From NCBI RefSeq assembly GCF_004320535.1, contig NZ_SIHY01000002.1:1-64000 (forward strand): a stretch of DNA of 64,000 nt, in the 5' to 3' direction. Positions within the stretch are counted from its first letter, which is position 1; each line of letters opens with the position of its first letter. A program made the position numbers and the translations under genes. The notes under the pieces are model-generated. The model worked only from the letters and a program-made list of their open reading frames with translations. It made no database searches and was not told where the DNA came from. Shown piece after piece: positions 1-64,000 of the stretch. This stretch comes from Arthrobacter sp. S41 (GTDB lineage: Bacteria > Actinomycetota > Actinomycetes > Actinomycetales > Micrococcaceae).

Positions 1-183
1 AAAAAACACTCAAGAACATCACACGGGGGTGCAATGCCTCAAGCAAATGTTATGTATTCACCAAATAAAATAAATATTCGGTATCAACAAACTTGGCACA
101 CTATTGAGTTCTCAAACAACAAACACTCTCGACACCACAACCACCATTTCTCAGTGACTGCTTCGCTCCGGAGCAACTTTTCA
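1..183 (-). other. 5' leader of an rRNA operon (16S gene beyond left edge)
   Basis: Read on the minus strand, this stretch carries the conserved actinobacterial pre-rRNA leader block at 95-123 (gagaactcaatagtgtgcc core). In Arthrobacter-like genomes that block sits just upstream of 16S rRNA and belongs to the antitermination and RNase processing region. The AT-rich segment at 45-85 lies between it and the expected 16S start. No mature 16S sequence is visible, so the gene must begin just left of base 1. There is no credible protein gene in 1-459; the 61-codon open frame at 231-416 overlaps the promoter and leader and resembles nothing known. Confidence 0.8.
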
Positions 184-211
184 AGCTTACCACCGCGCTA
201 ACCAAAGTCAA
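184..211 (-). promoter_or_regulatory. rRNA operon promoter
   Basis: On the minus strand a TTGACT hexamer (206-211) is followed, after a 16-nt spacer, by TAAGCT (184-189). These match sigma-70-type -35 and -10 elements. They lie directly upstream of the conserved rRNA leader, which fits a strong rRNA promoter. Further promoters may exist between here and the tyrS terminator at 388-434, but I could not identify one confidently. Confidence 0.75.
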
Positions 212-387
212 CTCGATGTTTCCAGCTTGTTTACCCCACTGTTTCTTTCAGACCTTTTCGGCCCGTCCGGATCAGCGGCGCGAGATAAGACTCTACACGG
301 ATTCCCACCCGGCGCAAAATCGGCTTCCGTGTCGTATTTAGTGGCCTATTCCCACTCCGACTAGTGCTTTTAGTATCCATGTACAAC

Positions 388-436
388 AAAACCACCAAAA
401 AAGTGTGCTGCTTCACAACATTTTCTGGTGGTTTCG
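388..436 (-). terminator. Likely tyrS terminator
   Basis: A 9-bp inverted repeat (aaaccacca at 389-397, tggtggttt at 426-434) lies just downstream of tyrS on the minus strand. It separates tyrS from the rRNA promoter. The loop is long and contains further short pairing. The T-rich 3' arm fits an intrinsic terminator. Confidence 0.55.
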
Positions 437-459
437 TGTAATACGGGTCCGGCTGAGGG

Positions 460-1794
460 TTACTTGCTCAGTTCAACAACAGCCATGTTCTTCTTACCGC
501 GGCGCACAATTGCGTAACGACCGTGGAGGAAGTCCGACTCGCTAAGTACGGAGTCGATACCTTCAACCTTTTCGTTATTCACGTAGGCGCCGCCTTCGCT
601 GACAGTGCGTCGAGCCTCCGACTGAGACTTACTCAGTCCCGAAGCAACCAGCACGTTGAGGATGCCAAGATCCTCGGCACGCACCTGGGCAGTTGGGAGT
701 TCTGCGATGACGGATTCAAGCGTTGGCAAATCGATCGCGCTCAGATCGCCATTGCCAAAGACCGCAGCCGAAGCAGCAATAACTTGCTCGGTAGCCTGTT
801 CGCCGTGCACCAAGGAAGTGACTTCCCAAGCAAGGGTGCGCTGGGCAACCCGCTTGAACGGACGCTCGGCGATTTCAACCTCTAGGGCTTCGATCTGCTC
901 GCGAGTTAAGAAGGTGAAGACCTTGAGGCGATTAGCCACATCGGCGTCTGCAGTATTCAACCAGAACTGGTAGAAGGTGTACGGGCTGCACATTTGCGCA
1001 TCCAGCCAGATGGCATTGCCCTCGGACTTACCGAACTTGGTGCCATCCGAGTTGGTGATCAGCGGAGTGCCGTAGGCGAACGCGGAGTTGCCAGTGACCT
1101 TGCGGATGAGCTCGGTGCCGCTGGTGAGGTTGCCCCACTGATCTGAGCCGCCGGTCTGCAAGGTGCAACCGTACTGACGGTTTAGCTCCAGGTAGTCGTA
1201 GCCCTGCAGGACCTGATAGGAGAATTCGGTGTAGCTGATGCCCTCATCGGAGTTCAGGCGTGCGGCCACGATCTCCTTTTTGATCATCGTGCCCACACGG
1301 AAGTACTTGCCAACATCGCGTAGGAAGTCCAGGGCCGAGAGTCCGGAGGTCCAATCCAAGTTGTTCACCAGCTGGACCGCGTTATCCCCCTCGTTGGAAA
1401 GGAAACGCGATACCTGGGCTTGGAGCTTGGCGACCCATTCGTTCACGGTCTCTTTGGTGTTGAGGGTGCGCTCTGCGGTTTGACGCGGATCGCCGATCAA
1501 ACCGGTGGAACCGCCCACCAAAGCCAGCGGCTTGTGCCCCGCGAGCTGCAAACGGCGCATGTTCAGTAGCTGAACCAGGTTGCCCAAGTGCAGGGACGGA
1601 GCGGTGGGGTCAAACCCGCAATAGTAGGTCACGGTCTGTTCGGACAGGGCACGCTCCAGCTCGGTTTCGTCGGTGGATACGTGCACTAGGCCGCGCCACT
1701 TCAGTTCCTGCCAGACGTTCTGGAAAGATGCATCATTCTTCTGTCCGGCAATCACCGGATTCTGCTTAGTTTCAGACATGCTCTCTGTGACCAA
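460..1794 (-). CDS. tyrS: Tyrosyl-tRNA synthetase
   Basis: Class I aminoacyl-tRNA synthetase that charges tRNA-Tyr with tyrosine in the cytoplasm. The Rossmann core shows the HIGH-type signature as HLGN (about residues 69-72) and the KMSKS loop as KFGKS (about 253-257). The C-terminal ~65 residues form an S4 RNA-binding domain. Length (444 aa) is normal for bacterial TyrS. The frame begins at a TTG preceded by GAAGAG with 6-nt spacing; an in-frame ATG five codons later (1779) is the alternative, although its purine stretch sits too close. It is transcribed towards the rRNA operon and separated from it by a hairpin. Function is certain; the start is not. Confidence 0.95.
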   Translation of the reverse strand: MVTESMSETKQNPVIAGQKNDASFQNVWQELKWRGLVHVSTDETELERALSEQTVTYYCGFDPTAPSLHLGNLVQLLNMRRLQLAGHKPLALVGGSTGLIGDPRQTAERTLNTKETVNEWVAKLQAQVSRFLSNEGDNAVQLVNNLDWTSGLSALDFLRDVGKYFRVGTMIKKEIVAARLNSDEGISYTEFSYQVLQGYDYLELNRQYGCTLQTGGSDQWGNLTSGTELIRKVTGNSAFAYGTPLITNSDGTKFGKSEGNAIWLDAQMCSPYTFYQFWLNTADADVANRLKVFTFLTREQIEALEVEIAERPFKRVAQRTLAWEVTSLVHGEQATEQVIAASAAVFGNGDLSAIDLPTLESVIAELPTAQVRAEDLGILNVLVASGLSKSQSEARRTVSEGGAYVNNEKVEGIDSVLSESDFLHGRYAIVRRGKKNMAVVELSK

Positions 1795-1821
1795 TTTTCG
1801 CTCTTCGTTCTGCCCCTAGTA

Positions 1822-1840
1822 CGCGTGGATAATTCACGCG
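1822..1840. terminator. Weak hairpin between helD-like gene and tyrS
   Basis: A 6-bp perfect inverted repeat (cgcgtg / cacgcg, 7-nt loop) lies downstream of the HelD-family gene on the minus strand, just before tyrS. There is no T-run, so termination is only a possibility. Confidence 0.3.
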
Positions 1841-1968
1841 CACTTGCTCTCGCGCCGCGGTTGGGGTTGCCCACCAGCGCACAACTTCCAGATTATCGCT
1901 TGGCAACACACAAGTGCCAGTTGCCTTGCCCGTCGATAATCAACAATTCGATACTCAACAACTCGCTC

Positions 1969-4218
1969 CTAGGCGCGCAATCCCTGCGGTAGCTCTTGGC
2001 TGTGGACCACGTGCAAGCGTTGGGTGGTACGGGTCATGGCTACATAGAGATCGCCCACGCCACCATCAACTTCCGCGACCAGCTGGGCCGGCTCGAGAAT
2101 CAACACACCATCAAACTCAAGGCCCTTGGACTCGCGCGCGGTGATCACCACAATGTCTTGGCTCAAACCACCCGAACCGGTTCCCACACGATCGCCATAT
2201 TTATTGCTGACCGCCTGGCGCATGCGGGCCAAATGCTGTTGTGGAACGATCACGGCCTGCAAGCCACCAGCCGAATACGTCAACTCCTGCGCCAAGGCCT
2301 CAAGGACGGTGGATTCCAGATTTTCCTCGGTGCTTTGTGTGAGCACCGGTGGCCAGTCCCCCTCACGCACGGCTTGCGGGGTGGTGATGTGTAGGCCAGC
2401 TGCTTGGGCCACTCGAACTGCCGCGTCCGCGATCTGCGCCGGCGTACGGTAGTTCACGCTCAACTCTTCAAGATTAAAGCGATCTGCGAAGAACGGCTTC
2501 AGCGCTTGGGCCCAACTGCTCGCACCGGAAGCAGCTGAAGTTTGCGCAATGTCGCCCACAATGGTGAAGGACTTCATCGGGCATCGACGCACCAACAAAC
2601 GCCACTGCATGGGCGAAAGTTCCTGCGCCTCATCAACAACAATATGTCCGTAGGCCCAGGTGCGATCGGCCACTGCACGTTCGGCAGCCGAAAGCTTCGC
2701 TGCGGTTTCCTGGTTGACCCCGGCGACCTGTTCGGCGGTAATCACCCCGTCGATCCCGGCGTTCTCCAACATCGTATGCATATTGGTCAACGCGGCCTTC
2801 GCGTTCTCAATATCCGCCTCGTATTGGGCGGTGTGGGCAGCGATATTGGGGTCCGCAAATTCGCCGAGCAGCTGCGCGGCTTCATCAAGCAGCGGCACAT
2901 CGGCCTCGGTGAAAGGTGAACCGGCCCGACGGTACAGTGCGTCGCGCTCGGCTTCCTTCAAATGCGGTGCGGCGGCTTCTAACAGGTGCGGGTTGGCAAA
3001 AAGTTCGCTCACCAGCTGCGAAGGAGTCATCGGCATCCAGCATAGGTTGAGCACAATGCGCACGTCGTAGGCTTCGCGCACTTCCTGCGGCAGGTAGGAA
3101 CGATCCGTGGTCGAGGACTGACCGGCCGATTCCTCCAGTTTGCGACGCAGCTGCTCCGCGAGATCCCCAACAAGGACCTTGGTGAAAGTTTCGCGCGCCT
3201 CGTTGTACGGCTTATGTGTGTGGCGCGCGCGTTCCCGAGCGTTGCGCACCATCTTCGGGGTCAGCGTCAGGCGGGTGCCTTCAACCACCACGGTGCGGTT
3301 CTGATCAATGAGGCGCTGACGGTTACGGACCGCGGCGGCGATGACCTTGGCCATGGACAGCTGGCCTTTAAGTCGCGCGACGGTGCGGTTGGTTTCCGGG
3401 ATCGCATGCAGGCCGTAGTACAGGTCGCCCACTGAGGACATGACCACGCCGGTCTCACCAAGGGAGGGCAGCACACGCTCGATGTAGCGCATGAAGGAAT
3501 TTGATGGGCCGACGATCAGCACACCAGCATTTTTGAGTCGTTCGCGGTATTCGTAGAGCAAAAACGCGGCACGGTGCAGGGCGACCGCGGTTTTACCGGT
3601 ACCCGGTCCGCCCTGAACTACCACCGCGCCGGGCAGCTGGGCGCGAATGATCGCGTCCTGTTCGGCCTGAATGGTACCGACGATGTCTCCCATGCGACCG
3701 GTGCGCTTTTCACGCAGCGCCGCCATCAGCGCACCCTCGCCGTGATGGGTGTGTCCCTCATCCAGCCAGGTTTCATCAAGTACGTCGTCTTCAATCCCTG
3801 CGACACCACGGCCCTTGAGCATCAGGTGGCGGCGGCGGCGTACCCCGCGCGGGTTCAGTGCGGTGGCCTGATAAAACGGGGCGGCCTCGGTGGCGCGCCA
3901 GTCGATCATCATCCGGTTCAGTTCTTCGTCGGACAGACCGATACGCCCGATGTAGCGCGGTGTTTGTTCGTCGCCGGCCATATCAAGACGGCCAAAGACC
4001 AGGCGATCCTGCACGGCGTCTAATTGGGCGATCCGGTCCTCGTACAACGTGGCAAAGGAGTCGCGTTCGGACATATTTTGGAATGTGCCGATGGCGCCCT
4101 GGGCTCGGGTGCGTTCAAGCTGCTCAACCTTCTCGGCGCGCAACTCATCAAGTCGCGCATACAGCCGGCCCACATAGTCGGATTCAGCTAACAAGTCGCG
4201 TTCGATCGTCTCGGTCAA
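1969..4218 (-). CDS. HelD-family RNA polymerase-recycling ATPase (UvrD/Rep-like)
   Basis: Superfamily 1 ATPase of the HelD group, which pries stalled or post-termination RNA polymerase off nucleic acid and, in the actinobacterial HelR branch, can protect against rifamycins (family knowledge). Visible features are an N-terminal coiled-coil-like stretch (about residues 15-45), Walker A GGPGTGKT (about 203-210), a DEAQE-type Walker B and a C-terminal TxRESKGLEFD helicase motif. The open frame reaches back to 4326, but I place the start at the TTG at 4218 because GAGGGGAA sits 6 nt upstream and similarity begins there, giving 749 aa. Whether it is a housekeeping HelD or a drug-protective HelR cannot be told from sequence alone. 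Confidence 0.85.
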   Translation of the reverse strand: MTETIERDLLAESDYVGRLYARLDELRAEKVEQLERTRAQGAIGTFQNMSERDSFATLYEDRIAQLDAVQDRLVFGRLDMAGDEQTPRYIGRIGLSDEELNRMMIDWRATEAAPFYQATALNPRGVRRRRHLMLKGRGVAGIEDDVLDETWLDEGHTHHGEGALMAALREKRTGRMGDIVGTIQAEQDAIIRAQLPGAVVVQGGPGTGKTAVALHRAAFLLYEYRERLKNAGVLIVGPSNSFMRYIERVLPSLGETGVVMSSVGDLYYGLHAIPETNRTVARLKGQLSMAKVIAAAVRNRQRLIDQNRTVVVEGTRLTLTPKMVRNARERARHTHKPYNEARETFTKVLVGDLAEQLRRKLEESAGQSSTTDRSYLPQEVREAYDVRIVLNLCWMPMTPSQLVSELFANPHLLEAAAPHLKEAERDALYRRAGSPFTEADVPLLDEAAQLLGEFADPNIAAHTAQYEADIENAKAALTNMHTMLENAGIDGVITAEQVAGVNQETAAKLSAAERAVADRTWAYGHIVVDEAQELSPMQWRLLVRRCPMKSFTIVGDIAQTSAASGASSWAQALKPFFADRFNLEELSVNYRTPAQIADAAVRVAQAAGLHITTPQAVREGDWPPVLTQSTEENLESTVLEALAQELTYSAGGLQAVIVPQQHLARMRQAVSNKYGDRVGTGSGGLSQDIVVITARESKGLEFDGVLILEPAQLVAEVDGGVGDLYVAMTRTTQRLHVVHSQELPQGLRA

Positions 4219-4389
4219 CCTAGTTCCCCTCGCGCTTAAAATCTGCTCCTGCGCAAAAACACAGGACAGATAATGATACGCGCCTAAGGTGGCTCGGAAC
4301 GAATCCTCGCGGACCCTAGGCGTCATCTACTTAGTGTGTGCACCAACGCGGTTTCCCGGCGCCAAGATCACGCCCGGAATTTGGTGGCT

Positions 4390-4423
4390 CAGAGCATTGG
4401 TAGCCCAGAGCATTGGTAGCTCA
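4390..4423. repeat. Short tandem duplication at the apt stop codon
   Basis: The block cagagcattggtagc occurs twice in direct succession with one or two base differences, ending at the apt stop codon. It looks like a recent small slippage duplication in the 3' flank. No function is evident. The rest of 4219-4420 holds no gene that I can support. Confidence 0.6.
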
Positions 4424-4954
4424 GACCAGTTGCAGGCTGCGCACGTCGTAACCGGACAGTTTTTTGCGCCCTGCAAGTTCCTCAAGTTCCAAGATGACGC
4501 CGACGCCTGCGACGACGCCTCCGGCACGTTCGATCAATCGGGCCGAGGAACCAACCGTGCCGCCGGTGGCCAGCACGTCGTCCAGCACTAATACTCGGGT
4601 GCCCGGTGCGATCTCATCCTTATGGATTTCCAGCGAGGCGGACCCATATTCCAGGGTGTAGTCGTCGCGGAATACCTCACGCGGTAACTTGCCCGCCTTA
4701 CGAATGGTCAACATGCCCTTGCCCGATGCGTAGGCTGCCGCCGCGGCCAGCACAAAACCACGCGCTTCCAGCCCAGCCACAATGTCGTAGCTGCCAGCGA
4801 ACGGCGCGATCAGTTCATCAACGAGGCGTCGTAGTCCGATCGGATCGGCAAATACTGGGGTGAGGTCCTTAAAGGAGATACCTGGCTGTGGGTAATCGGG
4901 CACTACCGCGCACAGTCGATCCAGCAGGTCTGTAATGCTCTCGTTATTAGTCAC
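4421..4954 (-). CDS. apt: Adenine phosphoribosyltransferase
   Basis: Salvage enzyme that converts adenine and PRPP to AMP in the cytoplasm. The type I phosphoribosyltransferase PRPP-binding motif is clear (VLVLDDVLATGGT). The N-terminal part reads PDYPQPGISFKDLTP, the usual Apt opening. The frame extends to 5038, but the first 28 residues look unlike Apt. I place the start at the GTG at 4954, giving 177 aa, the normal family length. An AAGGA lies about 15 nt upstream, rather far for a ribosome site, so initiation may be weak or leaderless. The longer frame would overlap the aldo/keto reductase stop codon; the chosen start leaves an 80-nt gap. Confidence 0.92.
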   Translation of the reverse strand: MTNNESITDLLDRLCAVVPDYPQPGISFKDLTPVFADPIGLRRLVDELIAPFAGSYDIVAGLEARGFVLAAAAAYASGKGMLTIRKAGKLPREVFRDDYTLEYGSASLEIHKDEIAPGTRVLVLDDVLATGGTVGSSARLIERAGGVVAGVGVILELEELAGRKKLSGYDVRSLQLV

Positions 4955-4960
4955 GCATAA

Positions 4961-6012
<1,052 letters not shown>

Positions 6013-6092
6013 GAGTGCAACTTCCTGTTCTGAGATGTTCTGGGGTGCTAAAAATTACTGGCTGCGCCGTGATGTACCGGCGGATCGAAGTC

Positions 6093-6929
6093 TTAATCCT
6101 CTAGATCCATGGCAGATGAGAGTTCACGATGGGCATCTACCTGAGCCAGGAGCTGCTGTGCCTTCTGCTCTGCGCCGGCGACGATGTCCGCGCCGGCCAC
6201 AAATCGCTGCGGAGGTGTTGGCAGCGCCGCCAAAGTCACCAAGGCTTGACCCAACTTGGCAGGATCGCCTCCCTGCTTTCCGTTCATGGCCTTCCACGCG
6301 GCGATCGTTGAACTGGTTCGTTCCTGATAGTCGCTAATCGACAGTTCAGGCCAGATCGATGAGGCGCCTTCCACTAGCAGTTCGGTGCGGAAGAAACCTG
6401 GCTCAACAACGGTGGTCCCGATACCGTAGGGGTCAAGATCAAAGTGCAGGGATTCCATCCAGCCTTCCAGCGCAAACTTCGAGGCTGCGTAGGCGGCACA
6501 GAATTCTTGTCCGATCAGCCCGGCGGCCGAGGTGATAGTGAAAATGTGACCGCTGCGCTGGGCGCGCATGGTGGGCAGAATGGCGCGGGTGACGTTCAGC
6601 GGACCAAAAAAGTTGGTTTCCATTTGCAGGCGCATCTGCCGGTCGCTGATTTCTTCAAAATATCCGGCGTAGAAGTTACCAGCGTTATTGACCAACACGT
6701 CGATGCTTCCAAAATGTTCTACGGTTGCTTCTGCCGCGGCCACCGCAGCTTCGGCGTTGGTGATGTCTAGTGAGAGTGGCAAAAGGTTTTTGTGCTCGCC
6801 CAGTGCAGCGGTGACTTTTTTGGCGTCGCGGGCGGTGCCCACCACGCGGTGTCCGGCGTTCAGTGCCGCCTTGGCCAGTTCGATGCCCATGCCGCGGGCT
6901 GCTCCGGTGATAAACCAAACGTTGCTCAT
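6093..6929 (-). CDS. Short-chain dehydrogenase/reductase
   Basis: Classical SDR oxidoreductase with a Rossmann NAD(P)-binding fold. The TGxxxGxG motif is TGAARGMG (8-15) and NNAG lies at 81-84. The catalytic residues are Ser134, Tyr147 and Lys151 (YAASK). The Thr-Ala-Arg-Asp stretch after beta-2 (GTARD) suggests NADP preference. Length is 278 aa. A GAAAGG precedes the ATG. It is transcribed divergently from the XRE/MmyB-like regulator at 7076 across about 146 nt, an arrangement often seen when the regulator controls the neighbouring oxidoreductase. The substrate is unknown. Confidence 0.9.
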   Translation of the reverse strand: MSNVWFITGAARGMGIELAKAALNAGHRVVGTARDAKKVTAALGEHKNLLPLSLDITNAEAAVAAAEATVEHFGSIDVLVNNAGNFYAGYFEEISDRQMRLQMETNFFGPLNVTRAILPTMRAQRSGHIFTITSAAGLIGQEFCAAYAASKFALEGWMESLHFDLDPYGIGTTVVEPGFFRTELLVEGASSIWPELSISDYQERTSSTIAAWKAMNGKQGGDPAKLGQALVTLAALPTPPQRFVAGADIVAGAEQKAQQLLAQVDAHRELSSAMDLED

Positions 6930-7075
6930 AATGGTGCCTTTCGTTGTGCAATACCTTGAGGTTCTAGGGTCGATGCATCAATTCAATCGTCGGCCGAAGT
7001 GCTGAGCCAGACCCTGATTATGGGTTCCCCAGCAGGGCACCTTTAGCGCGTGAGTGGTGCTGTATCGTCGAAAAT

Positions 7076-7984
7076 ATGGACCACCAGGATGACCTCAGCC
7101 AGTTCCTCATTTCGCGCCGCGCCAAGTTGAACCTGCAACAAGTTGGGCTCCCCGATTACGGTGGACGCCGACGCGTTCCAGGATTGCGCCGCGAAGAAGT
7201 GGCCCTTTTGGCGGGCATGAGCGCCGAGTATTACAAGCGCCTGGAGCGTGGTAACGCCAAGGGTGTCTCCGAATCGGTGATCAACGGCATCAGCCGGGCC
7301 CTACAACTTAATTCGGCTGAGCACTCCCATTTGCTCGATCTGGTTCGGGCAGTGAATGTGGGAGCCAGTTCGCAGCGTCGAGCTGCGCCACGCAAAACTC
7401 AGCTGAGCGCCGACGTGCTCCAGACGATTAGCGCGATGTCGACGGTCCCGGTTTTTGTGCAAAATGGTCGGCTGGACGCGATCGCCACCAACGATCTTGG
7501 TCGCGCGTTATTTTCACCCATGTTCCAGGACCAATCACAACCGGTGAATGCTGCGCGCTTTATTTTTCTCGATCCGAAAGCTCAAGAGTTTTACCGGGAT
7601 TGGGAAGCAAACGCGCACCAAATTGTGGCACTTCTGCGTGCCGAAGCTGGTCGTTCGCCCTATGACCGGCAATTAAGCGATCTGGTTGGCGAGCTGTCCA
7701 CCCGTAGTAACTTTTTTGGCAAATTGTGGGGCGCTCATGATGTGCGCGAGCACCGCACCGGAACCAAGAGCGTTCATCATCCCTTGGTCGGCGATCTGGA
7801 TCTGACCTATGTGGGGGTGGACTTGTCGGTGGACCGTGGGAACCAGATGCTAATTTTCTCCGCCGAACCTGGCTCCGCTTCGCATGATGGACTGCAGATT
7901 TTGGCGCAGTGGACCAAAACTGCACCCGCTCAGTCGCCCGTCGACAAACTGGCGCATCACTCCGAGACACGTCGAGATAGTTAA
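7076..7984 (+). CDS. XRE-family regulator with MmyB-like ligand-binding domain
   Basis: Transcription factor with an N-terminal helix-turn-helix (about residues 8-75; RRVPGLRREEVALLAGMS is the hallmark of this group) and a C-terminal MmyB-like sensory domain (about 105-285) containing the conserved RSNFFGKLWGAHDV stretch. Members bind small hydrophobic ligands and often repress or activate a divergently transcribed dehydrogenase. Here the divergent gene is the SDR at 6929, followed by an aldo/keto reductase. A TATCGT hexamer lies 7 nt before the ATG and there is no Shine-Dalgarno sequence, so the transcript may be leaderless. The ligand is not predictable. Confidence 0.9.
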   Translation: MDHQDDLSQFLISRRAKLNLQQVGLPDYGGRRRVPGLRREEVALLAGMSAEYYKRLERGNAKGVSESVINGISRALQLNSAEHSHLLDLVRAVNVGASSQRRAAPRKTQLSADVLQTISAMSTVPVFVQNGRLDAIATNDLGRALFSPMFQDQSQPVNAARFIFLDPKAQEFYRDWEANAHQIVALLRAEAGRSPYDRQLSDLVGELSTRSNFFGKLWGAHDVREHRTGTKSVHHPLVGDLDLTYVGVDLSVDRGNQMLIFSAEPGSASHDGLQILAQWTKTAPAQSPVDKLAHHSETRRDS

Positions 7985-8051
7985 ACGCGAGGCCTTAATG
8001 TTGGTGGGGATCAGGATCGGCAGCATACTCAGGTCCTGTGCCGTGCCGGAT

Positions 8052-8792
8052 CTAACGAGGCAATAGCCGATCGCTAGGCCATGGGAGCAAGGTCGGGAAT
8101 TCGGCGCCGTCGGCTGCGGCCGTAGCCCGCACCACACCGCCCGCCGGTCGTCCGGCCAACCATGCGGCCAGGTCAAAATCGGTTCCTTCCAACACCCACG
8201 AATGTGGTCCGTCGCCGAGCACCAGAGGCTTTTTCCCCAGTGGTTGCAACACGATTCGATCGGTTGGCCGAACACGCGCACCGAGGGCACGCAACAGGTG
8301 CTCGGAAAATTCCTGTGGCCAGCTGGCCGCCGGGCGTAGCTGCGCGTCCAGATCGGTCGCGTGGATGAGCATCTCACGCCAGGTTGCGTACATCATGTCG
8401 GCGACCTTGGCCCCGGGACGGTAACCGACCGGTTCATCCCAGCGTTCACGTGCTTCGGGGAGCACGGCGCGCAATTCATCCAGCGAAGCGGCCACAAGTT
8501 CGCGTAGCTTTTCCGGACGCAGTAAGGCCACCATGTTGATGGCTTCGGTCCGGCCAGTTGTTCCCCCGTCGTACATTTGAGGAAGCTGCGCTTGTCCGGC
8601 GTGGACAAACTGACGGTGCGCGGCCTGCGCGAGTGAATGCAGGTGCGCCACGAGCTGCGCGGTGCTCCATCCGGGCAACGAGCTTGGCTTGGCAAAAACT
8701 TCGTCCGGCAGCGCGGCCAGCTGGGCCTGCAATTCATCTAAGGCGGAGGTTACCTGCTTGATCAGTTCACCCGGAGGAAGTTCATATGTCAT
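8052..8792 (-). CDS. Maleylpyruvate isomerase / DinB-like mycothiol-dependent family protein
   Basis: Predicted member of the actinobacterial MDMPI/TIGR03083 group, a four-helix DinB-like fold that can bind a metal and may use mycothiol. The N-terminal helix pattern (LPGWSTAQLVAHLHSLAQAAHR) contains the WS-x(4)-L-x(2)-HL signature and its conserved His. The C-terminal part (about 170-245) resembles the MDMPI C-terminal domain. I chose the ATG at 8792 (246 aa); a GTG three codons upstream (8801) is possible and neither has a convincing ribosome site. It converges with the regulator at 7984. The specific reaction is unknown; most members are uncharacterised. Confidence 0.75.
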   Translation of the reverse strand: MTYELPPGELIKQVTSALDELQAQLAALPDEVFAKPSSLPGWSTAQLVAHLHSLAQAAHRQFVHAGQAQLPQMYDGGTTGRTEAINMVALLRPEKLRELVAASLDELRAVLPEARERWDEPVGYRPGAKVADMMYATWREMLIHATDLDAQLRPAASWPQEFSEHLLRALGARVRPTDRIVLQPLGKKPLVLGDGPHSWVLEGTDFDLAAWLAGRPAGGVVRATAAADGAEFPTLLPWPSDRLLPR

Positions 8793-8868
8793 GGCACACA
8801 CTCTAGCGTTGGTGCGGGTCGAACAAAAGCCGTCTCACCTCGGTGCAAGGCCCGCGCGGTGAGGGCAG

Positions 8869-8923
8869 AAAAAGACCACGGTCGACGCGGCCACACATTT
8901 GTGGTGATGCGTCGACCGTGGTC
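8869..8923 (-). terminator. argH intrinsic terminator
   Basis: A perfect 15-bp inverted repeat (gaccacggtcgacgc at 8874-8888, gcgtcgaccgtggtc at 8909-8923) is followed on the minus strand by five T's (8869-8873). The loop also contains a small hairpin. It sits 16 nt after the argH stop, so it is a textbook intrinsic terminator. Confidence 0.9.
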
Positions 8924-8939
8924 GTTGAGCGCTAACGGG

Positions 8940-10441
<1,502 letters not shown>

Positions 10442-10575
10442 TGTTGCGTTGAATCATGCAGCCTCGCTTCGGGCAGGACACACAGGAAACTCGAAATTTA
10501 ATCTCTTCCAGTCCACGTCGCCCGGGCGTATGGTGATGACCATAACCGAATCGGAACTACCTTCGGAGGTACGAA

Positions 10576-11127
10576 ATGGAAATCCAGTTGTACCGGGGCG
10601 ACATCACCACCCTGCACGTTGATGCCATTGTGAACGCGGCCAACCCATCGTTGTTGGGCGGTGGAGGTGTTGATGGAGCGATTCATGACGCCGCCGGGCC
10701 CGGCCTGCTCGCCGCATGTCGCGAAGTTCGCGCCCAGCGCTATCCCGATGGGATTCCCTCGGGAATTGCTGTGGCTACCAAGGCCGGTGATCTGCACGCC
10801 AAATGGGTCATCCATACCGCAGCGCCGAACTTGGCACTGATCAAACCAAATCCGAAAATTCTCAACGACTGCTTTGTGAACTCGTTGTACGTGGCCGCAC
10901 GCCACGACGCGCATTCCATCGCTTTCCCGGCGATCGGGGCCGGGGCCTTCGGCTGGGATCCGCAACAGGTTGCCGACATTGCCTTTGAAGCAATCTCGCG
11001 GTGGATCGACACCAACAAACATATTTCGCCGATCCATAAGATCGTGTTGGTCGCCCACACCGATGAAGTTCAGGTCGCTTTTGAGCGGGCCTTCTCGTTG
11101 GATGCGGTAGCCGAATTGGCAGCCTAA
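10576..11127 (+). CDS. Macrodomain protein (O-acetyl-ADP-ribose deacetylase type)
   Basis: Macrodomain of the MacroD/YmdB class, which binds ADP-ribose and typically hydrolyses O-acetyl-ADP-ribose or removes ADP-ribose from acidic residues. Signatures: GDIT near residue 8, VDAIVNAANPSLLGGGGVDGAIHDAAG (about 15-41) and the second substrate loop IAFPAIGAGAFGWDP (about 114-128). At 183 aa it is a stand-alone domain. The ribosome site is GGAGG seven nt before the ATG. It points away from argH and converges on the DUF222-HNH gene, sharing a bidirectional terminator. No ADP-ribosyltransferase partner is visible nearby. Confidence 0.92.
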   Translation: MEIQLYRGDITTLHVDAIVNAANPSLLGGGGVDGAIHDAAGPGLLAACREVRAQRYPDGIPSGIAVATKAGDLHAKWVIHTAAPNLALIKPNPKILNDCFVNSLYVAARHDAHSIAFPAIGAGAFGWDPQQVADIAFEAISRWIDTNKHISPIHKIVLVAHTDEVQVAFERAFSLDAVAELAA

Positions 11128-11136
11128 GCCGAGAGA

Positions 11137-11195
11137 CAAAAACTGCCACGTTGTTCGCACAGTGTTTCACTGATCGAACAAGGTGGCAGTTTTTG
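11137..11195. terminator. Bidirectional terminator between macrodomain and HNH genes
   Basis: An inverted repeat pairs caaaaactgccac (11137-11149) with gtggcagtttttg (11183-11195), and ttgttcg with cgaacaa inside it. A-run and T-run flanks make it function in either direction for these convergent genes. Confidence 0.85.
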
Positions 11196-11236
11196 TGTGG
11201 TCTTGCGGGTTGGTGGGGCTTGGGTATTACTCGGGT

Positions 11237-13102
11237 TTAGGTGCGCGCGAAGTAGGTATTGCGCCGTGGGACCTGCTCGGGATCCAAATGTTTGGGCAGG
11301 ATGACGTAGGGCAGACCCTTAATCTTGACCAGCTTCAGGTATCCGCTATGAACCATGACGTGGTGCTTTGTGCACAAGGGACAGCAGTCTTGTAACCGCG
11401 TGTGCCCGCCTTTGGCCCAAGGCGTGTAGTGGTGGAACTCCAACAACGCAGGTTCTGTGGTGCAGCCTGGTACCAGGCAGCCACCATCGCGGTCCCGGGC
11501 GGCCAACTTCATCCACCGTGGGAAGAGCCGGGCGTCGCGACCGATATCCATGATGACCCCGTCGGCGTTGTAAATCGGGCTGAGCACCTTAGCTTCGCAC
11601 AGCATGGTGCGCAGTTCGGGCCCGCTGAGTTTGACCCTATGGGCGGTAATCCCCTGCAGGGACGCCAAATCACACAGGTCAGCGTAGTTTGCATGCACCA
11701 CAATTTCCGGGGTCACGCGTTTGCCGGCGCTGTCGGGGTCGACATTTCGAAGCACCGCGTTCAGCGCGTTGAGTCTGCGCTCGGGAATGCTGCACGTTGA
11801 GGGCATCGTCGGCAAGGCTTTGTTTGGTGCGGGTGGAGCCAACGGATCAGGTGGATCGGTTGGTTCCGGCGGGTCTTCGTTGGGCGGGTGCGCAGCGTCG
11901 CTGCGGGCCCAGTCAGGAATCGGGTCATCACTGTGCCAGAGTGGGTCGATTGCCTCATCCGCATCGTCGGGGCGTTGCTCGTTGGTGCTTTCGTCGCCCG
12001 TCTTTTCCTCGCTGGTGTTTTTCTCGTCAGTCTTTTCCTCCGGATCCGCTTTGCCAGTGGCCGAAGTGGAATCTGATGAACCTGCGGAAGAGGCGTTAGC
12101 GGAAGAGGTGGAAGCATCGACGGCTTGACGGGCGGCGGCGCCAGCCTGGGTGCGCTTGTTGTCCGCCTGAGCGATCAACGATTCCCAGACCTCTGCATCA
12201 AGCGAGCGGACGCGGACGATAAATTCGTGGACCCCATTGATCACCGGGCCGCGAAAGAGCCCCAGCTTGGGAGCTTTTGTTTCGCCGTGTGCGTCCTTGT
12301 ACGCCTTGACCAAAGAATTCAACTGCTTCTGGCGGGTGCGGACCTGCTGAATATTCAGGTGCTCAGCGGCATGAACTTCGAGCAGGACGCCGTCCGGTGC
12401 GGTGGCGGTAGCCGAGGTAGGACTGCCATCGAAGGTGGTGTCTGCGGGTTCAAATTTGTCGAGCGCGCGGGCAATTTTGAGCACTTCGCGTGGATCAGCC
12501 AGCTGATGCAGATCTGGCAAACTCCACCCCTGAGCAGAGCCGGAAGATGACGATGCGGCAGAATCCGCAGAGAGGTCAGGATCCGAAGGGGCTGCGTGGT
12601 GATGGAAATGCTCGGCCAACAAGGTGAACCGTGGGGCGCAGGCGGCGCCGGAGATATCGGCGCGGGCGTGGACCAAATGTGCGTCGCTGATCCGGCCGGC
12701 GGCCTCAAAATAGTTCAGGTCCAGCACGCTGGCTAGGGTCTCCGCCGCGTCCTGGTAGAGGGTGCGGCCTGGGGCAAAAACCGGCTCGGCGCTGAAATCT
12801 GTGACGCCGGCGCGCAGGTCGTCGAATTCATTCACGTGCAGGGCATGCGCGGCGGTGGTTTCCACGGTGCTGGCCGCGGCTATGCTGGCGCGTGTGGCCT
12901 GCCGGCTCAACGCTTCGGCCAGTTGTGCGTGAGCCACGGCAACGCGTGGATCGGCGATGGAAGATGCCTGGGTGCTCAGGTTTTGGACCAGTTCCAGGCA
13001 CAGTGTTTCGGCGTGCAGCAGCTGCGCCGGCTCCAGCGTGATGCCCGAGGCCAGCGCCGAAGCGACCTCGGTCAGCGCACTGGTAACACTGTTTTTGTCC
13101 AT
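11237..13102 (-). CDS. DUF222 and HNH endonuclease-domain protein
   Basis: Actinobacterial protein with an N-terminal DUF222 region (about residues 1-300), a hydrophilic Ser/Asp/Glu/Pro-rich linker (about 320-420) and a C-terminal HNH nuclease domain. The HNH part shows CxxxxC, the HH pair (LEFHHYTPWAKGGH), a CxxC zinc pair and HHVMVH. Many high-GC Gram-positives carry several such genes; function is not established. I chose the ATG at 13102 (621 aa); a TTG at 13135 would add 11 residues and neither has a clear ribosome site. It sits between argR and argH, where it interrupts an otherwise typical arginine cluster. Confidence 0.85.
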   Translation of the reverse strand: MDKNSVTSALTEVASALASGITLEPAQLLHAETLCLELVQNLSTQASSIADPRVAVAHAQLAEALSRQATRASIAAASTVETTAAHALHVNEFDDLRAGVTDFSAEPVFAPGRTLYQDAAETLASVLDLNYFEAAGRISDAHLVHARADISGAACAPRFTLLAEHFHHHAAPSDPDLSADSAASSSSGSAQGWSLPDLHQLADPREVLKIARALDKFEPADTTFDGSPTSATATAPDGVLLEVHAAEHLNIQQVRTRQKQLNSLVKAYKDAHGETKAPKLGLFRGPVINGVHEFIVRVRSLDAEVWESLIAQADNKRTQAGAAARQAVDASTSSANASSAGSSDSTSATGKADPEEKTDEKNTSEEKTGDESTNEQRPDDADEAIDPLWHSDDPIPDWARSDAAHPPNEDPPEPTDPPDPLAPPAPNKALPTMPSTCSIPERRLNALNAVLRNVDPDSAGKRVTPEIVVHANYADLCDLASLQGITAHRVKLSGPELRTMLCEAKVLSPIYNADGVIMDIGRDARLFPRWMKLAARDRDGGCLVPGCTTEPALLEFHHYTPWAKGGHTRLQDCCPLCTKHHVMVHSGYLKLVKIKGLPYVILPKHLDPEQVPRRNTYFART

Positions 13103-13137
13103 GGGTTGATGATGCGCCGATCGGGCGGTTAACAACG

Positions 13138-13176
13138 CAGGCCGCCGCGCACTGTGGAAAAGTGCGTGGCGGCCTG
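13138..13176 (-). terminator. Terminator of the argCJBDFR operon
   Basis: A 16-bp inverted repeat with one G:T-type mismatch (caggccgccgcgcact / agtgcgtggcggcctg) follows the argR stop. It would end the arginine operon before the HNH gene. A short imperfect tandem repeat (gtggaagcgg-like, three copies) lies between it and argR at 13181-13221. Confidence 0.75.
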
Positions 13177-13230
13177 GGCTAGCCGAAGCGGGCGCGTGGA
13201 AGCGGCGTGTGGAAGCGGGCGGGCTGCGGG

Positions 13231-13734
13231 TTAGCGCGGTTCGGCCAGTGCGAGGAAGCGGGCAGCCACCTCGGCTCCCCCATCCACGTCGCGGGTGGTG
13301 ACCATGATGGTGTCATCTCCCGCGATGCAGCCCAAAATGAGCGGCATCTGCGAGTGGTCGATGGCCAGAGCCAGCAGATTCGCCGCGCCGGGCGGGGTGC
13401 GCAGCACCACGATGTTCCCGGAGGCTTCGGCGGTGACGAGCTGTTCGGCGCAAATCTTGGCCAGGCGCGCGTCGAGCACTTCCTGGGTAATCGCGGTCTG
13501 CGGGGAACGATCCCCACCTTCTTGGCGCACCGCGTAAATCAGCTGGCCGGAGTGGTCGCGGATGCGCACCGCGCCGATTTCCACCAGGTCACGGGAGAGC
13601 GTGGCCTGAGTGACTTCCAGCCCGTCGTCCTTGAGCAGCCCGAGTAGCTCGGCCTGTGATTTGACCGAGTTGTTGCCCAAAAATGCGCGGATGCGGGCCT
13701 GTCGAGCGGTTTTGGTGCTTGGCTGCGAGGACAT
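13231..13734 (-). CDS. argR: Arginine repressor
   Basis: Hexameric arginine-sensing repressor. The N-terminal winged helix (about residues 8-75, KSQAELLGLLKDDGLEVTQATLSRDL) binds ARG boxes. The C-terminal domain (about 90-165) oligomerises and binds L-arginine, with the conserved GDDTIMV strand. Length is 167 aa. It is the last gene of the argCJBDFR operon, 4 nt after argF, and is followed by a strong hairpin. It presumably regulates its own operon through the boxes at 19189-19222 and argH through those at 10411-10440. Confidence 0.96.
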   Translation of the reverse strand: MSSQPSTKTARQARIRAFLGNNSVKSQAELLGLLKDDGLEVTQATLSRDLVEIGAVRIRDHSGQLIYAVRQEGGDRSPQTAITQEVLDARLAKICAEQLVTAEASGNIVVLRTPPGAANLLALAIDHSQMPLILGCIAGDDTIMVTTRDVDGGAEVAARFLALAEPR

Positions 13735-13738
13735 TTTT

Positions 13739-14698
13739 TTACAGCTCCACTCGGGGATCTTGGGCCAGGCCGGAAGCGACCATAAGCCAGGTCATGACGG
13801 CCTTTTGGGCGTGCACGCGGTTTTCGGCTTCGTCAAAAACTACCGACTGTGGGCCGTCAATGACCTCGGCGGAAATTTCGTAGCCGCGGTAGGCAGGAAG
13901 ACAATGGAGTACGATCGCATCCGCCTTGGCCAGCTTCATCGCCTCGGAGGTGACCGAGTAGTCGGTGAACAGCTTCAGGCGTGCTTCCTTCTCATCTTCC
14001 TGACCCATGGAGACCCAGGTGTCGGTGACCACCACATCGGCGTCCTTCAGCGCGGCGGCAGCGTCGGTGGTGATGGTGACCGATCCCCCGGTGAGCTTCG
14101 CCCGCTCTTGTGCGGCGGCGACGATCGATTCGGCAGGCAGGTAGCCTTCGGGACCGGCAATGCGCACATGCATGCCGGCGGTGACACCAGCAAGCAGGTA
14201 GGAGTTGGCCATATTGTTGGCCGAGTCGCCCAGGTAGCTCATGGTCAGCCCTTGGGTGGCGCCCTTGTGCTCGCGCACGGTGAGCAGATCGGCGATCAAC
14301 TGGCACGGGTGGTAGTCATCGCTCAGCGCGTTGATGACCGGCACGGATGAGTTTGCCGCCATTTCTTCCAGGCCAGACTGGGCGTAGGTGCGCCACACGA
14401 TGGTGGAGACCATACGTTCGAGCACCATGGCGGAGTCGGCGATGGACTCCTTATGGCCCAGCTGGGATTCGCCGGAGTTGATGATCAGCGGGGAGCCGCC
14501 CAGTTCGGCGATGCCGGCGTGGAAGGAAACGCGGGTGCGGGTGCTGGTCTTGTCAAAAAAGACCGCGACGGTCTGCGGGCCAGCGTATGGCTGGTAGCCG
14601 TACTTGTCGGCCTTCATCGCAGCGGCCAGATCAAGCACCTTGGACTGTTCGTCGGCGGTGAAATCCAGGTCGGTCAAAAAGTGGCGGGTTGTGCTCAT
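13739..14698 (-). CDS. argF: Ornithine carbamoyltransferase
   Basis: Transfers the carbamoyl group from carbamoyl phosphate to ornithine, giving citrulline; cytoplasmic trimer. The carbamoyl phosphate loop STRTRVSF (about 51-58) and the ornithine loop HCLPAYRG (about 266-273) are intact, as is the DTWVSMGQ stretch. At 319 aa it has normal length. It lies 30 nt downstream of argD and 4 nt upstream of argR within the operon. The catabolic paralogue ArcB is excluded only by the biosynthetic context. Confidence 0.96.
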   Translation of the reverse strand: MSTTRHFLTDLDFTADEQSKVLDLAAAMKADKYGYQPYAGPQTVAVFFDKTSTRTRVSFHAGIAELGGSPLIINSGESQLGHKESIADSAMVLERMVSTIVWRTYAQSGLEEMAANSSVPVINALSDDYHPCQLIADLLTVREHKGATQGLTMSYLGDSANNMANSYLLAGVTAGMHVRIAGPEGYLPAESIVAAAQERAKLTGGSVTITTDAAAALKDADVVVTDTWVSMGQEDEKEARLKLFTDYSVTSEAMKLAKADAIVLHCLPAYRGYEISAEVIDGPQSVVFDEAENRVHAQKAVMTWLMVASGLAQDPRVEL

Positions 14699-14728
14699 CA
14701 GTTTGTTCCTTAGAATTTGTGCGAAGTT

Positions 14729-15985
14729 TTAGGCGGCGGCGATCAGCTGTGGCAGCGCCTGCAAGAAGCTGCCCAGCTGCTCTTGGGTGATCACCAGTGG
14801 CGGGGCCAGACGGATGGTGAACTCGTCGGTGGCGTTGATGATAAATCCGGCATCTAGCGCCGCGGTCACCAGTGCCGGGGCGTTGGCCTCGGTAAGCTCA
14901 AAGGCGGTGAGCATCCCTGCCCCGCGCACCTGTCCCACGCCGGTGATCCCGGCTAGCTGTTGACGCAGCCACTGACCATTTTCTCGAACCTGTTTAAGCA
15001 GGTTCTGGGATTCGATGGTGTGGATGACCGCCAGGCCCGCCGCGCAGGCTACCGGGTTACCACCAAAGGTGGTGCCGTGATCGCCCGGGGTTAGGCGTCC
15101 GGTATTTTCTTCACCAAAGACGATCATCGCGCCGATCGGGAAGCCGCCGCCCAGACCCTTGGCCAAGGTCATCACGTCGGGAATGACCGGTGCCGAGGCG
15201 AAGAATGCGCCGGTGCGCCCCATGCCGGTTTGCACCTCGTCGAAGACCAGCAAGGCGCCAGCCTTGCGGGTAATGTCCCGGGCTGCCTGCAGGTACTGAG
15301 CCGAGAGCATTTTCACTCCGGCCTCACCCTGAATCGGCTCGATGAACACCGCCGAGACAGTTTCGTCCACTGCCTCACGCAGCGCCTCGATATCGCCGGC
15401 TGGAATCCAGGTGACGTTTTCGGGTAGCGGAGCGAAAGGAGCCCGGTACTTTTCCTTATAGGTCAGCGACAGTGCACCTAGGGTGCGGCCGTGGAAGGCG
15501 TGTTCTAGGGCGATCACCCGGGTACGCGGGGTCTGGTCGGTGCCAGCGTTGCGCCGGGTCAGCTTCAGGGCCGCCTCGTTGGCTTCGGTTCCGGAGTTGG
15601 CGAAGAAGACTTTGGAACCTGCCGGTGCGGCAGAGATTTCCAGTAGCTTTTCGGCCAGGGCGATCTGGCTCGGGGAAGTGAAGAAGTTCGACACGTGCCC
15701 CAAGGTAGCCAGCTGGCTGGTGATCACGGAGGTCAGCAGCGGGTTGGCATGCCCTAGGGTATTCACCGCGATCCCACCGAGCAGGTCCAGGTACTGGTTG
15801 CCGTCAGCATCCCACACATGGCAGCCAGCACCACGCACGAGTACACGCTGCGGGGTGCCAAAAACGCCAAGTAGCGAGGTGGAGTAGCGCTCGGAAAGAG
15901 CCGCCGAAGAAAGCTGGGTTAGCTGCGCCACCTCATCGATGGCCACATCGGTAGCGCTGTTGGTGTGCGTGGATTGCTCGCTCAC
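14729..15985 (-). CDS. argD: Acetylornithine aminotransferase
   Basis: PLP-dependent class III aminotransferase that makes N-acetylornithine from N-acetylglutamate semialdehyde using glutamate. The PLP lysine lies in [13 protein letters not shown] (about 266-278); the preceding [13 protein letters not shown] holds the aspartate that contacts the cofactor nitrogen. Length is 418 aa. It starts at a GTG that overlaps the argB stop by four bases (GTGA), indicating translational coupling. Such enzymes may also serve lysine synthesis (DapC activity), which sequence alone does not settle. Confidence 0.95.
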
Positions 15986-16920
15986 AAGTTGTCCTTTGCG
16001 TGGGTGATTACCCCCGGGAGCACCTGGGTGCCCACCCCGGCGGTGGTGAAGATTTCTAGCAGCATGGAGTGCGGGACTCGACCGTCCACGATGTGCGCTT
16101 GGCCCACGCCTTCATCGACGGCTTTCAGGCAGGCACCCATTTTGGGGATCATGCCCGATTCCAGACTTGGCAGCATGCCGCGCAGCTCATCGTTGGTGAT
16201 GGAACTGATCAGCGAGGACTTGTCCGGCCAGGCCGCGTACAACCCTTCCACATCGGTGAGGATCACCAGTTTGGTGGCGCCCAGCGCGGTGGCTAGGGCG
16301 GCCGCGGCGGTATCGGCGTTAACGTTGAGCACCGCACCGGTTGGATCGCCATTGTCATCAAATTCCGGGGCGACGGTGGAAATCACCGGGATCATGCCGG
16401 CGTCCACCAGTGAGTCAACCTGATCGGTGCGCACGCGCGTGACCTCACCAACCAAACCCAAATCCACCGGCAATCCGTCAACGATGGTGCCGGTCCGCAC
16501 GGCCTGCAAGGTGGCGCCGTCCTCGCCGGACATGCCCACCGAGTAGGGTCCGTGGGAGTTGATGAGCCCCACCAGATCGCGCTGCACCTGGCCGGTGAGC
16601 ACCATACGAACCACGTCCATGGCCTCGGGCGTGGTCACCCGCAGTCCCCCGCGGAATTCCGACTTGATGCCCAAAGTATCAAGCATTTTATTGATCTGCG
16701 GTCCGCCTCCGTGCACCACCACCGGATTGATTCCGGCATGCCGCAAGAAGACGATGTCCTCGGCGAAGGCACGTCGCAGCTCATCGTTGACCATCGCATT
16801 GCCACCGTATTTGATGACCATGGTGGTTCCGGCAAAGCGCTGGATCCACGGCAGTGCTTCAATGAGCGCTTCGGCTTTGGATTGGGCGGAATCCAGGTTG
16901 GTGCGGATGCTTTGAGCCAT
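15982..16920 (-). CDS. argB: Acetylglutamate kinase
   Basis: Phosphorylates N-acetylglutamate; usually the arginine-feedback-controlled step in organisms with cyclic acetyl recycling by ArgJ. The amino acid kinase fold shows the N-terminal KYGGNAM phosphate-binding motif and [10 protein letters not shown]. Length is 312 aa, with the N-terminal helix (about residues 1-30) characteristic of arginine-inhibited hexameric enzymes, so feedback inhibition is likely though inferred. It overlaps argD by four bases and is 11 nt from argJ. Confidence 0.96.
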
Positions 16921-16931
16921 GTGGATCGTTC

Positions 16932-18146
16932 CTAGCTGGAGTAGGCGGAGTTTTCGTGGACGTAGTCGTGGGTCAGGTCGTTGGTCAGCACGGTGGCTTC
17001 CTCACTGCCTGCGTTCAGATCGATCTCGATGGACACGTTGCGCTCTTCAAGAGAGACCAGATTTCGATCTTCGCCCACCCCGCCGTTTTTGCAGACCATC
17101 ACGCCGTTGATCGAGACGTTAAGCTGATCTGGTTCAAAGGCGGCCTTGGTGGTGCCAACCTCGGAGAGCACACGGCCCCAGTTAGGGTCTTTGCCAAACA
17201 CTGCGGTCTTGACCAGGTTGGAGCGGGATACGGCCTTGGAAACTTCCAGGGCGTCGGCTTCACTGGCGGCATTGTAGGTGCGGATCGCGATGGTGTGATC
17301 GGCCCCTTCGGCGTCTTCGATCAGCATCGCGGCCAGTTCGCAGCAGGCGTCGGTCAGTGCTGCAGTGAATTCGCCCAAGTCCGGGGTGGTGCCCGAGGCA
17401 CCGGAGGCCAGCAGCAACACGGTGTCGTTGGTGGACATGCAGCCATCGGAGTCGGCACGGTCAAAGCTCATCGCAGTGGCTACGCGCAGAGCCTGATCGG
17501 CCTGATCGGAAGAAAGCACCGCATCGGTGGTGAGAACAACCAGCATGGTGGCAAGCGCCGGGGCGAGCATGCCCGCGCCCTTGGCCATACCGCCAATGAC
17601 CACTTGGCCACTTGCAGCATCCCCCACCGTGCGCGAAACTAACTTCGGCACGGTATCGGTGGTCATAATTCCGGCTGCGGCCTGATCGGCGGCATTCTGG
17701 TCGGTGGCCAACGCATCGGCGGCGGCTTTCACCCCGGGAAGCAGCTTATCCATAGGAAGCTGCATGCCGATCAGGCCGGTGGAGGCCACAGCGACATCCC
17801 CTGCGGACACCGAGAGCAGTTCAGCGACGTATTCGGCACTCTGGTGGGTATTGCCAAAACCTTCGGCGCCGGTGCAGGCATTGGCTCCGCCGGAGTTCAG
17901 CAGCACCGCATCAATTCGACCATCAGCCAAGACCTGCTTGGACCAGTGCACCGGGGCGGCGGCCACACGGTTGGAGGTGAAGACACCGGCGGCGTTAAAG
18001 TTTGGACCAAGGTTTTTGACCAGAACAACGTCGTTCTTGCCGGTGGACTTCAGACCTGCTGGTACCCCGGCAGCGCTGAAGCCGGCCGGTGCGGTGACAC
18101 CTAAAGCTGGTGCCGAAGGATAGGTATTGGTGTGGGCGAGACTCAC
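16932..18146 (-). CDS. argJ: Bifunctional ornithine acetyltransferase / N-acetylglutamate synthase
   Basis: Transfers acetyl from N-acetylornithine to glutamate, regenerating N-acetylglutamate and releasing ornithine. It is a self-cleaving Ntn-type enzyme; the autoprocessing site is the second Thr region in [10 protein letters not shown] (about residues 178-187), which splits the 404-aa precursor into alpha and beta chains. Starts at GTG, overlapping the argC stop by four bases (GTGA). Whether it also makes N-acetylglutamate from acetyl-CoA cannot be told, but no separate argA is in the window. Confidence 0.95.
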
Positions 18147-19174
18147 GGTGCAACTCCTTGCATGAGCAATCCGGTATTTTCTGGCAAGCCCAGGGCGATG
18201 TTCATGGACTGAACTGCCGCTCCTGCGGTGCCTTTGGTGAGGTTATCGAGCGCGGCGGTGACAATCACACGGTTGGCGTGCGTATCAAAGGCCAGCTGTA
18301 GCTGAACGTGGTTGGAGCCTTGGACCGCGCCGGTAGTCGGCCACTGGCCCTCGGGTAGCAGGTGCACAAATTGCTCGTTGGCGTACGCCTGTTCCCAAGC
18401 GGTGCGCAATTGCGCTTCAGTGACTCCGGCTTTCACCTTGGCGGTGGCGGTGGTCAAAATTCCGCGTGGCATCGGTGCCAGCGTTGGGGTGAAAGACACG
18501 ATGACCTCTTCGCCGGCCAGCTTGGAGAAGCCCTGTTCCATTTCCGGGATATGGCGGTGGATGCCACCAACACCGTAGGTGCTCATCGAGCCCATCACTT
18601 CGCTACCCAAGAGGTTTGGCTTCAGCGATTTGCCGGCTCCCGAGGTTCCGGAAGCGGAGACGATGACCACGTCATCTGACTCGAGCAGCCCGGCCGCGAA
18701 GCCCGGTGCAAGGGCGAGCTGACCGCCGGTTGGGTAACAGCCTGGTACGGCTACGCGCTTGGTGCCCACCAGTTTTTCACGCTGGCCAGGTAGTTCGGGC
18801 AGCCCATATGGCCAGAAGCCTGCGTGTTCGGAGCCGTAGAACTTTTCCCAGGCGGCTGCTGATTCAAGGCGGTGATCTGCCCCGGCATCAATGACCAAGG
18901 TGTTTTCCGGTAACGCTGCGGCCACGGTGCCGGAGGCACCGTGTGGCAGGGCCAGGAATACTACGTCGTGCCCGGCGAGGTTTTCTACCGAGGTTTCTAC
19001 CAGAACTCGATCGGCGAGCGCATGCAGATGCGGTGCGATCGAGCCGAGTCGCTGCCCGGCTTGGGAGTGCGCGGTGATTGCGCCAATCTCTACTTCTGGA
19101 TGGGCCGCAAGGATGCGAAGGACCTCACCGCCGGCGTAACCGCTGGCGCCGGAGACAGCTACTGAAATCGTCAT
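18143..19174 (-). CDS. argC: N-acetyl-gamma-glutamyl-phosphate reductase
   Basis: NADPH-dependent reduction of N-acetylglutamyl phosphate to the semialdehyde. The N-terminal Rossmann motif is GASGYAGGE (about 9-17) and the catalytic Cys lies in VPGCYPTGG (about 141-149). Length is 343 aa. It is the first gene of argCJBDFR. A TAGAAT hexamer ends 6 nt before the ATG and there is no Shine-Dalgarno sequence, so the transcript is probably leaderless. Paired ARG-like boxes overlap the promoter. Confidence 0.96.
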   Translation of the reverse strand: MTISVAVSGASGYAGGEVLRILAAHPEVEIGAITAHSQAGQRLGSIAPHLHALADRVLVETSVENLAGHDVVFLALPHGASGTVAAALPENTLVIDAGADHRLESAAAWEKFYGSEHAGFWPYGLPELPGQREKLVGTKRVAVPGCYPTGGQLALAPGFAAGLLESDDVVIVSASGTSGAGKSLKPNLLGSEVMGSMSTYGVGGIHRHIPEMEQGFSKLAGEEVIVSFTPTLAPMPRGILTTATAKVKAGVTEAQLRTAWEQAYANEQFVHLLPEGQWPTTGAVQGSNHVQLQLAFDTHANRVIVTAALDNLTKGTAGAAVQSMNIALGLPENTGLLMQGVAP

Positions 19175-19181
19175 GACTAGA

Positions 19182-19222
19182 TTCTATCGCGAATTATTCA
19201 CCCACGCTAATAAATATTCATA
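19182..19222 (-). promoter_or_regulatory. argC promoter -10 and paired ARG boxes
   Basis: On the minus strand TGAATATTTATTAG (19207-19220) and TGAATAATTCGC (19189-19200) are two ARG-box-like sites whose TGAAT cores lie 20 bp apart. The downstream box touches a TAGAAT -10 hexamer (19182-19187), which ends 6 nt before the argC ATG. Binding of ArgR here would block the promoter, so this is a plausible arginine operator. The -35 region is weak. Confidence 0.65.
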
Positions 19223-19350
19223 AAATTCTTCGTCACGTAACCCGACATCCTGCGAAGCTGTCCCCACCGTGAAGAGCAAAGTCCTAAACTGGCCGTAGAG
19301 ACCCCGCCGGAATACCCCCGGGACACTGAGAATTTCAGGAGTAATGCAAC

Positions 19351-20319
19351 ATGGAGCAACAAGCCATTGCAGTTAACGAACCAACCGACGCCAACGGACT
19401 GAAGCTAACTCAAATCCCAGTTCCGTCCCCGGGTGCTGGCCAGCTCCTAGTCAAGATCGCGGCGACCGGCGTGAACTTCATCGAGACCTATCAACGCAGC
19501 GGCATCTACACCGTGGACTACCCATTTGTGCCCGGCTCAGAATTCTCTGGCGTAGTTGAGCAGATTGGTGAAGGCGTACAGAACTTCAAGATCGGCGATC
19601 GCGTAGCAACGGCCTCAGGAGAAGCGGGCTACTCGCAGTATGCATTGGTGGATGCCGCGCTTACCGGCAAGGTCCCGGACGCGGTGGATTTACATGTCGC
19701 TGCGGCCCTTCCCTTGCAGGGCATGACCGCTCACTATCTGGTCCACTCCAGCTACATGGTTCACAACGGCGACGTTATCCTCACCTATGCCGGCGCCGGT
19801 GGAGTAGGCCTGATCCTCACCCAGCTACTCAAACTCAAGGGTGCCACCGTTATCACCACCGCATCCACCCAGGAAAAGAAGGATCTGGCTAAGGCAGCCG
19901 GGGCAGACTACGTGGTCGATTACGACCAGGTGGCCCAAACCGTTGACAAAGTCACCGGCGGCAAGGGAGTTAACGCGGTCTATGACGGTATCGGCAAAGA
20001 CACCTTTGATACGTCGCTGGCAGCCTTGCGCCGCCGTGGCACGCTAGTTCTCTTTGGTGGCGCCAGCGGTCAGGTCCCACCTTTTGATATACAGCGATTG
20101 AATGCCGGCGGTTCGTTGACCGTGACACGTCCAAAGCTTGTGGACTTCTTGACCTCGCAGCAGGAGATGCACTGGCGCTTCGGCGACATGGTTGGTTGGG
20201 TAGCCAGCGGAAAGATTGATGTGCGCATCGGTGCACAGTATCCGCTGACCGAGGCAGCCGCGGCGCATACTGCCTTGGAATCTCGATCCACCACTGGCAA
20301 AGTCATCCTGTTGCAATAA
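19351..20319 (+). CDS. Quinone oxidoreductase (zinc-free MDR family)
   Basis: NADPH:quinone reductase-type medium-chain dehydrogenase. The GroES-like N-terminal domain (about 1-120) lacks the zinc-binding cysteines of alcohol dehydrogenases; the Rossmann domain carries AGAGGVG (about 150-156). VNFIETYQRSGIY and LPLQGMTAHYL are hallmarks of the QorA-type group. Length is 322 aa. The ribosome site AGGAG sits 8 nt before the ATG. It is divergent from argC and followed by a hairpin, so it is probably transcribed alone. Confidence 0.92.
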   Translation: MEQQAIAVNEPTDANGLKLTQIPVPSPGAGQLLVKIAATGVNFIETYQRSGIYTVDYPFVPGSEFSGVVEQIGEGVQNFKIGDRVATASGEAGYSQYALVDAALTGKVPDAVDLHVAAALPLQGMTAHYLVHSSYMVHNGDVILTYAGAGGVGLILTQLLKLKGATVITTASTQEKKDLAKAAGADYVVDYDQVAQTVDKVTGGKGVNAVYDGIGKDTFDTSLAALRRRGTLVLFGGASGQVPPFDIQRLNAGGSLTVTRPKLVDFLTSQQEMHWRFGDMVGWVASGKIDVRIGAQYPLTEAAAAHTALESRSTTGKVILLQ

Positions 20320-20330
20320 GTACCAGCGAT

Positions 20331-20371
20331 AAGGCCTGAGAAGCAATAAAACCCATTGCTTCGAAGGCCTT
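20331..20371 (+). terminator. Hairpin after quinone oxidoreductase
   Basis: A 17-bp inverted repeat with two central mismatches (aaggcctgagaagcaat / attgcttcgaaggcctt, 7-nt loop). It is followed by a short T stretch only inside the arm, so termination may be partial. Confidence 0.6.
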
Positions 20372-20445
20372 TCGCGTCGCAGCAGTGAATCCTTTGAGAG
20401 ATAGCCGACAGTTCAAGCAAGTCTGGGCTAAGGCGAGGTTCAAAG

Positions 20446-20477
20446 CGTATTAAATGAATACGGGACCAGCAGGTCCC
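20446..20477. repeat. Two adjoining inverted repeats upstream of the Pls-like synthetase
   Basis: cgtatt-aaatg-aatacg (20446-20462) abuts gggacc-agca-ggtccc (20462-20477), about 70-100 nt before the synthetase start. The first could be an operator; the second forms a 6-bp GC hairpin. They could regulate the cluster, but no known motif is recognised. Nothing else in 20372-20546 is assignable. Confidence 0.45.
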
Positions 20478-20546
20478 ACCCCTCCAGGATCCATTTCGTT
20501 TCCGGGACGCACTCCCCCAGCGACCCGACACAACTGACACATTTTT

Positions 20547-23500
20547 GTGAAAGCGATGGATCCGTTCAAAATGAACAACGATCAAACTCCTGTACCGGAT
20601 CAAGAAATTTACACCCCACAATTTCCTTCCGGTGCATTAGCTCCGGCTGCCCGTACCCTCATAGACATTCTCCAGAACACCGCGCAGGCTCACCCCGACG
20701 CGGCGGCTATTGACGACGGCGAGCGCACCGAGAGTTACGCAGAGTTGCTCCTTGAGGTCAAGGCCAAGGCGCTGCGCCTCCACGAGCAAGGTTTGGGAGC
20801 TGGCGACCGCGTTGGCGTACGTGTTGAGTCCGGAACTCGTCACCTATATGAGTGGATCTTGGCGATTCTCTGGGTCGGCGCCGCCTACGTTCCGGTAGAC
20901 GCCGATGACCCGGACGAACGTGCCAAAACGGTATTTACCGAAGCGCAAGTTGCCGGAATCGTTAAGGGTACGGACACCATCGTGGTGGATGCCGCCCGGC
21001 CAAAGCCATTTCCTGTTCCGCGTCTGCCAGATCTTCAAGACGACGCGTGGATCATCTTCACCTCAGGTTCCACTGGCAAGCCCAAGGGTGTTGCCGTTTC
21101 CCATCGATCAGCGGCCGCGTTTGTTGATGCTGAAGCCAAGATGTTTTTACCGGTTGATCCGCTAAACACCACAGACCGCGTGCTTGCTGGGCTATCCGTA
21201 GCTTTTGATGCATCCTGCGAAGAAATGTGGATTGCTTGGCGCAATGGCGCCTGCCTCGTCCCCGCCCCGCGCGCCCTCGTGCGCAGCGGCATGGACCTCG
21301 GGCCCTGGCTGATTTCTCGTTCCATCACCGCAGTGTCCACCGTTCCCACCTTGGCAGCACTATGGCCGGCCCAAGCCTTGGATTCGGTTCGCCTGCTGAT
21401 TTTTGGTGGCGAAGCCTGTCCACCGGAACTAGCCGCACGACTGGCCACCGAAGGCCGCGAAGTGTGGAACACCTATGGACCTACCGAAGCAACCGTTGTC
21501 GCCTGCGGCGCCACCATGGACGGCAGCCTTCCGGTACGCATCGGCTTGCCGCTGGACGGATGGGATCTGGCAGTCGTTGACCCTGCGGGTATTCCGGTTG
21601 CCGAAGGCGAATCTGGTGAATTGATCATTGGCGGCGTGGGACTGGCCCGCTACCTTGATCCTGAAAAAGACGCAGAGAAATACGCACCGATGCCCACACT
21701 TGGCTGGAAGCGCGCCTATCGTTCCGGCGACATGGTCATCAATGATCCGCTGGGTTTGATCTTTATTGGTCGTGTTGACGATCAGGTGAAAATCGGTGGA
21801 CGGCGCATTGAACTTGGTGAGATCGACGCAGTGCTGAACTCTCTGGTCGGAGTATCTTCGGCCGCTGTCGCGGTCCGTGAAACGGCTACCGGCAACAAGA
21901 TCCTTGTCGGTTATTTGCAAGCATCCCAAGACTACGATCTGTCCGCTGCACGCACCGCCCTGTTAGAAGACCTGCCAGCACCAATGGTTCCGATCCTTGC
22001 GGTCATGGATAACCTGCCGATGAAGACCAGTGGCAAGGTAGACCGCAACGCATTGCCTTGGCCGCTACCGGGATCTGAAAACACCGAACAGTCCCAAGAT
22101 CTTCCCCCGCTGGATGAAGTTGGCGAATTTATTGCCGAGGCATGGCAAGGGGCACTCGGTGCACCCGTATCCGGAATTGACGCTGACTTCTTTGCTTCCG
22201 GCGGAGGTTCGCTCTCTGCTGCCCAGCTGGTCTCGGCATTGCGCGTTCGCTACCCAGACCTGACGGTTGCCGAACTCTACGACTACCCGCGATTCGGCGC
22301 TCTTGTTGAGTATCTGGGCGGTCAACAGGTATCAAGTGAACCGGTGGAACCGCGCACGGTTCTTCGCACCAAGCGCCTGACCCAGTTGGCGCAAACCCTG
22401 GTCGCCTTCCCGCTGTTTATTCTCTCCGGACTGCGTTGGGTCACCTTCCTGTTGCTCGGACACCTAGTCCTCGTGGCCATGAACGTTTTTGAAGACCCCT
22501 TGCCAACCCCTTGGTACGTGATAGCCGGACTGTGGCTGGTGTTCGTGACTCCACTTGGCCGCATGAGCTTGTCAATCCTGGCCAATAAACTCTTGCTACG
22601 CGGACTGAAACCCGGAACTTATCCTCGTTCAGGATCCGTGCACCTGCGTCTTTGGTTGGCCCAGCATGTCGCTGATGTTGTTGACCCGATTTCCCTTTCC
22701 AGCGCACCATTACTGCCTTGGTACGCTCGGATGCTCGGCGCAAAAATTGACCGCACCGCGACAATCCATTCCTTGCCACCGGTCACCGGCATGCTCACCG
22801 TAGGCCCCGGCGCCACCATTGAACCGGAAGTTGACGTCAGTGGCTACTGGATCGACGGCGACAAACTGCATGTGGGCACCATCGAGGTGGGCGCCCATGC
22901 CTCCATTGGTGCACGCAGTACCCTGACTCCCGGCTCAGTCATCGGGGCGAACACCATTGTTGATGCGGGATCAGCCGTCTATGGAACGACCCGTGATAAC
23001 TCCCGCTATGCCGGTTCCCCGGCAACCAGAGAGTCCAAGGCCAAACCAAAATGGCCCGAGCAGGAACCTGCCTATCGTAAATTGCCGCGACTACTCGGCG
23101 GGCTCGCTTCAGTCTTGCTCAACCTGACACAGTGGATCCCGATTCTTCTGGCACTGCTTGCGCTCACCCCAGTCTTGCGGCCAGCACCTTCGTTAGCTGA
23201 AATCGGCTGTCGCTTTATCCCTGCCGTTGTGGTGGCGGCCATTGTCTGGTTCTTGAGCAGCATGGTGCTCACCATCATCATCGTGCGCCTGCTATCCATC
23301 GGCCTGGTCGAAGGATGGCATCCGGTCACTTCCCGCGTGGGTTGGCAAGCATGGGCCACCGAACGCGTACTTGATACCGCTCGTGATCAGCTCTTCCCGC
23401 TGTATGCCTCACTATTCACCCCGATCTGGCTACGTTTGCTCGGCGCCAAGGTGGGTCGTGACGTCGAAATTTCCACTGTTCTGCTCATTCCCAAGATGAC

Positions 23501-24506
23501 CACTATTTCCTCCGGCGCGTTCTTGGCCGACGACACCATGGTGGCCTCCTACGAACTAGGTGGCGGGTGGATGCATATCGCCCCGGTCCGCATTGGTAAA
23601 AAGGCGTTCCTGGGCAACTCAGGCATCTTGCATGCCGGTCGCAGAGTCCCCAAGCGTTCGTTGATCGCAGTATTGTCCGCTACCCCGAAGAAGATGAAGG
23701 CTGGCACTTCTTGGATCGGTTCGCCTCCACATAAGTTGCGCCGTACCACCGTGGAAGCCGAATCCGAGCGGACCTATCAGCCAGGGTTGAAGCTAAAGAT
23801 CATGCGTTCCTTCTGGGAACTGACCCGTTCGCTGGCGGTCTTCACCACCGTAGCCATCGCCGGTGGAGTGCTGTGGGCGCTAGCTGCATTGATCACCTCC
23901 ACCAACGTGTGGCTGAGCATCCTGCTCAGTGGCGCAGTACTCGTAGCTGCCGGAGCATTGGCAGCACTGATCGCAGTGGCGGCCAAATGGCTTGTAGTTG
24001 GCGCCATCCGCCCAAGTGAACACACACTGTGGAGCTCATTTATCTGGCGCACCGAAATGGTCGATTCCTTCACCGAACTTGTGTGCGCACAATGGTTTGC
24101 ACGCTTGGCTTCAGGCACTCCGGCCTTGGTCTGGTTCCTACGCGCCCAAGGGGCCAAGATTGGGCACGGCGTCTGGTGCGAAAGCTACTGGCTGCCCGAA
24201 GCCGATCTCGTCACTCTGGAAGACCATTCAACGGTCAACCGTGGTTCGGTCCTACAGACTCACTTGTTCCACGACCGCATCATGTCCATCGACAAGGTCA
24301 CCCTAGGTGCGGGAGCTACCCTGGGCCCGCATAGTGTCATCTTGCCAGCGGCCAAGATCTCCGAAGGTACAACCACCGGTCCAGCCAGTTTGGTTCTGCG
24401 CGGAGAGGTACTGCCTGCCAATACCTATTGGCGGGGCAACCCCGCAGTACGCTGGAACATCAAGCCAGTTGAACAACCAACGCAACCAGTCGCGCACGAA
24501 GCCTGA
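20547..24506 (+). CDS. Pls-type single-module peptide polymerase (A-T-membrane-beta-helix synthetase)
   Basis: Resembles epsilon-poly-L-lysine synthetase (Pls), a membrane NRPS-like enzyme that links one amino acid type into a homopolymer without a normal condensation domain. Adenylation domain about 30-505: A3 FTSGSTGKPKG (171-181), A5 NTYGPTE (308-314), A7 YRSGD (391-395), A8 GRVDDQVKIGGRRIELGE, A10 Lys497. Carrier domain about 520-592 with phosphopantetheine Ser555 (FFASGGGSLS). Then six predicted membrane segments (about 617-645, 655-672, 850-876, 888-918, 1095-1120, 1122-1150) flanking three hexapeptide/LbH-like soluble domains (about 725-825, 955-1060, 1195-1300). The inferred binding-pocket code is DAESIGTVVK; its third-position Glu suggests a basic amino acid. 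GTG 20547, ATG 20556 and ATG 20571 are possible starts. Family assignment is firm; polymer identity is inferred. Confidence 0.85.
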   Translation: MKAMDPFKMNNDQTPVPDQEIYTPQFPSGALAPAARTLIDILQNTAQAHPDAAAIDDGERTESYAELLLEVKAKALRLHEQGLGAGDRVGVRVESGTRHLYEWILAILWVGAAYVPVDADDPDERAKTVFTEAQVAGIVKGTDTIVVDAARPKPFPVPRLPDLQDDAWIIFTSGSTGKPKGVAVSHRSAAAFVDAEAKMFLPVDPLNTTDRVLAGLSVAFDASCEEMWIAWRNGACLVPAPRALVRSGMDLGPWLISRSITAVSTVPTLAALWPAQALDSVRLLIFGGEACPPELAARLATEGREVWNTYGPTEATVVACGATMDGSLPVRIGLPLDGWDLAVVDPAGIPVAEGESGELIIGGVGLARYLDPEKDAEKYAPMPTLGWKRAYRSGDMVINDPLGLIFIGRVDDQVKIGGRRIELGEIDAVLNSLVGVSSAAVAVRETATGNKILVGYLQASQDYDLSAARTALLEDLPAPMVPILAVMDNLPMKTSGKVDRNALPWPLPGSENTEQSQDLPPLDEVGEFIAEAWQGALGAPVSGIDADFFASGGGSLSAAQLVSALRVRYPDLTVAELYDYPRFGALVEYLGGQQVSSEPVEPRTVLRTKRLTQLAQTLVAFPLFILSGLRWVTFLLLGHLVLVAMNVFEDPLPTPWYVIAGLWLVFVTPLGRMSLSILANKLLLRGLKPGTYPRSGSVHLRLWLAQHVADVVDPISLSSAPLLPWYARMLGAKIDRTATIHSLPPVTGMLTVGPGATIEPEVDVSGYWIDGDKLHVGTIEVGAHASIGARSTLTPGSVIGANTIVDAGSAVYGTTRDNSRYAGSPATRESKAKPKWPEQEPAYRKLPRLLGGLASVLLNLTQWIPILLALLALTPVLRPAPSLAEIGCRFIPAVVVAAIVWFLSSMVLTIIIVRLLSIGLVEGWHPVTSRVGWQAWATERVLDTARDQLFPLYASLFTPIWLRLLGAKVGRDVEISTVLLIPKMTTISSGAFLADDTMVASYELGGGWMHIAPVRIGKKAFLGNSGILHAGRRVPKRSLIAVLSATPKKMKAGTSWIGSPPHKLRRTTVEAESERTYQPGLKLKIMRSFWELTRSLAVFTTVAIAGGVLWALAALITSTNVWLSILLSGAVLVAAGALAALIAVAAKWLVVGAIRPSEHTLWSSFIWRTEMVDSFTELVCAQWFARLASGTPALVWFLRAQGAKIGHGVWCESYWLPEADLVTLEDHSTVNRGSVLQTHLFHDRIMSIDKVTLGAGATLGPHSVILPAAKISEGTTTGPASLVLRGEVLPANTYWRGNPAVRWNIKPVEQPTQPVAHEA

Positions 24507-24520
24507 GGATACGTAGAGAT

Positions 24521-25822
24521 ATGCCCCATCGCATTTTGGATGAGTACACCAAACACTATGGCTCCGGAAGCTACACGGTAGAGCATTACGACGTGAACTT
24601 AGTGGTCAAACTTGCCAGTAATCACCTTGATGGCCGAGCCACCCTACGTATACGAGCGCTCGAAGACCTGAACGAAATTGAACTGAACCTCAACGGGCTA
24701 AAAATCGTCAAAGCCACATGCCAAGGTCGCAAGGTTTCTGTCAGCAAAAAGCACCACAGAGTAGTTGTTGCCACCCCAAGCCGGGTCAAAGCCGGGGATC
24801 AGATCGAACTTCAATTGCGCTACGGAGGTAACCCCAGCGTAGATAACGGACAGTGGGGCGAGGTCGGCTGGGAAGAGTTAACCGACGGTATTTTGGTGTC
24901 CGGACAACCAGTGGGCGCTTCAACTTGGTTCCCCTGCAATGACCACCCGAGTCACAAGTCTTCGTATCGTTTTGAGGTTTCTACCGACGCCGGCTACCGG
25001 GTTGTTGCCAACGGCGAGTTGATGGATCATCGCCGTTCGGCAAGCCGAAATACGTGGGTTTATGAGGCACGTGAACCAATGGCAACCTACTTGGCAACCT
25101 TGCAGATTGGCCGCTACGCAGAAATTTCCTTTGACCGTGGTGGACACCTGCTGGCTTACTCCGTACCGGGCAATGACCTCGCGGTGCGCGGAGCCTTTGC
25201 GAAGCAAGCTGACATGGCACAAATCTTTGAACTGAAGTTCGGCCCTTATCCCTTTGAACATTACAAGATTGTTGTTGTTGACGATGACCTTGAGATTCCG
25301 TTGGAAGCCCAAGGCATGAGCATTTTCGGCCGGAACCATTTGTCGTTGGAATGGGAAGACCAACGACTGATCGCTCACGAATTTGCCCATCAGTGGTTTG
25401 GCAATTCGCTGACCCCCGAGCGGTGGAAAGACATTTGGCTCAACGAAGGATTCGCTTGCTTCAGCGAGTGGGTCTATTCAGATCAGGCAAAGATCATGTC
25501 CCTCGAACAGCGTGCTCGCACGGCTTGGGAAATGCTCGATGGCCTCCCCCAAGATCTGCAGGTCGGTGATCCGGGCCCCGAAGACATGTTTGATGACCGC
25601 GTGTACAAGCGCGGTGCGCTCACGCTCTACGCTCTGTTGACGGCTCTTGGTGACAAGACTTTTTACGCCATGCTCCAGGACTGGACCAGCACATATCAGC
25701 ATGCTTCTGTGAACACAGAGAAGTTTGCCAAACACGTAAAAAAGCATGCGACGAACGTCGACGTTGAAGGAATCTTGACTGCTTGGTTAACCGAACAAAG
25801 GTTGCCTGATTTCCCGGCATAG
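24521..25822 (+). CDS. Compact M1-family zinc aminopeptidase
   Basis: Cytoplasmic metallopeptidase with HEFAH (286-290) and Glu309 (NEG) forming the HExxH-x18-E zinc site, plus the catalytic Tyr region YKRGALTLY (about Tyr362). The substrate-anchoring GAMEN loop of classical M1 enzymes is replaced by LEAQGMS (about 261-267). At 433 aa it lacks the large C-terminal helical domain of PepN/ERAP. No signal peptide. It starts 14 nt after the synthetase stop with GAGGA upstream, so it is probably co-transcribed. Zinc aminopeptidases of this type are, as I recall, reported as epsilon-polylysine-degrading enzymes in producer strains; a degrading or self-protection role here is an inference. Confidence 0.9.
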   Translation: MPHRILDEYTKHYGSGSYTVEHYDVNLVVKLASNHLDGRATLRIRALEDLNEIELNLNGLKIVKATCQGRKVSVSKKHHRVVVATPSRVKAGDQIELQLRYGGNPSVDNGQWGEVGWEELTDGILVSGQPVGASTWFPCNDHPSHKSSYRFEVSTDAGYRVVANGELMDHRRSASRNTWVYEAREPMATYLATLQIGRYAEISFDRGGHLLAYSVPGNDLAVRGAFAKQADMAQIFELKFGPYPFEHYKIVVVDDDLEIPLEAQGMSIFGRNHLSLEWEDQRLIAHEFAHQWFGNSLTPERWKDIWLNEGFACFSEWVYSDQAKIMSLEQRARTAWEMLDGLPQDLQVGDPGPEDMFDDRVYKRGALTLYALLTALGDKTFYAMLQDWTSTYQHASVNTEKFAKHVKKHATNVDVEGILTAWLTEQRLPDFPA

Positions 25823-25888
25823 CCTCGCGCCATTCCAGTTCAGTACGAGTTCACTAACCGTTCATTCTGAAATTTTAGGCTGAGAAGT

Positions 25889-26785
25889 ATGAGTGTAGAA
25901 GTCCCCCTGCTTGACGAAGCGTTCCGCGGTTTTTCGGTGCTTGACGACGATGATGACGACCCAGTGTTGTTGCGCGCCGACGGAACTGTCGTTGACACGT
26001 GGCGTGAAGATTACCCTTACAACGAGAAGCTTGACCGTGATACTTACGAAGTTGAAAAACGTGCCCTGCAAATTGAGCTGCTGAAGCTTCAAAAATGGGT
26101 TAAGGCCAACGGGCGTCGCATCATGATTGTTTTTGAAGGCCGTGACGCAGCGGGTAAGGGCGGCACGATCAAGCGTTTCACCGAGCATTTGAATCCGCGC
26201 GGTGCTCGTGTGGTGGCGCTGGAGAAACCCAGCGAACGTGAATCAACTCAGTGGTACTACCAGCGTTATGTGCAACATTTCCCCTCAGCCGGGGAAATCG
26301 TTCTCTTTGACCGATCTTGGTACAACAGGGCCGGAGTAGAGCGCGTGATGGGTTTCTGCACTCCGGAACAGGTAGATCACTTTCTTGAGCAGACTCCATC
26401 CTTTGAAAAGATGGTGGTCGACGAAGGCATCGATCTAGTGAAGTTCTGGTTCTCGGTCTCTTCTAGTGAACAGCTCACTCGCTTCACGATTCGCCGCATT
26501 GACCCAGTGCGCCAGTGGAAGCTCTCCCCCATGGATCTTGAATCTTTGGATAAATGGGAGAAGTACACGGAAGCAAAGAAAGAAATGTTCCTCAAGACTG
26601 ATACCGATCATGCTCCGTGGACCGTGGTGAAGTCTAATGACAAAAAGCGAGCCCGACTCCAAGCGATGCGACACGTGCTTGATCTCTTTGACTACAAGGG
26701 AAAAGATCATGACCTGGTTGGTTCCCCTGACCCACACATCGTGGGACGCGCTGCCAATGTCATCACACACGGTGAAGAATTCTAG
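25889..26785 (+). CDS. ppk2: Polyphosphate kinase 2 (class I type)
   Basis: Transfers phosphate from polyphosphate to nucleoside diphosphates (ADP to ATP or GDP to GTP). It has the single-domain PPK2 fold with Walker A FEGRDAAGKGG (about residues 81-91), the Walker B region VLFDRSWYNRAGVE and the lid-like RRIDPVRQWKLSP. The resemblance is to the ADP-using class I rather than AMP-using enzymes. Acidic N-terminal stretch DDDDDD. Length is 298 aa. It follows the peptidase by 66 nt; TAGGCT lies 7 nt before the ATG, so it may also have its own leaderless promoter. It could regenerate ATP for the adenylation domain, which is an inference from position. Confidence 0.93.
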   Translation: MSVEVPLLDEAFRGFSVLDDDDDDPVLLRADGTVVDTWREDYPYNEKLDRDTYEVEKRALQIELLKLQKWVKANGRRIMIVFEGRDAAGKGGTIKRFTEHLNPRGARVVALEKPSERESTQWYYQRYVQHFPSAGEIVLFDRSWYNRAGVERVMGFCTPEQVDHFLEQTPSFEKMVVDEGIDLVKFWFSVSSSEQLTRFTIRRIDPVRQWKLSPMDLESLDKWEKYTEAKKEMFLKTDTDHAPWTVVKSNDKKRARLQAMRHVLDLFDYKGKDHDLVGSPDPHIVGRAANVITHGEEF

Positions 26786-26793
26786 CTCCGCAC

Positions 26794-27489
26794 CTAGCAC
26801 ACCGCCGCTAGCGGAACGGTAATGCAGGTCCCCAGCAGCCCTTGGCCGCTCGGGCCTTCTGCTATCCAGCGCCCATTCATCACCGTGAGATCATGCTCTG
26901 CGGCAACCGATCCTTTGGCCTGAATTTCAGCGTGGAAACTGTGGGCCTGCGCATCAAGGATAATCCGGCATTCCAAGAAATCCAGCCACTGCCTAGTCAG
27001 CGGGAACCATGCTTTGAAGACACTTTCCTTGGCACTGAAAATCAGCCGATCCCAGGCCGTTTCCGGATAGCGCGAATTTAGCTCGCCAACCATCCGTTGT
27101 TCTTCGGGAAGCAAAATGATGTCGAGGGTTTCGGCAGGCAGTGAAGCATGTAATTCGGCGTCGATGCCAAGACCGCGAATATCGTTGGTGGAGGCTACTG
27201 CGGCTGCCCGAAAGCCAACACAATGGGTCATGCTCCCCACAACGCCAGCGGGCCAAACCGGTGCCCGTTTTTCATCGGGAACCAAGGCAATACCCGCATG
27301 ACCCAGTTGCCCCAACGCTCGGCGAGCGCAGACCCGGACGGTACGAAATTCATGCTGTCGTTCAGGCACCGCATTGGCGATATACCGTTCTTCTTCTCCA
27401 TAGGATTCGGTATCCTCCAGCTCGGTACGGGACTGAACTACGTACACCGAAGACGGCAAGAGCGATGCGAAGATATCGTTGCCTTTCAT
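26794..27489 (-). CDS. 4'-phosphopantetheinyl transferase (Sfp/EntD type)
   Basis: Transfers phosphopantetheine from CoA to a Ser of carrier domains. Motifs: WPAGVVGSMTHC (P1b), GLGIDAE (P2, metal-binding Asp and Glu) and FSAKESVFKAWFP (P3, KEsxxK). Length is 231 aa. It faces the ppk2 gene with only about 8 nt between stop codons, in a locus with a synthetase that needs Ser555 loaded, so that synthetase is the obvious client. It overlaps the upstream DUF5129-type gene in TAATG, suggesting coupled translation. A broader role on other carrier proteins is possible. Confidence 0.9.
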   Translation of the reverse strand: MKGNDIFASLLPSSVYVVQSRTELEDTESYGEEERYIANAVPERQHEFRTVRVCARRALGQLGHAGIALVPDEKRAPVWPAGVVGSMTHCVGFRAAAVASTNDIRGLGIDAELHASLPAETLDIILLPEEQRMVGELNSRYPETAWDRLIFSAKESVFKAWFPLTRQWLDFLECRIILDAQAHSFHAEIQAKGSVAAEHDLTVMNGRWIAEGPSGQGLLGTCITVPLAAVC

Positions 27490-29003
27490 TAGAAGTGGGA
27501 AGACCCACCCGAACCGGAGAAGCTTCCGCCACCAGAGTATCCGCCCGACACTCCCCCAGAGGAACTCGCTGCTTCACGCGAGGCAGTCACTGCACTGACG
27601 CCCGTGGAATATCCGTGGTTATAACTACCCACGCGCCAATACATCGTAGCGGGATTCAGCACGTCCAAGATGGTGCCCGAGCGACCCGAAAACGCGCCGG
27701 TTTCATATCGGGATTTCTTAAGCGCCGATTGCATATCGGCCTTCTCTTCTACGTTTTGTGCATACACTTCGATTTGCGCTTGAGCGAAGATATCCAACTT
27801 TTCGCTCAGCTCGGCACGCAAGGCAGATAATCCATCGAGCGCTTGATCCACGGTGATTGATTCTTGCGTCAGCTGTGCCGACAGCTCGTTGAGTTTGGTG
27901 ATTGCTATTTCCCGGTAGGAAGTCAATGCGGCTGCACTGCCCTGCAGCTCTGGTTCGAGATCATGGACCAATCCCTTGATCTCCTCCAGGTCATCTTCCA
28001 GCGGCTTGATCTGTGCATGCCATGCGTCTTGCCAGGAGGCCGAACGAGTATAGAGCGCAGACGCAGCGATGATGGCGTCATCGGTCAGATCCAGGGACTG
28101 CGCTGACTCCCGGAACTCCTTAGTAAGGCGAACACCTTCGGCGCTGGAACGTTCCTTTTTGTTTGAACTTTCTAGCGACTGCTGGGCTTCGAAGCAGGCA
28201 CGGTATTTGGTCATGAACTTGCTGAAACGCTGTTCCAGCTCGGAGGCGTGCGCTGAAGTGGACGGCAGTGTACGGGCCGCCAATTCGGTTTCTTCTAAGT
28301 CCATGGTGACGTTGGTCAGATGCACGGATCCTTGTTGCAGTTCTTCTGCAAAAGTTTCTCGTCGTGTGGACCGGGTATGCAGTGCAAAGCCACCCACGAT
28401 GAGAGCGACAAATCCACCGACACCACTGGTGATCCATAAGGCCGGGTGCTGGTACCAGGGGCGATTCATGATCACGGATGCTTGGTCGGCGACAGCGATG
28501 ACGCCGTCAGTCCAACGGGAAAGATTAAAGTCATCGTGGCCAGCTTCATGGATGCTCTCTATGGCGCTCTCGGAGACTTTACGGTCTTCGCCGAAGTACG
28601 TTCCGATCTGTCCATCTCCCGGTCCTTCGATGGACAGGGTGATGATCAATAGTCCGTCGGCCCAGTAGTCGCCGTAGTCTTCAGGCTTGTCAGATATCCA
28701 TTCCGGATGTGATGACTTAGCGTAATCAAGAGTTTTGGTGTTGATGTCATCGGAGTATTCGCCGTTGCGGGCATAAATTGCAACGTCTGTTGGCTCGTTA
28801 AAATCGAGGTCTTCCAAGGCGTCGCGCAGCCGCTGCTTATTAAGTTTTCCCGTGGAGTCATCGATGGTGACCGATTCTAGGTTCTGCCCGGCTGCGACTT
28901 GCACTGAGTTGGCCGCTTGCGCGGCAGGCAGGACTCCGATCAGCCCCAAGGAGAGCACCGTTAAGGCACCGACTAGTGAAATGTTCCAAGTTCGTGGGCC
29001 CAT
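27489..29003 (-). CDS. Secreted/membrane DUF5129 (TPM-like) protein
   Basis: Exported protein with a Sec signal peptide (about residues 1-30, cleavage near AQAAN), an extracellular TPM/DUF5129-like domain (about 40-175, TDVAIYARNGEYSDD), one membrane segment (about 189-207), a long helical cytoplasmic region (about 210-430) and a Gly/Ser-rich tail ending SSHF. The tail is like that of TPM-domain proteins. AAGGAGA precedes the ATG. Function is unknown. It is coupled to the PPTase gene (TAATG overlap). Its link with the synthetase cluster rests on position only. Confidence 0.75.
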   Translation of the reverse strand: MGPRTWNISLVGALTVLSLGLIGVLPAAQAANSVQVAAGQNLESVTIDDSTGKLNKQRLRDALEDLDFNEPTDVAIYARNGEYSDDINTKTLDYAKSSHPEWISDKPEDYGDYWADGLLIITLSIEGPGDGQIGTYFGEDRKVSESAIESIHEAGHDDFNLSRWTDGVIAVADQASVIMNRPWYQHPALWITSGVGGFVALIVGGFALHTRSTRRETFAEELQQGSVHLTNVTMDLEETELAARTLPSTSAHASELEQRFSKFMTKYRACFEAQQSLESSNKKERSSAEGVRLTKEFRESAQSLDLTDDAIIAASALYTRSASWQDAWHAQIKPLEDDLEEIKGLVHDLEPELQGSAAALTSYREIAITKLNELSAQLTQESITVDQALDGLSALRAELSEKLDIFAQAQIEVYAQNVEEKADMQSALKKSRYETGAFSGRSGTILDVLNPATMYWRVGSYNHGYSTGVSAVTASREAASSSGGVSGGYSGGGSFSGSGGSSHF

Positions 29004-29285
29004 GTCGCGTCTCCTTCATCGGGTTTCCGGGTTATCTCCGGTCGATGGCCTTTCCCCTATCCTAGCGAGTCAGAATGTGGCACCGATCATTCTTGAGGCT
29101 GCTTTTGGCGCATTAGGGTCACAACGTGTTCGTTCCAACCCCGGTTTCCCGAAAAGTGATGGATTCCTCAAGCAGGTCCATTGCATACCTATTCACGCCT
29201 AATCAGCGGATAAGAATCCTCCGGGCTTGGGAGGAAAAAGTGAACGATTGGTTTGAACCGTGCAACATTGCCCCGAATTCGGCGC

Positions 29286-29297
29286 TAATATTACAGA
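29286..29297 (+). promoter_or_regulatory. Leaderless-type -10 element
   Basis: TAATAT (29286-29291) is followed by six nt and then the ATG at 29298; there is no Shine-Dalgarno sequence. The upstream region 29004-29285 holds no further gene. Confidence 0.45.
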
Positions 29298-29819
29298 ATG
29301 ACTAGCATTGATGATTCAGGCGCATCCGTCCTTTCAGAGCCGGAACGCGAGATCCTTACTTGGGATACCTTCGGCGCAGCCTCCCGCGAACTTGCACAGA
29401 CCGTTGTCGATAGTGGCTTTGAGCCAGACATCGTTTTGGCTGTTGCGCGTGGTGGCCTACTCTTGGCCGGATCGATCTCCTACGCGCTGGGTGTCAAGGC
29501 CTGCGGCGCCCTCAACGTCGAGTTCTACACCGGCATCGGCACCGTATTGCCAGAACCAGTAGTTCTGCCTCCAATGCTGGATGACGGCCACCTGCGTGAC
29601 AAGAAGATCCTGATCGTTGATGACGTCTCGGATTCGGGCCGCACCCTGGAAAAGGTTGTCGAGTTGGTTTCCGCTTGGGGCGCAGAGGTCAAGACCGTTT
29701 GCCTCTACACCAAGCCACGCACCATCATGGTTCCAGACTACGAATGGCGCCGCACCGACAAGTGGATCACTTTCCCATGGTCGGATCTGCCACCGGTCAC
29801 CGCTGGTGGAGCAAAGTAA
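29298..29819 (+). CDS. Phosphoribosyltransferase (purine/xanthine type)
   Basis: Type I phosphoribosyltransferase, 173 aa, with the PRPP loop ILIVDDVSDSGRTL (about 110-123) and an N-terminal ILAVARGGLLLAGSISYALG. The pattern resembles bacterial xanthine/guanine phosphoribosyltransferases and their archaeal homologues, which transfer phosphoribose to a purine base. The exact base cannot be read out. Transcribed singly, with a strong terminator immediately after. Confidence 0.85.
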   Translation: MTSIDDSGASVLSEPEREILTWDTFGAASRELAQTVVDSGFEPDIVLAVARGGLLLAGSISYALGVKACGALNVEFYTGIGTVLPEPVVLPPMLDDGHLRDKKILIVDDVSDSGRTLEKVVELVSAWGAEVKTVCLYTKPRTIMVPDYEWRRTDKWITFPWSDLPPVTAGGAK

Positions 29820-29829
29820 ATATTTTCTG

Positions 29830-29871
29830 ACACTGCAGGGAACGATCTGATGGTCGTTCCCTGCAGTGTTT
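29830..29871 (+). terminator. Phosphoribosyltransferase terminator
   Basis: A perfect 16-bp inverted repeat (acactgcagggaacga / tcgttccctgcagtgt, 8-nt loop) is followed by TTTAAT. Directly after it the unit taataagcaac occurs twice (29871-29896). Confidence 0.85.
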
Positions 29872-29934
29872 AATAAGCAACCATCTAATAAGCAACATTA
29901 GAATCCGCGAATGCAGATGTCCTAGGCTGAGCCT

Positions 29935-30390
29935 ATGGATCCATCTATTGTGCTGACCGCTCTGACCGAAGCCGACGCAGATTTTATCGCGCAATTGGCT
30001 GCCGATAAGAGGATTACTGCCTACATCGGTGACGGTCAGCCATGGAGCGATCAATACACGGGGCAACGTATTGAGGATGCGATAAACAGTCCTGAAATCT
30101 CTTGGTTTGTCGCTCGAAGAGACGGTATTAGGGTCGGGTTGTTTACTGCCGTGCAGCGCGAGCAGGCAACCGAAATCGGTTATTGGATTGCCCCAGAATT
30201 TTGGGGTCAGGGATTGGCGAAAGCGATCGTAGCACTAGGTATCAAAGCGCTAAATGCGGTGGGCTTTAGCCAGCTGATGGCGCGCGTGATGCCGGAAAAC
30301 AAAGCGTCGCTCAAGGTACTACAACGCCTTGGGTTCGTGGTCCAAGAAGACACTGCAGAGCTAATTACGATGCGACAAAGCGTCGTTTAG
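29935..30390 (+). CDS. GNAT N-acetyltransferase
   Basis: Acetyl-CoA-dependent acetyltransferase fold of 151 aa. The central EIGYWIAPEFWGQGLAKAIV is the RimJ/RimL-like motif A (R/Q-x-x-G-x-G/A). The acceptor is unknown. TAGGCT sits 6 nt before the ATG, which suggests a leaderless mRNA. A second, different GNAT lies at 39317. Confidence 0.87.
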   Translation: MDPSIVLTALTEADADFIAQLAADKRITAYIGDGQPWSDQYTGQRIEDAINSPEISWFVARRDGIRVGLFTAVQREQATEIGYWIAPEFWGQGLAKAIVALGIKALNAVGFSQLMARVMPENKASLKVLQRLGFVVQEDTAELITMRQSVV

Positions 30391-30407
30391 TCGCCGCCAT
30401 CAAATAG

Positions 30408-30620
30408 TTAAGGCGCCATGGTTCCACTGGTTGGACGCAATGGATCAACAGGCTCGTCCGTTGGTTGGTAACTAGGTGTCGGTTCATCTTTGAGGTGTGC
30501 CCCGGCGCCGCGTTCGATGAAGACTACAACACCCCAGCCAGCAGCGATTAGTGCAGCAATGGCGAGCATTCCAAGAAATAAAATTAGAAGTACCGCACCA
30601 CAAGAACGTAGACCCTTCAC
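30408..30620 (-). CDS. Small single-pass membrane protein
   Basis: A 70-aa frame with one strongly hydrophobic segment (about residues 8-34) followed by a short Pro-rich, acidic tail. It begins with GTG preceded by GGTGGAG at about 9-nt spacing. I recognise no family. It converges with the GNAT gene. It is probably real because of the ribosome site and TM pattern, but the evidence is modest. Confidence 0.5.
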   Translation of the reverse strand: MKGLRSCGAVLLILFLGMLAIAALIAAGWGVVVFIERGAGAHLKDEPTPSYQPTDEPVDPLRPTSGTMAP

Positions 30621-30711
30621 TGCCGGTCACTCCACCTTTGCATCTCGTAGCCCTTTAGAGCTTTCTCAAGATTAATTGTAGTCGCCACTTTCGGGCGCGG
30701 TTGCGCACAAG

Positions 30712-30763
30712 AATGCCCCGGTGCTTGCTCAGATAAAAAAATCGAAACAAACACCGGGGCATC
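30712..30763 (-). terminator. pheST terminator
   Basis: The arms aatgccccggtg (30712-30723) and caccggggcat (30752-30762) pair across a loop containing an A-run. It lies 13 nt after the pheT stop. Confidence 0.6.
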
Positions 30764-30775
30764 GGCAAACCTGCG

Positions 30776-33316
30776 TTAGCGCTGAGTAGCACCAAACTTG
30801 TCTGCTGCCACTGCGACGGCGGCGGCCCGCGCCTCTGAAGCTTCATCAGCAGTCAGGGTGCGATCAGTAGCTCGGAAGCGAAGACCGAAAGCCAAAGACT
30901 TCTTGCCTTCTTCAATACCCTTGCCCTGGTAGACGTCGAAGAGTGCAACATCTTCAAGCAGCTCCCCTGCGCCTTCGCGCAGTGCAGCTAGTACGTCTCC
31001 GGCAACGACGTCCTGGTCAACGACCAAGGCGACGTCTTGAGTAGCCAGCGGCTGAGTGGAAAGCTGCGGCGCAACTACCACAGCAGGAGTTGCCTCCATC
31101 AGTGCTGCGGCGTTCAGTTCCATAGCCACGGTGCGTGCTGGCAGGTCCGAATCCTTGAGCAGCTGTGGGTGCAATTCACCTGCGTAACCAACAACCTCGC
31201 CGGCAACCTTCAAGGTTGCGGCACGGCCCGGGTGGAATGCTTGGTGATTTCCCTGAGCAACTTCGAGCTCTACGCCGAGGATTTCTGCCACGGTGTGGGC
31301 CGCGTCCAGTGCGTCAGCCCAATCCCACGCACGTGGCGCGAAGCCGGCCGCAGCCGAAGCCTCGTTACCGGTGAAGACTGCAGCCAAGTGCCATGGCTGG
31401 TTAGGTACACCATTGAACAATTCGGCCAGTACTTCATCACTAGGCTTGACGCCCAACGGTGGAAGTACCGAGGAACCGAGCTGCGCTCCTGGCAAGAACA
31501 CCAGACCGCCCTCGTACAAGGCCAGATCGCGGAAGCCACGGCCAATGTTGCGGCGTGCGGTTTCCAGCAGTCCTGGTAGCAAGCTGGTGCGAAGGAATCG
31601 GAATTCCTTGGAGATCGGGTTAGCCAACGAGATGGCCTTGACCTCGGTCCCAGCCTGCGCAGCACCGAAGGTGTTGTTCTGCGACTCGGAGACAAACGGG
31701 TAGGACAGAATCTCGGTCAGTCCGGCGTCAGCCAAGCCCTGAAGCAGGCGACGACGCTGCGACTGTGCACGAGTCAAACCACGGCCCGGAGGCGCCACTG
31801 GCAAGGTTGCTGGAATCTTGTCGTAGCCAACTACTCGGGCTACTTCTTCAACCAGGTCTTCCTTGATGGCCAGGTCTGGGCGCCAGCTTGGAGCGGTGAC
31901 CAAGAAGCCAGCACTGTTCTGCTCAACGCTTGCACCGATGCCCTCTAGGGCAGCAACGGTCTGCTCGTCGGTGTAGTCAACACCAATCAGTGCGCCGGCA
32001 AAACCAGCAGGCAACTGAATCTGCACGTCGGCTGGCTGCGCGCCAGCGTCGGTGATGTTGGTGGTTTCGGTACCGCCAGCTAGTTCCACCAACAAGTTGA
32101 CCGCACGCTGTGCTGCAACCTGCATGATGTGTGGATCTACGCCGCGTTCAAAACGCTTGGATGCTTCGGAAGGTAGCTTGTGACGGCGACGTGAACGGCC
32201 GATGGATACCGCATCAAAGTGAGCGGCCTCGATCAGCACGCGGCTGGTGGTCCCCGAGACTTCGGTGGACGCTCCCCCCATAACACCGGCAATGCCTAGT
32301 GCTCCGGACTCGTCGGTGATCAGCAGGTCCTCGGTGGAGAGCTCGCGCTCCTTGTCGTCCAAGGTGGTTAGCTTCTCGCCAGCGTTGGCGCGGCGCACGG
32401 TGATACCACCGGTGAGCTTGTCAGCGTCGTAGAAGTGCAGTGGTGCACCGAGTTCAAGCATGACGTAGTTGGAGATGTCTACGGGTAGAGAAATCGAACG
32501 CATGCCAGCCAGCTGTAGGCGTGAAGCCATCCAGCGTGGGGTTGGCAAGCTCGGGTTAATGCCGGTGACTTCGCGGGTGACAAAACGGCTGCAGCCAGGA
32601 ACGTTGTAGATCGGTGCAGCGTCAGCCAAAGTGACTTCGTGGCCCGCAGCGCTAGCTTCAGAAACAACCACGGTGGTGGTTGGATCGGTGAAGGAAGTGC
32701 CGGTGGCCAGTGCGTATTCGCGGGCTACGCCACGAATGGAGAAGCAGTAGCCACGGTCCGGGGTCACATTGATTTCAGCAGCCTGGTCATCAAGTCCGAA
32801 GAGCTCGAATGCGTCGGTGCCAACTTCTGGGTCAAGACCGTAGTTGGAAAGCACGATGATGCCGTCGTGGTCATCACCGATGCCCAGTTCGCGCGAGGAA
32901 GCGATCATGCCAGCCGAGGTGTGGCCGTAGGTCTTGCGTGGCGAAATCTTGAAGTCACCGGGCAGCACAGCGCCGGGAAGCGTGACAACTACCTTGTCGC
33001 CCTCCACAAAGTTGTGCGCACCGCAAACGATGCCCTGTACACCTGTTGGGTCGATGCCCTTACCGGTCAGGGTCTGCTCGGTACCTTCTGGGACCACGCG
33101 GACCTGGCACCAGTTGATGGTCTTGCCGTTGGAGGCAACTTCCTTTTCCAAGGAGAGCACCTGGCCAACCACGATCGGGCCCGAAAGCTCGTCGCTGGGA
33201 CGGTGCACGTCTTCTTCTTCAAGGCCAACCTTTACCAGGTCCGCCATGATGTCTTCGGCCGATGCGTCGGCCGGTACCTGCGCATATTCGCGCAGCCAAG
33301 ATAGTGGAATACGCAT
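30776..33316 (-). CDS. pheT: Phenylalanyl-tRNA synthetase beta chain
   Basis: Large subunit of the (alpha-beta)2 enzyme. The N-terminal OB-fold tRNA-binding domain spans about residues 40-155, followed by the B3/B4 editing region (about 210-400), the B5 domain (about 410-485), the catalytic-like core and the C-terminal FDX-ACB anticodon-binding domain (about 755-846). At 846 aa it is full length. It starts 3 nt after pheS ends, so the two are co-translated. Confidence 0.97.
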   Translation of the reverse strand: MRIPLSWLREYAQVPADASAEDIMADLVKVGLEEEDVHRPSDELSGPIVVGQVLSLEKEVASNGKTINWCQVRVVPEGTEQTLTGKGIDPTGVQGIVCGAHNFVEGDKVVVTLPGAVLPGDFKISPRKTYGHTSAGMIASSRELGIGDDHDGIIVLSNYGLDPEVGTDAFELFGLDDQAAEINVTPDRGYCFSIRGVAREYALATGTSFTDPTTTVVVSEASAAGHEVTLADAAPIYNVPGCSRFVTREVTGINPSLPTPRWMASRLQLAGMRSISLPVDISNYVMLELGAPLHFYDADKLTGGITVRRANAGEKLTTLDDKERELSTEDLLITDESGALGIAGVMGGASTEVSGTTSRVLIEAAHFDAVSIGRSRRRHKLPSEASKRFERGVDPHIMQVAAQRAVNLLVELAGGTETTNITDAGAQPADVQIQLPAGFAGALIGVDYTDEQTVAALEGIGASVEQNSAGFLVTAPSWRPDLAIKEDLVEEVARVVGYDKIPATLPVAPPGRGLTRAQSQRRRLLQGLADAGLTEILSYPFVSESQNNTFGAAQAGTEVKAISLANPISKEFRFLRTSLLPGLLETARRNIGRGFRDLALYEGGLVFLPGAQLGSSVLPPLGVKPSDEVLAELFNGVPNQPWHLAAVFTGNEASAAAGFAPRAWDWADALDAAHTVAEILGVELEVAQGNHQAFHPGRAATLKVAGEVVGYAGELHPQLLKDSDLPARTVAMELNAAALMEATPAVVVAPQLSTQPLATQDVALVVDQDVVAGDVLAALREGAGELLEDVALFDVYQGKGIEEGKKSLAFGLRFRATDRTLTADEASEARAAAVAVAADKFGATQR

Positions 33317-33319
33317 TAC

Positions 33320-34399
33320 TTAGATCTCCATCCCGAAGTGCTGGCTGAAACGGATGTCGCCCTCGATCATGTCGTGCATGTCCGGGACATCGTTACGGAA
33401 CATGAGCGTGCGCTCAATGCCCATGCCGAAGGCAAAGCCCGAGTACTCTTCAGGGTCAATGCCTGCAGCTCGCAATACGTTCGGGTTGATCATGCCGCAA
33501 CCGCCCCATTCGATCCAGCGTGGCCCACCCTTGGCACCTGGGTGCCAGATGTCCAGCTCGGCCGATGGCTCGGTGAATGGGAAGTACGCTGGGCGCAGAC
33601 GGATCTGGGCTTCTTCGCCAAACATCTGGCGAGCGAAGTGCTCCAAGGTGCCGCGCAAGTCGGCCATGGTCAGGCCCTTGTCCACGGCCAGACCTTCAAA
33701 CTGGTGGAAGACCGGGGTGTGGGTGGCATCCAGCTCATCGGTGCGGAAGGTGCGTCCAGGGCACAATACGTACACTGGCACCTCACGCTGGAGCATGGAG
33801 CGAACCTGTACCGGTGAGGTGTGGGTACGCAACACCAGGTGTGCGTCGGCAGGCTCAATGAAGAAGGTATCCTGCATTTCGCGGGCCGGGTGATCCGGCT
33901 TGAAGTTCAGCGCGTCGAAGTTGAACCACTCGGATTCAACCTCGGGGCCTTCGGCGATTTCCCAGCCCATGCCAACAAAGATGTCGGACACACGGTCTTG
34001 GAGCACCGAGAGTGGGTGGCGTGCGCCAACCGAGCGGCGGCGCGGTGCGGCGGTAACGTCAACGGTCTCTTCAACGAGGATGCGCTCAGCTTCGGCTTCT
34101 TCGAGCACCACGGTGCGGGCCGCTAGGGCCTTGTTGACTCGTCCGCGAGCTGAACCTACCAGCTTGCCTGCGATTGCCTTTTCCGTCTTGTCCAGCTTGC
34201 CGATTTGGCGGTTGGCCAGTGACAGTGCGGACTTTTCGCCGGTGTGCGAAAGGCGGGCATCTTTGAGTTCGTTCAGGTCTCCAGCAGCTTCGATGGCAGC
34301 TAGAGCAGCCTCAACGGCCTGCTGAATTCCTGCTTCATCGGTTGGATGCGGAACATTTGACTCCCCGTCGGGAACTTGTCCAGTTGTCTGATCAGACAT
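33320..34399 (-). CDS. pheS: Phenylalanyl-tRNA synthetase alpha chain
   Basis: Catalytic subunit of a class II synthetase. It has an N-terminal coiled-coil (about 20-95) that contacts tRNA-Phe and a C-terminal catalytic domain with motif 2 ([19 protein letters not shown]) and motif 3 ([13 protein letters not shown]). Length is 359 aa. First gene of the pheST operon. The leader holds a hairpin at 34465-34504 that may be the terminator of the gene upstream; no T-box or leader peptide is obvious. Confidence 0.97.
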
Positions 34400-34464
34400 G
34401 GGATCGATCGATCCTTACTCTTATCTTGTACTTACGCGTAGAACACTTTGGTTCCATTCTATTG

Positions 34465-34504
34465 CCAAGGGCCCGTGATCGTTTCACCGATGACGGGCCC
34501 TTGG
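34465..34504 (-). terminator. Hairpin between LppM-like gene and pheS
   Basis: A perfect 12-bp inverted repeat (ccaagggcccgt / acgggcccttgg, 16-nt loop) without a T-run. It probably ends the lipoprotein gene; read-through control of pheS is possible but unsupported. Confidence 0.6.
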
Positions 34505-34540
34505 CGTGAAGCTTCTTACCTCGAAGCGTTTTTTGCTCGC

Positions 34541-35182
34541 TTAGTGCGACTCTTTGACACCCTTTGGTGCGAAGACCACCACGAAGATGAGGCTCAAGAC
34601 CAGCAATGCGCCACCAAAGACCAGCGAGTACAGCAGGCTGTGATCAAATTTGCCGGTGGCCTGGTAGACCTCGGCGCCCTTGACCAGGTCAAAGGTGACG
34701 GCCTTGCCATGTACAACGCCTGGACCGTTAGAGGTCACTTCGCCGGGGAAATTTACTTCCAAGTTTGCTTCAGTGAAGTTTTGGTCAACGGTGGCTTTGT
34801 CCCCTGGCATGGAGAAGGTAACTTCTTTACCGTCGTCGGCTAGGCCGAACTGGAAGCCGAAGATTTTAAAGGCATCAGCCAACTGGGTGTAAGTCTTGGT
34901 GCCGTCGGTTTCGAAGCGCAGGCCCACGTTCTCGCCCTCTTCGACCTTGCTGTAGGTCCACTGACCTTCAATTTCTTTTTCCATGGCAGCGGTGTCCACG
35001 GTGGCAGCGAGCACTTCGTCCAGGCTCTGACCCTGAAGATTTTCCTTGTTTATGGTTACTTCAACAACGCCGGTGGTCTTGTCCTGACCAACAACGTTGA
35101 TTTCTGCGTTCATGTTGACGCAACCGGACAGGGCTAGGACTGCGGTAAAGACCAGCGCGATAACGCTGAACACTTTCTTCAC
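34541..35182 (-). CDS. LppM-like lipoprotein
   Basis: Lipoprotein with a signal peptide and lipobox LSGC (about residues 17-20), an extracellular beta-rich LppM/DUF3153-type domain and a C-terminal membrane segment (about 187-205) with a short basic tail. I set the start at the GTG at 35182 because GAGGAG lies upstream and a canonical signal peptide follows, giving 213 aa; the longer frame to 35245 would spoil the signal peptide. In mycobacteria LppM affects lipoglycan and surface properties; the role here is unknown. Confidence 0.78.
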   Translation of the reverse strand: MKKVFSVIALVFTAVLALSGCVNMNAEINVVGQDKTTGVVEVTINKENLQGQSLDEVLAATVDTAAMEKEIEGQWTYSKVEEGENVGLRFETDGTKTYTQLADAFKIFGFQFGLADDGKEVTFSMPGDKATVDQNFTEANLEVNFPGEVTSNGPGVVHGKAVTFDLVKGAEVYQATGKFDHSLLYSLVFGGALLVLSLIFVVVFAPKGVKESH

Positions 35183-35257
35183 TGAAAAGGGCTCCTCAGA
35201 ATTTTTTGGTAGTTTGTTGCAATGTCTCAATGGGCATTCATTCAAGCTTACGCGTCT

Positions 35258-35704
35258 TTAGCCAACGGGCCCTCGACGGGCCTGGGCTAGGCATGCCGTG
35301 ACGATTGGGGCATCAGCAGGGATCCATGGGACCAGCTGCTGCATGCTCTGATCTAGGTCCAACCAGGCCAGCTGGTCGTGACCGTCCAGAGTCTGGGCAT
35401 CACCTTCGATAATCTGAGCGAACCACATGCGCATGGCCGCCGAATCGTTCAGTTGCCAACCTTGGGCGTGCGGTCCGGGAATCAAAGCACCAAGCTGGAT
35501 CTTTACGCCTAGCTCTTCGTGCAGTTCTCGGTGCACGGCTGCGATTTCGCTCTCCCCCGGTTCCACTTTGCCGCCAGGGAATTCCCATAGTCCGGCCAAA
35601 GATTCGGGGCGATTGCGCCTAGCAGCTAATAGTTTGGTTGGTGAGTGCAGGTCATCAACGATGGCTACGGCGACAATTTGCTTCAGGTTTTGTGCTCTAT
35701 CCAT
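35258..35704 (-). CDS. Nudix hydrolase (MutT-like)
   Basis: Hydrolyses nucleoside diphosphate-X compounds, possibly 8-oxo-dGTP. The Nudix box is complete: GGKVEPGESEIAAVHRELHE then ELG. The preceding GLWEFP is typical of MutT. The ATG at 35704 lies 2 nt after the stop of the upstream methyltransferase gene, so translation is coupled; the longer frame to 35755 would overlap it. The protein is 148 aa. Confidence 0.9.
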   Translation of the reverse strand: MDRAQNLKQIVAVAIVDDLHSPTKLLAARRNRPESLAGLWEFPGGKVEPGESEIAAVHRELHEELGVKIQLGALIPGPHAQGWQLNDSAAMRMWFAQIIEGDAQTLDGHDQLAWLDLDQSMQQLVPWIPADAPIVTACLAQARRGPVG

Positions 35705-35706
35705 GC

Positions 35707-36600
35707 TTAGTCCTGCTTGGCTGAATGCTGCGCACGAGCCGAGGCATACAAACAAACAGTGGCTGCGGTGCCAACGTTCAAGGATTCAGCGACTCCGTAG
35801 AGTGGCACAGCAATGCTGTGATCTGCTGCCTGCTTTTCGCCCTCGTCTAGGCCCTGACCTTCATTGCCAAAGAGCCATAGGGTTGGTGCTTCCAAAGCTG
35901 GCTCACCAGCTGCCGGGGCAGCGCCGGTGCCGTGTGCACGCAAGACGGCGGCGTCTTGCAAGGCATCCAGGTCTAGGGAACCATAACCGTCGGCTGCTAG
36001 CACTTGGCTTCCGGTAGTCTTAGCGGCTTCAACGAGGTGCTCAAATTCGATGTTGTTCAGCACCGGCAGGTGGAACAGTGAACCAACGGTGGATCGTACG
36101 GCTTTGGGGTTGTAGATATCTACGCTGCCCTTGGTCAGGATTACCGCGTCGGCTCCGGCTGCGTCTGCAGCACGAAGTACGGTTCCGGCGTTGCCTGGAT
36201 CCTGCACGCGGCACAAAACTGCGATGAGTTTTGGTTTGGTGGCCAGCACTTCACTCAGTTGTGGTTGCGCGATGGCAGCAACGGCCAATATGCCCTGTGG
36301 GGTCTGGGTACCAGCCATGGCGTGCAGTACCTCGCCGGTGACAATCCGGGTAGGTACTTGGGCCTGATCAAGAAGCTGATCAAACTCCTCGTGGCTTTCG
36401 AGGAAACCGCCCACTACATAGACAGCCTGGACGAGATTATCGTCCTCAAGGTGGGCCTTAAGTGCTTCTCGCACCGCTTGGGGTCCTTCGACGAGGAACT
36501 CCCCGGTAGCTTCACGCCCCTTGCGGTTGGCCAGGCGGGCCACGGCCTTTACTTTCTCGGCGCGCGGATTGGTCATCACTTCAGCGGAAAAACTGCTCAT
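35707..36600 (-). CDS. TrmH/SpoU-family RNA 2'-O-methyltransferase
   Basis: SPOUT methyltransferase with an N-terminal RNA-binding substrate domain (about 10-105) and a trefoil-knot catalytic domain whose motifs are visible: DPGNAGTVLRAADAAGAD, LWLFGNEGQGL and IAVPLYGVAESLNVGTAA. The group methylates ribose in rRNA or tRNA (RlmB/TsnR type); the target base is not determinable. Length is 297 aa from 36600, with an alternative ATG at residue 9. Confidence 0.9.
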   Translation of the reverse strand: MSSFSAEVMTNPRAEKVKAVARLANRKGREATGEFLVEGPQAVREALKAHLEDDNLVQAVYVVGGFLESHEEFDQLLDQAQVPTRIVTGEVLHAMAGTQTPQGILAVAAIAQPQLSEVLATKPKLIAVLCRVQDPGNAGTVLRAADAAGADAVILTKGSVDIYNPKAVRSTVGSLFHLPVLNNIEFEHLVEAAKTTGSQVLAADGYGSLDLDALQDAAVLRAHGTGAAPAAGEPALEAPTLWLFGNEGQGLDEGEKQAADHSIAVPLYGVAESLNVGTAATVCLYASARAQHSAKQD

Positions 36601-36627
36601 ATATCGAGAATACCGGTAGAAACACTA

Positions 36628-36663
36628 ATGGGTGGGTTCCGCGTAAACGCGGTACCCACCCAT
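36628..36663 (-). terminator. infC-rpmI-rplT terminator
   Basis: A long inverted repeat (atgggtgggttccgcgt / acgcggtacccacccat, one mismatch) follows the rplT stop. It separates rplT from the methyltransferase gene. Confidence 0.75.
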
Positions 36664-36710
36664 CGGTGTGATCTGTCCTACCTGAGCCTTAGCTCAAAGG
36701 GAGAAAAGAT

Positions 36711-37376
36711 TTACTTCATCTGCTGGCGGGATTCTCCACCAGCTGGTTCGAAGCCTGCAGCCTTAGCAGCTTCGATCGAGTTGAACCAGAACTCTGCTTC
36801 AGTCTGCTCGTACCAGGTCGAACCTGGAACGTGGTACTTGTTCGAGTCGGCATTGCCCTTGATTACGAAGCCTTCTGGAGCATCCTGGCCTTCAACAGCC
36901 TTGAATACGCCTTCGCCCTCGGTGGACTTTGCAGCAGCCTTTGGAGCCTTTGCAGCCTTAGGTGCCTTAGCAGCCTTTGGAGCAGCAACTTCAGCAGCAC
37001 CGCGTGGAGCGTTGACGTCAGCTGGAAGAGCTTCCTTTGCAAGCTTTACCAAGGTAGCGAAAGCGTTCGAGTCCGAAACAGCCAGCTCTGCGAGCATACG
37101 ACGGTCAACCTCGATCTCAGCAGCCTTCAGGCCCTGGATCAGACGGTTGTAGGTCATGCCGTTGGCGCGGGATGCAGCGTTGATGCGCTGGATCCACAGG
37201 CGACGGAAGTCACCCTTACGCTTACGACGGTCGTTGAAGCTGTAAACGAACGAGTGGAGCAACTGCTCCTTAGCCTTACGGTACAGGCGCGAACGCTGAC
37301 CGCGGTAACCCTTTGCGCGTTCCAGAACGACGCGACGCTTCTTGTGGGCGTTTACTGCCCGCTTCACACGTGCCAC
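36711..37376 (-). CDS. rplT: Ribosomal protein L20 with extra C-terminal sunset-like domain
   Basis: Residues 1-118 are a normal 50S protein L20 ([31 protein letters not shown]). An Ala/Lys/Pro repeat linker follows (about 119-150, APKAAK units). The tail (about 170-212, IKGNxxSxKYHVPGSxWYxQT then AAGFEPA) resembles the small sunset domain seen in some nucleases and exported proteins. Total length is 221 aa against about 118-130 in most bacteria. L20 is needed for early 50S assembly and regulates its own operon in several phyla. What the extension does is unknown. Confidence 0.93.
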
Positions 37377-37479
37377 GTGTGTACTCCTTCAAGTCGGTTC
37401 CCCAGTGCTTGCACTATGCAAGGTGGGAGAAATCTATGGTGGTGGGGTTATAACTTCCCCGTGTTGCGAAAGGGAGAGC

Positions 37480-37674
37480 TTAGAGGCCCAGCATCCGCTT
37501 GATGGTCTTTACATCGGCCTTAGCGACGATCTGGTCAGAAGCCAGGCGACGAGTAACGCGCGAGGACTTGTGCTCCAGGTAGTGGCGACGGTTGGCCTGC
37601 TGGCGAGCGAGCTTACCGCTACCGGTGAGCTTGAAGCGCTTCTTGGCGCCACTGTGAGTCTTGAACTTCGGCAT
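37480..37674 (-). CDS. rpmI: Ribosomal protein L35
   Basis: Small basic 50S protein ([21 protein letters not shown] opening). The ATG at 37674 has AGGAGA 10 nt upstream and gives 64 aa, the family length; the frame continues nine codons further upstream but those are not L35-like. Middle gene of infC-rpmI-rplT. Confidence 0.97.
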
Positions 37675-37774
37675 AGCTGCCGTTCTCCTAACGTGCTCCA
37701 TCCGGCAAAATTACCGAATGGGGATCATCCGAAGCGGGCCCCGTTGAGGTGACCGCTGTTGTTCTCTTGTAGTT

Positions 37775-37797
37775 GGATCTTCCGAAAAGGAAGATCC
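37775..37797 (-). other. Intercistronic hairpin between infC and rpmI
   Basis: A perfect 9-bp stem (ggatcttcc / ggaagatcc) with a 5-nt loop lies in the 160-nt gap after infC. It may be a processing or autoregulatory element of the ribosomal-protein operon. No match to a known L20-leader is claimed. Confidence 0.5.
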
Positions 37798-37840
37798 TTC
37801 ACCATAAACGGTGACGGGCTCGAAAGCCCAACAGGCTTGG

Positions 37841-38530
37841 CTAGGCGTCGCCTTCAGCTGCCTGACGCGCCTGCTCCAACTTGGCGCGGGCTTCGTCATC
37901 CATTGAAGCGGCAACGTTCTGGCCCTCGGTCTCAGCTGGAGCGTCGGTGCGGATCTTGCGCTTAGCCGAATCACGGCCACCGGACTTCTGCTGCTGCTGT
38001 TGTTCGCGGCGAGCCTCTGCCTTGTTCTTCAGCGGACCAACAACCATAACCATATTTCGGCCATCGATGCGTGGGCTGGATTCGATCAATCCGACCTCAG
38101 CGACGTCTGCTGCAAACTTTTCTAGCAAGCGGATACCCATCTCTGGACGCTGCTGTTCACGACCGCGGAACTGGATCATGGCTTTCACCTTGTCACCAGC
38201 GCCCAGGAAGCGCAGTGCATGCCCAACCTTGGTCTCGTAGTCGTGAGTATCGATCTTTAGACGGAAGCGTACTTCCTTCAAGATCGTGTTGGTCTGGTTC
38301 TTACGAGCTTCACGAGCCTTGACAGCGGCTTCGTACTTGTACTTGCCAAAGTCCATCAGTTTGCACACTGGAGGCTTGGCGTTGGGTGCCACCTCGACCA
38401 AGTCCAGATCGGACTCATGAGCCAAACGAAGCGCGTCCTCGATGCGGACGATGCCTACCTGCTCACCATTGGGGCCGACGAGACGTACCTCTGGCACGCG
38501 AATGCGCTCATTAATGCGTGGATCGCTGAT
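37841..38530 (-). CDS. infC: Translation initiation factor IF-3, apparent ATC start
   Basis: IF-3 prevents early 50S joining and checks start codons on the 30S subunit. N- and C-domains are intact ([22 protein letters not shown]; then [13 protein letters not shown]). The C-terminal tail is Lys/Gln/Ala-rich. The first conventional start, GTG 38497, would cut off the conserved opening [11 protein letters not shown]. Extending back 11 codons reaches an ATC (38530) with AGGAGT five nt upstream. IF-3 discriminates against non-standard starts, and infC in many bacteria uses a rare codon so that IF-3 represses its own translation. Length is then 229 aa. Confidence 0.92.
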
Positions 38531-38569
38531 GTGTCACTCCTGAAATTCGTAATCATAACCGCAAACGAA

Positions 38570-38603
38570 GAAGGCCCCCGTCTGCGATTGCAGGCGAAGG
38601 CCA
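38570..38603 (-). promoter_or_regulatory. infC leader hairpin (possible attenuator)
   Basis: On the minus strand a stem with a few mismatches (ggccttcgcctgc / gcagacgggggcc) is followed by TTCTTCG. It sits about 40 nt before the infC ribosome site. It could be an attenuator or a conserved leader of the infC operon. Confidence 0.5.
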
Positions 38604-38623
38604 AAAGAGAAACGACATAACGA

Positions 38624-38643
38624 TAGGCGCAAATATTTGCGCC
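38624..38643. repeat. Perfect 20-bp palindrome upstream of infC
   Basis: aggcgcaaat-atttgcgcct is perfectly self-complementary. It lies near the 5' end of the infC leader and could be an operator or an RNA hairpin. Confidence 0.7.
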
Positions 38644-38825
38644 TGCGTTTTCAGATTGCATTACTGCGATCCTGCCGAGGTACCCGGAAGCCTGGAAACG
38701 GCGACAGCGGGTGGGAGATGGCCTCCACTTGCATGGCTCAATACTAGTACGAATCTCTTGTCCAGAACTAACTGAACGTCATGAGAAGTACCGGCATCGA
38801 GTCGGTCTGTGACAAGCTTAGCAGT

Positions 38826-39191
38826 ATGAGTACCGAAGACACCAACTCGCATCAGCACCTCGTCGATCAGCAGGTGCGCGACATCGCCGAAGTTCCGGCC
38901 GTAGAAATCATCACCACCGCAGCTGTTCACCTGATGAGCGCCGCAGCAGTTAAATGCGGCCTTGCTGAAGGCGCAGACGCCGAAGAACTAAAAGATCTAG
39001 ACGAAGCACGCAAGCTCATCACCGCGCTTGCAGGCCTAGTCACCGCTGGCGCACCGGAGATTGGCTCGCAGCACGCAGCTCCTCTGCGCGACGGTCTGCG
39101 CAGCCTCCAGCTGGCATTCCGCGAAGCTTCACTGATCCCAGATGCCCCCGGCAAGGGTCCAGGCGAGAAGTACACCGGCGCTGTCAACTAA
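38826..39191 (+). CDS. DUF1844 family protein
   Basis: A 121-aa cytoplasmic protein. The helical core (IITTAAVHLMSAAAVKCGLAEG) is characteristic of DUF1844, which in many actinobacteria stands next to infC. Function unknown. I chose the ATG at 38826; an upstream in-frame start at 38781 would add 15 residues without support. No Shine-Dalgarno sequence, so a leaderless mRNA is possible. Confidence 0.85.
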   Translation: MSTEDTNSHQHLVDQQVRDIAEVPAVEIITTAAVHLMSAAAVKCGLAEGADAEELKDLDEARKLITALAGLVTAGAPEIGSQHAAPLRDGLRSLQLAFREASLIPDAPGKGPGEKYTGAVN

Positions 39192-39223
39192 GAAATTTTC
39201 GCAGTTTTTAAGAGATTAACATC

Positions 39224-39255
39224 ATGGGCTCGACTCCACTTTGGAGCGGGCCCAT
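39224..39255. terminator. Hairpin after DUF1844 gene
   Basis: An inverted repeat (atgggctcgactcca / tggagcgggcccat) with one bulge, followed by TTGTTG. A plausible terminator. Confidence 0.55.
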
Positions 39256-39316
39256 TGTTGTCTCCGCCACGTCGAATCGGCCTTTCCTGCAAATGCGTGA
39301 GCGCTAGTGTTGGATT

Positions 39317-39853
39317 ATGAAGATCCTTGAACAGCCAACACTCGATGCCAACTCGTTTCGTTTGCGTCCCTTTTTGGACAACGACGTTGTGGCGGTTCAG
39401 CAAGCTTCAGCAGATCAGTACATTTCACACATCACTACCCTTGCCTTTGAATCAACGCGTGAACAAGCTCTGAGCTTTATTCAGCGCCAACGCCAACGGG
39501 TCATCGACAAAACCGGCTATTCCTTCGCCATTGCCGATGCAGGATCTGATCTGGTTGTCGGTCAGATTGGATTATGGCTACGCAACGCTGACCGGGGTCG
39601 GGCCAGTATCGGGTATTGGATCGCCAAGGAGCATCGTGGCCGTGGCATCATCACTCGCGCACTAGAAACCCTCAGCATCTGGGGTTTGGCGCATCCGGGC
39701 ATTCATCGCCTCGAACTTTATGTAGAGCCGTGGAATCTGGCTTCATGGCACGCAGCGCAAGCCTGCGGCTTTGAACGGGAGGGATTACTTCGCGGTTGGG
39801 AAATTATCAACGGCAAACCCAAGGACCTCTACATGTACTCACGACTGAGCTGA
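39317..39853 (+). CDS. GNAT N-acetyltransferase (RimJ/RimL-like)
   Basis: 178-aa acetyltransferase with motif A ASIGYWIAKEHRGRGIITRAL and motif B EPWNLASWHAAQACGF, typical of the RimJ/RimL/SpeG-like group that acetylates protein N-termini or small amines. Target unknown. TAGTGT lies 6 nt before the ATG, again a leaderless pattern. It converges on the MFS gene with a 22-nt gap. Confidence 0.88.
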   Translation: MKILEQPTLDANSFRLRPFLDNDVVAVQQASADQYISHITTLAFESTREQALSFIQRQRQRVIDKTGYSFAIADAGSDLVVGQIGLWLRNADRGRASIGYWIAKEHRGRGIITRALETLSIWGLAHPGIHRLELYVEPWNLASWHAAQACGFEREGLLRGWEIINGKPKDLYMYSRLS

Positions 39854-39875
39854 CAACTTTCGGTCATGCCGCCGA

Positions 39876-41213
39876 TTAGACGGTGGTTTCCCAACGACGT
39901 TTCTGAGCACGGCGTACCCGGCGACGAATCTGCTGGGCAGCCAACGCAACGAGCACAACCACTGCGGCCATGACACCAATGGCGACAAAGGCGTAATCAG
40001 GACCGACGTTGTCGACAAATAGTCCGGTGACCGGGGAGCCCAAAGCGGTACCGGCGGTCATGGCAGAGCCATACCAACCCATGGCTTCGCCACGGCGCTT
40101 TTCTGCCACCAGATCCGTGAGCCATTCTGAGGCAGCGGACAATGTCGGGGCGCAAAGGAAGCCTGGCAAAGCGGAGAGCAAAGCCAAGGACCATGTATCC
40201 CACGCGAAGTACATGGGAATGGTCAAGATCGCCATGAACAGCAAGAGCAATAGTGGCGAGACAACGCGCTTCATGGATCCGTAGATGAGTCCACCGATCA
40301 GCGAGGCCCCGCACCAGAAGAAGAAGACCAGACCCAACTGGTTGCTTTGCATTGATGCATCAAGCTCCGCGACGATCGATACTTCGGTTCCGGTCAACAG
40401 CATGCCAGCACCGGCCGAGGCAATGAATACGGCCAGGACCGAAGCGCTAACCCAGTTGAACCGGCTTTTAAATGCCCGCCCACGTTTCTTGATGCGGGAT
40501 CGCGCCGATTTCCAGCCGGCCAAGATCAGCTCGCCTTCAACCTCTTGAACACCCATCGGTGCTGCGGCGATAAAGCTGGCTTCCGCACCGAGACGTTCTT
40601 CATGAGCGTTAGACCGCAAGGCTATGGCCTTCGGGTCATCACTTCGTGTTGGAGGATTCAGGATCATCAAGGCAAAACCGGCTAGAGATGCGGTAACACC
40701 AATAACGCTCAGTCCGATAACGCTGCTGATCTGGGTAGCGACGATCCCTGCGCTGGCAGGTCCAACAATGAATACGAGTTCCGTAGCGGTGGCATCCAAA
40801 GCAAAGGCCGTGCGACGTTGCTCTCCGGTGGTCATGATTCCCAGAGCTGTACGCACCACGGAGAATACCGGCAGAGCGAAAAGGCCACCGATGAAAGCCA
40901 AAGGATAAACCCAGACCAGCGGCACGTGCGGTACGGTGCACCAAACGATGGTCTCAACGATCACCGAGGGAAGCATGGCTCGGCGCAGGCCCCAGGTGTC
41001 AACGCGAGCACCACGCCATGGCGCACCGATAGCAATACCAACAGTCATCAATGCGGTGACAAGGCCAGCTGATACCCATGACTGGTCTAGGTCATTTACT
41101 AGGTGCAAGAGCAACAACATGCTCAATGCCGAGTGAGGAAGTCGGGCAATCATGCCGATCAGCAACAACAGCGCAATCTGCGGCTGACGCAAAATCTGCA
41201 AATAGCTTTTCAT
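39876..41213 (-). CDS. MFS transporter
   Basis: Major facilitator superfamily permease of 445 aa with about twelve hydrophobic segments and a long hydrophilic central loop (about residues 195-250) containing KKRGRAFKSR. The conserved loop 2-3 pattern appears as GAPWRGARVDTWGLRR. Substrate is unknown; multidrug-type exporters look similar. AAAGGAAC precedes the start. It follows the SseB-family gene by 40 nt on the same strand, so the two may be co-transcribed. Confidence 0.88.
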   Translation of the reverse strand: MKSYLQILRQPQIALLLLIGMIARLPHSALSMLLLLHLVNDLDQSWVSAGLVTALMTVGIAIGAPWRGARVDTWGLRRAMLPSVIVETIVWCTVPHVPLVWVYPLAFIGGLFALPVFSVVRTALGIMTTGEQRRTAFALDATATELVFIVGPASAGIVATQISSVIGLSVIGVTASLAGFALMILNPPTRSDDPKAIALRSNAHEERLGAEASFIAAAPMGVQEVEGELILAGWKSARSRIKKRGRAFKSRFNWVSASVLAVFIASAGAGMLLTGTEVSIVAELDASMQSNQLGLVFFFWCGASLIGGLIYGSMKRVVSPLLLLLFMAILTIPMYFAWDTWSLALLSALPGFLCAPTLSAASEWLTDLVAEKRRGEAMGWYGSAMTAGTALGSPVTGLFVDNVGPDYAFVAIGVMAAVVVLVALAAQQIRRRVRRAQKRRWETTV

Positions 41214-41253
41214 GCCCGAAGTGTTCCTTTGCTAGGTAAGGAGCCCGCCGAGT

Positions 41254-42135
41254 CTAGCTAGGCGCGCTGTGCAAACTAAGTTCTAAAGAATCCACCGCTT
41301 CGGTGAATTCGGAGTTTTGGGACAGTCGTCCCTGAATTGCGCTGGTAATTTCCTGCGCTTGGCTAGGGCTTGTCCCCTGTGCGAAAACAAACTGTAAATT
41401 AAGTTCTGGTCCGGAACCACCGCCAAGAACGACTTGGCCGTCCTTGGTTCTTGAGCCTACTCCCCTGCCCGGCGCCAGCTTCACTGCCTGCAACTGCGTG
41501 AAACCTTCGGTGGCGTTTTGGACTAGGTTGGCGATCTGCTGATTCTGATAACTCGGAATCCATTCGATCTGTTTGGCTAGGTTCCAGACCCCGGGTCGTC
41601 GAAGGACAAAGGTAAATTCGCTACCAGGGTCTAGAACTAGTAGTTGGCAATCTTCGCTGACCGCTGAGAGTGCTGCGCGGGGAGCAAATACTGCCACCGG
41701 ACGAGCTTCCTTATGCCAAGCCTGAAGTCGTTCCACCGTGGTGAAAATTGGAAGCGCCATACGACCATCCGGTGCTTTGATTTTCACCAGTGCCATGTCG
41801 GCTTCTTTATCAGCGGCGAAGCCGTGGTCACCCATAGCTTCTTCGCCTAGCTGAGCTACAACGGCAACAAACACTCGGGCTGAGGACATGGCCTTGTGAA
41901 CTTCCAGCTCGGAACCGCGACCGGCTTGTAGCTCAGTCAGTGCCGCCATGACTTTTGCGTCGGCGCTGCCGTCGTCTTTATCAAAGTTATGTAGCGGGTT
42001 GCCCTCACCGCTAAGGTCGCGTCCATCCCAACTCTGACCTGCCGAGTCGGCGGGTGAACCGGCCTGCGCCAGCGCGGCGACGATGTGTCCCGGCAGGTGG
42101 CGTTTAGGCGCTGATTCGTTGTGCTCCGTGCTCAT
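41254..42135 (-). CDS. SseB-family protein
   Basis: 293 aa, cytoplasmic. The central FVAVVAQLG...MALVKIKAPDGRMALPIFTT and LQAWH pattern is the SseB N-terminal domain (about 80-205), and the C-terminal half (about 215-290) matches the SseB C-terminal domain. Actinobacterial members commonly lie beside the his cluster. Function unknown. It stands behind the priA terminator at 42293-42338, so it has its own promoter. Confidence 0.8.
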   Translation of the reverse strand: MSTEHNESAPKRHLPGHIVAALAQAGSPADSAGQSWDGRDLSGEGNPLHNFDKDDGSADAKVMAALTELQAGRGSELEVHKAMSSARVFVAVVAQLGEEAMGDHGFAADKEADMALVKIKAPDGRMALPIFTTVERLQAWHKEARPVAVFAPRAALSAVSEDCQLLVLDPGSEFTFVLRRPGVWNLAKQIEWIPSYQNQQIANLVQNATEGFTQLQAVKLAPGRGVGSRTKDGQVVLGGGSGPELNLQFVFAQGTSPSQAQEITSAIQGRLSQNSEFTEAVDSLELSLHSAPS

Positions 42136-42292
42136 AAGTCCATGCTATCTGGGGAATCGATGTTGGTGCAGGGTAGTTTTGATTCTTCATTCATGAGCTT
42201 GAACACCACTTGTCGATGACGTCAGTCAATAATTGCCCAATTCGCTAGCTAGTTACCGTCATTTGGGTCAGCTGCAGTGAGTTCAATTTCAG

Positions 42293-42338
42293 AACAAAAA
42301 ATTGACGGTTTGAAAGCCTAGGCTTTCAAACCGTCAAT
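42293..42338 (-). terminator. his operon terminator
   Basis: A perfect 38-bp palindromic repeat (42301-42338; attgacggtttgaaagcc arms) is followed on the minus strand by a run of six T's. Strong intrinsic terminator 19 nt after priA. Confidence 0.93.
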
Positions 42339-42356
42339 AGTGAAGATCAGCTCGCG

Positions 42357-43094
42357 TTAGCGACGACCGGCAACGTCCAGCGCTTCTTGAAGCGTGAACT
42401 GACCAGAGTACAAAGCCTTGCCCATAATTGCGCCTTCGATACCCTCAGGAACAAGTTCGCGCAATACCCGCAGATCCTCTAGCGAAGAGATTCCGCCGGA
42501 AGCTACAACAGGCTTATTGGTCTTAGTAGCAATCTCGCGAAGCAATTCAACATTTGGTCCGCGCAAGGTGCCGTCCTTGGTTACGTCAGTTACGACGTAG
42601 CGGGCGCATCCTGCGTCTTCCAAACGTGCCAGAACTTCCCATAGATCGCCACCGTCTTTGGTCCATCCGTGGCCTGAAAGCGTAGTGCCTCGCACGTCCA
42701 TGCCCACAGCAATTTTGTCGCCATGGCGAGCAATCGCCTTTTTGGTCCATTCAGGGTTTTCAAGTGCCGCGGTGCCAAGGTTCACGCGAGTGGCACCGAA
42801 CTCCAACGCACGGTCCAAGGACGCATCGTCGCGGATACCGCCGGAGAGCTCAACCTTGATGTTCAGTTCCTGTGCGATGCGCTGGACAATCTCGACGTTG
42901 CTGCCACGATCAAATGCCGCGTCCAAATCAACGAGGTGGAGCCACTCAGCTCCAGCGTTCTGCCATGAAAGTGCGGCTTCTAACGGGTCGCCATAGCCAG
43001 TCTCGGAGCCCGCTTCGCCCTGAACTAGGCGCACGGCCTGTCCTCCGGCGATGTCTACGGCAGGCAAAAGTTCGAGGATTGGTTGCTCGCTCAT
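42357..43094 (-). CDS. priA: Phosphoribosyl isomerase PriA (HisA/TrpF)
   Basis: A (beta/alpha)8-barrel enzyme. It converts ProFAR to PRFAR in histidine synthesis and, in actinobacteria, usually also isomerises phosphoribosyl anthranilate in tryptophan synthesis. Asp14 ([13 protein letters not shown]) and Asp175 region ([14 protein letters not shown]) are the catalytic pair. Length is 245 aa. Dual function is inferred from the lineage and from the PriA-type loop; no trpF is seen in this window. Confidence 0.93.
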
Positions 43095-43121
43095 AATGTC
43101 CTTAGTGAAGTAGCGAATGTT

Positions 43122-43271
43122 CTAAAGGGTCAGTATCCACGCGGCGATGATGCTCATGCCTGCGAGTACCCAGAGTGCGATAACCCAAGAGATATGGGCC
43201 TTTTGGCTTTTGAGGGAGATGGCGCCACCTGCGAGGAAAGCACCGACGAACCCAAGCACGATAGTCCACAT
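43122..43271 (-). CDS. Small two-segment membrane protein in the his operon
   Basis: 49 aa (starts MWTIVLGFVG) with two hydrophobic segments (about 3-18 and 29-48) joined by a short basic loop (KSQKAH). Its ATG lies 2 nt after the hisH stop (TAA-AC-ATG), so translation is coupled, and it ends 27 nt before priA. I recognise no named family. The tight packing makes it a likely real gene. Confidence 0.7.
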   Translation of the reverse strand: MWTIVLGFVGAFLAGGAISLKSQKAHISWVIALWVLAGMSIIAAWILTL

Positions 43272-43273
43272 GT

Positions 43274-43909
43274 TTAGAGGGTGTCCAACCAGTTGCGCAA
43301 CAGTCGGGCTCCAGCGTCGCCAGACTTTTCGGGATGGAACTGAACGGCCGACAGCGGACCGTTTTCGACTGCAGCGACGAACGGAGTTCCGTGCGTACTC
43401 CACGTGACCTGCGGTGGTGTCATGGCAGGCTGAGTAACGTCAAATTCCCACTTCTGCACTGCGTATGAGTGAACAAAGTAGAATCGTTCGTTTTCAACGC
43501 CAGCAAAAAGCTTGCTTCCCTCTGGAGGCTGTACGGTGTTCCATCCCATGTGCGGGATAACATCGGACTTCAGACGCTCCACAGTTCCCGGCCACTCGCC
43601 GATGCCCTCGGTTTTCACCCCGTGCTCCACGCCTTGTTCAAAGAACACTTGGTGGCCAACGCAGATACCCAAGACTGGCTGTCCTCCGGCAATGCGGCGA
43701 CCAATCCAGCGAAGCGATCCGGTAGCGGTGAGTTGTTCCATGACCGATGCGTAGGCACCTACGCCTGGAACGACTAGACCGTCAGCAGCAACAATTTTCT
43801 TTGGATCCGCCGTGAGTTCAACCGACGCGCCAGCAGCTTCCAGCGCACGAACGGCAGATCGGACGTTGCCCGAACCGTAGTCGAGAACTACTACATTTTT
43901 CTTTGCCAC
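43274..43909 (-). CDS. hisH: Imidazole glycerol phosphate synthase, glutaminase subunit
   Basis: Class I glutamine amidotransferase that feeds ammonia to HisF. The nucleophile elbow [10 protein letters not shown] holds the catalytic Cys (about 83); the His/Glu pair lies in VQFHPEKSG (about 192-200). Length is 211 aa. It abuts hisB directly. HisF is not in the window. Confidence 0.96.
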
Positions 43910-44530
43910 TTAAAGGGCACCCTTCGTGGATGGAATCTTGTCGCCCATGCGCTCATCAAGTTCGACTGCTTCGCGCAGTGCACGAGCAAATGACTTGAAC
44001 TGAGCTTCAACGATGTGGTGCGGGTCGCGGCCAGAGAGGACCTCGATGTGTGCACAAATCTGAGCGTGGAATGTGATGGCTTCAAATACGTGGCGAGTCA
44101 TCGATCCGGTGAAGTGACCACCAATAAGGTGGTATTCCTGACCAGCTGGTTCACCGGAGTGCACCAGGTACGGACGACCGGAAACGTCGACCACTGAACG
44201 AGACAACGCCTCATCTAGTGGCGCGTACGAGGTGCCGAACCGACGAATTCCCGCCTTATTACCAAGGGCTACACGCAGAACCTCACCGATGGTGATCGCG
44301 GTGTCTTCAACGGTGTGGTGCGCATCGATGTGAGTGTCACCCGTGGCTCGCACGGTGAGATCGATCAGCGAATGCTTAGACAACGCCGTAAGCATGTGGT
44401 CGTAAAACGGCACAGAGGTGCTGATCTCAGAAACGCCAGTTCCGTCGAGATCTAGCTCAACAAAAATCGACGATTCGCTGGTGACGCGTTCCATGCGGGC
44501 GCGACGTGCGCCAATCAATTCGGCAGACAT
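43910..44530 (-). CDS. hisB: Imidazoleglycerol-phosphate dehydratase
   Basis: Mono-functional HisB that dehydrates imidazole glycerol phosphate, using Mn2+. Metal-binding repeats DAHHTVED (about 73-80) and [17 protein letters not shown] (about 170-186) are intact. Length is 206 aa. The stop codon is immediately followed by the hisH ATG. Confidence 0.97.
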
Positions 44531-44552
44531 GTCTTCCTTCGCTTGATCCTGA

Positions 44553-45659
44553 TTAGTTGTCCGCGCCGAGCAGTTCGGCGAGACGATCCAAGAATGCTGT
44601 AGTTTCTGATTCGGTTCCGGCAGTTACGCGCAGCGTACCCGGGATCCCATTGTCGCGGACAATGATGCCAGCTTCCAGCAACCCCTCCCAGATGGAGTGG
44701 GGATCAGCGAGCCCGCCAAAAAAGACAAAGTTGGAGTCTGAGACTGAGGGTTTGAGACCCAATTCCTTGAGACGATCAACAATTCGGTCACGCTGGGTTT
44801 TGATGTCCTCAACCTGAGCAAGCAACAATTCAATGTTTTTCAGGGCCGCGATGGCCGTTGCTTGGGTGACTGCCGAGAGGTGATAAGGCAATCGAACCAA
44901 ACGAATCGCATCGGTTACTTCTGGCGCTGCCGCTAGGTAACCCACGCGGGCTCCAGCCAGACCGAAGGCCTTGGACATGGTCCGCGAAACGATCAGACGC
45001 TGTCGGCCTTCAAGCAAGGTGAGTGCTGATTTAGTACTTGCCAGGGAGAACTCGGCGTACGCTTCATCGACGATGACTACACCATTGTGTTCGCTCATTG
45101 CGTCGTACACTTCGGTGATGACATCAAGCCCGAGAGCGGTGCCGGTTGGGTTATTGGGGGAACAAAGGAAAACGATGTTCGGTTTGTTTTTGCGAACCTG
45201 TTCGGCGGCGGACTGCGCAGAGAGCGTGAAGTCTTCTGCCCGTTCTCCTGCGATGTACGCGGTGTCAGTACCGCTGGCCAGCAACGGGTACATGGAATAG
45301 GTTGGGCCAAAGCTCATTAGGCTTCGGTTCGGACCACCGAATGCTTGCAAAATTTGTTGCAGAATCTCGTTGGAACCGTTGGCGGCCCACATGTTCTCTG
45401 CAGTTAGTCCGTGGCCAAGATAGTCGGCCAGCAATTCACGAAGTTCGGTGAATTCGCGATCAGGGTATCGATTAAGAGTTGTCGCAGCTTTGGCGACTTC
45501 TTGTGCGATGGCTTCCACGACCGTAGTTGGCAATGGATGGGTGTTCTCGTTGACATTCAGCTGGATGGGCACGTCGATTTGTGGTGCGCCATATGGGGAT
45601 AGCCCGCGGAGATTCTCACGCAAGGGCAGCTGACTCAAAAGTTCACTGCGGTCATTCAC
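44553..45659 (-). CDS. hisC: Histidinol-phosphate aminotransferase
   Basis: PLP-dependent class I/II aminotransferase; converts imidazole acetol phosphate and glutamate to histidinol phosphate. PLP lysine in [17 protein letters not shown] (about 224-240). Length is 368 aa. First gene of the hisC-hisB-hisH-membrane protein-priA operon; hisD is not seen here. Confidence 0.95.
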
Positions 45660-45740
45660 GCAACAAGTCTACGTGTGGACGGGCTTGGGCAGTGAATCCG
45701 CTACGAACCAAGGTAACAATCGCTTGACCACGTTTTACCT

Positions 45741-46094
45741 TTAGCCAGCAAGCACTGGAATCGACAGCGAGTCGCCGACATGAATCTGAGTGCCATCAAG
45801 CGAGTTCATTTCCGAGATGTGACTAACGGCTGAGGTGACGTCGTAACCTTCAGCGTATTCGCTGGCCAGACTCCAGAGCGTATCGCCAGGGATGACGGTT
45901 ACGTCTACCGTTTCAACTCCCTCAGGTACTTCCGATGATGCGTGAGCATCCGACGCGAACATCGAGAAGAAGAAGGCCGCGGCGACAGTTAAGGCGAACA
46001 CTGGAATCCCGATAAGGACGGCCCAGCCCCGGCGGTTGATGCGGATCTTCATTGGTGAACGGGTTTCGTTTGAGTCAAGTGCGACAGTTGCCAT
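45741..46094 (-). CDS. LysM-domain membrane protein divergent from lexA (YneA/SosA-like)
   Basis: 117 aa: N-terminal cytoplasmic basic segment, one membrane helix (about 25-47) and an extracellular LysM peptidoglycan-binding domain (about 65-116; VTVIPGDTLWSLASEYAEG). GAGGAG sits 8 nt before the ATG. It lies back-to-back with lexA, with SOS-like boxes between, as yneA does in Bacillus; YneA and related proteins delay cell division during DNA damage. Function by analogy only, since sequence similarity outside LysM is weak. Confidence 0.8.
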   Translation of the reverse strand: MATVALDSNETRSPMKIRINRRGWAVLIGIPVFALTVAAAFFFSMFASDAHASSEVPEGVETVDVTVIPGDTLWSLASEYAEGYDVTSAVSHISEMNSLDGTQIHVGDSLSIPVLAG

Positions 46095-46124
46095 GACTAT
46101 GTCTCCTCAGAAATAGTTGTGATG

Positions 46125-46138
46125 CGAAGTTGTGTTCG
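46125..46138. promoter_or_regulatory. SOS (LexA) box 1
   Basis: CGAAG-TTGT-GTTCG matches the Gram-positive LexA box (CGAAC-N4-GTTCG) with one mismatch. It is closest to the LysM gene. Confidence 0.65.
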
Positions 46139-46146
46139 ATGATTTA

Positions 46147-46168
46147 GATTCGAAGACTTGTTCGAATC
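46147..46168. promoter_or_regulatory. SOS (LexA) box 2
   Basis: The 14-mer at 46151-46164 (CGAAG-ACTT-GTTCG frame, one mismatch) is extended by perfect 8-bp arms gattcgaa / ttcgaatc, so it is a strong dyad for LexA. Confidence 0.75.
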
Positions 46169-46216
46169 TAGTACATCTGTTCTAACAGAGCTTTGTCGAA
46201 CTTGTCCAGAAGTTTT

Positions 46217-46230
46217 CGAACAAATCTTTG
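46217..46230. promoter_or_regulatory. SOS (LexA) box 3
   Basis: CGAAC-AAAT-CTTTG has one mismatch from the LexA consensus. It is the box nearest lexA (about 120 nt before the ATG) and probably serves autoregulation. Confidence 0.6.
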
Positions 46231-46351
46231 AAAGAACGGAACTTATCTACTAAGATTTCGAAGTAGACGAGCAATGAAAACATCACACCATCTAGCTCCG
46301 ACAGTTTGGACTCACGAACTTTCGACTGCTTGCTAGGGAAGGCAAACTCTC

Positions 46352-47071
46352 ATGTCAGCTTCACAACGCACTCCGCGATCGAATGCCCGTTCGCTGACGA
46401 TTCGCCAAAAGAAGATCCTGGAAACGATCCAACGGTCTATCGGAAAGAACGGCTATCCACCATCGATGCGTGAGATTGGTGACTCCGTTGGCCTCAAGAG
46501 CTTGTCTAGCGTCACTCATCAGTTGAGCCAACTCGAAAAGCTCGGATACATTCGGCGCGACCCTCGACGTCCCCGCGCAATGGAAATCCTTCTTCCGCTG
46601 CAGTTGGCTGACGATAAGGACGAGTCACAGACAACGGAAGTACCCGCTACTGCCGCTGCCGACGATGCCATGGTGATCGAGCTCAGTACTTCAGCCGACA
46701 CCACCATGGTTCCTTTAGTTGGTCGAATTGCCGCAGGTGGTCCGATCCTTGCCGATCAGTCCGTGGAAGATGTTTTCTCGTTGCCACGCCAGCTAGTGGG
46801 TCATGGAGAACTGTTCATGCTCAAGGTTTCAGGCGACTCAATGGTCGACGCTGCGATTTGCGACGGTGACTGGGTAGTTGTTCGTCGTCAGCAGACTGCA
46901 GATAATGGCGACATTGTTGCCGCTTTACTGGACGAAGAAGCGACTGTAAAGACTTTCCGTCAGCGCGACGGTCACACTTGGCTGTTGCCGCAGAACTCCC
47001 GCTACGAGCCTATTCTTGGTGATGCGGCCACGATCATGGGCCGTGTTGTTTCGGTAATGCGTTCGCTCTAA
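46352..47071 (+). CDS. lexA: SOS repressor LexA
   Basis: Winged-helix repressor with a self-cleaving C-terminal serine protease domain. HTH about 15-75. Cleavage site Ala128-Gly129 (RIAAGGPI); catalytic Ser163 (GDSM) and Lys200 (ATVKTF). Linker about 85-118. Length is 239 aa. It controls recA, itself and probably the divergent LysM gene through the boxes at 46125-46230 and 58906-58919. The 280-nt gap upstream contains these boxes and the start. Confidence 0.97.
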
Positions 47072-47086
47072 ATAGAGATCTGATCA

Positions 47087-47121
47087 ATGTGGGGCAGATG
47101 CCATTGGCATCTGCCCCACAT
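47087..47121. terminator. Bidirectional hairpin after lexA
   Basis: A perfect inverted repeat (atgtggggcagatgcca / ggcatctgccccacat, 3-nt loop). There is no T-run, but it lies between convergent genes. Confidence 0.7.
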
Positions 47122-47133
47122 CGTCTAGCTAAA

Positions 47134-48189
47134 TCAATTTCGACTGTCGGACTCACAAGCAGCAGCTGCACTGAATATCATCCAGCGCTGGACTGCAGCC
47201 GAGAGCCTGCGTGGTTCCTGATCTACCAAACTGTTGGCGGTCGCCACGACCATCGTGCGTGCTGTCGACCGCGTCCTGCCATCAAGGCGCACATCATTAG
47301 CGGCCAGGGCCAGATACCTGACCAAGATTCCAGCAAACAAGTTGCCGTCGCCACCGCCGTTCAGCGAAAGCGCACCGGTGCTGTCGGTCAAGTATTGTGC
47401 ACTGGCGTGGATCAGCATTGTTGAGTGCTCTAAATCAGCATCTGATCCCAACTCCAGCAAAGCGCCTAGAACCGGCCCTTGGTTATAGGTATAGAGCGCG
47501 TCCTCGATCCTGTGCCCGTCCGGCACCAACCGCAGCCCGTCCAAGTACAGCCCGCTGTCAATGCTAAACAGTCTTGCCCGTAGCCAGCTAAGTAGCTTCC
47601 GTGATTGGTCGCGTTCACCATTCCGGGCAAAAAATAGAGCGGCTGGTGCGTTAGCCGGCGCGTTTTTGAAGTCCTTCTTCCGGGACCAATACATTCCACC
47701 ATCTAGGACATCGTCAATGGCTCCGTTGAGCTGTTTTCTCAAAGTGGTGACAGCCTGTTTGGCATTAGCTGAGCTGTGACCATCAAGGCGACGTGAGAAT
47801 GAAAGTAATCTTTGGCTCGCCAAAGCTAGCCAAGCCATGTCATCAAAAAAGTAGTTTGGGAAGACACCGAAGTTCCGCAGCCGGATCCCCCGCAATAGCT
47901 CGACGGCTCGCTGAAGTTCCCGGTGCGCTGCATCTAAGTCATTGTCAGCCAGGTAGGCATAGCCGTCGTCGATGATGGCATCTAGGTAATGAGCCTGCCA
48001 CCAGTAATTCCACTCGCGTAGCGGATGCGAAATCCCGTTGAGGTCACTGAGCATGCTGCCGTCACGAAGCTGGTGCGCATTGCTGTACGGCAGCCCAATC
48101 CACGTTCCGGGCAGTCCAAGAAGACGTTGCCCAAAACGTGAGTGGGTGTCTTGCGCGGCGGTGCGGGCAAGTGTCTTCCAAGACTCCAT
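47134..48189 (-). CDS. Glycoside hydrolase family 76-like protein
   Basis: (alpha/alpha)6-barrel enzyme resembling GH76 alpha-1,6-mannanases. Conserved aromatic/acidic patches: WNYWWQAHYLDAIIDDG (about 61-77), YFFDDMAWLALA (about 112-123, with the double Asp) and NAPANAPAALFFAR. At 351 aa it is one domain, with no visible signal peptide, so it may act inside the cell. Substrate unknown. It converges with lexA. Confidence 0.8.
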   Translation of the reverse strand: MESWKTLARTAAQDTHSRFGQRLLGLPGTWIGLPYSNAHQLRDGSMLSDLNGISHPLREWNYWWQAHYLDAIIDDGYAYLADNDLDAAHRELQRAVELLRGIRLRNFGVFPNYFFDDMAWLALASQRLLSFSRRLDGHSSANAKQAVTTLRKQLNGAIDDVLDGGMYWSRKKDFKNAPANAPAALFFARNGERDQSRKLLSWLRARLFSIDSGLYLDGLRLVPDGHRIEDALYTYNQGPVLGALLELGSDADLEHSTMLIHASAQYLTDSTGALSLNGGGDGNLFAGILVRYLALAANDVRLDGRTRSTARTMVVATANSLVDQEPRRLSAAVQRWMIFSAAAACESDSRN

Positions 48190-48281
48190 AGTGCCTTCCG
48201 GAGATAAAGATTCCTCTACTTGGCACAGACATTAGCATCTGGCGTAAATGAATCTAGATGGCGCACCGTAGGTGCTTACGC

Positions 48282-50282
48282 CTACTTCTCTTCTTCGGGT
48301 TTGAGCCGCTCTAGGACACCGGTAATAACCTTCTTATCCACGGTGGGCCACATCGGTGGCAGCGTGGCCTTCAAGAAGCTGCCATAGCGTGCAGTGGCCA
48401 TGCGTGAATCCAAAACCGCCACAACTCCGCGGTCATTGATAGAGCGAATGAGTCGTCCTGCACCCTGCGCCAACCGGATGGCAGCATGAGTCGCTGAGAC
48501 CTGCATAAAGCCATTGCCGCCGTGTTTAGCAACATCCTCGGTGCGGGCTTTAGAAATCGGGTCATCCGGACGCGGGAAGGGAATCTTGTCGATGATCACG
48601 AGTCGGCAGGAATCTCCGGGTACGTCGACACCTTGCCACAGGGTCATCGTGCCAAAGAGACAGGTGTCGCGTTCAGCTGCAAACTGTTCAACCAAGGATT
48701 TCATGCTTGCTTCGCCCTGGCACAGAATCTCCACGTCCAATCGTTCCCGAAGGATGCTGGCAGCTTCCTCTGCTGAGCGTTTGGAAGTGAATAGCGCCAG
48801 TGCGCCACCGCCCGAGGCCTTGATCAGGTCCTCGATTTCGTCCAAGGTCTCCGCGGCTAGCTGCCGGCCCGGCTTGGGTAGGTGCTTGGCAACGTAGAGA
48901 ATGCCCTGCTTTGGGTAGTCAAATGGACTACCTACGTCAACGCCGGTCCAGGTCGGAGCTCCTGCACCCATCAATCCCAAGGAACCCGCTACCGCATCAA
49001 ACTGCGAACCGATAGCCAGTGTTGCGCTGGTCAGCACTACAGTGCGGCCGTCGAATAGCCCCTCTCGGAGCTTTCCCGCCACCGACAATGGTGCCACGTT
49101 GAGTGTTGCCGGTTGCGAATCGTCAGCTTCAACATATCCGCGGCCTTCCACAAATTCGCGTGGTCGAGTTGTGTAGAGGACTTCTCGGCGTTCTTCGGAT
49201 TCAAGCATACGGATGGCATCATCCATCACTGCCTGCATCTGGGATCGAGCGGTCTGCCGTCCGCCATCTGCTGGTGCATTGGCTTCCGGTTTGGACAATG
49301 CAAGAATGAGCCGGGCCTGCTCCACAATGTCGTTGAGGGCAATGCCCATATCCTCACGCAGACCCTGTTCTAGCAGGCCGGTAGGAATTCCGGTCAAAGA
49401 CTTTTCAAGCCGGTTGGAAGCCTTGACCATCTCATCTACGTTGACTCCGCAATGGCGTTTAGCACCGCCTGCGGCTGTCATTACGGTACGCGCCGACAAT
49501 GCTCCAGAGACCGAGCTTGTCACTCGGTCTTGAAGCTCGTGGGCCTCGTCAATGATTGCTACTTCAAAGTCTGGAAGTACCGACAGGCCTTCGAAAGCTG
49601 AGACGGCTAGCAAGGCGTGGTTGGTAATCACGACGTCTGCTTCAGATGCCCGCGCGCGAGCCATCTCGGAGAAGCATTCGTCTGCCATGGGGCACTTTTG
49701 AGATCCCAGGCATTCCATTGCTGAAACTGAAACCTGTTTCCATGCCTTGTCGCTGACGCCAGGAACCAGTTCGTCACGGTCACCGGTATCGGTACGATCA
49801 GCCCATTCACGAAGCTTTAAGACTTCGCTGGCTAGCGGTGAGTAGGTCGTGCCCGCAGGGACGGCCGGCTCATCCATAGTGAACAGCGTGCCTTCATCAT
49901 CTGGGTATCCGCCGCCGAGTTTATATTGGCACAGATAATTTGAGCGCCCCTTGAGCAGGGCGACATCCATGGGACGCGAGAGCTTGCCCTTGAGAGATTC
50001 GAGTAACCGTGGCACGTCACGACCGACAATCTGCGCCTGCAGTGCCAGCGTAGCGGTGGAGACAATCACTGGCTTAGCGCTAGTTTGCGCGTGAGCCAGC
50101 GCCGGAATCAGGTAGCCCATGGACTTACCCGTTCCGGTGCCGGCCTGCACCAGCAAGTGTTCTTCATCTTCCAAGGCGGTCACCACATGCTTGACCATTT
50201 CCTGTTGGCCCGTGCGCATGGCACCACCCATGGAAGTGACCGCGGCCTCGAGAAGTTCCAGGGCCTGCTCTTGCTTATCCAT
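48282..50282 (-). CDS. dinG: DinG-type ATP-dependent DNA helicase
   Basis: XPD/DinG superfamily 2 helicase. Walker A GTGTGKS (about 49-55 from this start), a DEAH box (IIDEAHEL) and a cysteine cluster (CLGSQKCPMADEC with an earlier Cys) for a likely Fe-S cluster. I placed the start at the ATG at 50282, where GGAGAAC lies upstream, inside the last codons of hflX (ATGGATAA overlap, 8 nt), giving 666 aa. Unwinds DNA, possibly R-loops or G-quadruplexes, by family analogy. Confidence 0.92.
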   Translation of the reverse strand: MDKQEQALELLEAAVTSMGGAMRTGQQEMVKHVVTALEDEEHLLVQAGTGTGKSMGYLIPALAHAQTSAKPVIVSTATLALQAQIVGRDVPRLLESLKGKLSRPMDVALLKGRSNYLCQYKLGGGYPDDEGTLFTMDEPAVPAGTTYSPLASEVLKLREWADRTDTGDRDELVPGVSDKAWKQVSVSAMECLGSQKCPMADECFSEMARARASEADVVITNHALLAVSAFEGLSVLPDFEVAIIDEAHELQDRVTSSVSGALSARTVMTAAGGAKRHCGVNVDEMVKASNRLEKSLTGIPTGLLEQGLREDMGIALNDIVEQARLILALSKPEANAPADGGRQTARSQMQAVMDDAIRMLESEERREVLYTTRPREFVEGRGYVEADDSQPATLNVAPLSVAGKLREGLFDGRTVVLTSATLAIGSQFDAVAGSLGLMGAGAPTWTGVDVGSPFDYPKQGILYVAKHLPKPGRQLAAETLDEIEDLIKASGGGALALFTSKRSAEEAASILRERLDVEILCQGEASMKSLVEQFAAERDTCLFGTMTLWQGVDVPGDSCRLVIIDKIPFPRPDDPISKARTEDVAKHGGNGFMQVSATHAAIRLAQGAGRLIRSINDRGVVAVLDSRMATARYGSFLKATLPPMWPTVDKKVITGVLERLKPEEEK

Positions 50283-51936
50283 GAATGTTGAAGTTCTCCA
50301 ACTCTGCAGCCAAGGAATCACGTACCTTGACGATCATCCGAGTGCCATCATCTAAATATTCACTTTCCAGAATTTCAGATTCACTCTGGTGTAGCTTCGC
50401 GATCAAATCCCCACGGTTGTAAGGAATAAGAACTTCAAGCTGAATTCCGGGTCGTGGAATCAAGGCGCTGATCTTTTCAAGCAGCTCTTCAATTCCTTCA
50501 CCCGTGTGCGCCGAAACCACCGACGTGTTCGATTCACGGTTACGGATACGTTCAATGACAAATGGGTCAGCAACATCGGCTTTGTTCAGCACAATAACTT
50601 CAGGGATGTTCAGTGCGTCAACTTCGCCGAGCACCGTGCGTACCGCTTGAATCTGTCCTTCGGGATCCGGATGCGCAGCGTCAACCACGTGCAAGATCAG
50701 ATCCGAATCCGCGATTTCTTCCAAGGTTGAGCGGAAGGCTTCCACCAGCTGTGTTGGAAGGTTCGACACAAAACCGACCGTGTCGGCCAGGGTGTAGGTC
50801 AGACCGTCTTCCGTGGAGGACTGACGCACGGTTGGATCCAAGGTGGCGAACAGTGCGTTCTCCACCAAAACCCCAGCGTTAGTCAGGCGATTAAGCAACG
50901 AGGACTTCCCGGCGTTGGTGTATCCAGCGATAGCTACAGCCGGAACTTCGTTGCGTTTTCGGTTGGCGCGCTTGGCCTCACGAGCCGGCTTCATCGCCTT
51001 GATTTCACGGCGAAGCTTGGCCATGCGGTCGCGAATACGGCGGCGATCCATTTCAATCTTGGTTTCACCAGGTCCACGCGAACCGATACCGCCACCGGCA
51101 GCACCAACACGGCCACCAGCCTGACGAGACATCGACTCACCCCAACCGCGAAGGCGTGGCAGAAGATATTCAAGCTGAGCAAGCTCGACCTGAGCTTTAC
51201 CCTCACGGGATGCCGCATGCTGTGCAAAGATATCGAGAATCAAGCTGGTGCGGTCAATAACCTTGACCTTGACGATATCCTCCAGCGCACGGCGCTGGGA
51301 AGGTGCCAGTTCGGCGTCAACAACAACGGTATCGGCGCCGGTTGAGGCAACGATTCCGCGCAGTTCTTCAGCCTTGCCTGATCCAAGGAAGGTCGAAGGG
51401 TCTGGCTTGCTGCGTCGCTGAACGACGCCGTCAAGAACCTCAGAGCCAGCGGTCTCAGCCAGTGCAGCTAGTTCACGCAGGGAGTTTTCGGCATCAGTAA
51501 CTGTGCCTTCGTTCCAAATGCCGGCAAGGACTACGCGTTCTAGGCGCAGCTGGCGATACTCAACCTCGGTAACGTCTTCCAGCTCGGTAGACAGGCCGGC
51601 AACACGACGCAGAGCGCGTCGCTCAGCTAGATCGTCTTGGTCTCCGTCGAACTGGGACAGGCCAGAAGAGAAACGGTTCAGCGCTGTAGCTTGGCCGGAG
51701 AAGATTGAAGAATCTTCCTCGCCGAAGTGCTGGATTTGTGGACTCTGGGCTTCATCAGCTTCGAGGATCCGGTCGATAGCGGCCTGGATCTGGGCATCAT
51801 CCATTGATGCCGAATCGTGCTCGTGTGACTCGGAGTTAGTCATGGTCTCCTTAGAAGTACTTCGCTTTCCAGAATAGTGCCGAGGACCCCCACTTCGCGA
51901 CGTGGCGCGTTGGGAGTCAGTCGTTTCATCACTCAT
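50275..51936 (-). CDS. hflX: Ribosome-associated GTPase HflX
   Basis: GTPase that splits stalled ribosomes. An N-terminal HflX domain (about 130-320) precedes the G domain, with G1 GYTNAGKSS, G3 DTVGFVSNLP and G4 NKAD. Length is 553 aa; the N-terminal ~100 residues are acidic and low complexity. The ATG at 51936 has AAAGGA 7 nt upstream; another ATG (51843) has AAGGAG too close. Overlaps the helicase gene, suggesting one transcript. Confidence 0.95.
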   Translation of the reverse strand: MSDETTDSQRATSRSGGPRHYSGKRSTSKETMTNSESHEHDSASMDDAQIQAAIDRILEADEAQSPQIQHFGEEDSSIFSGQATALNRFSSGLSQFDGDQDDLAERRALRRVAGLSTELEDVTEVEYRQLRLERVVLAGIWNEGTVTDAENSLRELAALAETAGSEVLDGVVQRRSKPDPSTFLGSGKAEELRGIVASTGADTVVVDAELAPSQRRALEDIVKVKVIDRTSLILDIFAQHAASREGKAQVELAQLEYLLPRLRGWGESMSRQAGGRVGAAGGGIGSRGPGETKIEMDRRRIRDRMAKLRREIKAMKPAREAKRANRKRNEVPAVAIAGYTNAGKSSLLNRLTNAGVLVENALFATLDPTVRQSSTEDGLTYTLADTVGFVSNLPTQLVEAFRSTLEEIADSDLILHVVDAAHPDPEGQIQAVRTVLGEVDALNIPEVIVLNKADVADPFVIERIRNRESNTSVVSAHTGEGIEELLEKISALIPRPGIQLEVLIPYNRGDLIAKLHQSESEILESEYLDDGTRMIVKVRDSLAAELENFNIHG

Positions 51937-52264
51937 TCGTAATCCTTTGCAAAGGCAATCAAATCTGCAGTTAGTCAGGTGAATGCTGGGTTACCGAGGC
52001 GCAAAGTCGATTGGCAAGGAGTGTGATGCACAACTTACGGAAAACAAAAAAGACTTCGCCGTCTACTGATTCGCTGTTCGGGCACGCCAAATCGGCACGC
52101 CTGCTTCAGGGAAATCACGAGGTAACCACAGCGGTTACGTCTTAGACGAATACGAAAGTCATACGGAAAACTCTATCAGTGAAAATTCTGCTTGCCTATA
52201 TCGCTTTGATCACGTTGAATGCGCTGGTCTTTGGCCCGACGACGCACAACGATAAACTTTGGTC
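51937..52264. promoter_or_regulatory. Divergent intergenic region (hflX / RsmC-like gene)
   Basis: No gene is seen in these 328 nt. On the plus strand TTGGCC (52231-52236) and TAAACT (52253-52258, 16-nt spacer) form a promoter that would start transcription at the ATG at 52265. On the minus strand a 4-bp stem with T's (52047-52066) is too weak to call a terminator. Confidence 0.55.
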
Positions 52265-52870
52265 ATGACCTCGGATCATTACTTCACCGCCAGCCCGGCT
52301 TCGGCAGACGAACGTCGCACCATTGAGGTTGAGCTTAATGGCTCGACTCGCAAGGTTCAGACGGCTTCTGGGATCTTCTCACCCACCGGGCTAGACAAGG
52401 GCACTGCTGTTCTCTTGCAATACGTCCCGACCCCGCGCGGACGCGTATTGGACATTGGCTGCGGTTGGGGACCGATTACCTTGACTGCGGCGGAGCAGTC
52501 TCCCGAATCCGAAGTTTATGGCTTAGATGTTAATGAACGTTCCATCGAACTGACGCGACTGAATGCGCAGAGTTTGGGGCTGAAAAATGTCATTGTCGGT
52601 ACCCCCGATTCCGTTGACCCTCAGCTTCAGTTCGATACGATCTGGTCCAATCCCCCAATTCGCATCGGCAAGGAAGCACTACACGAGCTGTTGCTGCTGT
52701 GGCTTCCGCGCTTGGCACCGGGCGGAGATGCCTGGCTGGTAGTCCAAAAGAACCTGGGCAGTGATTCCTTGCAAAAGTGGCTTGTTGAGCAATTGCCAGC
52801 ACAATGGTCGGTGACTCGCGAAGCGACGTCCAAAGCGTTCCGTGTACTGAAGGTTTCACGTCCGGCCTAA
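52265..52870 (+). CDS. RsmC-like SAM-dependent methyltransferase
   Basis: Class I methyltransferase of 201 aa: SAM-binding motif I VLDIGCGWGPI (about 61-71), acidic LDVNERS motif II and the catalytic NPPIR (about 124-128). The latter resembles the NPPF of rRNA guanine-N2 methyltransferases RsmC/RlmG, so the product is probably N2-methylguanine in 16S rRNA. This short form lacks the N-terminal pseudo-domain of E. coli RsmC. The chosen ATG (52265) is preceded by a TTG in frame at 52259. Confidence 0.87.
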   Translation: MTSDHYFTASPASADERRTIEVELNGSTRKVQTASGIFSPTGLDKGTAVLLQYVPTPRGRVLDIGCGWGPITLTAAEQSPESEVYGLDVNERSIELTRLNAQSLGLKNVIVGTPDSVDPQLQFDTIWSNPPIRIGKEALHELLLLWLPRLAPGGDAWLVVQKNLGSDSLQKWLVEQLPAQWSVTREATSKAFRVLKVSRPA

Positions 52871-52879
52871 GCTGAACAG

Positions 52880-52922
52880 AAAAACTGCAGGACCTAGTTG
52901 AAACTAGGTCCTGCAGTTTTTT
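52880..52922. terminator. Bidirectional terminator (RsmC-like gene / dapF)
   Basis: A perfect inverted repeat with A- and T-runs (aaaactgcaggacctagt / actaggtcctgcagtttt, 6-nt loop) between convergent genes. Confidence 0.93.
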
Positions 52923-52939
52923 GCTTTGCTCAAAGACCT

Positions 52940-53875
52940 TTAGGCAGCGCCGATTACCCCGCGGCCCACAAGCTCAGCCGGGCCAGAAAGAATCGTGTCT
53001 TCTCCCCCGGCCGCATTTTCACGGAACTCTACGCCGACTACGCCTCCGGGAACTGCCACCGCCCATTGGTTGATCAATGCTGTGCCGCGAGCCCAGTAGC
53101 GGACGGCAGCTGCTGCCGCACACGCGCCAGTGCCACATGACAGCGTCTCTCCGACTCCACGTTCATGTACTCGCATGCGCACTTGAGCTACACCGTCTTC
53201 TTCGATCAACGGATCACTAGGCACCACAAATTCAACGTTGGTGCCGTTAGGTGGTGTTGGAGCCACATCTGGGGCCTGGAATAGATCAAGGCTTTCAAGC
53301 ATGTCGAGGTCAGGTAATGCCACCACGGTGTGCGGGTTACCCATAGTGATGCTCAAAGCTGGAAGGGCCTGCTCCCAGCCGCGAGGCTTAACCATGGAAT
53401 CGACGGACTCTGCCGTAGCTTTCTCTTCATGGATCAATCCCCATGGTCCAAGATTCACTGCATAACCATCGACAATCCGGGTAATGGTTTTGATCCCTGC
53501 GCGACTACCGATCTGGATGCTCTGACCTACCTGCAGATCGACTAATCCCTCTGCAATAAGAAAGTGAGCAAAAGCGCGTACACCGTTGCCGCACATTTCA
53601 GCAATCGAGCCATCGCCATTGCGGTAGTCCATGAACCAATAAGCGTCTGGATTCTCCACGGCCTGTGTCTGGTATCCAGAGACCTGAGCGGTGGGAACTG
53701 CACGGATCAATCCGTCACCACCAATGCCAAAGCGCCGATGGCACAGCGCTGCTACTTGCTGTTCGCTCAGGTCTAGCTGGCCTTCTGGGTCCGAGATCAA
53801 AACAAAGTCGTTTCCCGTGGCGTGACCTTTAGCGAAAGGTTGCCCAGCTAATTGTTCTAGTTCGGTGGTGTACAT
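52940..53875 (-). CDS. dapF: Diaminopimelate epimerase
   Basis: Converts LL- to meso-diaminopimelate for lysine and peptidoglycan, without a cofactor. The catalytic Cys pair lies in MCGNGVRAF (about residues 93-101) and SCGTGACAAA (about 248-257). Length is 311 aa. Last gene of miaB-miaA-dapF, 8 nt after miaA. Lysine itself may be the building block for the polymer locus, but the genes are not linked. Confidence 0.96.
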   Translation of the reverse strand: MYTTELEQLAGQPFAKGHATGNDFVLISDPEGQLDLSEQQVAALCHRRFGIGGDGLIRAVPTAQVSGYQTQAVENPDAYWFMDYRNGDGSIAEMCGNGVRAFAHFLIAEGLVDLQVGQSIQIGSRAGIKTITRIVDGYAVNLGPWGLIHEEKATAESVDSMVKPRGWEQALPALSITMGNPHTVVALPDLDMLESLDLFQAPDVAPTPPNGTNVEFVVPSDPLIEEDGVAQVRMRVHERGVGETLSCGTGACAAAAAVRYWARGTALINQWAVAVPGGVVGVEFRENAAGGEDTILSGPAELVGRGVIGAA

Positions 53876-53883
53876 CGATACTC

Positions 53884-54810
53884 CTAGCGTGTTGGTGCTT
53901 CGCTGGCCGAGCCAACGAGGGAAAGTGCTTTACCAATCAGGTCCGGTTCAGTGGGATTCAGCCAGCTCACCCGCGGGTCAGCGTTGAACCAGGTGATCTG
54001 ACGACGGGCAAATTTACGGGTGGCGATAACAGTCTGGTTGATTGCCTCAGCCCTACTGATTTCTCCATCGAGATAATCGGTGTACTGCTGATAACCGATG
54101 GCGCGTGAAGCAGTTTTTCCCTCACGTAGCCCGTGTTCGAGCAGTCCTGCAACTTCTTCGGCTAGTCCCATCGCATCCATTTTGTGTACGCGTGATTCCA
54201 ATGCTTCATGCAACGCCGAGCGATCGTAATTTAGTCCGATCTGAATGGCGGGAGCAAAATACTCGCGCTGTGGCATGTATGAGCTGAAGGGTCGGCCCGA
54301 GATTTCAAAAACTTCTAATGCCCTGACAGCTCGACGCACATCAAGATTTCGCGCAGCTGAAATGGGATCAACATCAGCTAGTCTACGGCGCAAGTCTCCG
54401 TCGCCCATAGCTTGAACTTCTGCGTCCAAGCGCTGACGAACATCAGGATCGGTGGGCGGAAAATCGATCACGTCCAAGGCAGCACGCACGTAGAGGCCCG
54501 AACCGCCCACCATAACCGGGACTTTTCCGCGTGCCCGGATATTCGCAAAATGCTCTCGTGCTTGGGCTTGGAAGGTAGCCACGGAAGCTTCCTGAGTAAT
54601 GGACAAGGTATCCATCAAGTGGTGCGCAACTCCGCCACGTTCGGACACAGGAAGTTTTGCTGTTCCAATATCCATGCCGCGGTAAAACTGAAGCGCATCG
54701 GAGTTGACAATTTCCCCGTCCAGTTCCTGGGCGAGGGCGATGGCTAGATCGGATTTTCCGGTGCCGGTGGGACCGACTACTGCGATGACTGGTAATTGAG
54801 AATTTCTCAT
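53884..54810 (-). CDS. miaA: tRNA dimethylallyltransferase
   Basis: Adds a dimethylallyl group to A37 of tRNAs reading UNN codons. P-loop GPTGTGKSD (about 13-21), substrate region [17 protein letters not shown]. Length is 308 aa. It lies 4 nt after miaB; MiaB then methylthiolates the product. Confidence 0.96.
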
Positions 54811-54814
54811 TCGG

Positions 54815-56344
54815 CTAGCTGCGCACCTTCAAAGTTGGCATACCCAAATTTGCACGGCCAGCAGTAGAGCTAGTTCCTATACTCGGTACACCGCAGCTTT
54901 CTGCCTGCGCCCGATCCCACGCATCTCCGGCGCGCGAACGACGTAGTTCAAACTGTTCCAGGCTCGGATCTGAGACTAAGTGGAAGGCAGCTACTTCGGT
55001 AATTGGTAAGGTCACTAAATCTCCGGGTCGAGGGGTTGGTGCACCGGCCGGCACTGAGAAGTGAACAAGACGCTGGTCCTGTCCCCGACCGGCCATGCGG
55101 TGCGTTTCTTCAGACTTTCGTCCGGATTGTTCGGTAACCATAACCTCAACAGTACGGCCAAGTTGCTTGGCGTTCTCCTCTTTGGAGATCCGATCTTGCA
55201 AAGCGGTGAGACGTTCGTAGCGTTCTTGGACCACTGCTTTGGGCAGCTGATCTTCCAAAGTTGCTGCCGGTGTCCCGGGCCGCTTGGAATATTGGAAGGT
55301 GAAGGCGGAGGCGAATCGCGACGCTTCCACAACATCCATGGTCGCTTGGAAATCTTCTTCGGTTTCTCCGGGGAATCCAACAATGATGTCGGTAGTTATC
55401 GCTGCATTCGGAATTTGTTCGCGGACTTTGTCCAAGATGCCCAAGAATTTTTTGGAGCGATAGGAACGGCGCATATCCTTGAGCACCTTGTCTGAACCGG
55501 ACTGCAGTGGCATGTGCAACTGTGGCATGACATTGGGAGTCTGGGACATCGCCTCGATGACGTCATCAGTGAACGCAGCAGGGTGTGGACTGGTGAACCG
55601 GACGCGTTCCAGTCCCTGGATCTCTCCGCAGGCACGCAATAATTTGCCGAAAGCTAGACGGTCACCAAATTCGACTCCGTACGAGTTTACGTTCTGACCT
55701 AAAAGAGTGACCTCAATGGCACCATCATCAACGAGTGCTTGAATCTCCGCCAGAATTTCTCCTGGTCGCCGGTCTCGTTCCTTACCGCGCAGGGAAGGAA
55801 CAATGCAGAATGTGCAGGTGTTATTGCAGCCCACCGAAATGGAGACCCACCCGGCGTAAACCGACTCACGTCGCGTAGGCAAAGTGGATGGAAAGACATC
55901 CAACGATTCAAGGATCTCCAGCTCCGCCTTTTTGTTGTGCTCTGAACGAGCCAGCAACGTGGGTAGAGAACCAATATTGTGGGTGCCAAAAACGACATCT
56001 ACCCAAGGTGCCTTTTTGAGGATCGAGTCTCGATCCTTCTGGGCAAGGCAGCCGCCCACAGCGATCTGCATGGTTGGACGTTCTGCTTTGATGTTTTTGA
56101 GAATACCGAGGTTTCCGTAAAGCTTATTGTCCGCATTCTCGCGAACTGCGCAGGTGTTAAAGACGACGACATCGGCGACTTCATCTTCGCGCTCTTCTGG
56201 TTTGCGGTTCAGTCCCGCGTTTTCTAACAGACCTGAAAGACGCTCAGAGTCATGGACATTCATTTGGCAGCCAAAGGTACGCACTTCATAGGTTCGCGTC
56301 GCTTCTTCAGCGGTCGAGTTGCTATTGGTTTGTTGCTCAGTCAC
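54815..56344 (-). CDS. miaB: tRNA-2-methylthio-N6-dimethylallyladenosine synthase
   Basis: Radical SAM methylthiotransferase acting on i6A37. The N-terminal MTTase domain (about 18-135) begins [16 protein letters not shown]; radical SAM cluster CNNTCTFC (about 172-179, CxxxCxxC) with RGKERDR; C-terminal TRAM domain. Length is 509 aa, with a short extra tail. Starts with GTG. It is the first gene of the miaB-miaA-dapF operon. Confidence 0.96.
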
Positions 56345-56517
56345 CCGTTAAGATTACCGAAACTTCGGTGGTACAGAAATATAGGTAACCCTAGGGTGAA
56401 CCCCGGCTCCCCCACCTACGGCGGTGATCTTGTCGGGCCGTCGCCTGCGTTGATCTTCCAGATAAGATAAATCAGAGTAGTCGGGTACAAGATCATCTAA
56501 GACGAGGAAACTTGGGC

Positions 56518-56808
56518 ATGCGTAGCTCCCGAAAGCGGTCAACAAGTTCCACTCCACCGCGGCCAAATCTCTCGCGGGGCATGAAAAAATTTCATTGGTG
56601 GATGGCTTCGCTAACGGCTCTACTCGTGCTGGTCGTACCGATTACGATCGGTGTCATCCCGCCGATCGATTACAAAACAGATAAATTGCTCTTTAATATT
56701 GGGCTGATCTCGGTGCTTGTTGGCGTGTGCGTCATAAGCATCTGGGTCTTCCAGAGCGTGGATGATTGGATCTTCCGGTTGAGCAGGCATTCCAAACGGC
56801 GAGAGTGA
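56518..56808 (+). CDS. Small two-TM membrane protein
   Basis: 96 aa: basic N-terminus rich in Ser/Pro/Arg, two membrane helices (about 28-47 and 59-81) and a basic tail. GAGG precedes the ATG at 10 nt; a TTG two codons upstream (56512) is another start. Divergent from miaB and converging on recX with a 3-nt gap. No family recognised. Short palindromes (ccgaaacttcgg at 56359; accctagggt near 56388) lie in the divergent region. Confidence 0.65.
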   Translation: MRSSRKRSTSSTPPRPNLSRGMKKFHWWMASLTALLVLVVPITIGVIPPIDYKTDKLLFNIGLISVLVGVCVISIWVFQSVDDWIFRLSRHSKRRE

Positions 56809-56811
56809 CCG

Positions 56812-57681
56812 CTAGATCTCAGATCCGAAGCGCTCTTCCCATTCTTCGCGAGCAACTTTAAAGGCCATACCGCCGTTGTAACCTTTACGCCCGAGCATTC
56901 CTACCAACCGGCGCAGCGACCTATCTCGATCTACCCCCATCGATTCTGGGCGTAGTTTGGCACGGACAAGTTCACGAGCTCGCTGTTCCTCAGCCTCGTC
57001 GTCAATTTGTTCGAGCGCCTCGGCCGCAAGTTCATCGTCCACGCCTTTAGAACGTAGCTCGTGTTTGATGGCTCCGCGGGCAAGTCCGCGTGAACGGGCA
57101 CGAGTGACTACCCAGGACTTGGCGAATCGTTGGTCATCAACCAAATTGATCTCTGCATAGCGCTCGATGACTTCATCAGCGATCTCTTCTGGGCATTCCT
57201 TGTCCAGCAGTTTATCTTTGAGCTGCTTGGCAGTCTTGTCACCAGCCGTTAGTTGGCGAAGCAAGATACCGCGAGCTTTTTCTCGCCACTGATCATCGCT
57301 AAGCTCTTCGGGTTCTCCCGATTCACGAGCTGCCTTACGCGCTGCACGCGTCTCGCGTCGTTCTTTTTTTGAAGGTATTGCTGGCGCAGGTGTTACCGGT
57401 GCCGCAACGATGCGTTGCATGGCTTCGCGAATTTCGTCGATGCTCTCAGGTTTTTTGTCATCCTCCTGAGGCAAAGGCGCAATAATGACAGGCTTTTGCT
57501 CTGTGCTAGCTCGCGGCTCATTGGCTTTGGCAGCAAGCTTCGATTGGATTTCTTCCGGATCAGGCTTGGCCCAGTCTGGCATGTCCTCAAAGTCACCCTG
57601 AAACTCTTTGGAAACGGACGTAGCGTCCGACCCGGATTTGTATCCGGGTCGGACGCTACGTCGTTGGAAGCTTGAGCTCAC
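56812..57681 (-). CDS. recX: Regulatory protein RecX
   Basis: Helical-repeat inhibitor and modulator of RecA filaments. The conserved RecX core is C-terminal (about 130-285; RGILLRQLTAGDKTAKQLKDKL and ARSRGLARGAIKHELRSKG). The N-terminal ~130 residues are charged and poorly conserved. Starts with GTG overlapping the recA stop by one base (TAGTG). Codons 7-22 contain a perfect 21-bp hairpin that may restrain translation or transcription relative to recA. Confidence 0.94.
   Translation of the reverse strand: MSSSFQRRSVRPGYKSGSDATSVSKEFQGDFEDMPDWAKPDPEEIQSKLAAKANEPRASTEQKPVIIAPLPQEDDKKPESIDEIREAMQRIVAAPVTPAPAIPSKKERRETRAARKAARESGEPEELSDDQWREKARGILLRQLTAGDKTAKQLKDKLLDKECPEEIADEVIERYAEINLVDDQRFAKSWVVTRARSRGLARGAIKHELRSKGVDDELAAEALEQIDDEAEEQRARELVRAKLRPESMGVDRDRSLRRLVGMLGRKGYNGGMAFKVAREEWEERFGSEI
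57617..57662 (-). repeat. Perfect 21-bp inverted repeat inside recX
   Basis: Arms 57617-57637 and 57642-57662 are exact reverse complements with a 4-nt loop. It begins about 19 nt into recX and 20-odd nt after the recA stop. As RNA it would be very stable, so it resembles an attenuator or stability element between the two genes, embedded in coding sequence (peptide SVRPGYKSGSDATS). Confidence 0.9.
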
Positions 57682-58733
57682 TACTTGTCGCCCTCGACAA
57701 CTCGCAGTTCTGTCTCGTCTTCTTCAGCTTCGTCCTTAGGTATGACGCCAAGCTTCTGCAAGATCTGACGTTCTAGTTCATCAGACAGATCTGGGTTATC
57801 GCGCAGGAAGCGACGAGCGTTTTCCTTACCCTGTCCCAGCTGGTCTCCGTCATAGGTGAACCAAGCACCGGACTTCTTGACCAGGTTGTGCTCTACACCC
57901 ATGTCGATGAGGGAGCCTTCACGCGAGATTCCGTGACCGTAAAGGATATCGAATTCTGCTTGCTTGAAAGGAGGAGCCATCTTGTTTTTGACAACCTTGC
58001 AACGAGTGCGGTTACCAACTGGGTTGGTGCCCTCTTTCAAGGTTTCAATTCGACGGATATCAATACGAACCGAAGCGTAGAACTTCAGTGCCTTACCGCC
58101 GGTGGTGGTTTCTGGGCTGCCGAAGAAGACACCGATCTTTTCACGCAACTGGTTGATGAAGACTGCAGTGGTCTTCGAGTGCGAGAGGCGGCCGGTGATC
58201 TTACGCAGTGCCTGCGACATCAGACGAGCCTGAAGGCCAACGTGGCTGTCGCCCATTTCGCCTTCAATTTCTGCACGGGGAACCAAGGCGGCAACGGAGT
58301 CAATGACGATGATGTCTAGTGCGCCTGAGCCCACGAGCATATCCATGATTTCCAATGCTTGCTCACCGGTATCTGGCTGAGAAACAAGCAGGGCGTCGGT
58401 GTCCACACCGAGCTTCTTGGCGTATTCAGGATCCAAAGCGTGCTCAGCATCGATGAATGCTGCAACGCCGCCGGCCCGCTGCGCACTGGCTACAGCATGC
58501 AAGGCAACGGTGGTCTTACCCGAGGATTCTGGACCATAGATCTCCACCACGCGACCGCGTGGCAGGCCGCCAATTCCCAGAGCGACGTCCAATGCGACCG
58601 AACCGGTAGGAATTACTTCAATTGGTGCACGGGTTTCATCGCCCAAACGCATGACCGAGCCCTTGCCATAGGCCTTGTCGATTTGTCCGAGGACAGCTTC
58701 TAGAGCCTTTTCTCGATCATTATTTGCTGCCAT
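57681..58733 (-). CDS. recA: Recombinase RecA
   Basis: Strand-exchange ATPase that also triggers LexA cleavage. Walker A GPESSGKT (67-74), Walker [14 protein letters not shown]-terminal acidic tail. Length is 350 aa; no intein. Precise LexA box at 58906-58919, about 170 nt upstream. Overlaps recX by one base. Confidence 0.98.
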
Positions 58734-58905
58734 GGTTCACCTTTGCTCGTGCAAGCCTCTAGCGACCTGCTCATGATTTATGTCCTGCTGTAGACAGTAT
58801 GCTCGTCCACCGACACTTTGGACTCGGATAGCCCTCAAGTGTGGACAATCTCAGTGCGTAAGTTTTTGTTGCAGTTTCCTGCGTTGCTTCTAGGATAAGC
58901 ATATC

Positions 58906-58919
58906 CGAACAGATGTTCG
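58906..58919. promoter_or_regulatory. SOS (LexA) box of recA
   Basis: CGAAC-AGAT-GTTCG matches the Gram-positive LexA consensus exactly. Region 58734-58973 holds the recA promoter area and no gene; the AT-rich repeats around 58935-58970 (ttttcgaagg / cgaaaattc) are further TTCGAA-type half-sites. Confidence 0.88.
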
Positions 58920-58973
58920 AAATTCAACACAGGGTTTTCGAAGGATCGAAAATAGAATTTTCGAATTTTCCTC

Positions 58974-59198
58974 CTAGGACTCCTTGGGTTCGATGTCGAT
59001 ACCAAGCCAGCGTTCCGCCGGAACGTCCTGGGCCAGACACAATGCTTCCCAGACCTGCTTAGGCTTGATCCCTTTGTCTATTGCCTCAGACGCCGTCAGG
59101 CTGTCCAACTCGGTCAGTGCCATGGAGTCGGCCAATACATGCGAGTACCGCTGGCCGAACTCGGCTTCCATATTGCGCCAGAAATCGCTGATTTTCAC
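58974..59198 (-). CDS. DUF3046 protein
   Basis: 74 aa, cytoplasmic, with the DUF3046 pattern FWRNMEAEFG...SMALTELDSLTASEAIDKGIKPKQVWEALC. Almost always found beside recA in actinobacteria. Function unknown. Confidence 0.9.
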   Translation of the reverse strand: MKISDFWRNMEAEFGQRYSHVLADSMALTELDSLTASEAIDKGIKPKQVWEALCLAQDVPAERWLGIDIEPKES

Positions 59199-59220
59199 CT
59201 AGTTATTCTCCCATGACATA

Positions 59221-59255
59221 GGCAAGGAGCCCACGCAATACACGTGGACTCCTTG
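59221..59255 (-). terminator. clgR terminator-like hairpin
   Basis: An inverted repeat (gcaaggagcccacg / cgtggactccttgc, one mismatch) between clgR and the DUF3046 gene, without a T-run. Confidence 0.6.
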
Positions 59256-59309
59256 CGTGGCTCCGGTAACCCGATTACTGAGCTGCGGCAACCAAAAGAC
59301 TTGTTGAAT

Positions 59310-59630
59310 TTAGACCGAAGCCAATGGCTTGCCGGTGCTCTTGTCGGCGAATTCGTTCGCCATGTCCATTGGCACGGTATCTGGGATAGCAATACCCTCG
59401 GCTAGGGCTACGCGTTCAGAAACTTCGCGCAACATCAGGGACAGTGGAATTTCTAGTGCCACGCAGATCGAGGAAAGCAGCTCAGAAGAGGCTTCCTTCT
59501 GACCGCGCTCAACTTCGGAAAGATATCCGAGGGATACGCGGGCGCTATGCGAAACCTCGCGAAGCGTACGACCCTGGCGTTGACGGACGTCACGCAGAAC
59601 ATCGCCGATTTCATGACGGAGTACTACCAT
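59310..59630 (-). CDS. clgR: ClgR-type transcriptional regulator
   Basis: XRE-family activator of clp protease genes in actinobacteria. The HTH (about 8-70: [42 protein letters not shown]) is nearly that of known ClgR; the C-terminal tail may carry a degradation signal. I chose the ATG at 59630 with AAGGAGGAG 7 nt upstream (106 aa); the frame runs on to 59750 without further ribosome site. Region 59631-59916 holds no other gene that I can support. Confidence 0.88.
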
Positions 59631-59916
59631 TTTGTGCTCCTCCTTCTCGGGCTGGACCGTATGGGCTTCTCCCATATCGCGCCAACGGACAACACCATTG
59701 ACAGTAAAGGGTTGCTTGACCATAAATTTAGCCTTTGCTCCTAGGTCCATCTCGAAGATCTGTTCAATACGGGGCCAACCTTGCGACCCTGTAATTCGTA
59801 CAACGGTGGGTCATACGATTTTGTTCCCTAAACTCAGCCTAATCGGAAAAATGCGACGCGTGCCACATAAAAGGCGATTTTTGCTAAATATCTCGGGAGA
59901 AATAGTATTGCGTGTC

Positions 59917-60402
59917 TTACTGTGAAGAAGCTTTATCTAACATGGCAGCCATCTGGTGGATGGCCGCTTGAGTGCTTTGCTCTCGAATCTGCGAGCGATC
60001 CCCCACAAAGTGGTGCTCCTTAGTCCCGGACTCAGCACCCCATGCCCATCCGATAAAGACCGTGCCTACCGGCTTCCCATCGTGAGCCTCTGGCCCGGCG
60101 ACGCCCGTGGCCGAGATAGCCAGCTGCGCACCGCATGCGCGCAACGCACCCACGGCCATTTGGCGTGCAACTTCAGGATCCACTGAGCCGTTGCTCTGCA
60201 GCAAGGATGCATCCACGTTCAGTAGCTCGCGCTTGACGTCCGAGGAATAGCTAACAACTCCCCCACGCAAGACTGCGGAAGCTCCGGGCACTTCGGCCAA
60301 GCGCGCCGCGATCATCCCCGCGGTCAACGACTCCGCAGTGGCCAGCTGTACGCCTTGTTCGATCGCGGCAGCAATCACCGCGGGTGCCTGTGCCTTGAGC
60401 AT
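59917..60402 (-). CDS. pncC: CinA-family nicotinamide-nucleotide amidohydrolase
   Basis: 161-aa stand-alone C-terminal CinA domain (PncC type), which deamidates nicotinamide mononucleotide. The TAESLTAGMIAARLAEVPGAS helix and VSYSSDVKRELL and ISATGVAGP motifs are present. The N-terminal molybdenum-cofactor-like domain of full CinA is missing, as usual in actinobacteria. Follows pgsA by 11 nt. Confidence 0.92.
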   Translation of the reverse strand: MLKAQAPAVIAAAIEQGVQLATAESLTAGMIAARLAEVPGASAVLRGGVVSYSSDVKRELLNVDASLLQSNGSVDPEVARQMAVGALRACGAQLAISATGVAGPEAHDGKPVGTVFIGWAWGAESGTKEHHFVGDRSQIREQSTQAAIHQMAAMLDKASSQ

Positions 60403-60413
60403 GATCCGGCGCC

Positions 60414-61016
60414 TTACTTCTGCTTCTTAGCGGCAGCAACAAGCTGCCCGGCCTTGATGATGTACTCGACGCCAGTCACCACGGTGACCGCCAGGGTCAG
60501 TAGCATCAGGTACCAAGCCACGGTGTGCAACCAGGCAATCTCTTGAGTCCACGGCAACAGGTACAGTCCGATAACCACGGACTGCAATACGGTCTTGATC
60601 TTGCCGCCCATATTGGCCGCGATCACCCCGTAACGGATCACCACAACGCGCAGTAGGGTGATGCCCCACTCACGAACCAGGATCACGATGGTGACCCACC
60701 AAGGCAGCTCCGCCAAGATCGAGAAGCTAACCAACGCTGCACCGGTCAGTAGCTTGTCCGCGATCGGATCAGCGATCTTGCCGAAGTTGGTTATCAACCC
60801 ACGACTACGGGCCAGATCCCCGTCGAGCTTGTCGGTGTACATAGCCAGCACAAACAGCACCAGAGCAACCCAGCGCCACAGGCCTTGCTCGGAGTCATCG
60901 GCCAGCAGTGCCCACACAAAGAAGGGCACCATGATAATGCGGATGGTGGTGAGCACGTTGGCGATGTTCAGCGTCGGTACCGGTGGCTGGGCGCCTGGGC
61001 CAGCTTGCTCGCTCAT
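60414..61016 (-). CDS. pgsA: CDP-diacylglycerol-glycerol-3-phosphate 3-phosphatidyltransferase
   Basis: Integral membrane enzyme for phosphatidylglycerol phosphate. The CDP-alcohol phosphotransferase motif DG-x2-AR-x8-G-x3-D-x3-D is complete (DGDLARSRGLITNFGKIADPIAD, about 63-85). About five membrane helices. Length is 200 aa. It starts 5 nt after ftsK ends. Confidence 0.94.
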   Translation of the reverse strand: MSEQAGPGAQPPVPTLNIANVLTTIRIIMVPFFVWALLADDSEQGLWRWVALVLFVLAMYTDKLDGDLARSRGLITNFGKIADPIADKLLTGAALVSFSILAELPWWVTIVILVREWGITLLRVVVIRYGVIAANMGGKIKTVLQSVVIGLYLLPWTQEIAWLHTVAWYLMLLTLAVTVVTGVEYIIKAGQLVAAAKKQK

Positions 61017-61021
61017 GGGTA

Positions 61022-64000
61022 TTAGTTTCTTCCTGTCAGGTCCCAGGCGTCTTCGCCAGGTTCGTCGGAGCCGTCAAAGTAGTCCACGGCTTGCTCTCGA
61101 TCATCAAGGTCCTTGGCCACCAGATCCTCGGCGTATTCCGCCACCGGATCAGCGTGGTTTACGTTGGCCTCCTGGACCAAGGCAGCCTCGCTGGCCGACA
61201 TGGTCGTGTTGGCTGGATCATCGCCGCGCATAGCGGCAAGGACCATCGGCAAGTCATCGGGCTGGATGAGTACATCGCGGGCCTTGGAGCCTTCAGAAGG
61301 ACCAACCACGCCGCGCGATTCCATCAAGTCCATGAGCCGTCCGGCCTTGGCAAAACCAACACGCAACTTACGCTGCAACATCGAGGTGGAACCAAACTGG
61401 CTGGTCACTACAAGCTCGGTGGCTTGCAGCAATAGATCCAGATCGTCTCCGATGTCCTCATCGATCTGCTTCTTCTTCTCGGCGACCGGAATCACGTCTT
61501 CACGGTATTCAGGTGAAAGCTGGGTCTTGACGTGTTCAACCACGCGCTGAATTTCAGATTCGGTCACCCAAGCACCCTGCACACGCATCGGCTTGGAAGA
61601 TCCCATAGGCAGGAACAGGGCGTCACCTTGACCAAGCAACTTTTCGGCACCTGGCTGGTCCAAGACCACGCGGGAGTCGGTGACCGAGGAGGTTGCAAAG
61701 GCCATGCGCGAAGGTACGTTGGCCTTGATCAGACCAGTCACCACATCCACCGATGGACGCTGGGTAGCGAGCACCAGGTGGATACCAGCAGCACGTGCCA
61801 GCTGGGTGATACGCACGATGGACTCTTCCACATCGCGTGGAGCGACCATCATCAAGTCTGCGAGCTCGTCAACAATCACCAAAAGGTAAGGGTAGGGCTT
61901 AAGCACTCGCTTGGAACCTTCGGGCGGGTGAACCTTGCCAGCCTTAACTGCCTTATTGAAGTCGTCGATGTGCTTAAAGCCGAAGTTGGCCAAGTCGTCG
62001 TAGCGGGTGTCCATTTCACGCACCACCCAGCCCAAGGCTTCGGCAGCCTTTTTCGGGTTGGTGATGATCGGGGTGATCAGGTGAGGCACACCCTCATAGG
62101 CGGTAAGTTCCACGCGCTTAGGGTCAACCATCACCATGCGCACCTCATCAGGGGTGGCGCGCATCAGGATGGAGGTGATCATCGAATTCACAAACGAAGA
62201 CTTACCTGCACCGGTAGCACCTGCCACCAAAAGGTGAGGCATCTTGGCGAGATTCGCTACAACAAAGCCGCCTTCAACGTCCTTGCCCACGCCCATCACC
62301 ATTGGGTGTTCGGTCTTGCGCGCATTGTTGCTGCGCAGCACATCACCGAGGGCGACAACTTCCTTGTCGGTATTCGGGATCTCGATACCGATAGCGGATT
62401 TGCCCGGGATCGGAGAAAGGATACGAACGTCAGAGGAAGCAACGGCGTAGGAGATGTTCTTGGCCAGCGCGGTGACCTTTTCCACCTTGGTGCCCGGGGA
62501 AAGTTCGATCTCGTAGCGGGTGACCGTAGGTCCGCGGGAGAAGCCGGTGACCTGAGCATCAACCTTGAACTGCTGCAAGGTATTAGTCAGTGCATCAACT
62601 ACTACCTGGTTGGCTTCGGACGCTTCCTTGGCCGGCGGGCCGGCAGGCAGGTAGTGGTCCTCTGGCAAGGTGTATGTGACATCCCCGGAGAGCTGCAGTT
62701 GTTCGCTGCGTGCAGGGATCGGTGACTGCGGGCCGGCGGAAAGGCCAGCGGCGCGCGAGGACACCTGATCCATGGCGGAAGTGGTAGCTTCCGGCTCAGC
62801 GTTTAAGCCGATATTGGCCATGATCTCGGCCATTTCGCTTTCGGCCTTGGTCGGGCGCTTCACCCCAGGTGGTGGGCCAGCTGGCTTGGGAATCGACGTT
62901 TCGGCAATGGCCTGAGTCGCAGCTTCAGAAGCGTCTTCTGCTTCATCGTCAAAGGTTGGACGAGCGATAGCCTGAGTGGCCGCTTCATCGGCATCAAAGA
63001 TCTTGCCCGAGTTGCGCTGAGCTACAGGCAATGAGGTGGTTGATGCTTCCGAGACATCAGCAGGATCGATCACTGCCTTGTCGTAGGCGACATCACCTGG
63101 ACGGTCCGTACTCTCGCTACCGTGACCATCTACGTCGTAAACCTCGGTCACCTGGCGGGCCGCAGCAGCACGGCGTTCAAAGAAGCCAGGCTTCTTCTTT
63201 TTTGGAGCTGGCGTCTGGGCCTCTTCATCTGGGTAGAGGTAGGACTGGTCGTGGTCCTCGCGCGTTGAGTCAAGCTCAGGGACAGCCGCCTGACGTGCCG
63301 GACGAGTAGCGTTCGGGTCTTGGCCCAGCAAACGGTTGTAACCACCGCGGATCCGTTCAGGGATCTGGGTGAAGGGTGTTGCGGTGACAATCAGAATGGA
63401 CATAAACGCCAAGAAGATGAACACTGCCATGGCCCCTGGCACGGTGATCAGCATGCCCAGTGGCGTACCCAAAATGGAGCCAACCATACCGCCGGCGTTC
63501 CACAAAAGTTCAAAGTCATCCGAGACTGAAGGAGAGCCCTTAGCCAACGATGCAATGGATGAACCGGAAAGGGTCATGATCAGCAGGCCAATACCAATAC
63601 GGTTGTTGGCGGTCACTGCTTCTGGGTAGCGGAACAGTCGGAAGGCACCGACGAACAAAATCACTGGCAATAAGACTGCCATGAAGCCCAGGGTGCCACC
63701 GGCAACGGCATGCACACCTTGACCGAACCATCCTGATTCTCGCAGGCCCCACCATTCGATGATCGCTACGGTGACCGCGATGAGGGCAAGGAAGAGCCCG
63801 GTTCCGTCACGGCGAAGTTCGTAGTCAGGGTTCACCGTTCCACCGATACGGCGGAATGCGCCACCAAAGATCCGAGCGATCCCCATCCAGACGCTGCGCA
63901 GGGCGCGTAAGGGTAGGGCGAGTTCCTGTTCCGGATTCTCGGGTGTTTTCTTGGAGGGCGAAGTACCGGACGCTTTGGGTTTGCGCGTCGTCGGCTTCTT
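61022..64000 (-). CDS. ftsK: DNA translocase FtsK (5' end beyond window)
   Basis: Septum-located DNA pump that clears chromosome dimers. In sequence order: N-terminal membrane domain with about four helices, an acidic/Pro linker (about 200-400 from the internal ATG), then the motor with Walker A ATGAGKSS and Walker B LLVIVDELADL, and a C-terminal winged-helix gamma domain (LQRKLRVGFAKAGRLMDLMES). An ATG lies at 63886, but the frame stays open through the right edge; the 38 codons before it read as a Lys/Thr/Pro-rich stretch typical of FtsK N-termini. So the gene is partial here. Confidence 0.95.
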   Translation of the reverse strand, partial: KKPTTRKPKASGTSPSKKTPENPEQELALPLRALRSVWMGIARIFGGAFRRIGGTVNPDYELRRDGTGLFLALIAVTVAIIEWWGLRESGWFGQGVHAVAGGTLGFMAVLLPVILFVGAFRLFRYPEAVTANNRIGIGLLIMTLSGSSIASLAKGSPSVSDDFELLWNAGGMVGSILGTPLGMLITVPGAMAVFIFLAFMSILIVTATPFTQIPERIRGGYNRLLGQDPNATRPARQAAVPELDSTREDHDQSYLYPDEEAQTPAPKKKKPGFFERRAAAARQVTEVYDVDGHGSESTDRPGDVAYDKAVIDPADVSEASTTSLPVAQRNSGKIFDADEAATQAIARPTFDDEAEDASEAATQAIAETSIPKPAGPPPGVKRPTKAESEMAEIMANIGLNAEPEATTSAMDQVSSRAAGLSAGPQSPIPARSEQLQLSGDVTYTLPEDHYLPAGPPAKEASEANQVVVDALTNTLQQFKVDAQVTGFSRGPTVTRYEIELSPGTKVEKVTALAKNISYAVASSDVRILSPIPGKSAIGIEIPNTDKEVVALGDVLRSNNARKTEHPMVMGVGKDVEGGFVVANLAKMPHLLVAGATGAGKSSFVNSMITSILMRATPDEVRMVMVDPKRVELTAYEGVPHLITPIITNPKKAAEALGWVVREMDTRYDDLANFGFKHIDDFNKAVKAGKVHPPEGSKRVLKPYPYLLVIVDELADLMMVAPRDVEESIVRITQLARAAGIHLVLATQRPSVDVVTGLIKANVPSRMAFATSSVTDSRVVLDQPGAEKLLGQGDALFLPMGSSKPMRVQGAWVTESEIQRVVEHVKTQLSPEYREDVIPVAEKKKQIDEDIGDDLDLLLQATELVVTSQFGSTSMLQRKLRVGFAKAGRLMDLMESRGVVGPSEGSKARDVLIQPDDLPMVLAAMRGDDPANTTMSASEAALVQEANVNHADPVAEYAEDLVAKDLDDREQAVDYFDGSDEPGEDAWDLTGRN

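Follow-up and report, generated by a model that had tools for sequence, protein, structure and literature searches.

The window analysed here is a stretch of 64,000 nucleotides from Arthrobacter sp. S41 (contig NZ_SIHY01000002.1, positions 1 to 64,000). By inference, it belongs to Glutamicibacter or a very near relative. It holds a locus of five genes (Table 1), where a synthetase of the epsilon-poly-L-lysine type (pls), an M1 peptidase and a polyphosphate kinase 2 (PPK2) face a phosphopantetheinyl transferase (PPTase) and a DUF5129 protein. All five open reading frames are found where the initial annotation had placed them, and the gap of 14 nt that it gave between the pls stop and the peptidase gene on the same strand is borne out by the ORF coordinates. 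In the profile search, the family scores of the five-gene locus are far above chance. An in-frame ATG three codons downstream of the called start is an alternative start for pls. No Rfam family matched at the gathering threshold. Sequence scans gave 2 promoter-like sites (5.0 expected) and 14 terminator-like sites (9.2 expected).

Table 1. Genes of the locus and predicted domains of the synthetase, in window coordinates
Feature	Position	Strand	Basis
pls, epsilon-poly-L-lysine synthetase-type	20547-24506	+	1319 aa; TIGR02353; PDB best match 7wew 2.2e-183
Pls adenylation domain	20643-22061	+	AMP-binding 197.2 bits, residues 43-368
Pls carrier (thiolation) domain	22128-22316	+	PP-binding 40.7 bits, residues 528-590; GGGS serine motif; own-genome search agrees
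Pls C-terminal membrane-embedded polymerising region	22389-24446	+	TIGR02353; three hydrophobic blocks; beta-helix acyltransferase matches in first domain
M1-family zinc aminopeptidase, PldII-like	24521-25822	+	433 aa; Peptidase_M1 + M1_N
PPK2, TIGR03707 type, predicted polyphosphate:ADP phosphotransferase	25889-26785	+	298 aa
Sfp-type 4'-phosphopantetheinyl transferase (PPTase)	26794-27489	-	231 aa; 4PPT_N + ACPS
DUF5129 protein	27489-29003	-	504 aa; DUF5129 468.7 bits

As judged from its domain matches, the 1,319-residue protein is a full Pls/PosA-family synthetase. The family model TIGR02353 (NRPS_term_dom) scores 658 bits against a cut-off of 423.1; the match runs over residues 615-1300 and model positions 2-695 of 695 and covers all three C-terminal domains. 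A single A domain and a single T domain are present: at E up to 0.001, Pfam yields AMP-binding, PP-binding and Hexapep only, and neither a condensation nor a thioesterase domain. The adenylation and carrier domains of the initial annotation are retained. Its six membrane helices are seen only as three hydrophobic blocks (about residues 617-649, 852-925 and 1095-1156) in a hydropathy scan that does not separate single helices, and these blocks are compatible with three helix pairs. The three hexapeptide-like domains it had described are recovered in part. The first C-terminal domain reaches 28 bits with Hexapep (cut-off 27) in the whole-protein Pfam search, and the 60 profile matches listed, out of 67, all fall there and are mostly beta-helix acyltransferases. 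The third domain gives a weak Hexapep match below the cut-off (20.0 bits), and the second shows no hexapeptide similarity by Pfam.

The substrate pocket of the A domain, read by alignment at positions that we take to follow GrsA numbering, carries the code D-A-E-S-I-G-T-V-V-K. Aligned with the Pls of Streptomyces albulus (7WEW), it is identical at 10 of 10 residues. Of 188 Pls-family loci in which an A domain was matched, 179 carry the same code; some places are counted twice in this survey. It is also common to relatives that are 51-91% identical in Pls, where 86 of 87 pockets are fully readable and the remaining one is partly readable and matching. The second pocket position carries Ala in lysine enzymes, Phe in those for Dap/Dab and Met in those for ornithine, according to the available text of PMC10522769; at this chain-length position the window Pls has the Ala of the lysine type. 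From the ten-of-ten identity, and by analogy with characterised relatives, the synthetase is predicted to use L-lysine and to make epsilon-poly-L-lysine. The polymer had at first been called unknown, with no described product in this lineage. Both statements are contradicted, the former by the pocket identity and the latter by Jiang et al. 2021, the accessible part of which already lists Pls homologs of the lysine type for Glutamicibacter and Arthrobacter (PMC8117764); an unknown polymer was ruled out on the same grounds.

The gene directly downstream encodes an M1 peptidase (Pfam: Peptidase_M1 103.9 bits, M1_N 63.2 bits) with the zinc site HExxH-18-E in place (HEFAH 286-290; NEG 308-310, with E309). 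It follows pls on the same strand in all 87 Micrococcaceae loci with a Pls identity of at least 51%. This set was drawn from 99 regions, of which 12 were left out: three without pls (L147, L148, L149), one remnant (L146) and eight with Pls under 50% identity (L144, L145, L180, L184, L185, L192, L218, L220). Among 80 named loci, 79 show the same arrangement, and in the last one the contig stops 71 nt past pls; in the phylum sample it recurs in 14 of 14 matches, the window's own included. The relatives set comprises 80 of 545 relatives. Within the genus, a peptidase ortholog is present in exactly the 14 of 18 genomes that have pls. The window enzyme is 40% identical to the post-pls peptidase of four phylum-sample genomes from one genus. 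By analogy with characterised relatives, it would be a PldII-like peptidase that degrades or trims the polymer. Hydropathy gives no hydrophobic export segment in the peptidase, which counts against the explanation favoured below, as PldII has been reported to lie outside the membrane (PMC9223678).

The PPTase (Pfam: 4PPT_N 92.7 bits, ACPS 48.8 bits) is the only 4PPT_N match in its own genome, where there is one more ACPS-family match, of AcpS-like size. Two PP-binding matches occur in this genome, a small ACP (102-aa frame) and Pls, in a search that carriers beyond the reach of the model would escape. A PPTase-like gene lies on the strand opposite to pls in 77 of the 87 Micrococcaceae loci (downstream of pls in 69, upstream in 8) and is found in 7 of 9 loci of Microbacteriaceae genera; ORF clustering and our own HMM detected none in the other 10 Micrococcaceae loci. 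A restriction of the PPTase to Glutamicibacter was considered and proved wrong, as unbiased ORF clustering with this HMM recovered diverged homologs missed by tblastn. In the genus, each of the 14 genomes with pls has at least two ACPS-family matches, the pls-free genomes G003, G009 and G010 have one, and the second match of the pls-free G008 is a remnant. The 4PPT_N enzyme is absent from four pls-containing genomes of the genus. When ten PPTase-like proteins were scanned, all matched PF01648 at E <= 0.01 and only five exceeded the Pfam cut-off, so that some may have drifted in function. Its linkage to pls suggests that the PPTase is the activator of the Pls carrier domain.

PPK2 is matched by Pfam PPK2 (346.1 bits) and by TIGR03707 (387.4 bits, cut-off 301.8), with the motifs GRDAAGKG at 84 and FDRSWY at 140; its best PDB match is 5ll0, a polyphosphate kinase 2. 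The 14 of 18 genus genomes with pls are also those with an ortholog, and pls-linked PPK2 sequences cluster in the PPK2 tree, which likewise speaks for the reading favoured below. Among the matches listed, and compared by eye, the protein occurs at 71% identity or more in at least 44 of 295 Micrococcaceae genomes. All 44 carry TIGR02353 above its cut-off, so that among these matches the lineage is confined to Pls-family genomes, and in 43 of them PPK2 and pls lie within 10 kb of each other. A neighbouring PPK2 is thus seen in 43 of the 163 TIGR02353-positive Micrococcaceae genomes; among the matches listed, PPK2 is missing from 118 and broken in one. In nine genera, PPK2 is present in 44 of 49 TIGR02353-positive genomes and in 0 of 26 negative ones (among the matches listed, by eye, the broken copy of G154 included). 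The corresponding Fisher p of 1.7e-15 ignores kinship and applies to genera picked for having PPK2. Likewise, 30 of 80 family regions were picked because the genome has PPK2, and its frequency in that set is therefore no rate. In the named-loci set, PPK2 was not found within the pls loci of Rhodococcus, Nocardia, Microbacterium or Agrococcus. Together with the 118 of 163 genomes, this marks PPK2 as dispensable.

Comparison across the Micrococcaceae, which the initial annotation had proposed as a check on co-location, favours the peptidase (87/87), the PPTase-like gene (77/87) and, in nine genera, PPK2 (43 of 44 listed PPK2 genomes). Most Pls-family-positive genomes, 118 of 163 among the matches listed, are nonetheless without this PPK2. 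The proposed grouping of synthesis, activation, energy supply and degradation stands insofar as peptidase, PPTase and PPK2 recur. DUF5129 drops out of it: 18 of 18 genus genomes carry the gene, including the four that are pls-free, and it is hence not linked to pls. It was ruled out as a locus member on this ground and because pls has it on its opposite flank in G002, G011 and G013.

Taken together, the gene content, domains, pocket identity and conserved neighbourhood make it likely that this is an epsilon-poly-L-lysine synthesis and degradation locus of a Glutamicibacter species, in which the PPTase is probably dedicated to the synthetase and ATP is probably resupplied from polyphosphate. 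The PPTase would place phosphopantetheine onto the carrier domain of Pls. Pls would then adenylate L-lysine, converting ATP to AMP and PPi, and hold the lysine as a thioester. Subsequently, the C-terminal membrane domains would link the lysines via the epsilon-amino group and free the polymer; the linkage, like the substrate, the product and the role of the peptidase, is predicted from characterised relatives. The M1 peptidase may trim or degrade the polymer, thereby setting the chain length and protecting the producer. Its linkage suggests that PPK2 serves in ATP resupply: after conversion of AMP to ADP by adenylate kinase, it would form ATP from polyphosphate and ADP for this ATP-hungry synthesis. 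DUF5129 stands outside the system. A PPK2 of the TIGR03707 type is presumed to use ADP and not the AMP released by Pls, and this expected preference counts against the explanation. So does the gene order in several genera, where the opposite-strand PPTase-like gene lies between peptidase and PPK2 and the genes therefore do not form one operon.

The locus could also be read as a cooperation of pls and the peptidase only, where PPTase and PPK2 are passengers kept at the argC-pheT site by shared descent. This is rather unlikely, yet it draws on several results. The site is old, since the genes argC and pheT flank pls in 66 of 87 Micrococcaceae loci and 15 of 18 genera, and the pls-linked PPK2 proteins mostly form one cluster in the PPK2 tree. 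Most Pls-family-positive genomes have no PPK2 (among the matches listed), and the genus offers only three independent pairs for a co-loss test, too few to be decisive (p 0.25). However, PPTase and PPK2 shift their positions relative to pls (PPK2 lies at distances of 1.4 to 8.5 kb) and still stay near it, the nine genera associate PPK2 with TIGR02353 (with kinship ignored and the genera picked for PPK2), and no further client of the PPTase is evident in the window genome. A single contiguous deletion can account for a loss within the genus (G008), and shared descent could keep the genes linked; both points count against the favoured explanation.

It is improbable that PPK2 runs in the synthetic direction, with polyphosphate as a counter-anion or sink for the cationic polymer instead of an ATP supply. 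PPK2 reactions are reversible, a long polycation formed at the membrane could bind a long polyanion, and this PPK2 type is found only in Pls-family-positive genomes (among the matches listed). Nevertheless, the available accounts of S. albulus describe epsilon-poly-L-lysine (epsilon-PL) formation as ATP-limited, with ATP and titre raised by PPK overexpression. Likewise improbable is another cationic homopolymer (delta-poly-ornithine, gamma-poly-Dab or a beta-lysine polymer): such products come from the Pls/PosA family elsewhere (PMC10522769 and PMC8117764, in their accessible parts) and four family loci carry the Phe-type pocket DFECLSVVTK, but the window Pls shares its whole pocket with S. 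albulus Pls and with its 51-91% identical relatives, and pls with a peptidase is the gene context of epsilon-PL and not of the other three synthetases (PMC8117764, same parts).

With the ATP-resupplied epsilon-PL locus as the preferred reading, this gene set probably serves a Glutamicibacter-like bacterium for making and trimming epsilon-poly-lysine, which is a known natural food preservative. The locus, once put forward as the best candidate for a new system, is not of a new kind. Streptomyces and Corynebacterium already provide known cases of the pls-peptidase operon (PMC4361855, PMC8117764, as far as their available text goes), and since the pair is an established antimicrobial polymer system, there is nothing unusual in the find as such. 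The S. albulus pls-pldII pair is alike in domain order, in the ten-residue pocket and in the degrading peptidase gene directly downstream. In the accessible part of PMC4361855, however, pls and pldII form one operon with a 4-bp overlap in place of the 14-nt gap, and neither a PPTase nor a PPK2 gene is mentioned beside pls. The pls-peptidase operon of C. variabile and the coryneform Pls homologs are similar in architecture, lysine pocket and peptidase partner, and the C. variabile product was shown by expression in S. coelicolor under the S. albulus pls promoter (available text of PMC8117764). The same source describes C. variabile as having a working gene and no epsilon-PL in culture; the window locus may thus be silent too. 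PosA, the delta-poly-L-ornithine synthetase of Acinetobacter baumannii, shares the family, the catalytic plan and the conserved pocket Asp and Glu, but has Met as its second pocket residue and ornithine as its substrate (PMC10522769, accessible part).

The linkage of PPTase and PPK2 to this known core appears undescribed; the words polyphosphate and phosphopantetheinyl are absent from the main text of Jiang et al. 2021 (PMC8117764). The useful part is comparative, an old Micrococcaceae locus with a PPTase-like gene and sometimes PPK2. Tentatively, part of the Micrococcaceae may have evolved a polyphosphate-powered epsilon-polylysine module, in which a pls-adjacent PPK2 lineage regenerates ATP and the PPTase is dedicated to the synthetase. 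Such a module would turn stored phosphate energy into a secreted polycation. Should the link to PPK2 be functional, it would provide a natural source of energy for a synthesis that is ATP-limited in industry and would suggest that polylysine is made best when polyphosphate is stored. Polyphosphate dependence, if real, is one possible reason for silent-looking loci in standard culture. The module would also anticipate in nature the PPK2 engineering of industrial S. albulus, where C. glutamicum PPK2 aids epsilon-PL formation in the role proposed for the window PPK2 (PMC10012588, PMC11274744). The engineered system is artificial, contains an added AMP phosphotransferase and comes with no natural linkage in the available parts of these papers; co-expression of PPK2 and the AMP phosphotransferase increased epsilon-PL by 21% in S. 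albulus (PMC10012588, same parts).

The window likely carries a well-preserved epsilon-poly-L-lysine (epsilon-PL) locus, with a known enzyme pair and already known in the genus. The ORF check of the window placed all five genes exactly where the initial annotation had them. Profile searches also bore out the architecture proposed for the 1,319-aa protein, that of an epsilon-poly-L-lysine synthetase (Pls/PosA) with an adenylation domain, a carrier domain and a complete terminal region. The protein scores 658 bits against TIGR02353 (curated cut-off 423.1), Pfam detects neither a condensation nor a thioesterase domain in it, and the solved structure that it matches best is 7wew (epsilon-poly-L-lysine synthase, adenylation domain). 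Among the relatives listed, the nearest named ones have a Pls 80-91% identical to that of the window and belong to Glutamicibacter or are filed under Arthrobacter; the window would therefore belong to Glutamicibacter or something very close. The earlier statement that no product had been described in this lineage does not hold, as Jiang et al. 2021, in the accessible text, already name Glutamicibacter and Arthrobacter among the genera with lysine-pocket Pls homologs (PMC8117764). Excerpts of further papers report epsilon-polylysine-type clusters in Agrococcus and Microbacterium (a later survey, PMC12067966) and treat those of Antarctic actinobacteria as class NAPAA (PMC11078813).

The ten pocket positions of the window Pls, read off the alignment, are D-A-E-S-I-G-T-V-V-K and identical to those of 7WEW. 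The positions follow GrsA numbering. This code is common to 179 of the 188 Pls-family loci with an adenylation-domain match, a set that includes some loci fetched twice; the others are DFECLSVVTK (n=4), DAESIGTVIK (n=2) and cut or aberrant codes (n=3). According to the available part of PMC10522769, Ala at the second position points to lysine, Met to ornithine, and Phe to diaminopropionate or diaminobutyrate. From the identity to 7WEW and the Ala at this position, the predicted substrate is therefore, with good confidence, L-lysine. The predicted product and its epsilon linkage follow by analogy from S. albulus and C. variabile.

The neighboring M1 peptidase contains HEFAH at 286-290 and E309. 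Orthologs (at least 66% identity) occur in 14 of the 18 genus genomes, exactly the 14 that bear pls, and the four pls-free genomes contain only general M1 enzymes (26-29%). By match coordinates, the gap between pls and the peptidase start is 11 to 74 nt in the 13 other pls-bearing genus genomes. The proposed co-location in Micrococcaceae was found throughout: the peptidase lies downstream of pls in 87/87 family loci (Pls at least 51% identical). The same is seen in 79 of the 80 named loci, which range from Glutamicibacter to Nocardia (in the remaining one the contig ends), and in 14/14 matches, one of them that of the window, from a phylum-wide sample of 296 genomes. In S. albulus, translation of pldII is coupled to that of pls, and its product is the main epsilon-PL-degrading enzyme (PMC9223678, PMC4361855, PMC8117764; accessible text). 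The window pls and M1 peptidase are most likely this already described pls-pldII pair.

Downstream of the peptidase, a TIGR03707-type PPK2 is encoded. Its ortholog (82-100% identity) is present in the same 14/18 genus genomes as pls, 1.4 to 1.5 kb from the pls end in 12 of the 13 others and 4.1 kb in genome G011. Among the matches listed, 44 of the 295 family genomes contain this PPK2, with at least 71% identity along most of its length. TIGR02353 exceeds its cut-off in every one of the 44, and in 163 of the 295 overall (coordinates compared by eye). The suggested co-location stood in one direction, PPK2 lying within 10 kb of the Pls gene on the same contig in 43/44 genomes, but not in the other, since 118 of the 163 Pls-positive genomes are without this PPK2. 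In the one exception, G204, the two genes are on different contigs, and a separate distance computation confirmed the linkage for 29/30 non-genus genomes. Within nine genera, this PPK2 is found in 44/49 TIGR02353-positive versus 0/26 negative genomes, counting a broken frame in G154 (Fisher's test, 1.7e-15, with kinship ignored and genera picked for having PPK2). The tree of 45 linked and 19 unlinked PPK2s contains a well-supported branch that sets apart 43 linked sequences, the one from G204 and two unlinked ones on long branches; the label needs 4 changes, versus 16.7 in shuffles. Near a Pls-family gene in G099 and G246 there is a PPK2 from the other tree group, and one of the 163 positive genomes has a broken copy. 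This PPK2 accompanies only 14/80 named loci, all of them from Glutamicibacter, Paeniglutamicibacter or strains classed under Arthrobacter. Its company of pls is, on these genome comparisons, lineage-specific.

The Sfp-type PPTase is encoded opposite to pls. As a query it matches in 11/18 genus genomes, one match being a cut-off remnant. Unbiased clustering of the ORFs near the 87 pls genes, which come from 18 genera, yielded a PPTase-like family in 12 more genera. With an HMM built from this family, the co-location that had been proposed was recovered in 77/87 family loci, with the PPTase-like gene antiparallel to pls, 69 times downstream of it and 8 times upstream. In Microbacteriaceae genera, a PPTase-like gene follows the peptidase in 7/9 named loci, and the remaining two end close behind the peptidase; the Rhodococcus and Nocardia loci examined gave no HMM match. 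The ACPS model matches each of ten PPTase-like proteins scanned at E <=0.01 and five of them over its cut-off. The window PPTase is the only 4PPT_N match in its genome, which has one AcpS-like enzyme besides; the PP-binding model matches only two proteins there, a small ACP and Pls. ACPS-family matches number two or more in all 14 pls-bearing genus genomes; three of the four pls-free ones have one, and the second match of G008 is a PPTase remnant. In G002, G011, G013 and G017, which bear pls, there is no 4PPT_N enzyme and the second ACPS-family match is of another kind. The simplest reading of these gene counts is that the PPTase would exist to prime Pls.

In listings and excerpts of the open literature, no description of a natural pls-PPTase or pls-ppk2 linkage was found. 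The presence of a PPTase beside pls in most family loci, like its lineage-specific PPK2 company, appears undescribed. In engineered S. albulus, PPK2 with AMP phosphotransferase raised epsilon-PL (PMC10012588, PMC11274744), and ppk overexpression increased ATP and titre (PMC10157215), as far as the available text goes.

DUF5129, which the initial annotation had counted in the grouping, is present in 18/18 genus genomes, with pls or not. In G002, G011 and G013 it is found on the opposite flank of pls; it was rejected as a member, being a neighbor only. The PPTase start overlaps the DUF5129 gene end by one base (window 27489), which suggests translational coupling in this genome.

Eight loci have a Pls-family gene without an M1 peptidase match (L144, L145, L180, L184, L185, L192, L218 and L220; the remnant L146 was left out). 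In five of them an HGSNAT-type membrane acetyltransferase lies within the same 20-kb region.

HGSNAT-type acetyltransferases in Pls-family regions with no M1 peptidase match
Feature	Region and coordinates	Identified by
HGSNAT-type acetyltransferase	L144:11047-12309	PF07786 by Pfam
HGSNAT-type acetyltransferase	L145:6826-7971	tblastn
HGSNAT-type acetyltransferase	L184:5068-6297	PF07786 by Pfam
HGSNAT-type acetyltransferase	L185:15293-16531	PF07786 by Pfam
HGSNAT-type acetyltransferase	L220:1946-3067	tblastn

L218 has a partial match at the region edge, the 20-kb regions of L180 and L192 have none, and L087 is the only peptidase-bearing locus with such a gene. The acetyltransferase may be an alternative partner, acetylating the polymer from across the membrane. 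The longest frame of this gene in L144 and pls share ~31 nt. L144 and L145 (from the genus genomes G011 and G002) hold a second Pls, 48% identical and with pocket DAESIGTVIK, away from the main locus and with no M1 peptidase match beside it. The TIGR02353 synthetases of L184, L185, L192 and L220 have pocket DFECLSVVTK, with Phe at the chain-length position, and perhaps make diaminobutyrate or diaminopropionate polymers in Micrococcaceae. Shorter TIGR02353 proteins also occur, in L180 and in further matches with frames of 1047-1158 aa; the L180 protein aligns to the window Pls solely through its carrier and terminal regions (query 525-1300, 23%), and a PPK2 lies 1.2 kb off on the other strand.

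argC and pheT flank pls on either side in 66/87 family loci (15/18 genera), which argues that pls is old in this lineage and not a recent import. Within the genus, a tree of flanking proteins gives at least three gains or losses of pls. G008 has a deletion scar (L146:10719-11532) in which the sequence for PPTase residues 1-183 directly adjoins that for Pls residues 2-91, encoded on the opposite strand; ppk2, the peptidase and most of pls have been lost. The damage in G154 (L264) may reflect joint decay or a sequencing error: pls, peptidase and ppk2 contain stops or shifts and the quinone reductase match has one stop, with argC and pheT whole.
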